Positions 1 through 40,462 of a DNA stretch of 40,462 bases are shown here, one piece after another. Within the stretch, counting starts at the first letter, position 1. The number at the start of each line of letters is the position of its first letter. A program made the position numbers and the translations under genes. The notes below the pieces were generated by a model. The model did not search any database, was not told where the DNA came from, and was given only the letters and a program-made list of their open reading frames with translations. The DNA comes from an uncultured Sphingomonadales bacterium (GTDB lineage: Bacteria > Pseudomonadota > Alphaproteobacteria > Sphingomonadales > Sphingomonadaceae), in assembly GCA_903923465.1 (NCBI GenBank), contig CAIXXP010000131.1, positions 1 through 40,462 of the forward strand. The letters run 5' to 3'.

Positions 1-609
1 GGCATGCACACCCACATGTCGATCTGGGACAAGGGCAACCCGCTGTTCGCCGGCGACGGCTATGCCGGCCTGTCCGACATGTGCCTGTACTTCATCGGCG
101 GCGTCATCAAGCACGCCAAGGCGCTGAACGCCTTCACCAACCCCACCACCAACAGCTACAAGCGCCTGGTGCCGGGTTACGAGGCTCCCGTGCTGCTGGC
201 CTATTCGGCCCGCAACCGTTCGGCCTCCTGCCGTATCCCTTACGGTGCGGGCGCCAAGGCAAAGCGCGTGGAATTCCGCTTCCCCGACGCGATGGCCAAC
301 CCCTACCTGTGCTACTCGGCGCTGCTGATGGCCGGCCTTGATGGTATCAAGAACAAGATCCATCCGGGCGAAGCCATGGACAAGAACCTGTACGATCTGC
401 CCGCCGACGAGCTGGCGCTGGTGCCGACCGTGTGCGGCTCGCTGCGTGAAGCGCTTGACGCGCTGACCGCCGACCACGCCTTCCTGCTGGAAGGTGGCGT
501 GTTCACCGCCGATCAGATCGAGGCCTATCAGGAACTGAAGTGGCCGGAAGTGATGCGCTGGGAAACCACGCCGTCGGCTGTTGAGTTCGACATGTACTAC
601 AGCGCCTGA
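1..609 (+). CDS. glnA: Glutamine synthetase type I, C-terminal part (5' truncated by window)
   Basis: This is the last about 202 residues of the ATP-dependent enzyme that makes glutamine from glutamate and ammonia in the cytoplasm. The reading frame is open from base 1 (GMHTHMSIW), so the gene begins outside the window; the track start at base 4 is only an internal Met. Visible family signatures are [13 protein letters not shown], the [10 protein letters not shown] substrate/ATP-binding stretch, [13 protein letters not shown], and KNLYDLP near fragment residue 130, which carries the tyrosine adenylylated by GlnE in type I-beta enzymes. The C-terminus EFDMYYSA is typical of complete GlnA proteins. 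The presence of the adenylylation site implies nitrogen control by GlnE/PII. A clear terminator follows directly, so this is the end of its transcription unit. Confidence 0.98.
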
Positions 610-633
610 TCCCGCCGGTCAGACGCAAGTGGG

Positions 634-663
634 AAAGCGCTCCGGGCAACCGGGGCGCTTTTT
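634..663 (+). terminator. Rho-independent terminator of glnA
   Basis: The sequence AAAGCGCTCCGG - GCAA - CCGGGGCGCTTT forms a 12-bp stem (one G-T wobble) with a GNRA-type tetraloop and runs into five T residues. It lies 25 bases after the glnA stop, so it very probably ends glnA transcription. Confidence 0.9.
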
Positions 664-769
664 CGTTGGGCTGCGGGCGCATGGGGATCGAGCCGAATGC
701 GCTAAGGACTTTCCTACATTTATCCATATAGGATATTTCCTGCTCTTGTGATTCGCAAGGCGCGCGACA

Positions 770-1258
770 ATGTCCACCCCCTCCCCTTCCGCCCCGGGCC
801 GCTGCATCGGGCCCGCAGGCATCGCGCTGATCAGGAATTTCGAATCCTGTGCCCGCGCGCGTGGCGATGGCCGCTTTGCCGCCTACCCCGATCCCGGCAG
901 CGGCGCGGCGCCCTGGACCATCGGCTGGGGCTCCACCGGCCCGGACATCCACGAGGGGCTGATCTGGACGCAGGCGCAATGCGATGCCCGCCTGGCCGGC
1001 CAGTTGGCCAATTTTGCGGCTCAGGTGTGCCATGTGCTGGGCGCGGCGCCGACCACCGCCAACCAGTTCGACGCCATGGTGGCGTTTCACTACAACACCG
1101 GGGCGATTGCCCGCGCGCGCCTGACCCGGCTGCACATGGCCGGCGACTATGCCGGGGCGAAGGCCGCCTTCGCCGACTGGACCCGGGCCGATGGCGCGGT
1201 TCTGCCGGGCCTCGTGCGGCGCCGCGCGGCGGAGGCGGCGCTCTACGGCGCGCCGTGA
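770..1258 (+). CDS. Phage-type lysozyme, glycoside hydrolase family 24
   Basis: A 162-residue protein of the T4/P22-type endolysin family (GH24), which cleaves the MurNAc-GlcNAc bond of peptidoglycan. The catalytic triad pattern is visible: Glu25 in NFESC, Asp41 in YPDPGSG, and Thr50 in PWTIGWGSTG. A later helix with NQFDAMVAFHYNTG corresponds to the conserved QFDALVSFxFNxG block of the family. The length is normal for a single-domain endolysin. I see no signal peptide, SAR helix or cell-wall-binding domain, and no holin, spanin or other phage gene nearby, so its export route is unclear. It stands alone between the glnA terminator and the convergent tamB, whose stop is 5 bases away. It could be a domesticated prophage remnant or a peptidoglycan-remodelling enzyme; the family call is firm, the role is not. 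Confidence 0.9.
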   Translation: MSTPSPSAPGRCIGPAGIALIRNFESCARARGDGRFAAYPDPGSGAAPWTIGWGSTGPDIHEGLIWTQAQCDARLAGQLANFAAQVCHVLGAAPTTANQFDAMVAFHYNTGAIARARLTRLHMAGDYAGAKAAFADWTRADGAVLPGLVRRRAAEAALYGAP

Positions 1259-1263
1259 CGGCC

Positions 1264-4200
1264 TCAGTAATCCTTGCTGACGCGCAGGTTCACGCTCTGC
1301 TGGCCCACGGTGGAGACGCTGCCCAGCAGCGATAGCCAGCGCGTGAGCCGGGCCTCGATATTGCTGGCCGAATAGCCATGCCCGTCACTCACCACCTCGG
1401 CATAGAAGCGCCGGCCGAAATATTTGCCCGCCGCCACGCCGGATTGCCGCCCGATGGTCGGATCCGGCCCGACGATGCGCAGCCGGTCCAGCCCGATGAC
1501 CGAGCGCACCTTGTTGATCGGGTCCAGCCCGCCGCCATTGTGCAGCGAGGCCAGCGCCGCGCCCAGTTGCAAGGCCTCTGGCGCCGAGATCTTGGTGACG
1601 GAATCGCCGAATAGCAGGCGCGACAGCACCTCCTCCTCGGGCAGGGGCGGTATCGACGAGAAGGCGATCTGCGGCTTCAGCGAGGTGCCGTGCACGGTGA
1701 GCGTGGCGGCCAGACCGGTGATATTGGCGGTGGCGGCGATGTCCAGCCGGGGATCGGGCGAGGCGGAATCGGTGAAGATCACCCGGCCGCGGGTCAGGTC
1801 GAAACGGGCGCCGGCAAATTCATAGGTGCCACCCACCAGATCGGCGTGGCCATCCAGCGTGGGGTCGCGCAAGGGGCCACGCAGATGCAGGTCCGCGCCC
1901 CATTCGCTATCCAGCCCCAGGCCGACCAGCTGGATCTTGGAGCGCCCGGTCAGATCGACCAGAAAGCGCCAGCTGGTGTGCCGCGCCGAGGCGGGGGCCA
2001 CATCGCTGCTGCGGTTGATTTCGCGCGTGGCGATGATCGGCAACTCGGCCGCCGCCTGCGCGAGACCCAGCCGCCAGCGGGCGTTGTCGACGCTGAGGCG
2101 CCCGGCGATGGTGCCGTTCAACCCATCGGAGACGATGCGCAGCGGGCCGCTGGCGGTGAGGGCGAGATCGGCCCGGGTGGCCAGTTGCGCCTTGTGTGCG
2201 GCCAGCATGAAATCCAGTGCCGGGCGGTGGCCTTCGGTAATGCCCGAAAAATCGATGCTGCCGCTGCCGTTCACCTGCCCGCCGCCCGCCGTGTGCCCGG
2301 CCAGCGTGGTGAAGCTGAGCCGCGAGCCGGCGAATGCGCCCCTCGCGACCAGCTGGGTAATGTCGGTGCCGGTTTCGGCGCTGGCCATGTGCAGCGTGTC
2401 GCCGGCCAGCGAGCCCCGGATCTGCGGCGCATCGAGCGAGCCGGTGATATCGGCGGCGATGGCGATGGGGCCCGTCAAGTCGAAGTCATCCAGCCCCATC
2501 AGCCGCCAAGGGGCATCCGCCGGGCCCTGAAAGCGCATTTGGGCAAGGAACCGCCCGGCGCGCAGGCGGTCGATCAGCCTGCCCGAGGGCGGGAGGTTGG
2601 CGATGCTGGCCTGCAGGCGACCGATGGTCTGGTGCCCGGCCGCCTGGCTGGGGTCGCCGGCCACCGCGCGCAGCTCCAGCCGGTCGTCGACCAGCCCCCC
2701 GGCCAGCGCGACATCAATCGGGCGCGAACTGACCACCAGCCCGGAGCGGGTGAGATTCTTCACCATCAGCCGGCCGTCGCCGCTGGGCAGCCCCTCGCGC
2801 GGGGCGGAGAAATGCAGCGTACCCGAGGCCAGCCCCCCCAGCCCGAGATCGGCAAAGACCACGTCGCCCAGCGCCAGCGGCATGCCGGCCAGCGCCAGAT
2901 CCAGTTCCTGATTGCCATTGCCGAACACGCCCGAGGCAATCGCCCTTCCCTGTCCGAAATCGATCTGGCTGGGTGCCAGCCGCCAGCCGCCGCCTTCCGC
3001 CTCGGTGCGGGGGGTGAACACGGCGCGGCGCGGCATGGCGATGGCTTGCCCGGCGAACAGGCCATGCGCGCCGAGCGCCACGGCATCGGGCGCGAGATCG
3101 CCGGTAAGCGCCAGTTCGAAGCGCGAACTGCGCCGGCCGGAGAGATTGGCGGCGACGTGCCCCACCCCATCATCCAGCCGCGCCTGTGCCGATACCTGTC
3201 CGAGGAACAGGCGCCCCTTGCCGATGCCCTGCGCCATCAGGCTGGCCTCCAGCGTGGAGTGATGGCGCAGCAGCACGCCGCCCACCCGCAGGCTGCCCCG
3301 CGCGACGGTGAGCGGCTGGTCGCCGCCAAAGTGGGCATCGGTCATGGTCAGCGCCAGATCCATCGCCTCGCCCTGTCCGTTTTGGCCATCACCGCGTGGG
3401 GCCAGCCGCAAGTTGCCCGCCACGCCGCCGCCAGACAGGGTGAGCAGGCCCGTGGCCCCCGCATTGCCGAGGGTCAGCGAGCCGGTCAGCGCGGTTTGCG
3501 AGATGGTGAACTGGCGCACATCCAGTCGGCCGGGTCCCGACCCCCCATTCACCAGCGCCACCACGCCGGAGAAGGGCCCGAACAGCGATTGCCCGGCGGC
3601 GGCCATGCGCAGCCCGCCGGATTCGGGCGAGAGGACCAGCGTCACATCGCGCACGCCGCCGGTTGGATAGGGATCGGGCAGCGACAGCTTCGCATGCAGG
3701 CCATCCGCCGCCAGCTGGCCCGCCAGGGTGAAAGACCCCAGCGTGGCGTGATGGCCATTGCCCGCCAGCGTGGCGGTGCCATCCACATTGCGGCGGGCAG
3801 AGGCGGCAAGGGTCAGGCGCTCACTGGTGAACGCGGCGCGGGAGAGGATCAGTGGCTGACCGTCGCGCCCGCTGGCCTCCCCGGTGAAATTCAGATGGTC
3901 GCCCGCCAGTTGCGCCAGCGCGCCATTGGTGATGCCGCTGAGCTGGCCAGTGAGGTGCGCGCCGAAGCTCCAGCCGCCCTGCGGGGCCAGACGCAGGGTC
4001 AGCGAGGCCTCGCCATCACCGCGCCCCCAATCGGGGATCTGCCAGCCGCGCGAGGCCACATGCCCGGCGATGCCATAGACCCCGCCCGCCACATCGCCGC
4101 TCAGCACCAGCCGCGCGGCCAGCGCCGGTGCGGTGAGGACCATGTCGCTGGAGGCCAGATGGGTGCCGGTGAGCACCAGCGTCGCGCTGCCCCTCGCGCT

Positions 4201-5526
4201 TGTCAGGCGTGGGTCGAGCAGGGCGTTGCCGGTGATGATCCGCCCGGCGGCCAGCGACAGGGGCAGGCGCCAACCGGTCTCGGTTCGAGTGGCGGTGCCA
4301 TGCGCCGAGAGGGCCTGCACCTGCGTGGTGCCGCCGGCCCAGCGGCTGGCCGAGAGGTTGGTCTGCGCGGTGAGCGTGGCGAAGGGGCCGTCGAGGACCA
4401 TGCTGCCACGCCCGCCCTCCAGCATGCCGCCGCCCACCGGCAGCGACCCGTGCGTCTCGGCGGTGAGGAGCAGGTGGTGGAAGGCGCCCTCGCCCAGATC
4501 GGCCTCGCCCTTTGCCGTGGCATGCAGCGTGGCACTGCTCGCCTCCAGCGCGCCGGCAAGGCGGCGGTCGTCAAAGCGGGCGTGGCCGGTGAGCTGAACC
4601 CGCTCGCCCAGCAGGCGGGTGGACGCCGGCGACAGGGCCATTAGCGGGGCGGGCCACAGCTGGCCGGAGAGCGCGAAGGCCCCGGCCTTCTGGTCGAGTT
4701 CCAGCACCGCCGCCCGTTGCCCGCCGCCATCGGCCAGCAGGCTGCCATTCCATTTGTGCCAGGTGCCGGTGCCGCTGAGCCGCACGCGCCGGTCGGTCCG
4801 TGCCCCGGTCAGCGCGGCGAGCAGGCCCCCCTTAGGCGCGGCATAATCCACGCCCAGCGCAAAATGGTCGCGCGAGCGGTCGTCGTCCAGCAGCGCCGCC
4901 AGCCGGTCCCCGCCACCCAGCCGTCCCTGCAGGCTCAGATAGGCCCGGCGCGGGCGAATCTCGCCGCTGGCGTGCAGGTCGATCTTGCGCTCCACCCCCA
5001 GCACCGGCGCCGCCACCGTCAGCCGCTCGATGGCAAAGCGATCCACCCGGACATCGAAATCGGGCAGCAGCGAACCGTTGATGCTAGGGCGCAATTGCGG
5101 CACGCGCAGCAGCACCCCGCGGCGCAGCACCATGCGGCGGATGTCCAGCCGGTTATCGAGCCAGGCCAGCGGGCGCCATTCCACCTCCGTGGCCGGCACG
5201 CGCATGAACACGCCCCGCGTGTCGCGCAGGGCAACATCCTCCAGCACGGCGGTGCCGTAGATCGAGCCATCGATGCGCCCGACCGTCATGCTCAGGCCCG
5301 TGTCGGTCTCGCTGCTTTGCAGCCAGTCCGCCAGCAGGCGGTGGCCGATGGCGGTATCCAGCCCCAGCAGCAGCGTGCCGAGCAACACCAGCAGAACCAG
5401 CGGCAGGCCCAGCCCATATTTCGCGCCGAACCAGGCCAGGCGGCGACCACGCGGGGCTCGCGTGGCCCCGGCAGCCGGCTCTACGCCCTCTGGCGGCAGA
5501 TCATCGGTGGTCGGCTCGCCGGTCAT
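1264..5526 (-). CDS. tamB: Translocation and assembly module inner-membrane subunit TamB
   Basis: A 1420-residue TamB/YtfN-family (DUF490) protein. A cytoplasmic N-terminus of about 30 residues precedes one membrane anchor (roughly residues 32-55, GLGLPLVLLVLLGTLLLG). The rest is a long run of beta-rich repeats that in this family forms a hydrophobic groove spanning the periplasm, used for lipid transport or beta-barrel assembly. The C-terminal TamB domain is clear: PPLPEEEVLSRLLFG, GKYFGRRFYAEV, and the terminal LLGSVSTVGQQSVNLRVSKDY. The start ATG overlaps the tamA stop by one base (TGATG), so the two are translationally coupled. TamA in the outer membrane is its partner. The 984-residue ORF antisense to it is a GC-bias shadow. 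Confidence 0.95.
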   Translation of the reverse strand: MTGEPTTDDLPPEGVEPAAGATRAPRGRRLAWFGAKYGLGLPLVLLVLLGTLLLGLDTAIGHRLLADWLQSSETDTGLSMTVGRIDGSIYGTAVLEDVALRDTRGVFMRVPATEVEWRPLAWLDNRLDIRRMVLRRGVLLRVPQLRPSINGSLLPDFDVRVDRFAIERLTVAAPVLGVERKIDLHASGEIRPRRAYLSLQGRLGGGDRLAALLDDDRSRDHFALGVDYAAPKGGLLAALTGARTDRRVRLSGTGTWHKWNGSLLADGGGQRAAVLELDQKAGAFALSGQLWPAPLMALSPASTRLLGERVQLTGHARFDDRRLAGALEASSATLHATAKGEADLGEGAFHHLLLTAETHGSLPVGGGMLEGGRGSMVLDGPFATLTAQTNLSASRWAGGTTQVQALSAHGTATRTETGWRLPLSLAAGRIITGNALLDPRLTSARGSATLVLTGTHLASSDMVLTAPALAARLVLSGDVAGGVYGIAGHVASRGWQIPDWGRGDGEASLTLRLAPQGGWSFGAHLTGQLSGITNGALAQLAGDHLNFTGEASGRDGQPLILSRAAFTSERLTLAASARRNVDGTATLAGNGHHATLGSFTLAGQLAADGLHAKLSLPDPYPTGGVRDVTLVLSPESGGLRMAAAGQSLFGPFSGVVALVNGGSGPGRLDVRQFTISQTALTGSLTLGNAGATGLLTLSGGGVAGNLRLAPRGDGQNGQGEAMDLALTMTDAHFGGDQPLTVARGSLRVGGVLLRHHSTLEASLMAQGIGKGRLFLGQVSAQARLDDGVGHVAANLSGRRSSRFELALTGDLAPDAVALGAHGLFAGQAIAMPRRAVFTPRTEAEGGGWRLAPSQIDFGQGRAIASGVFGNGNQELDLALAGMPLALGDVVFADLGLGGLASGTLHFSAPREGLPSGDGRLMVKNLTRSGLVVSSRPIDVALAGGLVDDRLELRAVAGDPSQAAGHQTIGRLQASIANLPPSGRLIDRLRAGRFLAQMRFQGPADAPWRLMGLDDFDLTGPIAIAADITGSLDAPQIRGSLAGDTLHMASAETGTDITQLVARGAFAGSRLSFTTLAGHTAGGGQVNGSGSIDFSGITEGHRPALDFMLAAHKAQLATRADLALTASGPLRIVSDGLNGTIAGRLSVDNARWRLGLAQAAAELPIIATREINRSSDVAPASARHTSWRFLVDLTGRSKIQLVGLGLDSEWGADLHLRGPLRDPTLDGHADLVGGTYEFAGARFDLTRGRVIFTDSASPDPRLDIAATANITGLAATLTVHGTSLKPQIAFSSIPPLPEEEVLSRLLFGDSVTKISAPEALQLGAALASLHNGGGLDPINKVRSVIGLDRLRIVGPDPTIGRQSGVAAGKYFGRRFYAEVVSDGHGYSASNIEARLTRWLSLLGSVSTVGQQSVNLRVSKDY

Positions 5527-8141
5527 CAGAAGGCCTGACCCAGCGTGACATAAACCCCGATGCGGCTGTCGCCCGGGCGCGGGTTGAGCGGGGTGCCGAC
5601 ATCCAGCCGCACCGGGCCAAAACCGGTCTGATAGCGCAGCCCCAGCCCCGCGCCATAGCGCATGTCCTTGAAATTCGGCACGGTGCCGGTGCCCGCCCCG
5701 CCCGAATCCAGAAACGGCACCAGCGCCAGCGCATTGTGCATCAGCCCGGTGTTGACCCGCGCCTCCAGAGACACCTCGTAGAGCGAACGGGCGCCCTCCG
5801 GCTCGTTAAGGCTGTTGCGCGGGCCGACCAGCTCGAAGCCATAGCCACGGATCGAGCCGCCACCGCCGGCATAAAACCGCCGCGAAGGCGCAACATCTTC
5901 CAGCGCCGCGCCCGGCAGGGTGCCCAGCCGCAATCTTGTGGCAAGCACCACCCCCGACATCAGCGGCTGATAGCCGCTGGCGTCCAGTTGAATGCGGGCA
6001 TAGGTGGAGGCCACGCCGCGCGCCTGCGACAGCTCTGGCGAGACCCGCAGGCCAATGCGATAGCCGCGCGACGGATCGAGAAAATCGTTGCTGCGGTCCC
6101 ATGTCGCCCGCAGGGGCGCGGCCAGCGTGACATAAGCCGTGCGCCCGGTGGTGATGCCGCTGGGCACGCCCTCGCGCTCCAGCGAGGCTTCCGCCTCCAG
6201 GCCCAGCGAATAGCTCCACGGCTTCTGGAACAGCAGTGTCGTCTGGCGCTCATAGGTGGCGGAAAAGTCCACCGCGCGGGCGGCATAGGCCGGCAGGGTG
6301 GCGTTATCGGCATAGAGGTCGAAGGTGAGCACCCGGTCGCGGCCGTGGAAATTGGCGCGGCGCAGCGTGACGCCCGCCAGTTGCTCGTTGGTGCCAGCCA
6401 CCCCGCGCAGGCGCAGCGAGCCCTCGGGTGGGAACAGGTTGCGGTGTTCCCAGCCCGCCTCCAGCCGGAAGCCCTGCGCCGTGTCATAGCCGATGGCGCC
6501 CGAGACGGTGCGCGCCGGCGCCGGGGTCATGGCAACGTCCAGCGCCACCACGCCGGGGATGGTGGCGGGGGCCGCATCCGGTGAGTTGGCGGCGGGGCTC
6601 GTGCCGGCGGCGGGGACGGGCGCGACGGGCGCCGAGACCTCGCGCGGGGTGACGGTGAGGCTGGAGACCAGACCGGTGGCAAGGATCGCCCGGCGCAAAT
6701 CGTCCACGGCGCTGCGCTTGTACGGCTGGCCGGGCTTGAACCGGGCGATGCTGGCCAGATGGCGGCCGGAGAGGAAATGCTCGTTGGTGCTGACGATCTG
6801 GCCAAAGCGGTAGATGCCGCCCGGCTGCACCGGCAGCGTCAGATCGCCCTCCTCGCGCAGGTGGTCGACCGTGAGGGCCGGCGGGTCGATATGGGCGAAA
6901 ACGTAACCCGCCTCGCCCAGCGCGGTGTCCAGCGCCGCGGTCTGGGCGGGGATGGCATCAAGGTGCAGCGGATCGCCGGGGAAGATGGCAAAATGCTTGC
7001 GCAAGGGCAGGTAGGCCGGCCCGAGCGTGGCCAGCGGCCCGAGGTCGATGGTGCCAAAGCGGTAGCGCGTGCCGGGCACGATATCAAAGCGCACCAGCGG
7101 GCCGCCCTTGCCTTCAGCCGCATGGGCAGGCGGCGCGCCCGCCACGACCCCCGAGGGGCCGATACCGCCGGCCCCTACCGGCCCCAGGCCGCCGGCCCCT
7201 GCCGGCCCCAGACCGCCGGCCCCCACCGGCCACAGGCCGCCGGCCAGCGTCTGGTTCGCCTCGGCATCGTAATAGCCGTAGGTGCGCAGCAATTGCTGGA
7301 GCACGGCGCGATCGGCAGCGGCGCGCACCGCCAGTTGCGGCAGATTTTCCGCCTCCTTGCCCGGCATCGCCTGTAGCGCCGACAGCGCGCGAAAGCGGCT
7401 CTCCAGCTCGGCCCGCTCCGGGATGGCCTGGCCCGCGACATGCCAGGCAAGAACCACCCTGCCGGCGGCCAGGCGGTCCAGCCGCTCGGAGGTGGAGCGT
7501 TCGTGCGGCTGGCCCGGCGGCAGATCGACGGTGAGGATGGTGAGCGAGGGCGCCGGGGCGGTGGACTCGCCATCGGGGGGCAAGGCCGCGAGCGGCGCCA
7601 CCGGCGCGGACATATCCGGCCAATCGACGAGAAAACCGGGCAGGTCGGCCAGCGGTGACGAGGGGCTGATCGGTGCGGACCCGGCGCCTGAAGCGGAAAC
7701 GGCGGCAGGCGGTCCCGCAACCTCCGCCAATGGCGCGGGTGCAACGGCGGGCGGTGCGGCGGCACTGCGGGCCCAGTCACCCGGCCGCGCCACGGCGGCA
7801 TCGGGAATGAGCCTGGACAGGGTGCTCTCGCCATCGCCCTGCGGCGTGGGCGCCGCCTGATCCGGCGCGGGCGGTGTCGGCGTCGTTGCCCCCGGCGTGG
7901 CGGCAACCTTCGGGGTGGCGGCAGGCTGCGCGGGGGATTGCGCGAAAGCGGCGGGCGCCCACAGCATCGCCAGCAGGCAGGCGGACGCCCTCAGGCCGGA
8001 AGCTACCCTCGCAAGGGCCGCAGCCGAAAACGGAGCGCGGAGGGAGGGCGCAACCTGCCCTGCCCCCGCCACAGGCCTGCGGGGCAGAACCTCAGCCTGG
8101 CAGGGTCGAGGAGCCGAGGCCCCCGGCGCTGAGCGTGGCAT
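5526..8141 (-). CDS. tamA: Outer-membrane translocation and assembly module protein TamA (Omp85 family)
   Basis: An Omp85/BamA-family outer-membrane protein. From about residue 540 the 16-strand barrel domain is clear ([15 protein letters not shown] onward), with the conserved lid-lock motif in [16 protein letters not shown] and a C-terminal phenylalanine (YVTLGQAF). POTRA-like sequence precedes the barrel. A signal peptide ([18 protein letters not shown]) ends near residue 67 if the ATG at 8141 is used. Two starts are possible: ATG 8141, which overlaps the end of bpt by 50 bases, or GTG 8072, which gives a more normal 44-residue signal peptide. The ORF-track start at 8423 is wrong because it lies deep inside bpt. 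Odd features are a Pro/Ala-rich region after the signal peptide and an 8-residue repeat (GGLGPVGA). It is followed by its partner tamB. Confidence 0.92.
7159..7245 (-). repeat. In-frame 24-bp tandem repeat inside tamA
   Basis: About 3.6 copies of a 24-bp unit encode [24 protein letters not shown] and GGIGPSG in TamA, near residues 299-328, between the low-complexity N-terminal region and the membrane domain. The copies differ by a few bases but keep the frame. A flexible Gly/Pro linker is the likely product, and the array may vary in copy number. Confidence 0.85.
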
Positions 8142-8979
8142 GATCGAGGCCGCCCATGCCGTCCTTGCCGCCACCATCGGGCAGGGGCACATCGGCGCGG
8201 CGCTGGCTGGCAACGGCGGCAACGAGACGATCCTGCTCTTCATCGGACATGCGCTTCCAGCCGTCGCGGGCCAGCCGCTCCAGCGGGCGATAGCGCACCT
8301 TGTATTGCATGCGCGCCGAACCTTCCACCCAATAGCCGAGATAGACATAGGGCAGGTGTTCTTCGGCGGCGCGGCGGATGTGATCGAGGATAATGTAATT
8401 GCCAAGCCCGCTGCGCGCCTCATGATCGGGGTCGTAGAAGCTGTAGATCATCGACAGCCCATCGCCCTGCCGGTCTGTCAGGCAGGCACCGACCAGACGG
8501 CCGGGCGCCCCACTCTCGGTAGGCTCCCTATATTCGACGACATAGCTTGTGACGGGGGTATGTTCCACCATGTCGGCAAAATCGACCTCATCCATCGTGG
8601 CCATGCCGCCGCCCGGGTGCCGCTGGCCCAGATAGCGCTGCAGCAGTTCGAACTGCTCGGCGGTGGACCAGGGCTGGCGGATGGTGGCGACGAGATCGGA
8701 ATGGCGCTTCAGGCTGCGGCGCTGCGTGGCCGAGGGGGCGAAGTCGCCCGCCACCACCCGCACCGAAACGCAGGCGGTGCAATCACCGCAAGAGGGGCGA
8801 TAGGCGACGGTTTGGCTGCGGCGGAAACCGATGCGGCCCAGCGCATCATTCAGGGCATCGGCATGGGGGCCGTTGAGTTCCGTGAACACCTTGCGTTCCG
8901 TGCGGCCGGGCAAATAAGGGCACGGTGCCGCGCTCGTCACAAAGAAACGGGGAATTCTGACTGGAACCGTCACCGACAT
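8092..8979 (-). CDS. bpt: Aspartate/glutamate leucyltransferase or arginyltransferase (Bpt/ATE family)
   Basis: A 295-residue aminoacyl-tRNA-protein transferase of the ATE1-like family. It adds an amino acid (leucine for Bpt) to proteins with acidic N-termini, marking them for ClpS/ClpAP degradation. Family marks are [25 protein letters not shown] at the N-terminus, the cysteine cluster [36 protein letters not shown], and YLGYWVEG near the C-terminus. I chose the ATG at 8979 ([13 protein letters not shown]) because homologues begin just before PRFF and GGGATTGAG lies upstream; the track start at 9063 adds 28 residues with no family similarity. The 3' end overlaps the possible tamA ATG start, suggesting a bpt-tamA-tamB transcript. 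Confidence 0.93.
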
Positions 8980-9132
8980 TCTCAATCCCGCAAGCCCACC
9001 ACTACTGCGTGGCGTGGTGCCTGTATGACAAACCTGTAGCAGTGATGAAAGCAGGTTAACCAAAAATCGTGCGGTGGTGAACGAATTTTTTACCGAGCCG
9101 GCCCGCGCGCGCTGGTTTTGCCCCCGGTCAAA

Positions 9133-10395
9133 TCAGTTCAATTCCACCTGACTTACGTCATATCCCTTAGCCCGCAGCGCCGCGACCAGCGCGTCCAGCT
9201 GCTCCCGGTCGCGCGCCTCGCACTCGATATCGGTGATCAGCCCCTTGGCCGGCAGGTGGGTAAAGATGCGCTGATGCCAGATTTCGATGATGTTGATATT
9301 GTGCGTGTTAAACTCTTCCATCACCTTGAACAGGGCGCCGGGGCGGTCCTGCAAGGTAAGGCGAAGCCGCGCGAGACGCCCCGAGCGCGCCAGGTCGCGC
9401 AGCAGCACATTGGCCAGCAGGCGGGTATCGATATTGCCGCCCGACAGCACGATGCCGACCTTGCGCCCGGCAAACATCTCGCGGTTGGACAATACGGCGG
9501 CAAGGCCGGCGGCGCCCGCCCCTTCCACCACGGTTTTCTCGATTTGCAGCAGCAGCGCCAGCGCACCCTCCAGCGCCGATTCGCTGACCAGCACGAAATC
9601 ATCGAGCAGACCGGCCAGAACCTTCGAGGTAAATTCCCCCGGCTGCCACACGGCAATGCCCTCGGCCAGCGTGTCGCCGCCGCAGGGCAGGCTGGTGCCC
9701 TTCAGCCGGTTGAACATGGAGGGGTAGAGTTCGGCCTCCACGCCGATCAGCCGGATGTCGGGGTTCAGCGCGCGGGCCACCGTGCCCATGCCGCTGGCCA
9801 GGCCGCCGCCGCCCACAGGGATGGCCAGCGTGTCTATCTGCGGCACGTCCTCCAGCATTTCCAGCGCCACCGTGCCCTGCCCCGCGGCCACATGCGGGTC
9901 GTCGAACGGGTGGATGAAGGTGAGGCCCAACTGCTTTTCCATGCTGCGCGCCTGGTCAGACGCCTCGTCATAGCTCTCGCCGTGCAGCACAACCTTGCCG
10001 CCCACGCTTTCGGTCTGCATCACCTTCACCATCGGCGTGGTCTTGGGCATGATGATGGTAACCGGCACACCCAGCCGCCGCCCGTGATAGGACAGGCCCT
10101 GCGCATGGTTGCCGGCGCTGGCGGCAATAACGCCACGCGCCCGCTGCTCCTGCGTGAGCTGCAGCAGCGCGTTCAGCGCGCCGCGCTCCTTGTAGGCGGC
10201 GGTGAATTGCAGATTCTCGAACTTCACCCAGATATCGGCGCCGGCAATCGCGCTCAGCGTCGTGCTGTAGAGCGTGGGCGTGCGCACCACAGCGCCGGCG
10301 ATACGGGTCGCGGCAGCGCGTACGTCATCGATGGTCAGCAGCGAGGTGGCGCTCCGGGCGCTGGCAGATGTTTGCCCAAGGTCTTGCATAGTCAT
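9133..10395 (-). CDS. ilvA: Threonine ammonia-lyase (threonine deaminase) with ACT domain
   Basis: A PLP-dependent enzyme turning threonine into 2-oxobutyrate and ammonia, the entry to isoleucine synthesis. The PLP lysine is Lys69 in FTAAYKERGALN, followed by the phosphate-binding SAGNHAQG and the glycine loop PVGGGGLASG. The C-terminal 75 residues form one ACT-type domain (LARLRLTLQDRPGALFKVMEEF), so length and layout match the shorter IlvA/TdcB-like class with a single regulatory domain. The track start at 10428 is a TTG; ATG at 10395 (MTMQDLGQ) is more likely, with another ATG two codons on. It is monocistronic on the minus strand. Whether it acts in biosynthesis or in threonine breakdown cannot be told from sequence. 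Confidence 0.93.
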   Translation of the reverse strand: MTMQDLGQTSASARSATSLLTIDDVRAAATRIAGAVVRTPTLYSTTLSAIAGADIWVKFENLQFTAAYKERGALNALLQLTQEQRARGVIAASAGNHAQGLSYHGRRLGVPVTIIMPKTTPMVKVMQTESVGGKVVLHGESYDEASDQARSMEKQLGLTFIHPFDDPHVAAGQGTVALEMLEDVPQIDTLAIPVGGGGLASGMGTVARALNPDIRLIGVEAELYPSMFNRLKGTSLPCGGDTLAEGIAVWQPGEFTSKVLAGLLDDFVLVSESALEGALALLLQIEKTVVEGAGAAGLAAVLSNREMFAGRKVGIVLSGGNIDTRLLANVLLRDLARSGRLARLRLTLQDRPGALFKVMEEFNTHNINIIEIWHQRIFTHLPAKGLITDIECEARDREQLDALVAALRAKGYDVSQVELN

Positions 10396-10700
10396 AACCG
10401 GGTGCCCGTAAGGCAAAGTGGCGGGCAAGGGAACAGGGTTTTGGGGGAAGGGACGGCGGGGAAAGGATAAGGCGCGAGGGACGCGTCACTCGCGCTCCCT
10501 TTCCCCGTCTTGCTCAGCCCATGTTCCGCGTCGTGGCGCCCTGCCGCGCCGCATTATTGCCTGCGGCGCGGCGAGCTCGCGCAAGGCTGAGCCCACGGCA
10601 TAACGATGGCAAGCCCCGGAGCGCGAGGGTGTGCCGCCTTCCCTTGGGCTTGCCCGTTCACCTACTTTGCTTTCCCGCCAATCCCGTCCATACACCGCCC
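10396..10700. other. Divergent intergenic region with a degenerate hairpin-ended repeat (copy A)
   Basis: The region separates ilvA (minus) from the dehydrogenase gene (plus). From about 10471 to 10650 it resembles the element at 24415-24574: the left part reads GGCGCGAGGGACGCGTC then CTCGCGCTCCC, and the right part reads GGAGCGCGAGGGTGTGCC. The match is weaker than among the other copies, so this is best read as a decayed member. ORFs called here are shadows. No convincing promoter was recognised. Confidence 0.5.
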
Positions 10701-11630
10701 ATGACTCAATCCCCCTCCCCGACCGAGCACGCCGGCACCGAGCCCCGGCGCATCTCCATCATTGGCCTGGGCGTGATGGGTGGGCCCATCGCCCGCCATC
10801 TGGGCAATGCCGGCCATGCGCTCACCCTGTATAACCGCAGCCCGGGGCGTATCGACAAGTGGCGGGCGCTGCATCCGCAATTCGCCGTTGCCGTCGCCGA
10901 AAGCCCGGCTGATGCCGCCCGCGAGGCCGATGTCGTGATCACTTGCGTTGGCAATGATGATGATCTGGCCGATTGCGTGCTGTCGCCCAGGGGCGTGTTC
11001 GCCACCCTGCGCGAGGGCGGCGTGTTTATCGATCACACCACGGTTTCAGCCCGCATCGCCCGCCAGATCGCCGTAGAGGCGCGCGACAAGCAGGTGCATT
11101 GCGTGGATGCGCCGATGACCGGCGCGCAGGCCGGCGCGGAAGCTGGCACCCTCACCCTGATGTGCGGCGGCCGGGCCGATGCCATTGCCGCGGCCACGCC
11201 GATCATGCAGGCCTATTCGCGGCGCATCGTGCATGTGGGCAAGGCGGGCACGGGGCAGGCGACCAAGATGGTCAACCAGATCTGCATCGCCGGGATCATC
11301 GGCGGGCTGGCCGAGGCGCTGCGGCTGGCGCAGGCCGAACATCTCGACCTCACCCGCGTGTTCGAGGCGATCAGCGGTGGCGCGGCGCAAAGCTGGCAGA
11401 TGGACAACCGCTGGCAGACCATGTCCGAGGACAGTTTCGATTTCGGCTTCGCGGTGGACTGGATGCGCAAGGATCTGGGCCTGGCGCTGGAGGAAGGGCG
11501 CGGGCTGGGCCTGTCGCTGCCGACAACCGCGCTGATCGATCAGTTCTTTGCCGATGTGCAGGCAATGGGCGCCGGCCGGCAGGATACCAGCGCGCTGGTG
11601 CGCCGCCTGCCGCGCAAGGGCTCCAGCTGA
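10701..11630 (+). CDS. NAD(P)-dependent beta-hydroxyacid dehydrogenase (3-hydroxyisobutyrate dehydrogenase family)
   Basis: A 309-residue member of the beta-hydroxyacid dehydrogenase family (HIBADH, tartronate semialdehyde reductase, GLYR relatives). The Rossmann motif GLGVMGGPIARHL is at residues 21-33, the substrate loop is DAPMTGAQAGAEAGTLT, and the catalytic lysine sits in GTGQATKMVNQ. Length matches the family. The track start at 10521 adds 60 residues from the repeat-containing intergenic DNA, so ATG 10701 (MTQSPSPTEH) is preferred, although no strong ribosome-binding site precedes it. The natural substrate (3-hydroxyisobutyrate, tartronate semialdehyde, succinic semialdehyde or other) cannot be fixed by reading. 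It stands alone and converges with the chemoreceptor gene. Confidence 0.9.
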   Translation: MTQSPSPTEHAGTEPRRISIIGLGVMGGPIARHLGNAGHALTLYNRSPGRIDKWRALHPQFAVAVAESPADAAREADVVITCVGNDDDLADCVLSPRGVFATLREGGVFIDHTTVSARIARQIAVEARDKQVHCVDAPMTGAQAGAEAGTLTLMCGGRADAIAAATPIMQAYSRRIVHVGKAGTGQATKMVNQICIAGIIGGLAEALRLAQAEHLDLTRVFEAISGGAAQSWQMDNRWQTMSEDSFDFGFAVDWMRKDLGLALEEGRGLGLSLPTTALIDQFFADVQAMGAGRQDTSALVRRLPRKGSS

Positions 11631-11634
11631 CGGC

Positions 11635-11665
11635 GGCCAGCCCCCGCGCGACACGCGCGGTGGCC
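11635..11665. terminator. GC-rich hairpin between convergent genes
   Basis: CCGCGCG-ACA-CGCGCGG is a perfect 7-bp stem, extended by outer GGCCA/TGGCC arms with a small bulge. It starts 5 bases after the dehydrogenase stop and ends 19 bases before the chemoreceptor stop on the other strand. There is no T-tract, so its role as a bidirectional terminator is inferred from position. Confidence 0.45.
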
Positions 11666-11683
11666 ACGGCTTAGAACGGGCGC

Positions 11684-13480
11684 TTAGAACTGGCTCCAAT
11701 CGTCCATGTCCATCGGCGCCAGGGCCAGGTTGCCGACCACTGCCGGCATCGGCGCGGCAGAGGCGGCGGGCGCGGGCCGGGCCACGGCGCGCTCGCCAGA
11801 GGCGCCACCCTGCAGGCTGCCGGCCTGAGCGCCGGCCTTGCCGCGCAGCCGCACGAAAGGCGTGGGGCCCACATCGCTCTTCCCGGCCGGCGCACGACGA
11901 TCCCGCAAGCCAGGCTCAACACCGGTGTGGAAGCGGCCGACCATCTCCGTCAGCATCTTCGATTCATCGGCCAGGCTGCGCGATGCGGCGGTCGATTCCT
12001 CGACCATGGCGGCATTCTGCTGGGTCACGCGGTCCATCTCGCTCATCGCGGCGCTGACATGGCTGAGCGTGCCGGCCTGCTTTTCGGCGCTGGCGGCAAT
12101 GTCGGCCACGCGCTCGCTGATGTCGCCCACCTGCGCCACGATGTGCCGCAACAGCTTGCCGGTTTCATCGACCAGCAACACGCCCGATCCGACCTGATCG
12201 GTACTGGCGGTGATCAGGGTCTTGATGTTCTTGGCCGCCTCGGCACTGCGCTGGGCCAGCGCCCGCACCTCGTTGGCGACCACGGCGAAGCCCTTGCCCG
12301 CATCGCCGGCCCGCGCCGCCTCCACCCCGGCGTTCAGGGCCAGCAGGTTGGTCAGGAAGGCGATGCCGTCGATCACCCCGATGATGCTGCCGATCTCGTG
12401 GGCCGAGCGTTCGATCGCGGCCATGGCTTCGGTGGCGCGCTGCACCACCACGCCGCCATCGTGGGCCTCGCGGTGGGTGCTGGTGATCGACTGCTGCACC
12501 GAGACCGCATTGGTCGCGGTTTGCTGCACGATCGTGGCCACCTCGTTCAGGGCCGCCGAGGTTTCTTCCACGCCCGCCGCCTGCTGCTGGTTGCGGTTGG
12601 CCAAATCATCGGACGCGGCGCGAATTTCCGAGGCGCCTGTCGCGACAAGACGCGCGGTTTCCGCCACCCGGTTCAGCACGTCGGCCAGTTGGGCCACGGT
12701 GCTGTTGAAGGTGGCGCGCAGGTTTTCATAGGCTGGGGCAAAGCTGGTATCGATGCGGTGGGAAAGATCGCCCTTGGCCAGGGCAATCAGCCCATCGCCC
12801 AGAGAGCTGACAACCTGCTGGGCCTGCTGCTCCGCTGCGGCATTGGCTTTGCCCGTATCCCGCAGCATTTTCAGCACCCAGCCAATCAGGCCCAGCACGA
12901 TGAGCGCCGTTATCGCCAGCAGCCAGCTGGTCCACACCATCGTAGAAGCATTGACGCCGCCGATCTCGGTGAGTTGCTGCTGGGATGTGGTAACCAGCGC
13001 ATCGATCTGACGGCGATGGTTGGCATAAATATCGGTCAGGTGGGCATAGCTGGCCTGCATGGCCGCACGGTCGCCCGCCTTGGCCGCGGGCAGGAACCGG
13101 CCGTCCACCTCCTGCCAGAACTGCTGCGCCGATTGCTGCGCCTGCCCGGCGAATTGTTGCTTGATGGCGGGGTCCAGGTCGGAAGCGCGCCAGCGCTGCT
13201 CCTCGTCCAGATAATCCTTTTCCAGCCTGGCAAGGCGATCGCGATGTTCGGCAAAGGCGCCCGGCTTGTCGAGCAACAGCGTGACCTCCAGATAGGGCTC
13301 GATCACATATTCCGGCGGCGGCAGGATATCGGCGACAAAGTCGCTGACATTCCGGCTTTTCACATCGAGCGGCCCCAAAATGCGCACCCGGTTGAAGTTG
13401 TATGCCGCCGCCACAAAGGACAGCAGCACGACGACGACAATCGCCAAACTGCCGACCTTGATCTTCTGCTCATTGTTCAT
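11684..13480 (-). CDS. Methyl-accepting chemotaxis protein with periplasmic sensor and HAMP domain
   Basis: A 598-residue chemoreceptor. Transmembrane helix 1 spans about residues 9-28 (LAIVVVVLLSFVAAAYNF). A roughly 150-residue helical periplasmic sensor follows, then helix 2 at about 182-207 (WLLAITALIVLGLIGWVL), a HAMP domain, and the long signalling coiled coil. The hairpin tip is unmistakable near residue 370: GIAFLTNLLALNAGVEAARA then GKGFAVVANEVRALAQRS. Tip variants (AFLTN, NAGVEAA) differ slightly from the usual AFQTN and NAAVEAA. The protein ends in DDWSQF, fitting the xWxxF pattern of the CheR/CheB tethering pentapeptide (NWETF in enterics). No che genes are nearby. Its ligand is unknown. 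Confidence 0.95.
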   Translation of the reverse strand: MNNEQKIKVGSLAIVVVVLLSFVAAAYNFNRVRILGPLDVKSRNVSDFVADILPPPEYVIEPYLEVTLLLDKPGAFAEHRDRLARLEKDYLDEEQRWRASDLDPAIKQQFAGQAQQSAQQFWQEVDGRFLPAAKAGDRAAMQASYAHLTDIYANHRRQIDALVTTSQQQLTEIGGVNASTMVWTSWLLAITALIVLGLIGWVLKMLRDTGKANAAAEQQAQQVVSSLGDGLIALAKGDLSHRIDTSFAPAYENLRATFNSTVAQLADVLNRVAETARLVATGASEIRAASDDLANRNQQQAAGVEETSAALNEVATIVQQTATNAVSVQQSITSTHREAHDGGVVVQRATEAMAAIERSAHEIGSIIGVIDGIAFLTNLLALNAGVEAARAGDAGKGFAVVANEVRALAQRSAEAAKNIKTLITASTDQVGSGVLLVDETGKLLRHIVAQVGDISERVADIAASAEKQAGTLSHVSAAMSEMDRVTQQNAAMVEESTAASRSLADESKMLTEMVGRFHTGVEPGLRDRRAPAGKSDVGPTPFVRLRGKAGAQAGSLQGGASGERAVARPAPAASAAPMPAVVGNLALAPMDMDDWSQF

Positions 13481-13581
13481 GCTGGGACCCGCCGGTTAGC
13501 CGTAGCCGAGGGCCCTGTGCCGCCCGCGCCTGTTCAGCATCCGGCTATAGCGGGGAGCGGAGGCCAGGCGGTTGCGGCGCG

Positions 13582-13601
13582 GCTAGGGGCATCCCCCTAG
13601 C
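13582..13601. other. Perfect inverted repeat downstream of tatC
   Basis: GCTAGGGG-CATC-CCCCTAGC is an 8-bp stem with a 4-base loop, 29 bases past the tatC stop. No T-tract follows on either strand. It could help end the tat transcript or be a protein-binding site ahead of the chemoreceptor gene; neither can be decided here. Confidence 0.45.
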
Positions 13602-13629
13602 GGACTGGTCAGGCAATTGCTTCGTGGCC

Positions 13630-14451
13630 TCAGCCCTCGGCGCCCGGCTGGTCCGCCGTGGCATTGGCCGCAGCCGGCGCCGGCGCCGCCGCCTTCGCCT
13701 CGCGTCGCTCGCCCAGCCACATTACCAGCAGCGAACCCTCGTAGAGCACCCACATCGGCACCGCGAGCATGAATTGCGAGGCGACATCGGGCGGCGTGAG
13801 CACGGCGGCAAGGGCCGTGATCCCGACGATGACATAGCGCCGGGCGCCGGCCATCTGCGCCCGGCTGACAATCCCCGCCCGGTTCAGCAACAGCATCAGC
13901 ACCGGCAGCAGGAACGACAGGCCAAAGGCGAAGATGAACTGCATCACCAGGCTCAGATAGTCGCCGGTGCTGGGCAGCGCCTCCAGCTTCAGCCCGCCGC
14001 GCTCCCCCTCGAACCCCAGCAGCCAGCGGAAGGCGTTGGGCATCACCACGTAATAGGCAAAAGCCGCGCCGCCGGTGAACAGTAGCGGGGTGGCGATGAG
14101 GAAAGGCAGGAACGCCCGCTTCTCCTTCGCATAAAGCCCCGGGGCGACAAAGGCCCACAACTGGTTGGCGATGACCGGGAAGCTGATGAGGAAAGCGGCG
14201 AACAGCGCCACCTTCAGGTCGACGAAAAACGCCTCGTACAGCTTGGTATAGACCAGTCGCCCCTCGCCATGGGGAAAGGCATTGGCCAGCGGACGCACCA
14301 GAAAGCCGAAAATGCCATCGACGAAATAGAGGCAGCCGCAAAAGGCGACAAACAGCGCCAGAATGCAGCGCATCAGCCGGGCGCGCAGCTCCAGCAAATG
14401 GTCGAGCAGGGGCACCTGCGTCTCGTCGATATCCGGGATTTCAAAGGCCAT
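13630..14451 (-). CDS. tatC: Sec-independent protein translocase subunit TatC
   Basis: A 273-residue inner-membrane protein with six predicted transmembrane helices, the receptor of the twin-arginine pathway that binds the RR signal peptide of folded cofactor-containing proteins. Family marks are LLDHLLELRARLMRC at the N-terminus, the periplasmic block NQLWAFVAPGLYAKEKR followed by FLIATPLLFTGGAAFAYYVVMP, and LTPPDVASQFMLAVPMWVLYE in the last helices. The tail is Ala/Glu-rich with no family similarity. It starts 15 bases after the tatB stop and so shares its transcript. The order scpAB-tatA-tatB-tatC is typical of alphaproteobacteria. Confidence 0.97.
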   Translation of the reverse strand: MAFEIPDIDETQVPLLDHLLELRARLMRCILALFVAFCGCLYFVDGIFGFLVRPLANAFPHGEGRLVYTKLYEAFFVDLKVALFAAFLISFPVIANQLWAFVAPGLYAKEKRAFLPFLIATPLLFTGGAAFAYYVVMPNAFRWLLGFEGERGGLKLEALPSTGDYLSLVMQFIFAFGLSFLLPVLMLLLNRAGIVSRAQMAGARRYVIVGITALAAVLTPPDVASQFMLAVPMWVLYEGSLLVMWLGERREAKAAAPAPAAANATADQPGAEG

Positions 14452-14466
14452 GGCAGGTTGGATGCC

Positions 14467-14880
14467 TCAGGGCGCGGGCGGGCTGGCGGCGGCGGCCTGC
14501 GCTGGCTCCACCGGCGATTTGGCGGGAGTGTGCGGGGCTTGGGTTTCGGGCGCCGGGGTTTCCGGCGCCGGGGTCACGCTCTCGGCATGGGGCACGCCTT
14601 CGGGCGCGGGCGGCGCCAGCGGCTGCGCGGGGCCCACGCCCACGGCGGGGTTGGCGCGCATGATCGCCTCGTTCTGCTCGCGCCACTTCTTTTCCATTTC
14701 CTCCAGCTCGGCCTCGCGGATCATGTTCTCGACGCCGGCGCGGAAGTGGTTGGAAACACGCCGCGCCTTGCCGGCCCAGCGCCCGGCGGCCCGCAGCGCG
14801 CGCGGCAGATCCTTCGGCCCGATCACCACCACAGCGACGAGGATGATGGCCATGATTTTTTCGAGGTCTAGATCGAACAT
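14467..14880 (-). CDS. tatB: Sec-independent protein translocase subunit TatB
   Basis: A 137-residue TatB protein. A short N-terminal membrane helix (about residues 8-20, KIMAIILVAVVVIG) is followed by the hinge PKDLPRALRAAGRW and an amphipathic charged helix to about residue 75. The Pro/Ala-rich tail of about 60 residues is low complexity. TatB forms the substrate receptor with TatC. The ATG at 14880 is well placed for the family N-terminus MFDL. It is separated from tatA by 245 bases that contain three repeats (see the repeat feature), so expression could be uncoupled from tatA. Confidence 0.95.
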   Translation of the reverse strand: MFDLDLEKIMAIILVAVVVIGPKDLPRALRAAGRWAGKARRVSNHFRAGVENMIREAELEEMEKKWREQNEAIMRANPAVGVGPAQPLAPPAPEGVPHAESVTPAPETPAPETQAPHTPAKSPVEPAQAAAASPPAP

Positions 14881-14950
14881 GAGGCGCTACCTGCCGGGCC
14901 AGAGGATTTCAGCGGGTAGACGATACCACCAGAACCCTCCAGTTTTTTGT

Positions 14951-15120
14951 GGTCGCATCGTTTTAGGCGAACACCGGTACCCACTTTTTTGCACGATGCT
15001 CATTTGGTGGGTCGCATCGTTTGAGGCAAAAAACCGGTACCCACTTTTTTGCACGATGCTCATTTGGTGGGTCGCATCGTTTGAAGCAAAAAACCGGTGC
15101 CCACTTTTTTGCACGATGCT
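14951..15120. repeat. Three tandem copies of a 60-bp palindromic intergenic repeat between tatA and tatB
   Basis: Copies end exactly at 15000, 15060 and 15120, giving a strict 60-bp period; the first copy starts at about 14951. The core is GGTCGCATCGTTT, then CCGGTACCCACTTTTTTGC, then ACGATGCTCATTTGGTGG. Each unit is a broken palindrome: GCATCGT pairs with ACGATGC, and GCAAAAAA with TTTTTTGC, around a GGTACC centre. Copies 2 and 3 differ at two or three bases; copy 1 is more diverged. The type resembles palindromic intergenic repeats common in Rhizobiales and Sphingomonadales. It has no coding content and the ORFs reading through it are shadows. Confidence 0.95.
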
Positions 15121-15125
15121 CCGGC

Positions 15126-15395
15126 TCAGCCCTGCCCGGTCGGCGTGGTCTCGCCGGGGGCGGGGGCGGGCTGTGCCACGGGCGGGGCGGCAGGCTCTGG
15201 CGCGGGCGGGGCAGCGGCGATTTGCGAAGGGGGAGGAGTGACCGGACGGTTGGTCGTCTCGTCGGCCATACCTTCCTTGAAGCTTTTGATACCCTTGCCA
15301 AAATCGCCCATCAGATCGGAAACCCGACCCCGGCCGAACAACACCAGCACCACCAGCGCGAGCACGATCAGGTGGGGAAGTGACAGACCCATCAT
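15126..15395 (-). CDS. tatA: Sec-independent protein translocase subunit TatA
   Basis: An 89-residue pore-forming subunit of twin-arginine export. The N-terminal helix [21 protein letters not shown] is followed by the FG hinge ([25 protein letters not shown]), diagnostic for TatA, then a Pro/Ala-rich tail. I chose ATG 15395 because GGAG lies 8 bases upstream and homologues begin here; the track start at 15455 adds 20 unrelated residues. A second ATG follows directly. It begins about 70 bases after the scpB stop, so it may be the first tat gene of its own unit or belong to the scpAB transcript. Confidence 0.95.
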
Positions 15396-15465
15396 GTAGC
15401 AAACTCCGAAATAACCGGGACGAGGGGCACGCTGGGGCGCGTGGCGGTCCCGCAACGCGGCCTAT

Positions 15466-16134
15466 CTAGGCGCTTTCCTCGTCCGGCGCCAGAGTGTCTG
15501 GCGCGGTATCGTCATCCCCTTCGCCAGAGCCCGCCCCGGAACCGCTCATCGCCGCCTCCAGCGCATCGTCCACCGGATCGAGCAGGCCGGCGGCCTTCAA
15601 CTCGTCCAGCCCCGGCAGATCGCGGCGCGAGGGCAGGCCAAAATGGACGAGAAACTCGGGCGTTGTCGCATAGATCACCGGACGCCCCGGCACCTCGCGC
15701 CGCCCGGCGATGCGCACCCAGCCAGCCTCCAGCAGGATGTCGAGCGTGCCCTTGGCGGTCTGCACCCCGCGGATCGCCTCGATCTCGGCGCGGCTGACCG
15801 GTTCGTGATAGGCGAGGATGGCGAGGCATTCGGTTGCGGCGCGGCTCAGGCGGCGCGGCTCCTCGTGGTCCCGGCGCAGCAGATGGGCGAGATCGGGCGC
15901 GGTCTGGAACAGCCAGCGCTGCCCCCGCTCCACCAGATGCACCCCGCGCGGGGTATAATGCGCGGCCAGCTCCGCCAGCGCGGCGCGGATGGCGGGCGGC
16001 GGCGCCGCCCCCAGATGGGCAGAGATCGCCTCCACGGTCATCGGCTCGGTGGCGGCAAACAGGGCGGCCTCCACGGCGCGAGCCAGATCGTCGGGCACAC
16101 CCGCAAAGGGCGCGGGCTCCGCTTCCCCGCTCAT
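15466..16134 (-). CDS. scpB: Segregation and condensation protein B
   Basis: A 222-residue ScpB, a winged-helix dimer that binds ScpA and, through it, SMC to condense and segregate chromosomes. Family marks are AVEAALFAATEPMTVEAISAHL, the block RAATECLAILAYHEPVSRAEIEAIRG, and GRREVPGRPVIYATTPEFLVHFGL. The C-terminal 40 residues are acidic and disordered. The 520-residue track ORF fuses this gene with a frame antisense to nothing real; the true start is the ATG at 16134, which overlaps the scpA stop (ATGA), showing translational coupling. Confidence 0.95.
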   Translation of the reverse strand: MSGEAEPAPFAGVPDDLARAVEAALFAATEPMTVEAISAHLGAAPPPAIRAALAELAAHYTPRGVHLVERGQRWLFQTAPDLAHLLRRDHEEPRRLSRAATECLAILAYHEPVSRAEIEAIRGVQTAKGTLDILLEAGWVRIAGRREVPGRPVIYATTPEFLVHFGLPSRRDLPGLDELKAAGLLDPVDDALEAAMSGSGAGSGEGDDDTAPDTLAPDEESA

Positions 16135-16964
16135 GCCACCTGATCCCGCTCTGGCCGGGCCGCGTCCAGACGGCGCAGGCGCAGCGGGCCAAAGGTGCTT
16201 TCCTGCGCCAGCTCGGCCTTGCCCATGCGCGCCAGTTCCAGCGCGGCGACAAAGCTGGAGGCCAGCGCCGACCGCCGCAGCCGCGGGTCCTGCCAGGCAT
16301 CCCCGGACTCGGGCGGCAGAAACTCGCGCAGCTCCATCCAGTCCAGCGCCAGGCCCAGCATCGCCGAGACGCGGGCCAGCGCCGAATCCAGCGTCATCAC
16401 CATGCGGTCGCGCACCATATGCACCACCGGCTGCGTGCGCAGCTTCACCCGCCCATAGGCCGACAGCAGCGCATACATGTCGCATTGCCAGCGGTGCTTT
16501 TTGTCCACCCTCAGCCCCTCTGGCGCGCCGTGCCGGAACACGTCGCGCCCCAGCCGGTCGCGCGCGAGCAGCCGCGCCGCCGCCTCGCGCATGGCCGAAA
16601 GCCGCGCCAGCCGCAGTTGCAGCCGCATCGCCAGCTCCTCGGGGTCGGGGTCGGGCTGCTCCTCGCGCGGCAGCAGCAGCGCGGATTTCAGATAGGCCAG
16701 CCAGGCCGCCATCACCAGATAATCGGCCGCCAGCTCCAGCCGCAGCGCCTCGGCACGGGCAATATAGGCGAGGTATTGATCGACGAGATCGAGGATGGGG
16801 ATGCGCCGCAGATCCACCTTCTGGCGGCGGGCCAGATCGAGCAGCAGGTCGAGCGGACCCTCCCAGCCATCCAGCTCCAGATAGAGCGCGGTGTCGGGCG
16901 TGGGGGCGGATGCCGGGCCCTGCCAGGCCTCGCCCGCCGTCCCTTCGGCCGCGGCCTCGCTCAT
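16131..16964 (-). CDS. scpA: Segregation and condensation protein A
   Basis: A 277-residue kleisin that bridges SMC heads and recruits ScpB. The diagnostic N-terminal segment LELDGWEGPLDLLLDLARRQKVDL is at residues 29-53, followed by IPILDLVDQYLAYI and MAAWLAYLKSALLLP. The C-terminal winged helix includes SSFVAALELARMGKAELAQ and FGPLRLRR. Length is normal for alphaproteobacterial ScpA. Its ATG overlaps the nagZ stop by 4 bases and its stop overlaps the scpB start by 4 bases, so nagZ-scpA-scpB are read as one unit. Confidence 0.96.
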   Translation of the reverse strand: MSEAAAEGTAGEAWQGPASAPTPDTALYLELDGWEGPLDLLLDLARRQKVDLRRIPILDLVDQYLAYIARAEALRLELAADYLVMAAWLAYLKSALLLPREEQPDPDPEELAMRLQLRLARLSAMREAAARLLARDRLGRDVFRHGAPEGLRVDKKHRWQCDMYALLSAYGRVKLRTQPVVHMVRDRMVMTLDSALARVSAMLGLALDWMELREFLPPESGDAWQDPRLRRSALASSFVAALELARMGKAELAQESTFGPLRLRRLDAARPERDQVA

Positions 16965-18025
16965 GCCCCGGCCTCCGCCGCCGGCACCAGCGCCAGCAAG
17001 GCATCGCGCCGGGCCACCAGTTCGGCATGGCGCGCAGGGTCGGGCGCGGCGGGCACGGCGGTGGCGACCAGAGCCCGATCGAGCCGCAGCGCCGCCTGTG
17101 GCGTTATTTCGGGGCAGGCCTCGGTAATGCCCACCATATCATCCATCCGCGCCCAGCAATTCAGCACGATGTCGCACCCCGCCGAAAGCGACGCCACCGC
17201 CCGCTCGGGGATGGTGCCGCTGAGGGCCTGCATGTCGATATCGTCGGTGAGCAGCAGTCCGTCGAAACCAATGCGGCGACGGATGATCTGTTCGATGATG
17301 AACGGCGAAAGCGTGGCGGGGAGCGCCTCGTCCCACACCGGAAAGCGGATGTGGCCGGTCATGCCGATCAGCGGGCGGCCATGGTTATTCGGGCCGGTGG
17401 GGGCCCGCATCAGGCGGGAAAAGGCGGCGATATCGGCCTCCAGCTCGGCCTCGCTGGCATGAACGGTGGGCAGTTCCTTGTGGCTGTCAGCACCGGCCCG
17501 CCCATGGCCGGGCATATGCTTGATGACGCCGGCAACGCCTGCCGCCGCCAGCCCTTTCAGCACCGCGCGGGACAGCGCCGCCACGCCCAGCGGCTCGTCG
17601 CCCAGCGCGCGGTCGCCAATCACGTCATGCGCGCCGGGCAGGCGCACATCGGCGCAGGGCCAGCAATCGACGCTGATGCCCGCCTCGGCCAGGTCCAGCC
17701 CCAGCGCCTCGGCATTGGCGCGGGCGGCGGCGATGGCACTGGCCGGCGCGATGCGCCACAGCCGGGCAAAGGGTTCCCCCGCCGGATAGGCCGGCCACGC
17801 CGGCGGTCGCATCCGCGCCACGCGCCCCCCTTCCTGATCGATGGTAATCAGCAAGCGATCCCTCCCGTGCAGTGATCGCAAATCGTCGGTCAGGGCGCGC
17901 AATTGCGCGCGGCTGGCCACGTTGCGGCCGAACAGAATATAGCCCGCCGGATCCGCGTCGCGGAAGAAGGCGCGCTCGTTCGCGGTCAGTTCGGTCGCGG
18001 AAAGGCCAAATATCGCCGGTATCAT
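16961..18025 (-). CDS. nagZ: Beta-N-acetylhexosaminidase NagZ (GH3)
   Basis: A 354-residue cytoplasmic glycosidase that removes GlcNAc from anhydro-muropeptides in cell-wall recycling, a step that also feeds AmpR-type beta-lactamase signalling where present. Motifs are ITIDQEGGRVARM at about residues 60-72, the catalytic acid/base loop KHMPGHGRAGADSHKELP at 169-186, and the nucleophile aspartate in LLLTDDIDMQALSG around 261. It is a compact single-domain GH3, as expected for Gram-negative NagZ. ATG 18025 (MIPAIFGLSA) is chosen over the track start at 18085, which adds 20 residues without similarity. It is coupled to scpA. Confidence 0.95.
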   Translation of the reverse strand: MIPAIFGLSATELTANERAFFRDADPAGYILFGRNVASRAQLRALTDDLRSLHGRDRLLITIDQEGGRVARMRPPAWPAYPAGEPFARLWRIAPASAIAAARANAEALGLDLAEAGISVDCWPCADVRLPGAHDVIGDRALGDEPLGVAALSRAVLKGLAAAGVAGVIKHMPGHGRAGADSHKELPTVHASEAELEADIAAFSRLMRAPTGPNNHGRPLIGMTGHIRFPVWDEALPATLSPFIIEQIIRRRIGFDGLLLTDDIDMQALSGTIPERAVASLSAGCDIVLNCWARMDDMVGITEACPEITPQAALRLDRALVATAVPAAPDPARHAELVARRDALLALVPAAEAGA

Positions 18026-18108
18026 GGGCCTTCGTCGCAAGATTGGCGGGCTGGCGCAAGCTATGCCGGCGCGGGGCCTGTGCAAAATCGGCGATCGGAG
18101 GGAGAGAT

Positions 18109-18265
18109 AGCCTTGGAGGCGTTACGCCCCGAATCCCCCATTACTGTCTTCGTCGCATCGGGATCTCCACGAGGTGGCCTGCCGCGAAGCGGTTAGCAAC
18201 CCGCGGCGCGGCGACCCCGCGCTAGGCCGGACCCCAAGCGCGACAACGACAGGGAAGGCGTGCAG
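18109..18265. repeat. Hairpin-ended intergenic element, full copy (copy F)
   Basis: About 157 bp between nagZ and the SPOR gene. The left end has the hairpin GGAGGCG-TTA-CGCCCC followed by CCCCCATTACTGTCTTCGTCGC, and the right end reads CGACAACGACAGGGAAGG. The whole length aligns by eye with the reverse complement of 21019-21179, including GCCGCGAAGCGG in the middle. It has no coding capacity. The 303-bp gap between the SPOR gene start region and nagZ is otherwise featureless. Confidence 0.8.
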
Positions 18266-18328
18266 AGAGCTAGCCCTGCTCTTAACCCCTTGGTCGTTTG
18301 CCACGAAACCGAAGCCACCGCCCGTGCC

Positions 18329-19183
18329 TCAGCGCTTGACCTGACAGGACACCCCCTCGGCACGCAGCCGGTCGCACAGGGCGTTGCCGCCATCGGCGCC
18401 GGTCAACACCTGCAGGCGCCACACCGTGCCGATATCCGCCTGCCCCTGCAGAATGCGATGGTGCTGCTGCCCCAGGAACGGGTGCTGGCCGACCAGCCGG
18501 CTCCAGCCCGCCTCGGCCAGATCCTTCGACGAAAACGCGCCGACCTGCACCACACCGCCCGCTGGCGCCGCATCCGCAGCACCGGGGCTCGCCGCCACGG
18601 GGGCAGCCGCGCCGGCGCTTTTGCCATCGCCGCCATTTGCCGCAGCCGCGCCACCGGCCGCCGCGCCGGCCACCGCACTATCGTCACCATCGGCCAGTTG
18701 CGCCTGGCGGTTCTGGCCCTGGCTCACGACATAGCTGGTGTCGCCGGTGCCCTGAAACGTCCTGCCGCCCGGGTTGGCCGGGGCTTCCTTGTACTGCGCC
18801 GCGGGCGGTGTCACCGTGCTGCCATCGGGCGCAGGCGCGTTCAACGCATGGTGGTGGGTCATCCACCAGATGCCGCCGACCACCGCGCCCACCAACACCA
18901 GGGCGCCCAGCCCGGCGGCAATCACCCGCCCCGGCGAGACCCTCTCGTAATATTCGTCTTCCTCGCCCTCCAGCCACGGCAGGCGGTCACCCTCGTCAAG
19001 GCCAAGGCGCTCCTGCTCGCCAGAGGGCAGGTGTGCGGGGGCGTGGGGCTGGTCCGGTCCGGAAAGGTCCTCTTCCCAGCCACGCAACGGCGCGCCGGCG
19101 GCGTGGCCGCCCGCTGCGGGGCCTTCGGCACCATGGCCGAATGCGTCGCCGCCCGGTTCCCGATCGTCACCCCAGCCGCCCAT
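18329..19183 (-). CDS. SPOR-domain membrane protein
   Basis: A 284-residue single-pass inner-membrane protein. The N-terminal 80 residues are acidic and cytoplasmic (WLEGEEDEYYERVSP), then comes one helix at about residues 86-108 (VIAAGLGALVLVGAVVGGIWW), a Gly/Ala-rich periplasmic linker, and a C-terminal SPOR domain (GGVVQVGAFSSKDLAEAGW ... WRLQVLTGADGGNALCDRLR). SPOR domains bind glycan strands stripped of stem peptides at division sites, so a role in cell division or septal wall processing is likely. It starts 2 bases after the argS stop and sits in the conserved argS-SPOR-nagZ-scpAB-tat order, which places it in that operon. Confidence 0.92.
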   Translation of the reverse strand: MGGWGDDREPGGDAFGHGAEGPAAGGHAAGAPLRGWEEDLSGPDQPHAPAHLPSGEQERLGLDEGDRLPWLEGEEDEYYERVSPGRVIAAGLGALVLVGAVVGGIWWMTHHHALNAPAPDGSTVTPPAAQYKEAPANPGGRTFQGTGDTSYVVSQGQNRQAQLADGDDSAVAGAAAGGAAAANGGDGKSAGAAAPVAASPGAADAAPAGGVVQVGAFSSKDLAEAGWSRLVGQHPFLGQQHHRILQGQADIGTVWRLQVLTGADGGNALCDRLRAEGVSCQVKR

Positions 19184-19185
19184 GC

Positions 19186-20931
19186 CTACATCTCCTCGAC
19201 CGCCTCCACACCCAGCAGGCTGAGACCATTCTTCACAATCTGCCCGATTTGCGCGGCGAGGAAAAGCCTCGCGCCGGTCAGCCGGGCATCCTGTGCCACA
19301 ATGAAGCGCTTATCGGGCCGATCGTTGCCCACATTCCAATAGGCATGGAACGCGGCGGCCAGCTCGCCCAGGAAGAAGGCGATGCGGTGCGGCTCGCGCG
19401 CCACGGCGGCAGCCTCCACCAGCCGGGGGAATTGCGCGGCGTGGCGCACCAGCGCCAGTTCCTCCTCGCCCAGCAGATCGAGACCGGCGGGGTTGGGCGC
19501 AAAGCCCTCTGCCGCACCCTTGCGCAGGGTGGAACAGATCCGCGCATGGGCATATTGCACATAGAACACGGGATTGTCCTTGCTGGCTTCCACCACCTTG
19601 GCGAAGTCGAAGTCCATCTGCGCCTCGGGCTTGCGGGTGAGCATGGTGAAGCGCACCACCGGCTTGCCCACTTCCTCGACCACCTCGCGCAGCGTGACGA
19701 AATTGCCGGAGCGCTTGGACATCTTCACCGGCTCGCCATTGCGCAGCAGGGCGACCATCTGGACGAGCTTCACCTCGAAGGGTGTTTCCCGTCCCTTAGC
19801 CCCGGTTAACGCAGCAACAGCGGCCTTGATGCGCTTGACCGTGCCCGCATGGTCCGCCCCCCAGATATCCACCAGCGCGTCGGCGGATTGGGCCTTCTGG
19901 AAGTGATAGGCGAGGTCGGCGCCGAAATAGGTCCAGCTGCCGTCGCTCTTCTTGATCGGCCGATCCTGATCGTCGCCAAACTTGGTGGAGCGGAACAGCG
20001 GCAGTTCCACCGGCTCCCAATCGTCGAGCAACTTGCCCTTGGGGGCCTCCAGCTCGCCATCATAGACGAGGTCATGCGCGCGCAGCCATGCCTCTGCCTC
20101 ATCCGGCTTGCCGCTGGCCTGCAGTTCGGCCTCTGACGAGAACACGTCGTGCTTGATGCCCAGCAGGGCGAGATCGTCGCGGATCATCACCATCATTGCC
20201 GCAACGGCGCGGGTGCGGAAGAGGGCGAGCCAATCGGCCTCGGGGGCCTGAACGAATTTATCGCCAAACTCCACCGCCAGCGCCTGCCCCACCGGCACCA
20301 GATAATCGCCCGGATAGAGCCCCTCGGGGATCTCGCCGACGGCCTCGCCTAAAGCCTCGCGATAGCGGACATGCGCCGAGCGCGCGAGCACCTGCACCTG
20401 CGCGCCGGCGTCGTTCACGTAATACTCGCGGATGACCCGGTGCCCGGCATATTCCAGCAACGTGGCCAGCGCATCGCCCACCACCGCGCCGCGGCAATGG
20501 CCCATGTGCATCGGCCCGGTGGGGTTGGCGGAGACATATTCCACATTCACCGTGGTGCCGCCACCGAGCGTGGAGCGGCCATAATCCGCCCCCAGCGTGG
20601 CGATGGCCGCCAGTTCGGTCAGCCATGCGGTGCGCGACAGGGTGAGGTTGATGAAGCCCGGCCCGGCGATGCTGGCGCTCTCCACCAGCGGCAGCTTGGC
20701 CAGTTCCGCCACCAGTGCCTCGGCCAGCGCGCGGGGATTGGTGCCAGCCGGCTTGGCCAGCACCATCGCCGCATTGGTGGCCAGATCGCCATGTGAAGGA
20801 TCGCGCGGCGGCTCCACCGCCACGGCAGAGCGCGACAGGCCGGCGGGCAGGGTTCCAGCAGCCTCCAGCGCATCGAGCGCGGTGGCGATATGGCCGACAA
20901 AGGCGGCGTGAAGCGTTTGATCGTGTGACAT
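19186..20931 (-). CDS. argS: Arginine-tRNA ligase
   Basis: A 581-residue class I aminoacyl-tRNA synthetase that charges tRNA-Arg. The HIGH-type motif is NPTGPMHMGHCRGAVVGDAL at about residue 125, and a KMSK motif (KMSKRSGNFVTLREVVEEVG) is present near residue 400; many ArgRS lack a canonical KMSK, so its presence is worth noting. The N-terminal additional domain (tRNA D-loop binding) precedes EPPRDPSHGDLATNAAMVLAK, and the C-terminal anticodon-binding domain ends LLGVEAVEEM. ATG 20931 (MSHDQTLHAAF) is preferred over the 31-residue longer track ORF, whose extension has no similarity. It is the first gene of the argS-to-tat cluster. Confidence 0.97.
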   Translation of the reverse strand: MSHDQTLHAAFVGHIATALDALEAAGTLPAGLSRSAVAVEPPRDPSHGDLATNAAMVLAKPAGTNPRALAEALVAELAKLPLVESASIAGPGFINLTLSRTAWLTELAAIATLGADYGRSTLGGGTTVNVEYVSANPTGPMHMGHCRGAVVGDALATLLEYAGHRVIREYYVNDAGAQVQVLARSAHVRYREALGEAVGEIPEGLYPGDYLVPVGQALAVEFGDKFVQAPEADWLALFRTRAVAAMMVMIRDDLALLGIKHDVFSSEAELQASGKPDEAEAWLRAHDLVYDGELEAPKGKLLDDWEPVELPLFRSTKFGDDQDRPIKKSDGSWTYFGADLAYHFQKAQSADALVDIWGADHAGTVKRIKAAVAALTGAKGRETPFEVKLVQMVALLRNGEPVKMSKRSGNFVTLREVVEEVGKPVVRFTMLTRKPEAQMDFDFAKVVEASKDNPVFYVQYAHARICSTLRKGAAEGFAPNPAGLDLLGEEELALVRHAAQFPRLVEAAAVAREPHRIAFFLGELAAAFHAYWNVGNDRPDKRFIVAQDARLTGARLFLAAQIGQIVKNGLSLLGVEAVEEM

Positions 20932-21018
20932 AGCCCGCGCGGTTAGCCAGTTTAGCGCCGATGCGCCAGTGCGATGGCAGGTATGGGCGTTGGCCAGCAT
21001 TGAAAGAGGGAGATTAGG

Positions 21019-21179
21019 TTTCACCCCTTCCCTGTCGTCGTGGCGCCAAGGGTTCGGCGTCGCGCGAGGTTGCAGCCCCGCAGGCTTTCAAAGCCGCTTC
21101 GCGGCAATGCGCCCACGTCGAGAGGCCAGAGCGACGAAGACAGTCATGGGGTTTGGGGCCTAAGGCCCCAAGATTACCC
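21019..21179. repeat. Hairpin-ended intergenic element, full copy (copy B)
   Basis: About 160 bp filling the gap between argS and the lipoprotein gene. One end reads CACCCCTTCCCTGTCGTCGTGG and the other ends with GCGACGAAGACAGTCATGGGG followed by the hairpin TTGGGGCC-TA-AGGCCCCAA. It is the inverse of the element at 18109-18265 over its full length and shares GCAGGC..TCAAAGCCGCT with the element at 33570-33722. No gene is present. Confidence 0.85.
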
Positions 21180-21194
21180 TTTTCCCCTTCACCC

Positions 21195-21854
21195 TCACCG
21201 GGTGGCGTTATACGCCAGTTGCGCGTCATCCAGCTGGAAGCCGACCAGCAGCTCGAAGCTGGCGCGGCCCACGGCCTCCTGCACATCGGGATCGGCCAGC
21301 GGATCGACGGCGGCATCGGCCTCGCCGGCGTGGCGCTTGCGGGTGATGCGGTCGTGCACGCTGCGGGCCAGGGTCGCCTCGGCCTTGTCGACCAGCGCGC
21401 CACCCTTGCCCATGGCCTCGGCGCGGGCCTGGCCATCGGCGAAATGGATGGTCACCGTCCCCACGCGCTTGGTCACCACGGCCGAGCCGCCGCGCAGCAC
21501 GGTGACGAAATAGGGCAGAACCAGATCGCGTTCGCCCCGCGCATCGGCGCGCCGGGCCTGAACCCTGAAGGTGACGTCCGATTTCACCTTGGCCGACTTC
21601 GAATCGCAGGTGCTGCGCACGTCGGTCATCGAGGCGACGACATCCACCTGCCGCGAATCGCGCGAGTCAGGGTCGTTGAACAGGGTGATATCGCCGGTGT
21701 AATCGGGGATTCCCACCGCCGGGCACGGGCTGCGCACCGCGCTGATGCCCACGCCATCCTCGACAACCAGTTCGCCGCTGGAGTGGCAGCCGGCCAACGC
21801 AAGGCTGGCCGTGAGGGCAATGGCCTTGAGAACCCGTGAAAAACGACCTGTCAT
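21195..21854 (-). CDS. Lipoprotein of unknown function
   Basis: A 219-residue protein with a lipoprotein signal peptide: MTGRFSRVLKAIALTASLALAGC, where LAGC is a lipobox with the lipidated cysteine at residue 23. The mature part has no motif I recognise. It contains a middle section of alternating beta-like sequence (KSDVTFRVQARRADARGERDLVLPYFVTVLRGG) and a C-terminal stretch that ends FELLVGFQLDDAQLAYNATR. The track ORF to 22484 is mostly antisense to ispH; ATG 21854 has GGGA 9 bases upstream, and ATG 21863 three codons earlier is also possible. It is transcribed away from ispH. An outer-membrane location is likely since residue +2 is His, not Asp. Confidence 0.8.
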   Translation of the reverse strand: MTGRFSRVLKAIALTASLALAGCHSSGELVVEDGVGISAVRSPCPAVGIPDYTGDITLFNDPDSRDSRQVDVVASMTDVRSTCDSKSAKVKSDVTFRVQARRADARGERDLVLPYFVTVLRGGSAVVTKRVGTVTIHFADGQARAEAMGKGGALVDKAEATLARSVHDRITRKRHAGEADAAVDPLADPDVQEAVGRASFELLVGFQLDDAQLAYNATR

Positions 21855-21886
21855 GCGTGGCATCCCGATAATCCGTATCGCCTGCC

Positions 21887-21913
21887 CTAGCGGGCGGCGT
21901 TTCAAAACGCTAG
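21887..21913. promoter_or_regulatory. Inverted repeat upstream of ispH
   Basis: GCGTTT-CA-AAACGC is a perfect 6-bp palindrome at 21897-21910, and outer CTAGCG/CGCTAG arms flank it. It lies 11 bases before the ispH start, in the 69-bp divergent region shared with the lipoprotein gene. It could be an operator or only a chance hairpin; no regulator can be named. GAGG 7 bases before the ispH ATG is the likely ribosome-binding site. Confidence 0.3.
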
Positions 21914-21923
21914 AGGCGGCTTT

Positions 21924-22919
21924 ATGAACATCGCCCGAACTGCTGCCCCGCCCCGCACCAGCACCGCATCCTCCACCTCCGGCCTGCCGCCGCTGCGCTT
22001 GCTCATTGCCGCGCCGCGCGGATTTTGCGCCGGCGTCGACCGCGCGATCGAGATCGTCGAGCGGGCGATCCACCGCTATGGCGCGCCGGTCTATGTGCGG
22101 CACGAAATCGTCCACAACCGATTCGTCGTGGATGGGCTGAAGGCCAAGGGCGCCATTTTCGTCGAGGAGCTGGACGAAGTGCCCGATGGCGCGCCAGTCA
22201 TCTTCTCGGCGCATGGCGTGCCCAAATCCGTGCCGGCCGCCGCCGACGCGCGCGGGCTGGACTGGCTGGATGCCACCTGCCCGCTGGTCTCCAAGGTTCA
22301 CCGCCAGGCAGAGCGCCATGTCGTCGCCGGCCGCCACATCCTGTTCATCGGCCACGCCGGCCACCCGGAGGTGATCGGCACGTTCGGCCAGGTGCCCGAT
22401 GGCGCGATGACGCTGGTGGAAACGCTGGATGATGTCACGGCCCTGCCCTTCACCGATGGCGGCGCGCTGGGCTTCCTCACGCAAACGACGCTGTCGGTGG
22501 ACGATACCGCCGCCATCGTCACCGCGCTGCGCGCCCGCTATCCCGACATCTCCGGCCCGCGCGCCGAGGATATCTGCTATGCCACCTCCAACCGGCAGGT
22601 GGCGGTGAAGGCCATTGCCCCCGATTGCGAGTTGCTATTCGTGATGGGCGCGCCCAATTCGTCCAACTCGCAGCGGCTGGTCGAAGTGGCCGAGCGCTGC
22701 GGCGCCCGCGCCATGCTGGTGCAGCGCGCCAGCGAGATCGACCCCGCCTGGCTCGATGGCGTCACCACGCTCGGCCTCACCGCTGGCGCCTCCGCCCCCG
22801 AGGCGCTGGTGCGCGAGGTGATCGACTTCCTCGCCACCTTCCGCACCGTCAGCGAGGAAACCATCGTCACCACCGAGGAAAAGATGGTGTTCAAGCTGCC
22901 GCGCCAGCTGGCCGACTAG
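21924..22919 (+). CDS. ispH: 4-hydroxy-3-methylbut-2-enyl diphosphate reductase
   Basis: A 331-residue iron-sulphur enzyme, the last step of the MEP isoprenoid pathway, making IPP and DMAPP from HMBPP. The three cluster cysteines are all present: Cys35 in [13 protein letters not shown], Cys119 in [12 protein letters not shown], and Cys218 in [11 protein letters not shown]. Other conserved sites are the [10 protein letters not shown] and HGHP-like ([11 protein letters not shown]) histidines and the [11 protein letters not shown] block. The first about 24 residues are Ala/Ser/Thr-rich and not conserved, so an internal start is possible, but the ATG at 21924 has a good GAGG site. It begins an ispH-thrB-rnhA unit, with thrB 15 bases downstream. 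Confidence 0.97.
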
Positions 22920-22934
22920 GACCGGGCGGGGGCC

Positions 22935-23945
22935 ATGGCAGTCTATACCCAGCTTGGCGCGGAGGCGCTGGCCGGCCTGATCGGGCATTTCGACGTGGGC
23001 GCACTGGTTTCGGCCAAGGGCATCGCCGAGGGCGTCTCCAACAGCAACTGGCTGATCGAGACCAGCGGGGCCGGCTGCGCCGCGCAGGAAGGCGGCCATT
23101 GCCGCTTCATCCTCACCGTCTACGAGGCGCGCACCGAAGTGGCGGACCTGCCCTTCTTCCTCGGCTTGCTCGACCATCTGGCGGCCAGGGGCTGCCCGGT
23201 GCCGCGCACCATTCACGACCGCGCGGGCGCGGCCAGCCGCATGGTGGCCGGCGCGGATGGCATCGGCAAGCCGGCGGCGCTCATCGAATTCCTGCCGGGC
23301 GTCTCGGTCAGCGAGCCCACGCCGGCGCAAGCCCGCGCCGTGGGCGAGGCGCTGGCGCAGGTGCATCTGGCGGCGGCCGATTTTGGCGGCACCCGCGCCA
23401 ATGGCCTGGGCCTTGCCCAATGGGGCGAGCTGCTGCGCGCCTGCGGACCGGAGGGACTGGCGGCTATCCACCCCGAACTCGCCACATTGGTGGATCGCGA
23501 ACTGGCCGTGCTGGAACGCCGCTGGCCCACCGATCTGCCGCGCGGGGTGGTGCATGCCGATCTGTTTCCCGACAATGTGCTGATGCTCGGCGATGCGGTC
23601 TCCGGCCTCATCGATTTCTACTTCGCCTGCACCGACATCCTTACTTACGATGTGGCCGTAACCCACGCGGCGTGGTGCTTCTCGTCGGACGGCCGCCGGT
23701 TCGACGCGCGGGCCTCGGCGGCGCTGCTGGCAGGCTATGACAGTGTGCGCCCGCTGGGCGAGGCCGAACGCGCCGCCCTGCCCCTGCTGGCGCGCGGCGC
23801 CGCCATGCGCTTCCTTGCCACCCGCGCCTATGATTGGCTGAACACGCCCGCCGATGCCCTCGTCACCCGCAAGGACCCGATGGCCTTTGCCCGCCGGCTG
23901 GAATTCTATGCCAAGGCGGAAAACGCCGACATCTTCGCGTCATGA
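22935..23945 (+). CDS. thrB: Homoserine kinase, APH-fold type (ThrB class II)
   Basis: A 336-residue kinase of the aminoglycoside-phosphotransferase fold that phosphorylates homoserine for threonine synthesis. It starts [20 protein letters not shown] and has [12 protein letters not shown] as nucleotide loop, the catalytic [13 protein letters not shown] (Asp209), and the magnesium-binding [11 protein letters not shown] (Asp227). This is the alphaproteobacterial ThrB type, unrelated to the GHMP-fold ThrB of enterics. A GGGCGGGGG ribosome-binding site precedes the ATG. Its stop overlaps the rnhA start (ATGA). The ispH-thrB-rnhA order is a known alphaproteobacterial arrangement. Confidence 0.95.
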
Positions 23946-24400
23946 GCGAAACCCCGCTCAAACAGGTCGATATCTTCACCGACGGCGCCTGCAAGGGCAA
24001 CCCCGGCCCCGGCGGCTGGGCCGCGCTGCTGCGCATGGGCAGCTATGAAAAGGAACTGGTGGGCGGCGAGGCGGAGACGACCAACAACCGCATGGAACTC
24101 ACCGCCGTGATCCGCGCCCTCGCCGCGCTGAACCAGCCCTGCGCCGTTACACTGCAAACCGACAGCCGTTATGTCATCGACGGCATCACCAAATGGATCC
24201 ACGGCTGGATGAAAAAGGGCTGGGTCAACGCCAAAAAGGAACCCGTGGCCAACGAGGACCTGTGGCGCGACCTGCTGATCGTCTCGCGCCCGCACAAGAT
24301 CAACTGGACCTGGGTGAAGGGCCACTCCGGCAGCGTGGAGAACGAGCGCGTGGATACGCTGGCCAGTGATGAAGCGGTTAAGGCCGGAAGGAAGCGGTAG
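23942..24400 (+). CDS. rnhA: Ribonuclease HI
   Basis: A 152-residue RNase H that degrades the RNA strand of RNA-DNA hybrids, including R-loops and primers. All catalytic residues are visible: Asp14 in [16 protein letters not shown], Glu52 in NNRMEL, Asp74 in QTDSRYV, His128 in VKGHSG, and Asp138 in ERVDTLA. The basic handle ([14 protein letters not shown]) is present. The track ORF starts within thrB; ATG 23942 overlaps the thrB stop by 4 bases and matches the family N-terminus. It is the last gene of the unit, followed by the element at 24415. Confidence 0.97.
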
Positions 24401-24414
24401 GATTAAGGGGTAGG

Positions 24415-24574
24415 TGCGAGGGAATCGTCCCTCGCGCTCCCAATACTGTCGGCGTTGCGTGCCGCTCGCCCTTGGCGCAAGGCCGCTTATAGGCGCTGCG
24501 CGGCCGGGCGCACGGTGGCAGGAGTGGCGCTAAGGTCGACAGTAATGGGAGCGCGAGGGGGTAACCCCCTCGCA
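24415..24574. repeat. Hairpin-ended MITE-like element with 37-38 bp terminal inverted repeats (copy C)
   Basis: The left end (24415-24451) reads TGCGAGGGAATCGTCCCTCG then CGCTCCCAATACTGTCG. The right end (24537-24574) is its inverse, CGACAGTAATGGGAGCGCG then AGGGGGTAACCCCCTCGCA, with only a few mismatches, which lie mainly in the hairpin loops. Each end is itself a hairpin. The 85-bp centre has no ORF of interest. The right end recurs nearly unchanged at 38561-38599. Whether it also ends transcription of the convergent rnhA and oxidoreductase genes is open. Confidence 0.88.
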
Positions 24575-24603
24575 TCTTACTCTTCCCTCTTCCCCCCTCA
24601 CCC

Positions 24604-25704
24604 CTACTTCCCGAAAAACCGCCCCGGCGCGAACCGCCCCGGATCCACCGCCCCACCCGTTTCGCCCAGCAGCAGCCCGGCGGCCAGCGCGGCACCGGCG
24701 GGGGCGGTCTGGATGCCGAAGCCGCCCTGCCCCGTGCACCAGAAGAAGCCGGCCACGCGGGGGTCGAAGCCATAGACCGGCAGGCGATCGGGCGCGAAGC
24801 TGCGCAGGCCCGCCCAGCGGTGCTCCACCGCCTCGATCCGCCAGTCCACCACTTGCCCCAGCCGATCCAGCGCGCGGGCCACGTCCAGCTCCTCGGGCGC
24901 GGCGTCGCAGGGCGGGCTGGGGGTTTCGTCGTGGGGCGAGAGCCACAGGCGCCCGCTCTCGGGCTTGAAATAGAAGCGCTCGCCCAGATCCAGCACCAGC
25001 GGCAGGCTGGGCGCGGGCACCGGCTCCGCGCGCAACTGCGCCACGGTGCGGCGATAGGGGCGGATGCCCAGCGGCGCGGCCCCAGCCAGCGCCGCCACCC
25101 CATCCGCCCAGGCCCCGGCGGCGTTCACCAGCGTGGCTGCGGATAGCTGGCGACCATCGGCGAGGGTGAGGCGCCAGTGACCGCTTTCCCGTTCGGCCCC
25201 CGCCAGCCGGGCCGTGGTGAGCAACTCGGCGCCACCCTGCCGGGCAGTCGCCAGATAGTGCTGATGCAGCGCGGCCACATCGATGTCGCAGCAATCGGGT
25301 TCCAGCGCGCCCGCCACCCAACCGTCGCGCAGGCCGGGAATGCGCGCGGCGATGGCGGCGCGGTCCAGCCGCTCCACCCTCACCCCCAGCGCCGCGAAGC
25401 GCGCGGCAAAGCCGTCCAGCGCCACCTCGGCCCCCTCGCGCGCGATGGTGAGCGCCCCGCGCGGGCGCAGCACCCCCAGCGCATGCAGCGGCGGCCCCGA
25501 GGCGGTCGTCAGCGGCTGAACCAGCGGCCCGCCATAGCTCTCCGTCCAGAAGGCGGCGGAGCGGCCCGTGGCGTGATAGCCGGGGTGCGCTTCCGCCTCC
25601 AGCAGCAGCACGCGCGGGGGCGATGGCGCGGCGGCCAGCGCGGCGGCCAGCGAGGCGCCGGCCATGCCCGCGCCGATGATGGCGATGTCGGCCGGTCGGT
25701 TCAT
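24604..25704 (-). CDS. FAD-dependent amino-acid dehydrogenase/oxidase, D-arginine dehydrogenase-like
   Basis: A 366-residue flavoprotein of the DAO/glycine oxidase superfamily. The FAD-binding motif is IIGAGMAGASLAAAL at residues 9-23. Similarity to the D-arginine dehydrogenase DauA of Pseudomonas aeruginosa, as I recall that sequence, runs throughout: GYHATGRSAAF, DIDVAALHQHYL, VNAAGAWADGVAALAG, ERFYFKPESG, HRWAGLRSFAPD and FFWCTGQGGFGIQT. Residues Y53 and R305 of DauA appear kept, but H48 becomes Phe52 and E87, which binds the arginine side chain, becomes Ala84, so the substrate is probably different. The start is ATG 25704; the track start at 25743 is a TTG. It stands alone and diverges from the cpa cluster. 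Confidence 0.85.
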   Translation of the reverse strand: MNRPADIAIIGAGMAGASLAAALAAAPSPPRVLLLEAEAHPGYHATGRSAAFWTESYGGPLVQPLTTASGPPLHALGVLRPRGALTIAREGAEVALDGFAARFAALGVRVERLDRAAIAARIPGLRDGWVAGALEPDCCDIDVAALHQHYLATARQGGAELLTTARLAGAERESGHWRLTLADGRQLSAATLVNAAGAWADGVAALAGAAPLGIRPYRRTVAQLRAEPVPAPSLPLVLDLGERFYFKPESGRLWLSPHDETPSPPCDAAPEELDVARALDRLGQVVDWRIEAVEHRWAGLRSFAPDRLPVYGFDPRVAGFFWCTGQGGFGIQTAPAGAALAAGLLLGETGGAVDPGRFAPGRFFGK

Positions 25705-25924
25705 CGCCGGCGGCCCTTCGCGCCGGCGGGTCGCGCGGGGCAACCATGTCGCGCCAACACCGCGTTAAATTTTGCTCGACGCATAGGGTTAATTCCAGGC
25801 TCCCCGCCAATGCGGGCAAATACCCTTAATGCCTCGCTTACCAAATGACAGAGCATCCCCGGTAGAGAAACGCCGGATACCCGTCCGCCACACACAGTCG
25901 GCCCAAACCTGTTCAGGATGTCTC
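25705..25924. other. Divergent control region of the cpa cluster and the oxidoreductase gene
   Basis: This 220-bp gap has a short AT-richer core around 25765-25835 (GTTAAATTTTGC, GGGTTAATTCC, CCCTTAATG), unlike the flanking genes, and probably contains promoters for one or both directions. TTAA occurs several times but not with the 7-base spacing of CtrA boxes. No repeat element lies here. GGA 8 bases before the cpaA ATG is the likely ribosome-binding site. Confidence 0.4.
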
Positions 25925-26518
25925 ATGCACGGCGCTTCCTCGTCTCACAGCCTGATTTCCTATGGCCTACTGGGCGCCTTGGCAATCGCGCTGCTGGTGG
26001 CGGGGCTGGGCGATCTGGCGCACCGGCGCATCGGCAACCGGCTGACCGGCAGCATCGCGCTGGCCGCGCCGCTGTTCTGGTGGGCCGGCGGCCTGTCGCT
26101 GGCGGCAGCGGGCTGGCAGGTGGCGCTGGCAGCGGCCTGCCTGATGCTGGGAGCCACGCTGTTTGCCAGCGGAACAATGGGCGGCGGCGATGTCAAGCTG
26201 CTGACCGCGCTGGCCTTGTGGATCCCGCCCTTGTGGTTCGCCCAGTTGCTGGTGGTAATGGCACTGGCCGGGGGCCTGCTGGCGCTGGCGTGGCTGGCGC
26301 ATCGCGCGGCGCGACGTTCGCAACCGGCTCGCGGGGCCGTAGCAGCGCGCCATGGCGCCACCGGTGAGGCCGCCACCGACGAGACCGCCACTGATGAGGC
26401 CCGGGCCTCCGACTCAATCCCCTATGGCATCGCCATCGCCGCGGGCGGGCTGTGGGTGCTGGCGCGCGATTACCTGCCGCTGGCCGGGGCCAATCTGTCC
26501 CTCATGATCGGGAGCTAG
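25925..26518 (+). CDS. cpaA: Prepilin peptidase of the Tad/Flp pilus
   Basis: A 197-residue A24-family membrane aspartic protease (CpaA/TadV) that cleaves the leader of Flp-type prepilins and pseudopilins. The two catalytic aspartates are in LGDLAHRRIGNRLTG (residue about 35) and TMGGGDVKLLTALALW (about residue 88). Five or six hydrophobic helices are evident. A charged Ala/Thr/Glu-rich loop (ATGEAATDETATDEARA) before the last helix is unusual for the family. The track ORF starts 96 bases too early; ATG 25925 fits the family. It is the first gene of the cpa cluster, 5 bases before cpaB. Confidence 0.92.
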   Translation: MHGASSSHSLISYGLLGALAIALLVAGLGDLAHRRIGNRLTGSIALAAPLFWWAGGLSLAAAGWQVALAAACLMLGATLFASGTMGGGDVKLLTALALWIPPLWFAQLLVVMALAGGLLALAWLAHRAARRSQPARGAVAARHGATGEAATDETATDEARASDSIPYGIAIAAGGLWVLARDYLPLAGANLSLMIGS

Positions 26519-26523
26519 CCGCA

Positions 26524-27636
26524 ATGAACCGCAAAAAACTGGGGCTGATGCTGGGCGCGGCGGCCATTGCCGTGTGCAACGCGCTAATCGCCCACAGCCT
26601 GCTATCGGGTCAGCCGACCCCTTCGGCACAGGCGCTGGAGATGGCACGCCACGGCCCACGCGTGCTGGTGGCCCGGCGCGACCTGCCGGTGGGCACGATC
26701 ATCACCCCCGACGCGCTGAATTTCATAGACTGGCCCAAGCAACTGATGAACCCCGACGACCAGACCGGCGCCGCCTATTTCCTCGACAGCACAACCAGTG
26801 CCGCCAAGCTGGCCGGCACCGTGGTGCGCACGGAAATCGTTGCCGGGCAACCCATCACCCGTGGCGCGTTGGTGGCACCGGGCGACCGGGGCTTTCTGGC
26901 CGCCGCGCTGGGGCCGGGCATGCGCGCCGTCACCATTTCCGTCACCGAACGCAGCGGCGTGGGCGGCTTTGTCTTCCCCGGCGACCGGGTGGACCTGATG
27001 CTGACCCAGACCATGCACGGCGAGGATGCGGGCGGCGCGATGAATGGTGGGGGCCAGCCCTTCGCCGTCACGGAAACCATCCTGCGCGACCTGCGCGTGC
27101 TGGCGACCGACCAATCCGTGGGCGCCGATCTCGTCGGCGGGCATGTGGCGGCGCATGCCTCGCACACGGTGACGCTGGAGGTGAGCCCGCGCAATGCCGA
27201 GAAAATCGAGGTGGCGCAAAGCGTCGGCGCCCTCAGCCTGACCCTGCGCGCCCTGACCGACACGGCCGCCGGCGCCAACCCGGATGCCGCCATCGCCTCG
27301 GGCTCCCTGTCCATTCCCGCCAATGCCAGCCATCAGGACGAGGAGCGGCTGATCGCGCAGAATGCCGCAAATGCGGATTCGCCATCCGGCGGCGACAGCT
27401 TCGTCACCGGCGGGGATGTTTCGCGTTTTCTGCGCCGCTCGCTGCCCCGGCTGGCGGCGGGCCCACTGGCAGAGGGCGGCCGTGTATCCGGCATTTCCGG
27501 TCCGATGCGCAGCCCTTCCGCGGCGATGGACTCCGCCGCAGCGCCTGCCGCCCAGGCCTATCCCTCTCGCGGTGGCGCGGTGGTAACGGTGAGCCGGGGC
27601 AAGGACGTCACGCCGGTCAGCGTGGGAGGGCAGTGA
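26524..27636 (+). CDS. cpaB: Pilus assembly protein CpaB (RcpC)
   Basis: A 370-residue periplasmic/inner-membrane protein of the Tad secretion system. It begins MNRKKLGLMLGAAAIAVCNALIAHSLL, an uncleaved anchor or signal. An SAF domain follows (VLVARRDLPVGTIITPDALNFIDWP, then TVVRTEIVAGQPITRGALVAPGD), and the C-domain RAVTISVTERSGVGGFVFPGDRVDLMLTQ is diagnostic of CpaB. It is thought to help assemble or gate the CpaC secretin. The C-terminal 100 residues are Ser/Ala/Pro-rich and not conserved. GGGAG precedes the ATG; the longer track ORF begins inside cpaA. Confidence 0.94.
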   Translation: MNRKKLGLMLGAAAIAVCNALIAHSLLSGQPTPSAQALEMARHGPRVLVARRDLPVGTIITPDALNFIDWPKQLMNPDDQTGAAYFLDSTTSAAKLAGTVVRTEIVAGQPITRGALVAPGDRGFLAAALGPGMRAVTISVTERSGVGGFVFPGDRVDLMLTQTMHGEDAGGAMNGGGQPFAVTETILRDLRVLATDQSVGADLVGGHVAAHASHTVTLEVSPRNAEKIEVAQSVGALSLTLRALTDTAAGANPDAAIASGSLSIPANASHQDEERLIAQNAANADSPSGGDSFVTGGDVSRFLRRSLPRLAAGPLAEGGRVSGISGPMRSPSAAMDSAAAPAAQAYPSRGGAVVTVSRGKDVTPVSVGGQ

Positions 27637-27637
27637 G

Positions 27638-29467
27638 ATGCGCCTTCCCGCCGCCCTCATTCCCGGAAAGCTCGTCCCGATGACATTTCACCCGTTTGAC
27701 GCAACCATCGGCCCCCGCGCCGCCGGCATTGTGGCGCTGGCCTTTGGCGCCGTGCTGGTTTCGGCCAGCGCCGTTCTGGGGCGCGAGGCGCGCGCGCTGC
27801 CCACTTTGGCGCCGCTGCATGCCGCCCCGCCCGCATTGGCCAAAGGCGCGCCCGCGCGCGGCGACACACCGCCCGCCGCCCTGAACCACGAACCGGGGCC
27901 CCGCGAACCTGAGGCGCGCGAACCGGGGGGCCGCGAACTCCCCGCTCCCATGGCCGATATCGCCCTGTCGCTGGGCCATGGGCGGCTGATCACCCTGGCC
28001 GAGCCGATGAAGGACGTGTTCGTCGCCGACGACAAGGTGGCGGATGTTCAGGTAAAGTCCGCCCATCAGCTCTATGTGTTCGGCAAGGCCGACGGCACCA
28101 CCACCATCTATGCCAGCGGCGCGGGCGGCCGCACCATCTGGTGCGCGAACCTGCGGGTAGGCGCCAATATCGACAGCGTGGACCACATGCTGGCGCTGGC
28201 CATGCCGGATGCGCGTATCACCGTCACCACCCTGGGCACCAACACCGTGCTGCTCACCGGCGCCGTCGCCAACCCCGAGGATGCCGCCGAAGCCGCCCGG
28301 CTGACGCAGGCCTTCATGGGCAAGGAGGCCAATGTCATCACCCGGCTGCGCGCGGCCACCCCGCTTCAGGTGAACCTGCAGGTCTGCATCGCCGAGGTTT
28401 CGCGCACGCTGATGCGCAAACTGGGCTCGAACATCACCACCCAGGGCGGCAAAAGCGGGCTGATCGGCGTTGCGCACGGGGGCAACCCGGGCACCATCAC
28501 CAATCCGCTGCCCGGGGGCGTCACCACTGGCGGCAGCACCGTCGGCCTGCCGGTCCTCGATGCCTCGGCCGCCTATGGCCTGCCCACGGGCTCGATCAGC
28601 CTGCCGTTCAACCCGGCCACCGGCAAATTCATCGCGCCCGGCACCGCCACGCCGATTTACGCGATGGGCAGCACCCTGGCCAACACCACCGCCATTGGGC
28701 TTGCCGGCCATTTTTTCGGGCTGAACGTGCTGAATACGCTGGATGTTGGCGAACAGCTGGGGTTGGTCACCACGCTGGCCCAGCCCAACCTCACCGCCAT
28801 TTCGGGCGAGACAGCCGAATTTCTGGCCGGCGGCGAGTTTCCCATTCCCACGCCCGGCGGCCTTGGCGCCACCAGCATCGAGTACAAGAAATTCGGTGTC
28901 AGCCTGTCCTACACCCCCACCGTGCTGGCCGATGGCCGCATTTCGCTGCGGGTGCGGCCCGAGGTGTCGGAACTTTCCACCAACGGCGCGGTCTCGATCA
29001 ATGGCTATTCCATCCCTGGCCTCACCGTGCGCCGCACCGAAACCACGGTGGAACTGGGCTCCGGCCAGAGCTTCATGATCGCCGGGCTGATGAGCAATAA
29101 CGCCAGCCACACCATCGAAAAGCTGCCCGGCGCAGGCGATGTGCCGATCATCGGCGCGCTGTTCCGCTCCACCAGTTTCCAGCAGGGCGAGACGGAACTG
29201 GTGATCGTCGTCACCCCCTATCTGGTGCGGCCGGTGGATGATGGCGACATCAGCCTGCCCACTGACGGCTACCAGAGCCCGGATGCCATTCGCGAGATGC
29301 TGGGCGACATCGTCAGCAAGCGCAAATCCCCGCCGCGCCCCCGACCGACGGCAACGCCCGCCCGCACGGAAGAAACCCGACGCCTTTCGGCACCGGCCGA
29401 GGTGGCCCCCGTCCCGGCGCCCGCCGCCGCCGCAGAGCCCGCGCCCGCGGCCCTGTCGCGACCCTGA
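27638..29467 (+). CDS. cpaC: Outer-membrane secretin CpaC (RcpA)
   Basis: A 609-residue type II/III secretin that forms the outer-membrane channel for the Flp pilus. An N-terminal signal (GIVALAFGAVLVSASA) is followed by the pilus-specific N-domain (ADIALSLGHGRLITL ... VFVADDKVADVQV) and a BON-like segment (LTGAVANPEDAAEAARL). The secretin domain includes FLAGGEFPIPTPGG, the region SLSYTPTVLADGRISLRVRPEVSEL, and VPIIGALFRSTSFQQGETELVIVVTPYLVRP. Residues about 275-350 hold an extra Gly/Thr/Pro-rich insertion, and the last 60 residues are Pro/Ala-rich. ATG 27638 has GGAGGG upstream and lies one base after the cpaB stop; ATG 27680 is a weaker alternative. Confidence 0.95.
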   Translation: MRLPAALIPGKLVPMTFHPFDATIGPRAAGIVALAFGAVLVSASAVLGREARALPTLAPLHAAPPALAKGAPARGDTPPAALNHEPGPREPEAREPGGRELPAPMADIALSLGHGRLITLAEPMKDVFVADDKVADVQVKSAHQLYVFGKADGTTTIYASGAGGRTIWCANLRVGANIDSVDHMLALAMPDARITVTTLGTNTVLLTGAVANPEDAAEAARLTQAFMGKEANVITRLRAATPLQVNLQVCIAEVSRTLMRKLGSNITTQGGKSGLIGVAHGGNPGTITNPLPGGVTTGGSTVGLPVLDASAAYGLPTGSISLPFNPATGKFIAPGTATPIYAMGSTLANTTAIGLAGHFFGLNVLNTLDVGEQLGLVTTLAQPNLTAISGETAEFLAGGEFPIPTPGGLGATSIEYKKFGVSLSYTPTVLADGRISLRVRPEVSELSTNGAVSINGYSIPGLTVRRTETTVELGSGQSFMIAGLMSNNASHTIEKLPGAGDVPIIGALFRSTSFQQGETELVIVVTPYLVRPVDDGDISLPTDGYQSPDAIREMLGDIVSKRKSPPRPRPTATPARTEETRRLSAPAEVAPVPAPAAAAEPAPAALSRP

Positions 29468-29484
29468 GCCCCCAGGAGACCCCC

Positions 29485-30183
29485 ATGCCCGTGATAGCCC
29501 CCACACTCCGCCCAGTCACCAGCCGCGCCCTGGCAATCACCCCGGCCCTGTCGCTGGCACTGGCCCTGCCGCTGGCCCTGGCCCTTCCGCTGGCGCTGGG
29601 CGGTTGCGGCGGCCTGCCGCGCAACGCCACGCTCTACAGCACGCACCAGCCGGAAGTGTCGCATTCCACCCTCTCGCTGGACCTGCCGGCGACGGCGGAG
29701 GGCCTCGCCCCCGCGCAGCAGCAGCAACTGGCCGCATGGTTCACCGCGATGGACCTGCGCTATGGCGACCGCGTCACCGTCGCCGATCCGCTGGACCGGC
29801 CCACCACCCATGCCGCCGTGGCCGATGTCGCGTCGGGCTTTGGCATCGCGCAGATCGGCAAGGCCGCCGCGCCGGCGGAAGCCGAAGGTCTGGCGCCCGG
29901 CTTCCTGCGCGTCACCCTCACCCGGGCGAGCGCCACCGTGCCCCACTGTCCGGACTGGTCGGCCAATGCCGCCAGCAACCCGCGCGATGGCACCTCCAGC
30001 AACTTCGGCTGCGCGATCAATGGCAATCTGGCCGCGATGGTGGCCAACCCCGAGGACCTGCTGCGCGGCGCCCGCACCACCGGCCACACGTCCGCCATGA
30101 GCGCAGAGAAGGCGATCGCCGCCTGGCGCCTGTCGCCGCCGACGACCCCCGGCACCGCCAAAGACAGCTCCACCCGGCAATGA
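29485..30183 (+). CDS. cpaD: Pilus assembly lipoprotein CpaD
   Basis: A 232-residue lipoprotein of the Tad system thought to act as pilotin/partner of the CpaC secretin. The signal peptide is an unusual run of ALALPLA repeats (LALALPLALALPLALGGC), with Cys41 as lipidation site. The family block VPHCPDWSANAASNPRDGT ... NFGCAINGNLAAMVANPEDLL is present. AGGAG lies 8 bases before the ATG. It follows cpaC by 17 bases and precedes cpaE by 13. Confidence 0.93.
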   Translation: MPVIAPTLRPVTSRALAITPALSLALALPLALALPLALGGCGGLPRNATLYSTHQPEVSHSTLSLDLPATAEGLAPAQQQQLAAWFTAMDLRYGDRVTVADPLDRPTTHAAVADVASGFGIAQIGKAAAPAEAEGLAPGFLRVTLTRASATVPHCPDWSANAASNPRDGTSSNFGCAINGNLAAMVANPEDLLRGARTTGHTSAMSAEKAIAAWRLSPPTTPGTAKDSSTRQ

Positions 30184-30196
30184 GAAGGCAGCGCCC

Positions 30197-31549
30197 ATGA
30201 ACGCCCCCTGGACATCCGTCGCGGCCGACAGCGGGAACCTCATCCCCGGGCCCAGCGGCCCGTTCACCCTGAACGGCCGCGAGCCGCTCGCCGCCTTTGT
30301 CAGCGATCAGGCGTCGCTGGCCTGTGTGCGCGCCTGCCTTGTCGAACTCGGCTGGAACTCGGCAGGGTGTCACATCGGCGCGCCCGATGATGCCGTGCAG
30401 GCACTGGCCACCGCCGCCAGCCCGGCCATCCTGATTGTCGATCTTTCCGATTGCACCGTGCCGCTGGAGGAAATTCAGGCGCTGGCGCAGGTGTGCGAAC
30501 CGGGCACGCAGGTCATCGCCATCGGCCAGACCAACGACGTCCGCCTCTATCGCGCCCTGCTGGGCAGCGGCGTGCACGACTATCTGCTGAAGCCCCTGAG
30601 CGAAGGCCAGCTGGCGGAGGTGATTATCGGGGCGCAGGCCGCGCTTACCGCCCCGCGCCCGGTCGAGGCGGTGCAGGCCAGCCAGCACAGTATCGCCGCG
30701 GTCATCGGCACGCGCGGCGGTGTCGGCGCCTCCATGCTCGCCACCGCGCTGGCCTGGGTTTCCAGCACCGATCTGGCGCAGGCGACCGCCCTGCTCGATC
30801 TCGACATCCAGTTCGGCACCGGCGCCCTCAGCCTCGATCTCGACCCCGGGCGGGGCCTGATCGATGCCATCGAGAATCCCTCGCGCATCGACGGGCTGTT
30901 CATGCAGCGCGCGATGATCCAGGCCAGCAACACGCTGTCGGTGCTCGCGGCCGAGGCGCCAATCGCCGCGCCGGCCCCGGTCGAAGCCTCGACCCTGCTG
31001 CATCTGGCCGAGGAACTGGGCCATGCCTGTGCCGCCACGGTCATCGATTTTCCGCGCGCCATGTTGCCGACCATGGCCCCCTTCCTCGCCGAGGTGAACA
31101 CGGTGGTCCTCGCCACGGAACTCACCCTGGCGGGCGCCCGCGACACTATCCGCGTGCTCGACTGGCTGAAGTTCCACGCGCCGCACGCAAGGGTGGTGGT
31201 CGTTGCCAACAAGGTGCCCACCGGCCTTTGCGAGATCGGCCCCGGCGATTTCGAGGCCGCGATAGAACGCGGCATTGATTTCATGCTGCCCTTCGAGCCG
31301 CGCGTCGCCATTCAGGCCGCCAAGCACGGACAATGCTTTGCCGAGGCCGACCGGGGCGGCAAACTGGGCCAGACGCTGGTGGCCATCGCCTGGGCGGTCT
31401 GCGCGCCGGGCGAGGCCGACGGGCAGCCGCCCGCAATGCGAACCGCCACCACCCTGCTGGCCCGGTGGAACCCGCTAAAGCTGATGGACCATCTCATCGA
31501 CCAATTCCGCAAGGCCGGGCCGGGCCCCACCGCGAAGTCCGGCGGATGA
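30197..31549 (+). CDS. cpaE: Pilus assembly ATPase-like protein CpaE (TadZ)
   Basis: A 450-residue protein that places the Tad machinery at a pole. An N-terminal response-regulator-like domain (residues about 30-150; Asp82 in LIVDLSDC and Lys132 in DYLLKPLS stand at receiver positions) is followed by a MinD/ParA-type domain. Its P-loop reads GTRGGVGASML at 171-181: the conserved lysine of GKT/S is replaced by Ala-Ser, a known trait of many CpaE/TadZ. LLDLDIQFGTGALSLDLDP is the Walker A' region. The stop overlaps the tadB start (ATGA). In most Tad loci cpaF would follow here; it is missing. Confidence 0.93.
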   Translation: MNAPWTSVAADSGNLIPGPSGPFTLNGREPLAAFVSDQASLACVRACLVELGWNSAGCHIGAPDDAVQALATAASPAILIVDLSDCTVPLEEIQALAQVCEPGTQVIAIGQTNDVRLYRALLGSGVHDYLLKPLSEGQLAEVIIGAQAALTAPRPVEAVQASQHSIAAVIGTRGGVGASMLATALAWVSSTDLAQATALLDLDIQFGTGALSLDLDPGRGLIDAIENPSRIDGLFMQRAMIQASNTLSVLAAEAPIAAPAPVEASTLLHLAEELGHACAATVIDFPRAMLPTMAPFLAEVNTVVLATELTLAGARDTIRVLDWLKFHAPHARVVVVANKVPTGLCEIGPGDFEAAIERGIDFMLPFEPRVAIQAAKHGQCFAEADRGGKLGQTLVAIAWAVCAPGEADGQPPAMRTATTLLARWNPLKLMDHLIDQFRKAGPGPTAKSGG

Positions 31550-32550
31550 TGGCGGGCGTGCTGCTGTTCCTGATCGCCACGGCGGCCCAGTTGGCGCTGC
31601 TGTGGCTGGCGATGGCGCATCGTGGGGGGCTGGCCCGCAATGGCCGGCGGCTCCAGAGCTTGCGGCAACGCCACCCCGTCACCGCGCCCAACCGGCAGGA
31701 GGCCGCCGGCCGCCGGGCAAGTGCCGGCGGCCCGGCGAAAAACGGCGCCAGCAAGGCCGGACAAAATACCGCACCCACGCGCCCTGCCCTCGCCTTCGCC
31801 CCGATGGCCGCTTTCCTCACCGCGCGCCTGCACCGCACCGGCCTCGGCTGGAGCTTGCGGCGCTATCTCCAGATCAGCGCCGCGCTGGGTCTGGGGCTGG
31901 CGGGTCTCGTGCTGCTGAAGACCGGCTCGGTCAGCGCCGCGCTGCTGCTGGGCGGCATCGCCGGCGGGTGGCTGCCCTATGCGGTGGTGGGCAACCTCAT
32001 CACGCGGCGGCGGCGCGCCTTCATCACCAAGCTGCCCGAGGCGATAGAACTGCTCGTCGTCGGCCTGCGCTCCGGCCTGCCGGTCAGCGAGACGCTGGGC
32101 CTCGTCACCAACGAGGTGCCGGGGCCGGTGGGTCAGGAATTCAAGCTGGTCACCGAGCGCATGCGCATCGGCCGCAGCATGGAGGACGCCTTCGTGGACA
32201 GCGCCGAAAGGCTGGGCCTGCCGGAGTTTAATTTCTTCTGCATCACCCTGGCCATCCATCGCGAAACCGGCGGCAATTTGACGGAAACGCTGGTCAATCT
32301 GGCCGATGTGCTCCGCCGCCGCGCGCAGATGACGCTGAAGATCCGGGCGCTCAGTTCTGAATCGCGCACCTCCGCGATAATTTTGGGCGCCCTGCCGTTC
32401 ATCGTTTTCGGGATCATCTGGGCATCGGATGCCGCCTATCTTACCGGGTTTTTCACCGATCGCCGGTTGATCATCACCGGGCTGGGCGGGCTGGTGTGGA
32501 TGGCCATTGGCGCGGGCGTGATGGCCCGCATGGTCAGTTTCGACATCTGA
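31546..32550 (+). CDS. tadB: Tad pilus inner-membrane platform protein TadB
   Basis: A 334-residue T2SSF-domain protein that, with TadC, forms the inner-membrane platform for the pilus motor. A first helix (MMAGVLLFLIATAAQLALLWLAM) precedes two helices near residues 105-150, the cytoplasmic T2SSF domain (AIELLVVGLRSGLPVSETLGLV ... FFCITLAIHRETGGNLTETL), and two C-terminal helices. The true start is ATG 31546 at the cpaE stop; the track ORF to 31333 lies inside cpaE. Coupled translation with cpaE and 16-base spacing to tadC mark one operon. Confidence 0.93.
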   Translation: MMAGVLLFLIATAAQLALLWLAMAHRGGLARNGRRLQSLRQRHPVTAPNRQEAAGRRASAGGPAKNGASKAGQNTAPTRPALAFAPMAAFLTARLHRTGLGWSLRRYLQISAALGLGLAGLVLLKTGSVSAALLLGGIAGGWLPYAVVGNLITRRRRAFITKLPEAIELLVVGLRSGLPVSETLGLVTNEVPGPVGQEFKLVTERMRIGRSMEDAFVDSAERLGLPEFNFFCITLAIHRETGGNLTETLVNLADVLRRRAQMTLKIRALSSESRTSAIILGALPFIVFGIIWASDAAYLTGFFTDRRLIITGLGGLVWMAIGAGVMARMVSFDI

Positions 32551-32566
32551 GCGCGGGGCCACGACG

Positions 32567-33553
32567 ATGCACAGCCAAACCCCGCCCACCGCAACTGACC
32601 CGGCCATGCTGGGCGCGATTTTCGTCGCCCTCGCCTCGCTGGCGGTGCTGGTGGCGATCTATGCGGCGCTCTCGCTGCGCGACCCGATGCGCGAGCGTCT
32701 GGGCGCGCTTGGCGAGCGGCGCGACACCGCGAAGGCCGGGGGCCGGGCCTCTGTGGCGCGCAAGACCGGATCGCTGGGCCGCCGCAACCCCACCACAGAG
32801 CGCATCCGCGAATTTCTAGGGCAGTTCAAGATGCTGCAGGACAGCCAGCTGGCGGTGGTGCACCAGAAGCTGGCGCAGGCCGGCATCCGCAACCGGGAGT
32901 GGGGCGTGGCGGTCATCTTCGCGCGGCTGATGCTGCCCGTGGCGCTGGGGCTGCTGGCCAGCTGGTGGCTCTATGGGTCGAACAGCGCGGCCGAGTGGTC
33001 GGCCATGAAACGTTTCTTCGTCTTCGCCGGCATTCTCGTACTCAGCTATCGCCTGCCCGACATCTGGCTGGAAAACCGCGTTTCGAAGCGCACCGCCCTA
33101 CTGCGCGTCGGCCTGCCCGACGCGCTGGACCTGATGGTGATCTGCGCCGAGGCGGGCCTGACCATCGACGCCGCCTTTGGCCGCATCGCCCGCGAGCTGG
33201 AGCCCGCCTATCCGGAACTTTCCAGCGAGTTCGGGCTGACCGCAGTGGAACTGTCCTTCCTCTCCGAGCGGCGCCAGGCCTTCGAAAACCTCGCCTACCG
33301 GGTCAATCTGGATTCGATGAAAGGCGTGACCACCACCATGATCCAGACCGAACGCTATGGCACGCCGCTGGCCTCGGCCCTGCGCATCCTCGCCGCCGAT
33401 TTTCGCAACGAGCGCATGATGCGCGCGGAGGAAACGGCGGCCCGCCTGCCCGCGATCATGACGCTGCCGCTGGTGATGTTCATTCTGCCGGTGCTGTTCG
33501 TGGTGATCATGGGCCCGGCGGCCTGCTCCATCGCGGATGCGTTTGCGAAGTAG
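32567..33553 (+). CDS. tadC: Tad pilus inner-membrane platform protein TadC
   Basis: A 328-residue partner of TadB with the same T2SSF domain. The N-terminal helix (AIFVALASLAVLVAIYAALSLRD), a cytoplasmic linker, two central helices and the T2SSF block (GLPDALDLMVICAEAGLTIDAAFGRIARELEP ... LRILAADFRNERMMRAEETAARLP) are followed by a last helix, VMFILPVLFVVIMGPA. It is the last gene of the cluster in this window; the next gene, mtnP, is convergent. No TadD, TadG or TadE/F gene follows. Confidence 0.93.
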   Translation: MHSQTPPTATDPAMLGAIFVALASLAVLVAIYAALSLRDPMRERLGALGERRDTAKAGGRASVARKTGSLGRRNPTTERIREFLGQFKMLQDSQLAVVHQKLAQAGIRNREWGVAVIFARLMLPVALGLLASWWLYGSNSAAEWSAMKRFFVFAGILVLSYRLPDIWLENRVSKRTALLRVGLPDALDLMVICAEAGLTIDAAFGRIARELEPAYPELSSEFGLTAVELSFLSERRQAFENLAYRVNLDSMKGVTTTMIQTERYGTPLASALRILAADFRNERMMRAEETAARLPAIMTLPLVMFILPVLFVVIMGPAACSIADAFAK

Positions 33554-33569
33554 GGGGAAGGCTAGCGCC

Positions 33570-33722
33570 TGCACCCCTTGCCGTCTGCCGGCGATAGGGG
33601 CGCTGGCGGCGGCCCACCGCATAACCTCGCACCGCAGGCCGTCAAAGCCGCTATGGCAAGGCGCCGCGCGAGAGCCGGGCGCAACGAAGACATTACGCGG
33701 CCCAGGGTATGCCCCTGCCCGC
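33570..33722. repeat. Hairpin-ended intergenic element (copy E)
   Basis: This sequence fills the gap between the convergent tadC and mtnP genes. It shares CACCCCTTGCCGTCTGCCGGCG with CACCCCTTCCCTGTCGTCGTGGCG of copy B, GCAGGC..TCAAAGCCGCT in the centre, and the right end GCAACGAAGACATTACG followed by a hairpin around GCGGCCCAGGGTATGCCCCTGC. It is more diverged than copies B and F and has no coding content. Confidence 0.7.
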
Positions 33723-33740
33723 CGGAGGCCCCTTACCCCC

Positions 33741-34613
33741 CTACCGCAACACCCGCCCCGCCACGGCATCCAGCATCGCCATCAGCCGGCCATCCCGCGC
33801 TTGCGGCGCCGTGGCCAGCGCATGCGTCAGTGCCGTATCAATCGGCGAGCCCTCGCGCACCGCTGGCAGGCTGGCGGCAAGGCGGCGCACCGCATTGCGC
33901 GCGACGGCGGCGTTGGCGCCCATCAGCGCGAAGACGTCCGCCGCCTCCACCCCGGCGGCATCGTCGCGCCAGGCGTCATAGTCGGTCACCATCGCCAGCA
34001 TGGCATAGGGCAGCTCCGCCTCGCGGGCGAGGCGCGCCTCGGGCATGCCGGTCATGCCGATGACGTCGGCGCCCCACTGGCGGTACATCCGGCTTTCGGC
34101 GCGGGTGGAGAATTGCGGCCCCTCGATGGCGACATAGCAGCCGCCGCGATGCACCGTTGCCCCCGCGCCCTCCGCCGCATCGGCCAGCAAGGCGGAAAGG
34201 CGCGGGCACGCGGGATCGGCCAGCGAAACATGCGCCACCAGCCCCGGCCCGAAGAAGCTGTTCGCGCGCGCATGGGTGCGGTCGATGAACTGATCCACCG
34301 CCACCATGTGCCCGGGCGCCATCGCTTCCCGCAGCGATCCGATGGCCGAGAGGGCGATGACATCACTGACGCCACAGCGTTTCAGCACATCGATATTCGC
34401 GCGATAATTGACGGAGGACGGCGGGATCGCATGCCCCGCCCCGTGCCGCGCCAGGAAGGTGAAACGCACGCCGCCCAGGCTTCCGGTTGTCACCGGGCCC
34501 GACGGCGCGCCAAACGGGCTGCATACCGCGATGTCCTGCGCCGTTTCCAGCCCGATGCCATCGGCCAGGCCAGAACCGCCGATCACCCCGATATGCCACT
34601 GCCTGCCGCTCAT
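33741..34613 (-). CDS. mtnP: S-methyl-5'-thioadenosine phosphorylase
   Basis: A 290-residue purine nucleoside phosphorylase family enzyme that splits methylthioadenosine into adenine and methylthioribose-1-phosphate in methionine salvage. The phosphate loop GVIGGSGLADG is at residues 9-19, RHGAGHAIPPSSVNYRANI follows, and EGPQFSTRAESRMYRQWGADVIGMTGMPEARLAREAELPYAMLAMVTDYD contains the substrate pocket. The aspartate of TDYD supports a 6-aminopurine (adenine) over a hypoxanthine specificity. ATG 34613 is preferred, with GGGGG upstream; the track ORF adds 30 residues. It is convergent with tadC and follows the TetR gene by 34 bases, so it may share its transcript. Confidence 0.93.
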   Translation of the reverse strand: MSGRQWHIGVIGGSGLADGIGLETAQDIAVCSPFGAPSGPVTTGSLGGVRFTFLARHGAGHAIPPSSVNYRANIDVLKRCGVSDVIALSAIGSLREAMAPGHMVAVDQFIDRTHARANSFFGPGLVAHVSLADPACPRLSALLADAAEGAGATVHRGGCYVAIEGPQFSTRAESRMYRQWGADVIGMTGMPEARLAREAELPYAMLAMVTDYDAWRDDAAGVEAADVFALMGANAAVARNAVRRLAASLPAVREGSPIDTALTHALATAPQARDGRLMAMLDAVAGRVLR

Positions 34614-34647
34614 CGCTTTCCCCCTCGCGCCGGGCCTGCCCGCATAT

Positions 34648-35283
34648 TCACACCAGAATGCCGGCGACGACGAACTCGTTGAGGTGCGCGCGGTACCGGT
34701 CACGCAGGGATTCGTCGAGCACGTCGGCCTGCGAGCAATATTTCAGCACCAGCCGGGCCGAGAAGAACCGGTCGGCCGCGCCAATCACGGTGAAATAGAA
34801 CAATTGCGGGTCCACCGGGCGAAACACCCCGGCCGCCACCCCGTCGGAGATCAGCCGCTCATAGGCGCCCAGCAGCGGCTTCAGATAGGAATCGGCCAGC
34901 CGCTGCGCCTCCTCCGCGTCGCACTCGCGGATCATCCGCATCAGCAGGCGGTGGATGTAGGGCGTGCGGAAGAAAGTATCGACCACCGCCGTCAGGTGGC
35001 GGCGAAACTTGGCCTCCGGGTCCATATCCTTGGCCAGCAGCGCATCCACCGAGGCGACGATGTCGGCCATGTCGCGCTCCAGCAGCGCCTTCAGCAGCCC
35101 CGCCTTGTTGCCGAAATAATACTTAACCAGCGCCGAATTCAGCCCCGATCGCGCCGCCAGTTCCGACAGCGAGATATCGACCAGATCGCCCTCGCGCATG
35201 ATGGCGCTGGCCGTGTCGAGCAACTGCGCGGCCGCACCCGGCTCGGCGCCAGCGCCCACCGGGGCCAGAGAGATCTGCGCCAT
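34648..35283 (-). CDS. TetR-family transcriptional regulator
   Basis: A 211-residue TetR regulator. The helix-turn-helix is at about residues 37-60 (DISLSELAARSGLNSALVKYYFGNKAGLL), with the family-typical KYYFGNK end. The C-terminal ligand domain contains FFRTPYIHRLLMRMI and LFYFTVIGAADRFFSARLV, and resembles regulators of fatty-acid or acyl-CoA genes, but the ligand is not predictable. The track start at 35289 is GTG; ATG 35283 is preferred. It lies 27 bases after the SDR gene on the same strand, so the two are probably co-transcribed and self-regulated from the site near 36130. Confidence 0.9.
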   Translation of the reverse strand: MAQISLAPVGAGAEPGAAAQLLDTASAIMREGDLVDISLSELAARSGLNSALVKYYFGNKAGLLKALLERDMADIVASVDALLAKDMDPEAKFRRHLTAVVDTFFRTPYIHRLLMRMIRECDAEEAQRLADSYLKPLLGAYERLISDGVAAGVFRPVDPQLFYFTVIGAADRFFSARLVLKYCSQADVLDESLRDRYRAHLNEFVVAGILV

Positions 35284-35310
35284 GCTCACGCCAGCCGACC
35301 CCGCGCCGGA

Positions 35311-36093
<783 letters not shown>

Positions 36094-36120
36094 GTGGCAC
36101 AGCCCTTTTGCGGAAGTCAG

Positions 36121-36140
36121 ATTTAACTGGCCGCTTAAAT
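36121..36140. promoter_or_regulatory. Candidate TetR operator upstream of the SDR-tetR unit
   Basis: ATTTAACTGGCCGCTTAAAT is a 20-bp palindrome with matching outer arms ATTTAA/TTAAAT and a central GGCC; 16 of 20 positions are symmetric. It sits 28 bases upstream of the SDR start and stands out as AT-rich in a GC-rich setting. Size and placement suit a TetR dimer, and the nearest regulator is the downstream tetR gene. Binding is inferred, not shown. Confidence 0.5.
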
Positions 36141-36384
36141 GGGCGTGGGCGCCGGGTCAACTTCGCGTATCACCCCGGACGCCGGGCTTTGGCGGTGGGG
36201 CGCGTGATGCGCAAAAATCCCGATGGCGCACCGCTGGACATCCGGGCCGTCTGGTGCTGATTTTATAAGATGATATTTGTGCTGGCGCATATTTGCCTGC
36301 CCGGTGGCCGCGTTACCCTGCGAGCGAATTCCGGCAGGCCGAATCGCCGCTGCCAAGCCGGCCGATGGATGTGTGGGAGCAGAG

Positions 36385-37053
36385 ATGATGAAACGGTTCG
36401 CAACGGCCCTCGCCCTGGCAATGGCCGCGCTGTCCACCAGCGCCATGGCCCAGCCCGCGCCCATATTGGAAGCGGCCGATCCCGACACATTCCAGCCGGC
36501 AGGCTATTCACCCGGCCCGACAATCAACCTCACCCTTTATGGCGAAAACATTCCGCCCGATTGGGGCAATCACCCGGATTTCCGCGAATATTGGCATGTT
36601 TTTGTCCGCAGCGTGTCACCGGATGGCACTGCGGGCGCATGGAGCCATTGTGACGATTCCGACGGTTGCGGCCTCGTCGGCTTCAACTCCGCCGAAATGA
36701 TCATGAACGTGAACCTGCGGCGGTGGGCCAGCACCAACAACAGCACCTTCCAGATGCACTATTACACCGGGCTGGATGACCCCGGCGCGACGGACCCTGC
36801 GGTGAACAAATACCACCAGCCCCTGTCGAACTGGTCCAATATCTGGTCGTGGAAAGTGGCCGCGGTTCGGGCCGAGGCACCGCCCGCCCCCCATCCCATC
36901 GTGCTGCGCGCAAGGGCGCTGGCGGTAATCCCCGTTGCCCCGCCGCCCAAAGCCGTGATGCGCGTCCGGCCGGGCATGGTTCAACTGCCCCTCGCACCGC
37001 GTCCGCTCGCCACGCCAGCGCCGCTGGCCGCCCCCGCGCAACTGCCGCACTAG
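36385..37053 (+). CDS. Secreted protein of unknown function
   Basis: A 222-residue protein with a clear Sec signal peptide, MMKRFATALALAMAALSTSAMA, cut before QPAPILEA. The mature N-terminal 130 residues look folded, with aromatic residues, short beta-like stretches (INLTLYGENIPPDWGNHPDF, YWHVFVRSVSPDG, MIMNVNLRRWASTNNSTFQMHYY) and a cysteine pair in HCDDSDGCG that may form a disulfide. The C-terminal 60 residues are Pro/Ala/Arg-rich and probably disordered. I recognise no family. The ATG at 36385 is preceded by GGGAG; the track ORF starts 36 codons earlier. It is transcribed divergently from the SDR gene, 291 bases away, with the candidate operator in between. Confidence 0.78.
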   Translation: MMKRFATALALAMAALSTSAMAQPAPILEAADPDTFQPAGYSPGPTINLTLYGENIPPDWGNHPDFREYWHVFVRSVSPDGTAGAWSHCDDSDGCGLVGFNSAEMIMNVNLRRWASTNNSTFQMHYYTGLDDPGATDPAVNKYHQPLSNWSNIWSWKVAAVRAEAPPAPHPIVLRARALAVIPVAPPPKAVMRVRPGMVQLPLAPRPLATPAPLAAPAQLPH

Positions 37054-37060
37054 GCCGGCG

Positions 37061-37081
37061 GCGGCAATGGCCTCTTGCCGC
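37061..37081. terminator. Hairpin between convergent genes
   Basis: GCGGCAA-TGGCCTC-TTGCCGC forms a 7-bp stem with a 7-base loop, just after the stop of the secreted-protein gene and reaching the stop codon of the convergent crotonase-fold gene. There is no T-tract, so termination is only suggested by position. Confidence 0.4.
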
Positions 37082-37845
37082 TAGCTGCGGTCGCGGATCG
37101 CCACGCCCTCCAGCATCAGCCCATAACCGAGGTCGTCCAGCATCCGCCGCTTGATCTGCTGGGTGAAGGCAACGCGGGTATAGCGCAGCATCAGCGAGGG
37201 CTTGGCGGCAAGGCCGGTGGCCACTTCCCAGGCGCGGGGCAGCAGGCGCTCGGGCGCCACCACCTCGGCGACGAAGCCCAGCGCCAGGCCCTCGGCGGCG
37301 GAGATCTCCTGCCCGGTCAGCAGGAAATGGCGCGCCCGGTTCATGCCCAGCAGCATCGGCCACCACACATGCACCCCATCGGCCGGGACAACGCCGGCGG
37401 TGGCATGGGCCTTGTCGGCAAAGGACGCCGTTTCCGATGCGATGACGATGTCCGACATGGTCAGCAATTCGGCATGGAGGAAAGCCGGGCCATTGGCCGC
37501 GCCAATGATTGGCGCCTCGATATCCAGCAGGTTCATCAACAGGTCGCGGCCCTCGCGGCGGATGCGGTCCCAGTCATGCGCGGTGGCCCCGGCCGGATTC
37601 GCCCAGCCGGGTCCGTATTTCGCCATGAAGCTGTCGCCGGTGCCGGTGAGGATGACGACGCGGTTATCGGTGTCGCGGCCGATCTTGTAGAAGGCGTCGC
37701 CCAGCTCGTCGTGCAGGCCGCCCGGCTCGGCAAAGCTCCATTCCGCCGGGCCGCCGTTGCAATGCAGGGTGACCTGCAGGATGCCGTCGCGGCGGTCTAG
37801 CTTTATGTACTTGTATTGGTGCTGATAGCTGCCGAGCTGTGCCAA
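37081..37845 (-). CDS. Crotonase-fold hydrolase resembling 6-oxocamphor hydrolase
   Basis: A 254-residue crotonase-superfamily protein. It would be called enoyl-CoA hydratase by general search, but it aligns without large gaps to 6-oxocamphor hydrolase (OCH), a beta-diketone C-C hydrolase, as I recall that sequence: VVILTGTGDSF, LLMNLLDIEAPIIGAANGP, DGVHVWWPMLLGMNRARHFLLTGQE and LLPRAWEVATGLAAKP. The OCH active-site residues Trp40, His122, His145, Asp154 and Glu244 have counterparts at Trp36, His124, His147, Asp156 and Glu246. The start is TTG 37845: AGGAGG lies 5 bases upstream, and the longer track ORF lacks similarity. A retro-Claisen ring-opening role on an alicyclic diketone is plausible but inferred. 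Confidence 0.8.
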   Translation of the reverse strand: MAQLGSYQHQYKYIKLDRRDGILQVTLHCNGGPAEWSFAEPGGLHDELGDAFYKIGRDTDNRVVILTGTGDSFMAKYGPGWANPAGATAHDWDRIRREGRDLLMNLLDIEAPIIGAANGPAFLHAELLTMSDIVIASETASFADKAHATAGVVPADGVHVWWPMLLGMNRARHFLLTGQEISAAEGLALGFVAEVVAPERLLPRAWEVATGLAAKPSLMLRYTRVAFTQQIKRRMLDDLGYGLMLEGVAIRDRS

Positions 37846-38624
37846 GCGATCCTCCTGTGGTTCGTTGCCGGTTTGCGCGGGGCGGGGGCAGCGGTTGGGG
37901 GATAATCTGGCGCAAGGGGGCGGCCGCGGCAAGGGTGGTTGTCAGGTTCGTGGAGGGGTCGACGGGGGTTTAGTTGATGAAGTGCATGCGGGTGGGGCCA
38001 TGCTTCATCGCGCCGCCCGTCCGCTCTGGGGGCGTGGGCCGGGCGCGGGGGCGCCCGCGGCGGTGAGGGGTGGGGATGGACGGTGGAAAGAGCCGTCCGG
38101 ATGGTGACAGAGGGTGGCGGTGTAGGACAGGGGCAGGTCTATCCAATTGCGGAGTTCGGGTACTGAACCGGTCTGGGCAACTCGCCAGTCGTTCACGCAG
38201 CTGATTGCGGTCCCCTCTCGCCAACCGTTGCGGAACGCCTCCCGGTCGGCCTTCTGTGAGTGCCCGTTTTGGGGATCGGCCAAACCGGTTTGCTATGAAG
38301 CGGATCTGGCTCAGGCTGCGCCCGACTACGAAATAGCGTGCGCTTTCAACAACCCAGGTATTCACCGCTCGAACGATATCCGACGGGGATACCTTGGGGC
38401 GCAAGGCAATTAGGTAACATTTTTAACCGGGCCAGCCACTATTTTGGACTCTTTGCCCAAGGACCAAATTTCCAATCTCCACATTCCAAGCATTCTCCGC
38501 GAAGCGGGATAGGCTTTGCGACTTGGCCTGATGGCGCTCGGCTGCGGGGACGCGCCGAGGCGGACAGTAATGGGAGCGCGAGGGTCTTAGACCCTCGCAC
38601 CTGCCCTGTTTTTGCCTTGCAGCT
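37846..38624. other. Gene-poor interval with an AT-richer patch and a possible decayed gene
   Basis: No convincing gene was found in these 779 bases. GC falls to about 45-52% at 38401-38520 against roughly 65-70% around it, which suggests foreign or decaying DNA. On the minus strand two overlapping frames read like protein: VSPSDIVRAVNTWVVESARYF (upstream of about 38280) and ADREAFRNGWREGTAISCV (about 38240 onward), shifted by one base against each other. They could be one frameshifted gene, but I recognise neither half. A solo repeat end lies at 38561-38599. Confidence 0.35.
38561..38599. repeat. Solo end of the hairpin-ended element (copy D)
   Basis: CGGACAGTAATGGGAGCGCG followed by AGGGTCTTAGACCCTCGCA nearly repeats the right end of the element at 24537-24574. 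The hairpin GCGAGGGT-CTTAG-ACCCTCGC is perfect. No matching left end was seen within 200 bp, so the rest of the element is lost or diverged. It lies 25 bases past the clpB stop and could help end clpB transcription. Confidence 0.8.
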
Positions 38625-40462
38625 TTACTCCACCACCATCGCCAGCGCGCCGTCGCCGTCGTCGATGCGCACGGTGCTGCCGTCGGGGACTTCGCCGGCG
38701 AGGAGTTTTTCGGCCAGCGGGTCGGAGAGGTAGCGCTGGATGGCGCGTTTGAGGGGCCTTGCGCCGTAGACGGGGTCATAGCCCACCCGGCCCAGCCAGC
38801 GTTCGGCGGCGTCGGTCAGCTCCAGCGTGATCTTGCGGTCCTTCAGCAGCGCGGCGACGCGGGCGACCTGCAACTCCACAATCGGCCCCATGTGTTCGTG
38901 GCCGAGGCGGTGGAACAGGATGATCTCGTCCAGCCGGTTGAGGAACTCGGGGCGGAAGTGGGCGCGCACCACGTCCATCACCTGCGGCTCGACGCTGGCG
39001 GTGCTCTGGCCCTCGTCGAGGTTGGCGAGGTATTGGCTGCCGAGGTTGCTGGTGAGGATGATCAGCGTATTGGTGAAATCCACCACGCGGCCCTGCCCGT
39101 CGGTCAGGCGGCCATCGTCCAGCACCTGCAGCAGCACGTTGAACACATCGGGGTGGGCCTTTTCCACCTCGTCGAACAGCACCACCTGATAGGGGCGGCG
39201 GCGCACGGCCTCGGTGAGGACACCGCCCTCGTCGTAGCCGACATAGCCCGGAGGCGCGCCGATGAGACGCGAGACGGCGTGCTTCTCCATGAACTCGCTC
39301 ATGTCGATGCGCACCATCGCGCTGTCGTCGTCGAACAGGAAGCCGGCGAGGGCCTTGGTCAACTCAGTCTTGCCGACGCCCGTGGGGCCGAGGAACAGGA
39401 AGCTGCCCAGCGGCCGGTTCGGGTCTTGCAGACCGGCGCGGGCGCGGCGCACGGCGCGGCTGACGGCGGCGACGGCATCGGCCTGACCGATGACGCAGGC
39501 GCCGATGACCTCCTCCATCTTCAGCAGCTTCTCGCGCTCGCCCTGCAACATGCGGTCCACCGGCACGCCCGTCCAGCGGGAGACGACGCCGGCGATGTCG
39601 TCGGCGGTGACTTCCTCGCGCAACAGGGCATTCGTGCCCGCCACCTGCGCCTCGGCGAGTTTGGCCTCCAGCTCGGGGATGCGGCCATAGGTCAGCTCAC
39701 CGGCCTTGCCATAGTCGCCGGCGCGCTGGGCCTGTTCGAGTTCGACCCGCGCGGCGTCCAGCTGCTGCTTGATGACCCCTTCGGCAGCCATCTTGTCGCG
39801 CTCGTTCTGCCAGCGGGTGGTCAGCTCGGCCGATTGCTGCTCCAGATTGGCCAGCTCGGCCCGCAGGGTGGCGAGGCGGTCTTTCGAGGCCTGATCCGGC
39901 TCCTTGGCCAGCGCCATTTCCTCGATCTTCAGCTGGATGATGCGGCGGTCGAGGCCCTCGATCTCCTCGGGCTTGCTCTCCATCTCCATGTGGATGCGGC
40001 TGGCCGCCTCGTCCATCAAATCGATGGCCTTGTCGGGCAGGAAGCGGTCGGCGATGTAGCGGTTGCTGAGGGTGGCCGCCGCGACGATGGCGGCATCGGT
40101 GATACGCACCTTGTGGTGCAGCTCGTAGCGATCCTTCAGCCCGCGCAGGATGGAGATAGTGTCCTCCACCGTCGGTTCGCCCACGAATACGGGCTGGAAC
40201 CGACGCTGCAACGCCGGGTCTTTCTCGACGTATTTCTGGTATTCATCCAGCGTGGTGGCGCCGATGCAGTGCAGTTCGCCGCGCGCCAGGGCGGGCTTCA
40301 GCAGATTGCCGGCATCCATCGCGCCTTCGCTTTTGCCGGCGCCGATGAGGGTGTGCATCTCGTCGATGAACAGGATGATCTCGCCTTCGGCGCCCTTCAC
40401 CTCGTCGAGCACGCCCTTGAGGCGCTCCTCGAACTCGCCGCGATATTTGGCGCCGGCGATCA
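38625..40462 (-). CDS. clpB: ATP-dependent disaggregase ClpB, C-terminal two thirds (5' truncated by window)
   Basis: At least 612 residues of the Hsp100 chaperone that, with DnaK, extracts proteins from aggregates. The frame is open to the window edge ([16 protein letters not shown] precedes the track start, an internal GTG), so the N-domain and first Walker A lie outside. Visible parts are the first Walker B ([15 protein letters not shown]), the coiled-coil middle domain ([15 protein letters not shown] ... [11 protein letters not shown]), the second Walker A ([15 protein letters not shown]), the second pore loop region ([10 protein letters not shown]), Walker B ([13 protein letters not shown]), and sensor/arginine-finger sequence ([39 protein letters not shown]). 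It ends normally at TAA 38625. A heat-shock promoter, if any, would be upstream of the window. Confidence 0.97.

Follow-up and report, generated by a model that had tools for sequence, protein, structure and literature searches.

A probable CoA-independent β-diketone hydrolase of the 6-oxocamphor hydrolase family in a sphingomonad genome

Introduction

The stretch of DNA analysed here (the window, 40,462 nucleotides from an uncultured Sphingomonadales bacterium) contains a gene for a crotonase-fold protein. The question is whether this protein is an ordinary enoyl-CoA hydratase (ECH) acting on a CoA thioester or a C–C bond hydrolase of the 6-oxocamphor hydrolase (OCH) type, as a preliminary description had proposed. 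The latter family call has support from the sequence and predicted fold as well as from the active-site columns and the phylogeny. By analogy with OCH and the β-diketone hydrolase ABDH, the gene product is probably a CoA-independent β-diketone hydrolase (retro-Claisenase) built on the crotonase fold.

Results

The gene and its coding status

The open reading frame at 37081–37845 in the preliminary description is a real coding gene, located on the minus strand. It starts with TTG (37845–37843) and ends with TAG (37083–37081). In the alignment with a relative (L070), 62–65% identical, the TTG falls opposite that relative's ATG. The GC content by codon position is 0.68/0.45/0.87, and differences from the nearest relatives are most frequent at third codon positions (67/51/119 against the paralogue, for example), indicating that the gene is maintained as a coding gene. 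A long plus-strand open reading frame across the same interval is probably an antisense shadow. A second OCH-type gene, 64–65% identical and with a complete catalytic set, is present in the same 3-Mb genome (contig C233, 13768–14505). The features of the window gene are as follows, with residues numbered from the start at 37845.

37081..37845, minus strand: OCH/ABDH-type crotonase-fold gene, 254 amino acids, TTG start (sequence, homology and fold evidence)
37851..37856, minus strand: AGGAGG ribosome-binding site, 5 bases ahead of the TTG start (sequence)
37738..37740, minus strand: codon of Trp36, aligned with OCH Trp40 and with Phe in ABDH
37711..37713, minus strand: codon of His45, equivalent to OCH His45 and ABDH His43 (alignment)
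37474..37476, minus strand: codon of His124, equivalent to OCH His122, in the loop where ordinary crotonases carry the oxyanion-hole Gly
37405..37407, minus strand: codon of His147, equivalent to OCH His145 and ABDH His144, in the column of the ECH catalytic Glu164
37378..37380, minus strand: codon of Asp156, equivalent to OCH Asp154 and ABDH Asp153 (alignment)
37108..37110, minus strand: codon of Glu246, equivalent to OCH Glu244 and ABDH Glu243 (alignment)

Family assignment from sequence and predicted fold

The best matches in a sequence search of the PDB were ABDH (2j5g, E 4.7e-67) and OCH (1o8u, E 2.3e-66), followed by EchA15 at E 3.6e-26, which gives OCH and ABDH a lead of about 40 orders of magnitude over every CoA crotonase in the PDB. 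The Pfam scan returned ECH_1 at 94 bits against a cut-off of 27. The NCBIfam scan returned no model or equivalog at cut-off, and no OCH-specific model fired. Automatic annotation would consequently name the protein an enoyl-CoA hydratase.

Two checks named in the preliminary description, alignment with OCH and ABDH and comparison of an AlphaFold model with the OCH crystal structure, gave concordant results. Over the whole length the protein is 49% identical to OCH and 47% identical to ABDH, with the catalytic residues matched. An AlphaFold model built with 41 window and locus sequences (pLDDT 90.6) agrees at the level of the overall fold with OCH (1szo/1o8u; TM 0.94, 1.5 Å) and with ABDH (TM 0.92). 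The 12 best PDB structure matches are all OCH or ABDH chains (TM 0.92–0.94, 1.5–1.6 Å), after which a gap extends to E 1e-19, with EchA15 at a TM of about 0.83. OCH and ABDH are the only solved structures of the family in the PDB copy searched. The window protein is almost certainly a member of this small 6-oxocamphor/β-diketone hydrolase family.

The active site

All five residues singled out in the preliminary description (Trp36, His124, His147, Asp156 and Glu246) are present, but His45 had been left out. The catalytic residues of ABDH are His43, His144, Asp153 and Glu243 (PMC3584854), each of which has an equivalent in the alignment with the window protein. The spacing, described as nearly the same as in OCH, holds strictly for four residues, His124, His147, Asp156 and Glu246, which stand at a constant offset of +2 from OCH His122, His145, Asp154 and Glu244. 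It is loose for Trp36, which aligns with OCH Trp40 at an offset of −4, with a four-residue insert between Trp36 and His45. In the 1szo structure, titled in the PDB as a His122Ala mutant, the Ala lies directly opposite His124.

None of the five residues His45, His124, His147, Asp156 and Glu246 varies among 69 clade members, which represent sphingomonads, Acetobacteraceae, Burkholderiales, an actinobacterium and cyanobacteria. Judged by sequence, the residue match to OCH is far beyond chance, given homology at E of about 1e-66 and retention of the set in all 69. The Trp36 column varies among Trp, Tyr and Phe within the clade, and Trp36 was dropped as a diagnostic residue for that reason. Changes at otherwise conserved positions of the window protein include Gly155 to Ala, beside Asp156, and Ala186 to Gly.

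Comparison with ordinary crotonases

Column 124 lacks His in every other readable crotonase-fold protein of the same genome, leaving aside two rows (L120 and L124) whose alignment was too weak for a call. Gly, in a loop longer by one residue, fills this column in nearly all of them, and Glu stands at 147 in those of the classical type. Three paralogues (L112, L113 and L118, on contigs C64, C231 and C120) share His147, Asp156 and Glu246 and keep Gly at 124; these crotonases carry a D-x-H...GDGG motif. The statement that ordinary crotonases lack the residue set is therefore correct for the full set, none of the readable own-genome crotonases having His124, but not for its last three members. Since the three paralogues share these, the full set is diagnostic and His147, Asp156 and Glu246 alone are not; their use as a diagnostic was abandoned.

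These columns bear directly on the ordinary reading, in which the protein is an enoyl-CoA hydratase or isomerase. The Pfam score together with the lack of an OCH model in NCBIfam favours it, as does the Glu at the ECH Glu144 column (E126), which is also kept in OCH and ABDH. However, the catalytic Glu164 of ECH is absent, its column being occupied by His147, and the Gly-rich oxyanion loop (Gly141) is not matched, the window loop being one residue shorter and carrying His124. With the lead of OCH and ABDH in the PDB search and no NCBIfam equivalog reached, an ordinary enoyl-CoA hydratase is very improbable, and this reading was rejected on the active-site residues.

Neighborhood of the gene in the window

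The preliminary description had suggested, speculatively, that a nearby SDR gene (35311–36093) could supply the ketone. Of the 31 genomes in the genus, 30 carry a close relative of this SDR. In the genus relatives examined it lies beside TetR, and mostly also beside MTAP and tad genes, with no OCH-like gene there. An opposed open reading frame separates the SDR from the OCH-like gene in the window. The near-universal occurrence, the synteny without the gene and the intervening reading frame speak against an SDR–OCH pathway in the window, which was rejected, and the suggested link is not supported.

In three genus relatives, SDR and TetR are separated by an ordinary crotonase gene. The MTAP–TetR–SDR block (33741–36093, minus strand) stands beside cpaE/tadB/tadC (30197–33553, plus strand), an order kept in most of the genus relatives examined. 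An open reading frame at about 36385–37053 (plus strand), flanking the OCH-type gene, has a signal-peptide-like start; neither Pfam nor NCBIfam has a family that matches it, and tblastn gave no hit to it in the corresponding syntenic regions of eight relatives from the genus. No catabolic genes adjoin the OCH-type gene in the window.

The clade and its distribution

A contig scan together with family and class searches yielded about 70 relatives, most of them 45–64% identical and all with the five catalytic residues. The gene is rare across the family: a match at E < 1e-70 was found in 8 of 401 genomes, the window's own counted. In a maximum-likelihood tree, the window protein and its own paralogue (C233) fall in a sphingomonad group (support 97/85; 100/95). 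OCH pairs with a Nocardioides protein and ABDH lies among cyanobacteria. The whole OCH/ABDH-type clade is set apart (93/96) from the outgroup, which consists of crotonases of the same genome. Within it, OCH and ABDH group together with the sphingomonad clade outside (96/91), and the two therefore do not bracket the sphingomonad clade. We know of no assayed member of the sphingomonad subclade. As the window protein belongs to a subclade separate from OCH, a camphor-type substrate is not implied.

A divergent branch from Sphingomonas and Bradyrhizobiaceae (L064, L065 and L066; 35–40% identity) keeps all five catalytic residues, has Asn118 replaced by Glu and His159 by Phe, and is possibly another subfamily. 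Tandem OCH-type pairs are found in a Burkholderiales MAG (L062, 8001–8738 and 10221–11003) and in an alphaproteobacterium (L085).

Gene calls around clade members elsewhere were mechanical, with HMM support for the neighbors that were scanned and the remainder assigned by reading of the sequence. A same-strand SDR lies within about 250 bases of the clade gene at a dozen loci, mostly cyanobacterial, plus a Burkholderia locus. Other loci contain genes for P450, KstD-like FAD dehydrogenase, GMC, old-yellow-enzyme, TauD, iron-containing alcohol dehydrogenase, Baeyer–Villiger and Rieske proteins. Such oxidoreductase neighbors suit a role in alicyclic catabolism. In two relatives of the same family (genomes G366 and G323; loci L079 and L080), the clade gene is directly beside a 3-ketosteroid-dehydrogenase-like FAD protein, which scores 682 bits, under the cut-off of 789. 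At Acetobacteraceae/Roseomonadaceae loci (L019, L020, L021, L024, L025 and L027–L030), an iron-containing alcohol dehydrogenase gene directly precedes the OCH-type gene, and most of these loci have branched-chain-type ABC transporter genes on the opposite strand.

Discussion

Proposed mechanism and alternative readings

We infer the reaction of the window protein, its CoA-independence and its activation of water from OCH and ABDH. On the model of OCH, a water molecule would be activated by the dyad of His147 and Asp156, which is surrounded by His45, His124 and Glu246, and would attack one carbonyl of a 1,3-diketone, probably cyclic and non-enolisable. The C–C bond between the carbonyls would then break, the enolate would be protonated and a keto acid would be released. 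His124 stands at the place of the Gly-rich oxyanion loop of CoA crotonases, and a hydrogen bond from Trp36 to the second carbonyl is probable, like the one reportedly made by OCH Trp40. In the OCH mutant work of Leonard and Grogan (2004), the acid end of the product is reportedly bound by the His145/Asp154 dyad, and the other carbonyl is in contact with Trp40. As natural substrate, a diketone of alicyclic or terpenoid type is the most likely, supplied by oxidoreductases whose genes lie elsewhere in the genome.

Two further readings accept C–C cleavage or the fold and alter the chemistry. One is cleavage of a 1,3-dicarbonyl bound as CoA thioester. The steroid ring-D hydrolase EchA20 provides the precedent, as it shows ring hydrolysis of CoA-bound diketones to be within the reach of crotonases (PMC6678751), and the KstD-like FAD protein adjoining the gene in the G366 and G323 relatives points the same way. 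The closest relatives, OCH and ABDH, nevertheless use free diketones and their catalytic residues match throughout; with EchA20 compared by description only, we consider this reading unlikely, though less so than the ordinary hydratase. The other is that fold and site were kept while the sphingomonad subclade drifted to a different hydrolytic or isomerising reaction, for instance on a vinylogous substrate. The distinct subclade, the Trp36–His45 insert, the lineage-specific changes and the two paralogues in one genome, 64–65% identical, are consistent with drift. Retention of all five catalytic side chains with unchanged spacing from His124 to Glu246 argues against it and leaves drift with little probability.

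β-Diketone hydrolysis without CoA remains the preferred reading. It is weakened by the position of the sphingomonad clade outside the OCH–ABDH pair, by the insert in the Trp loop, by the changes at otherwise conserved positions and by the absence of catabolic genes next to the window gene. A bolder proposal, which we put forward tentatively and judge less likely than not, is that the sphingomonad subclade may open an alicyclic 1,3-diketone other than 6-oxocamphor, terpenoid- or steroid-like, in an undescribed catabolic route in which oxidation by P450/ferredoxin, KstD-like, GMC or SDR enzymes would be followed by CoA-free retro-Claisen cleavage.

The OCH/ABDH-type clade with a fully conserved site is wider than its two solved members, extending over sphingomonads, Acetobacteraceae, Burkholderiales and cyanobacteria. 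If such genes were relabelled, their annotation would be corrected, new candidate enantioselective C–C hydrolases would be gained and attention would be drawn to unexplored clusters for alicyclic degradation.

Comparison with known systems

Classical ECH (PF00378) shares with the window protein the crotonase fold and the Glu at the Glu144 column, but differs in the Glu164 column and in the oxyanion loop. EchA15-type crotonases (3qk8, 3q1t and 7m3w) are more distant than OCH and ABDH, at 26–29% identity and a TM of about 0.83. In one of them, the M. avium crotonase 3q1t, two His, an Asp and a Glu match those of ABDH, and the protein has been suggested to be a β-diketone hydrolase (PMC3584854); the own-genome proteins with the 3q1t-like D-x-H...GDGG motif keep Gly at 124. 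ABDH (alr4455; 2j5g and 2j5s) is alike in sequence, in predicted fold and in its four catalytic residues, and has Phe where the window protein has Trp36. Its cyanobacterial relatives mostly have an SDR gene just downstream on the same strand, whereas the window gene does not. Compared with OCH from Rhodococcus (1o8u and 1szo), the window protein has the four-residue insert between Trp and His45, about two extra residues in the 78–90 loop and a place in a separate subclade. It resembles OCH in sequence over the whole length, in predicted fold and in the five catalytic residues, and its Trp36 aligns with Trp40.
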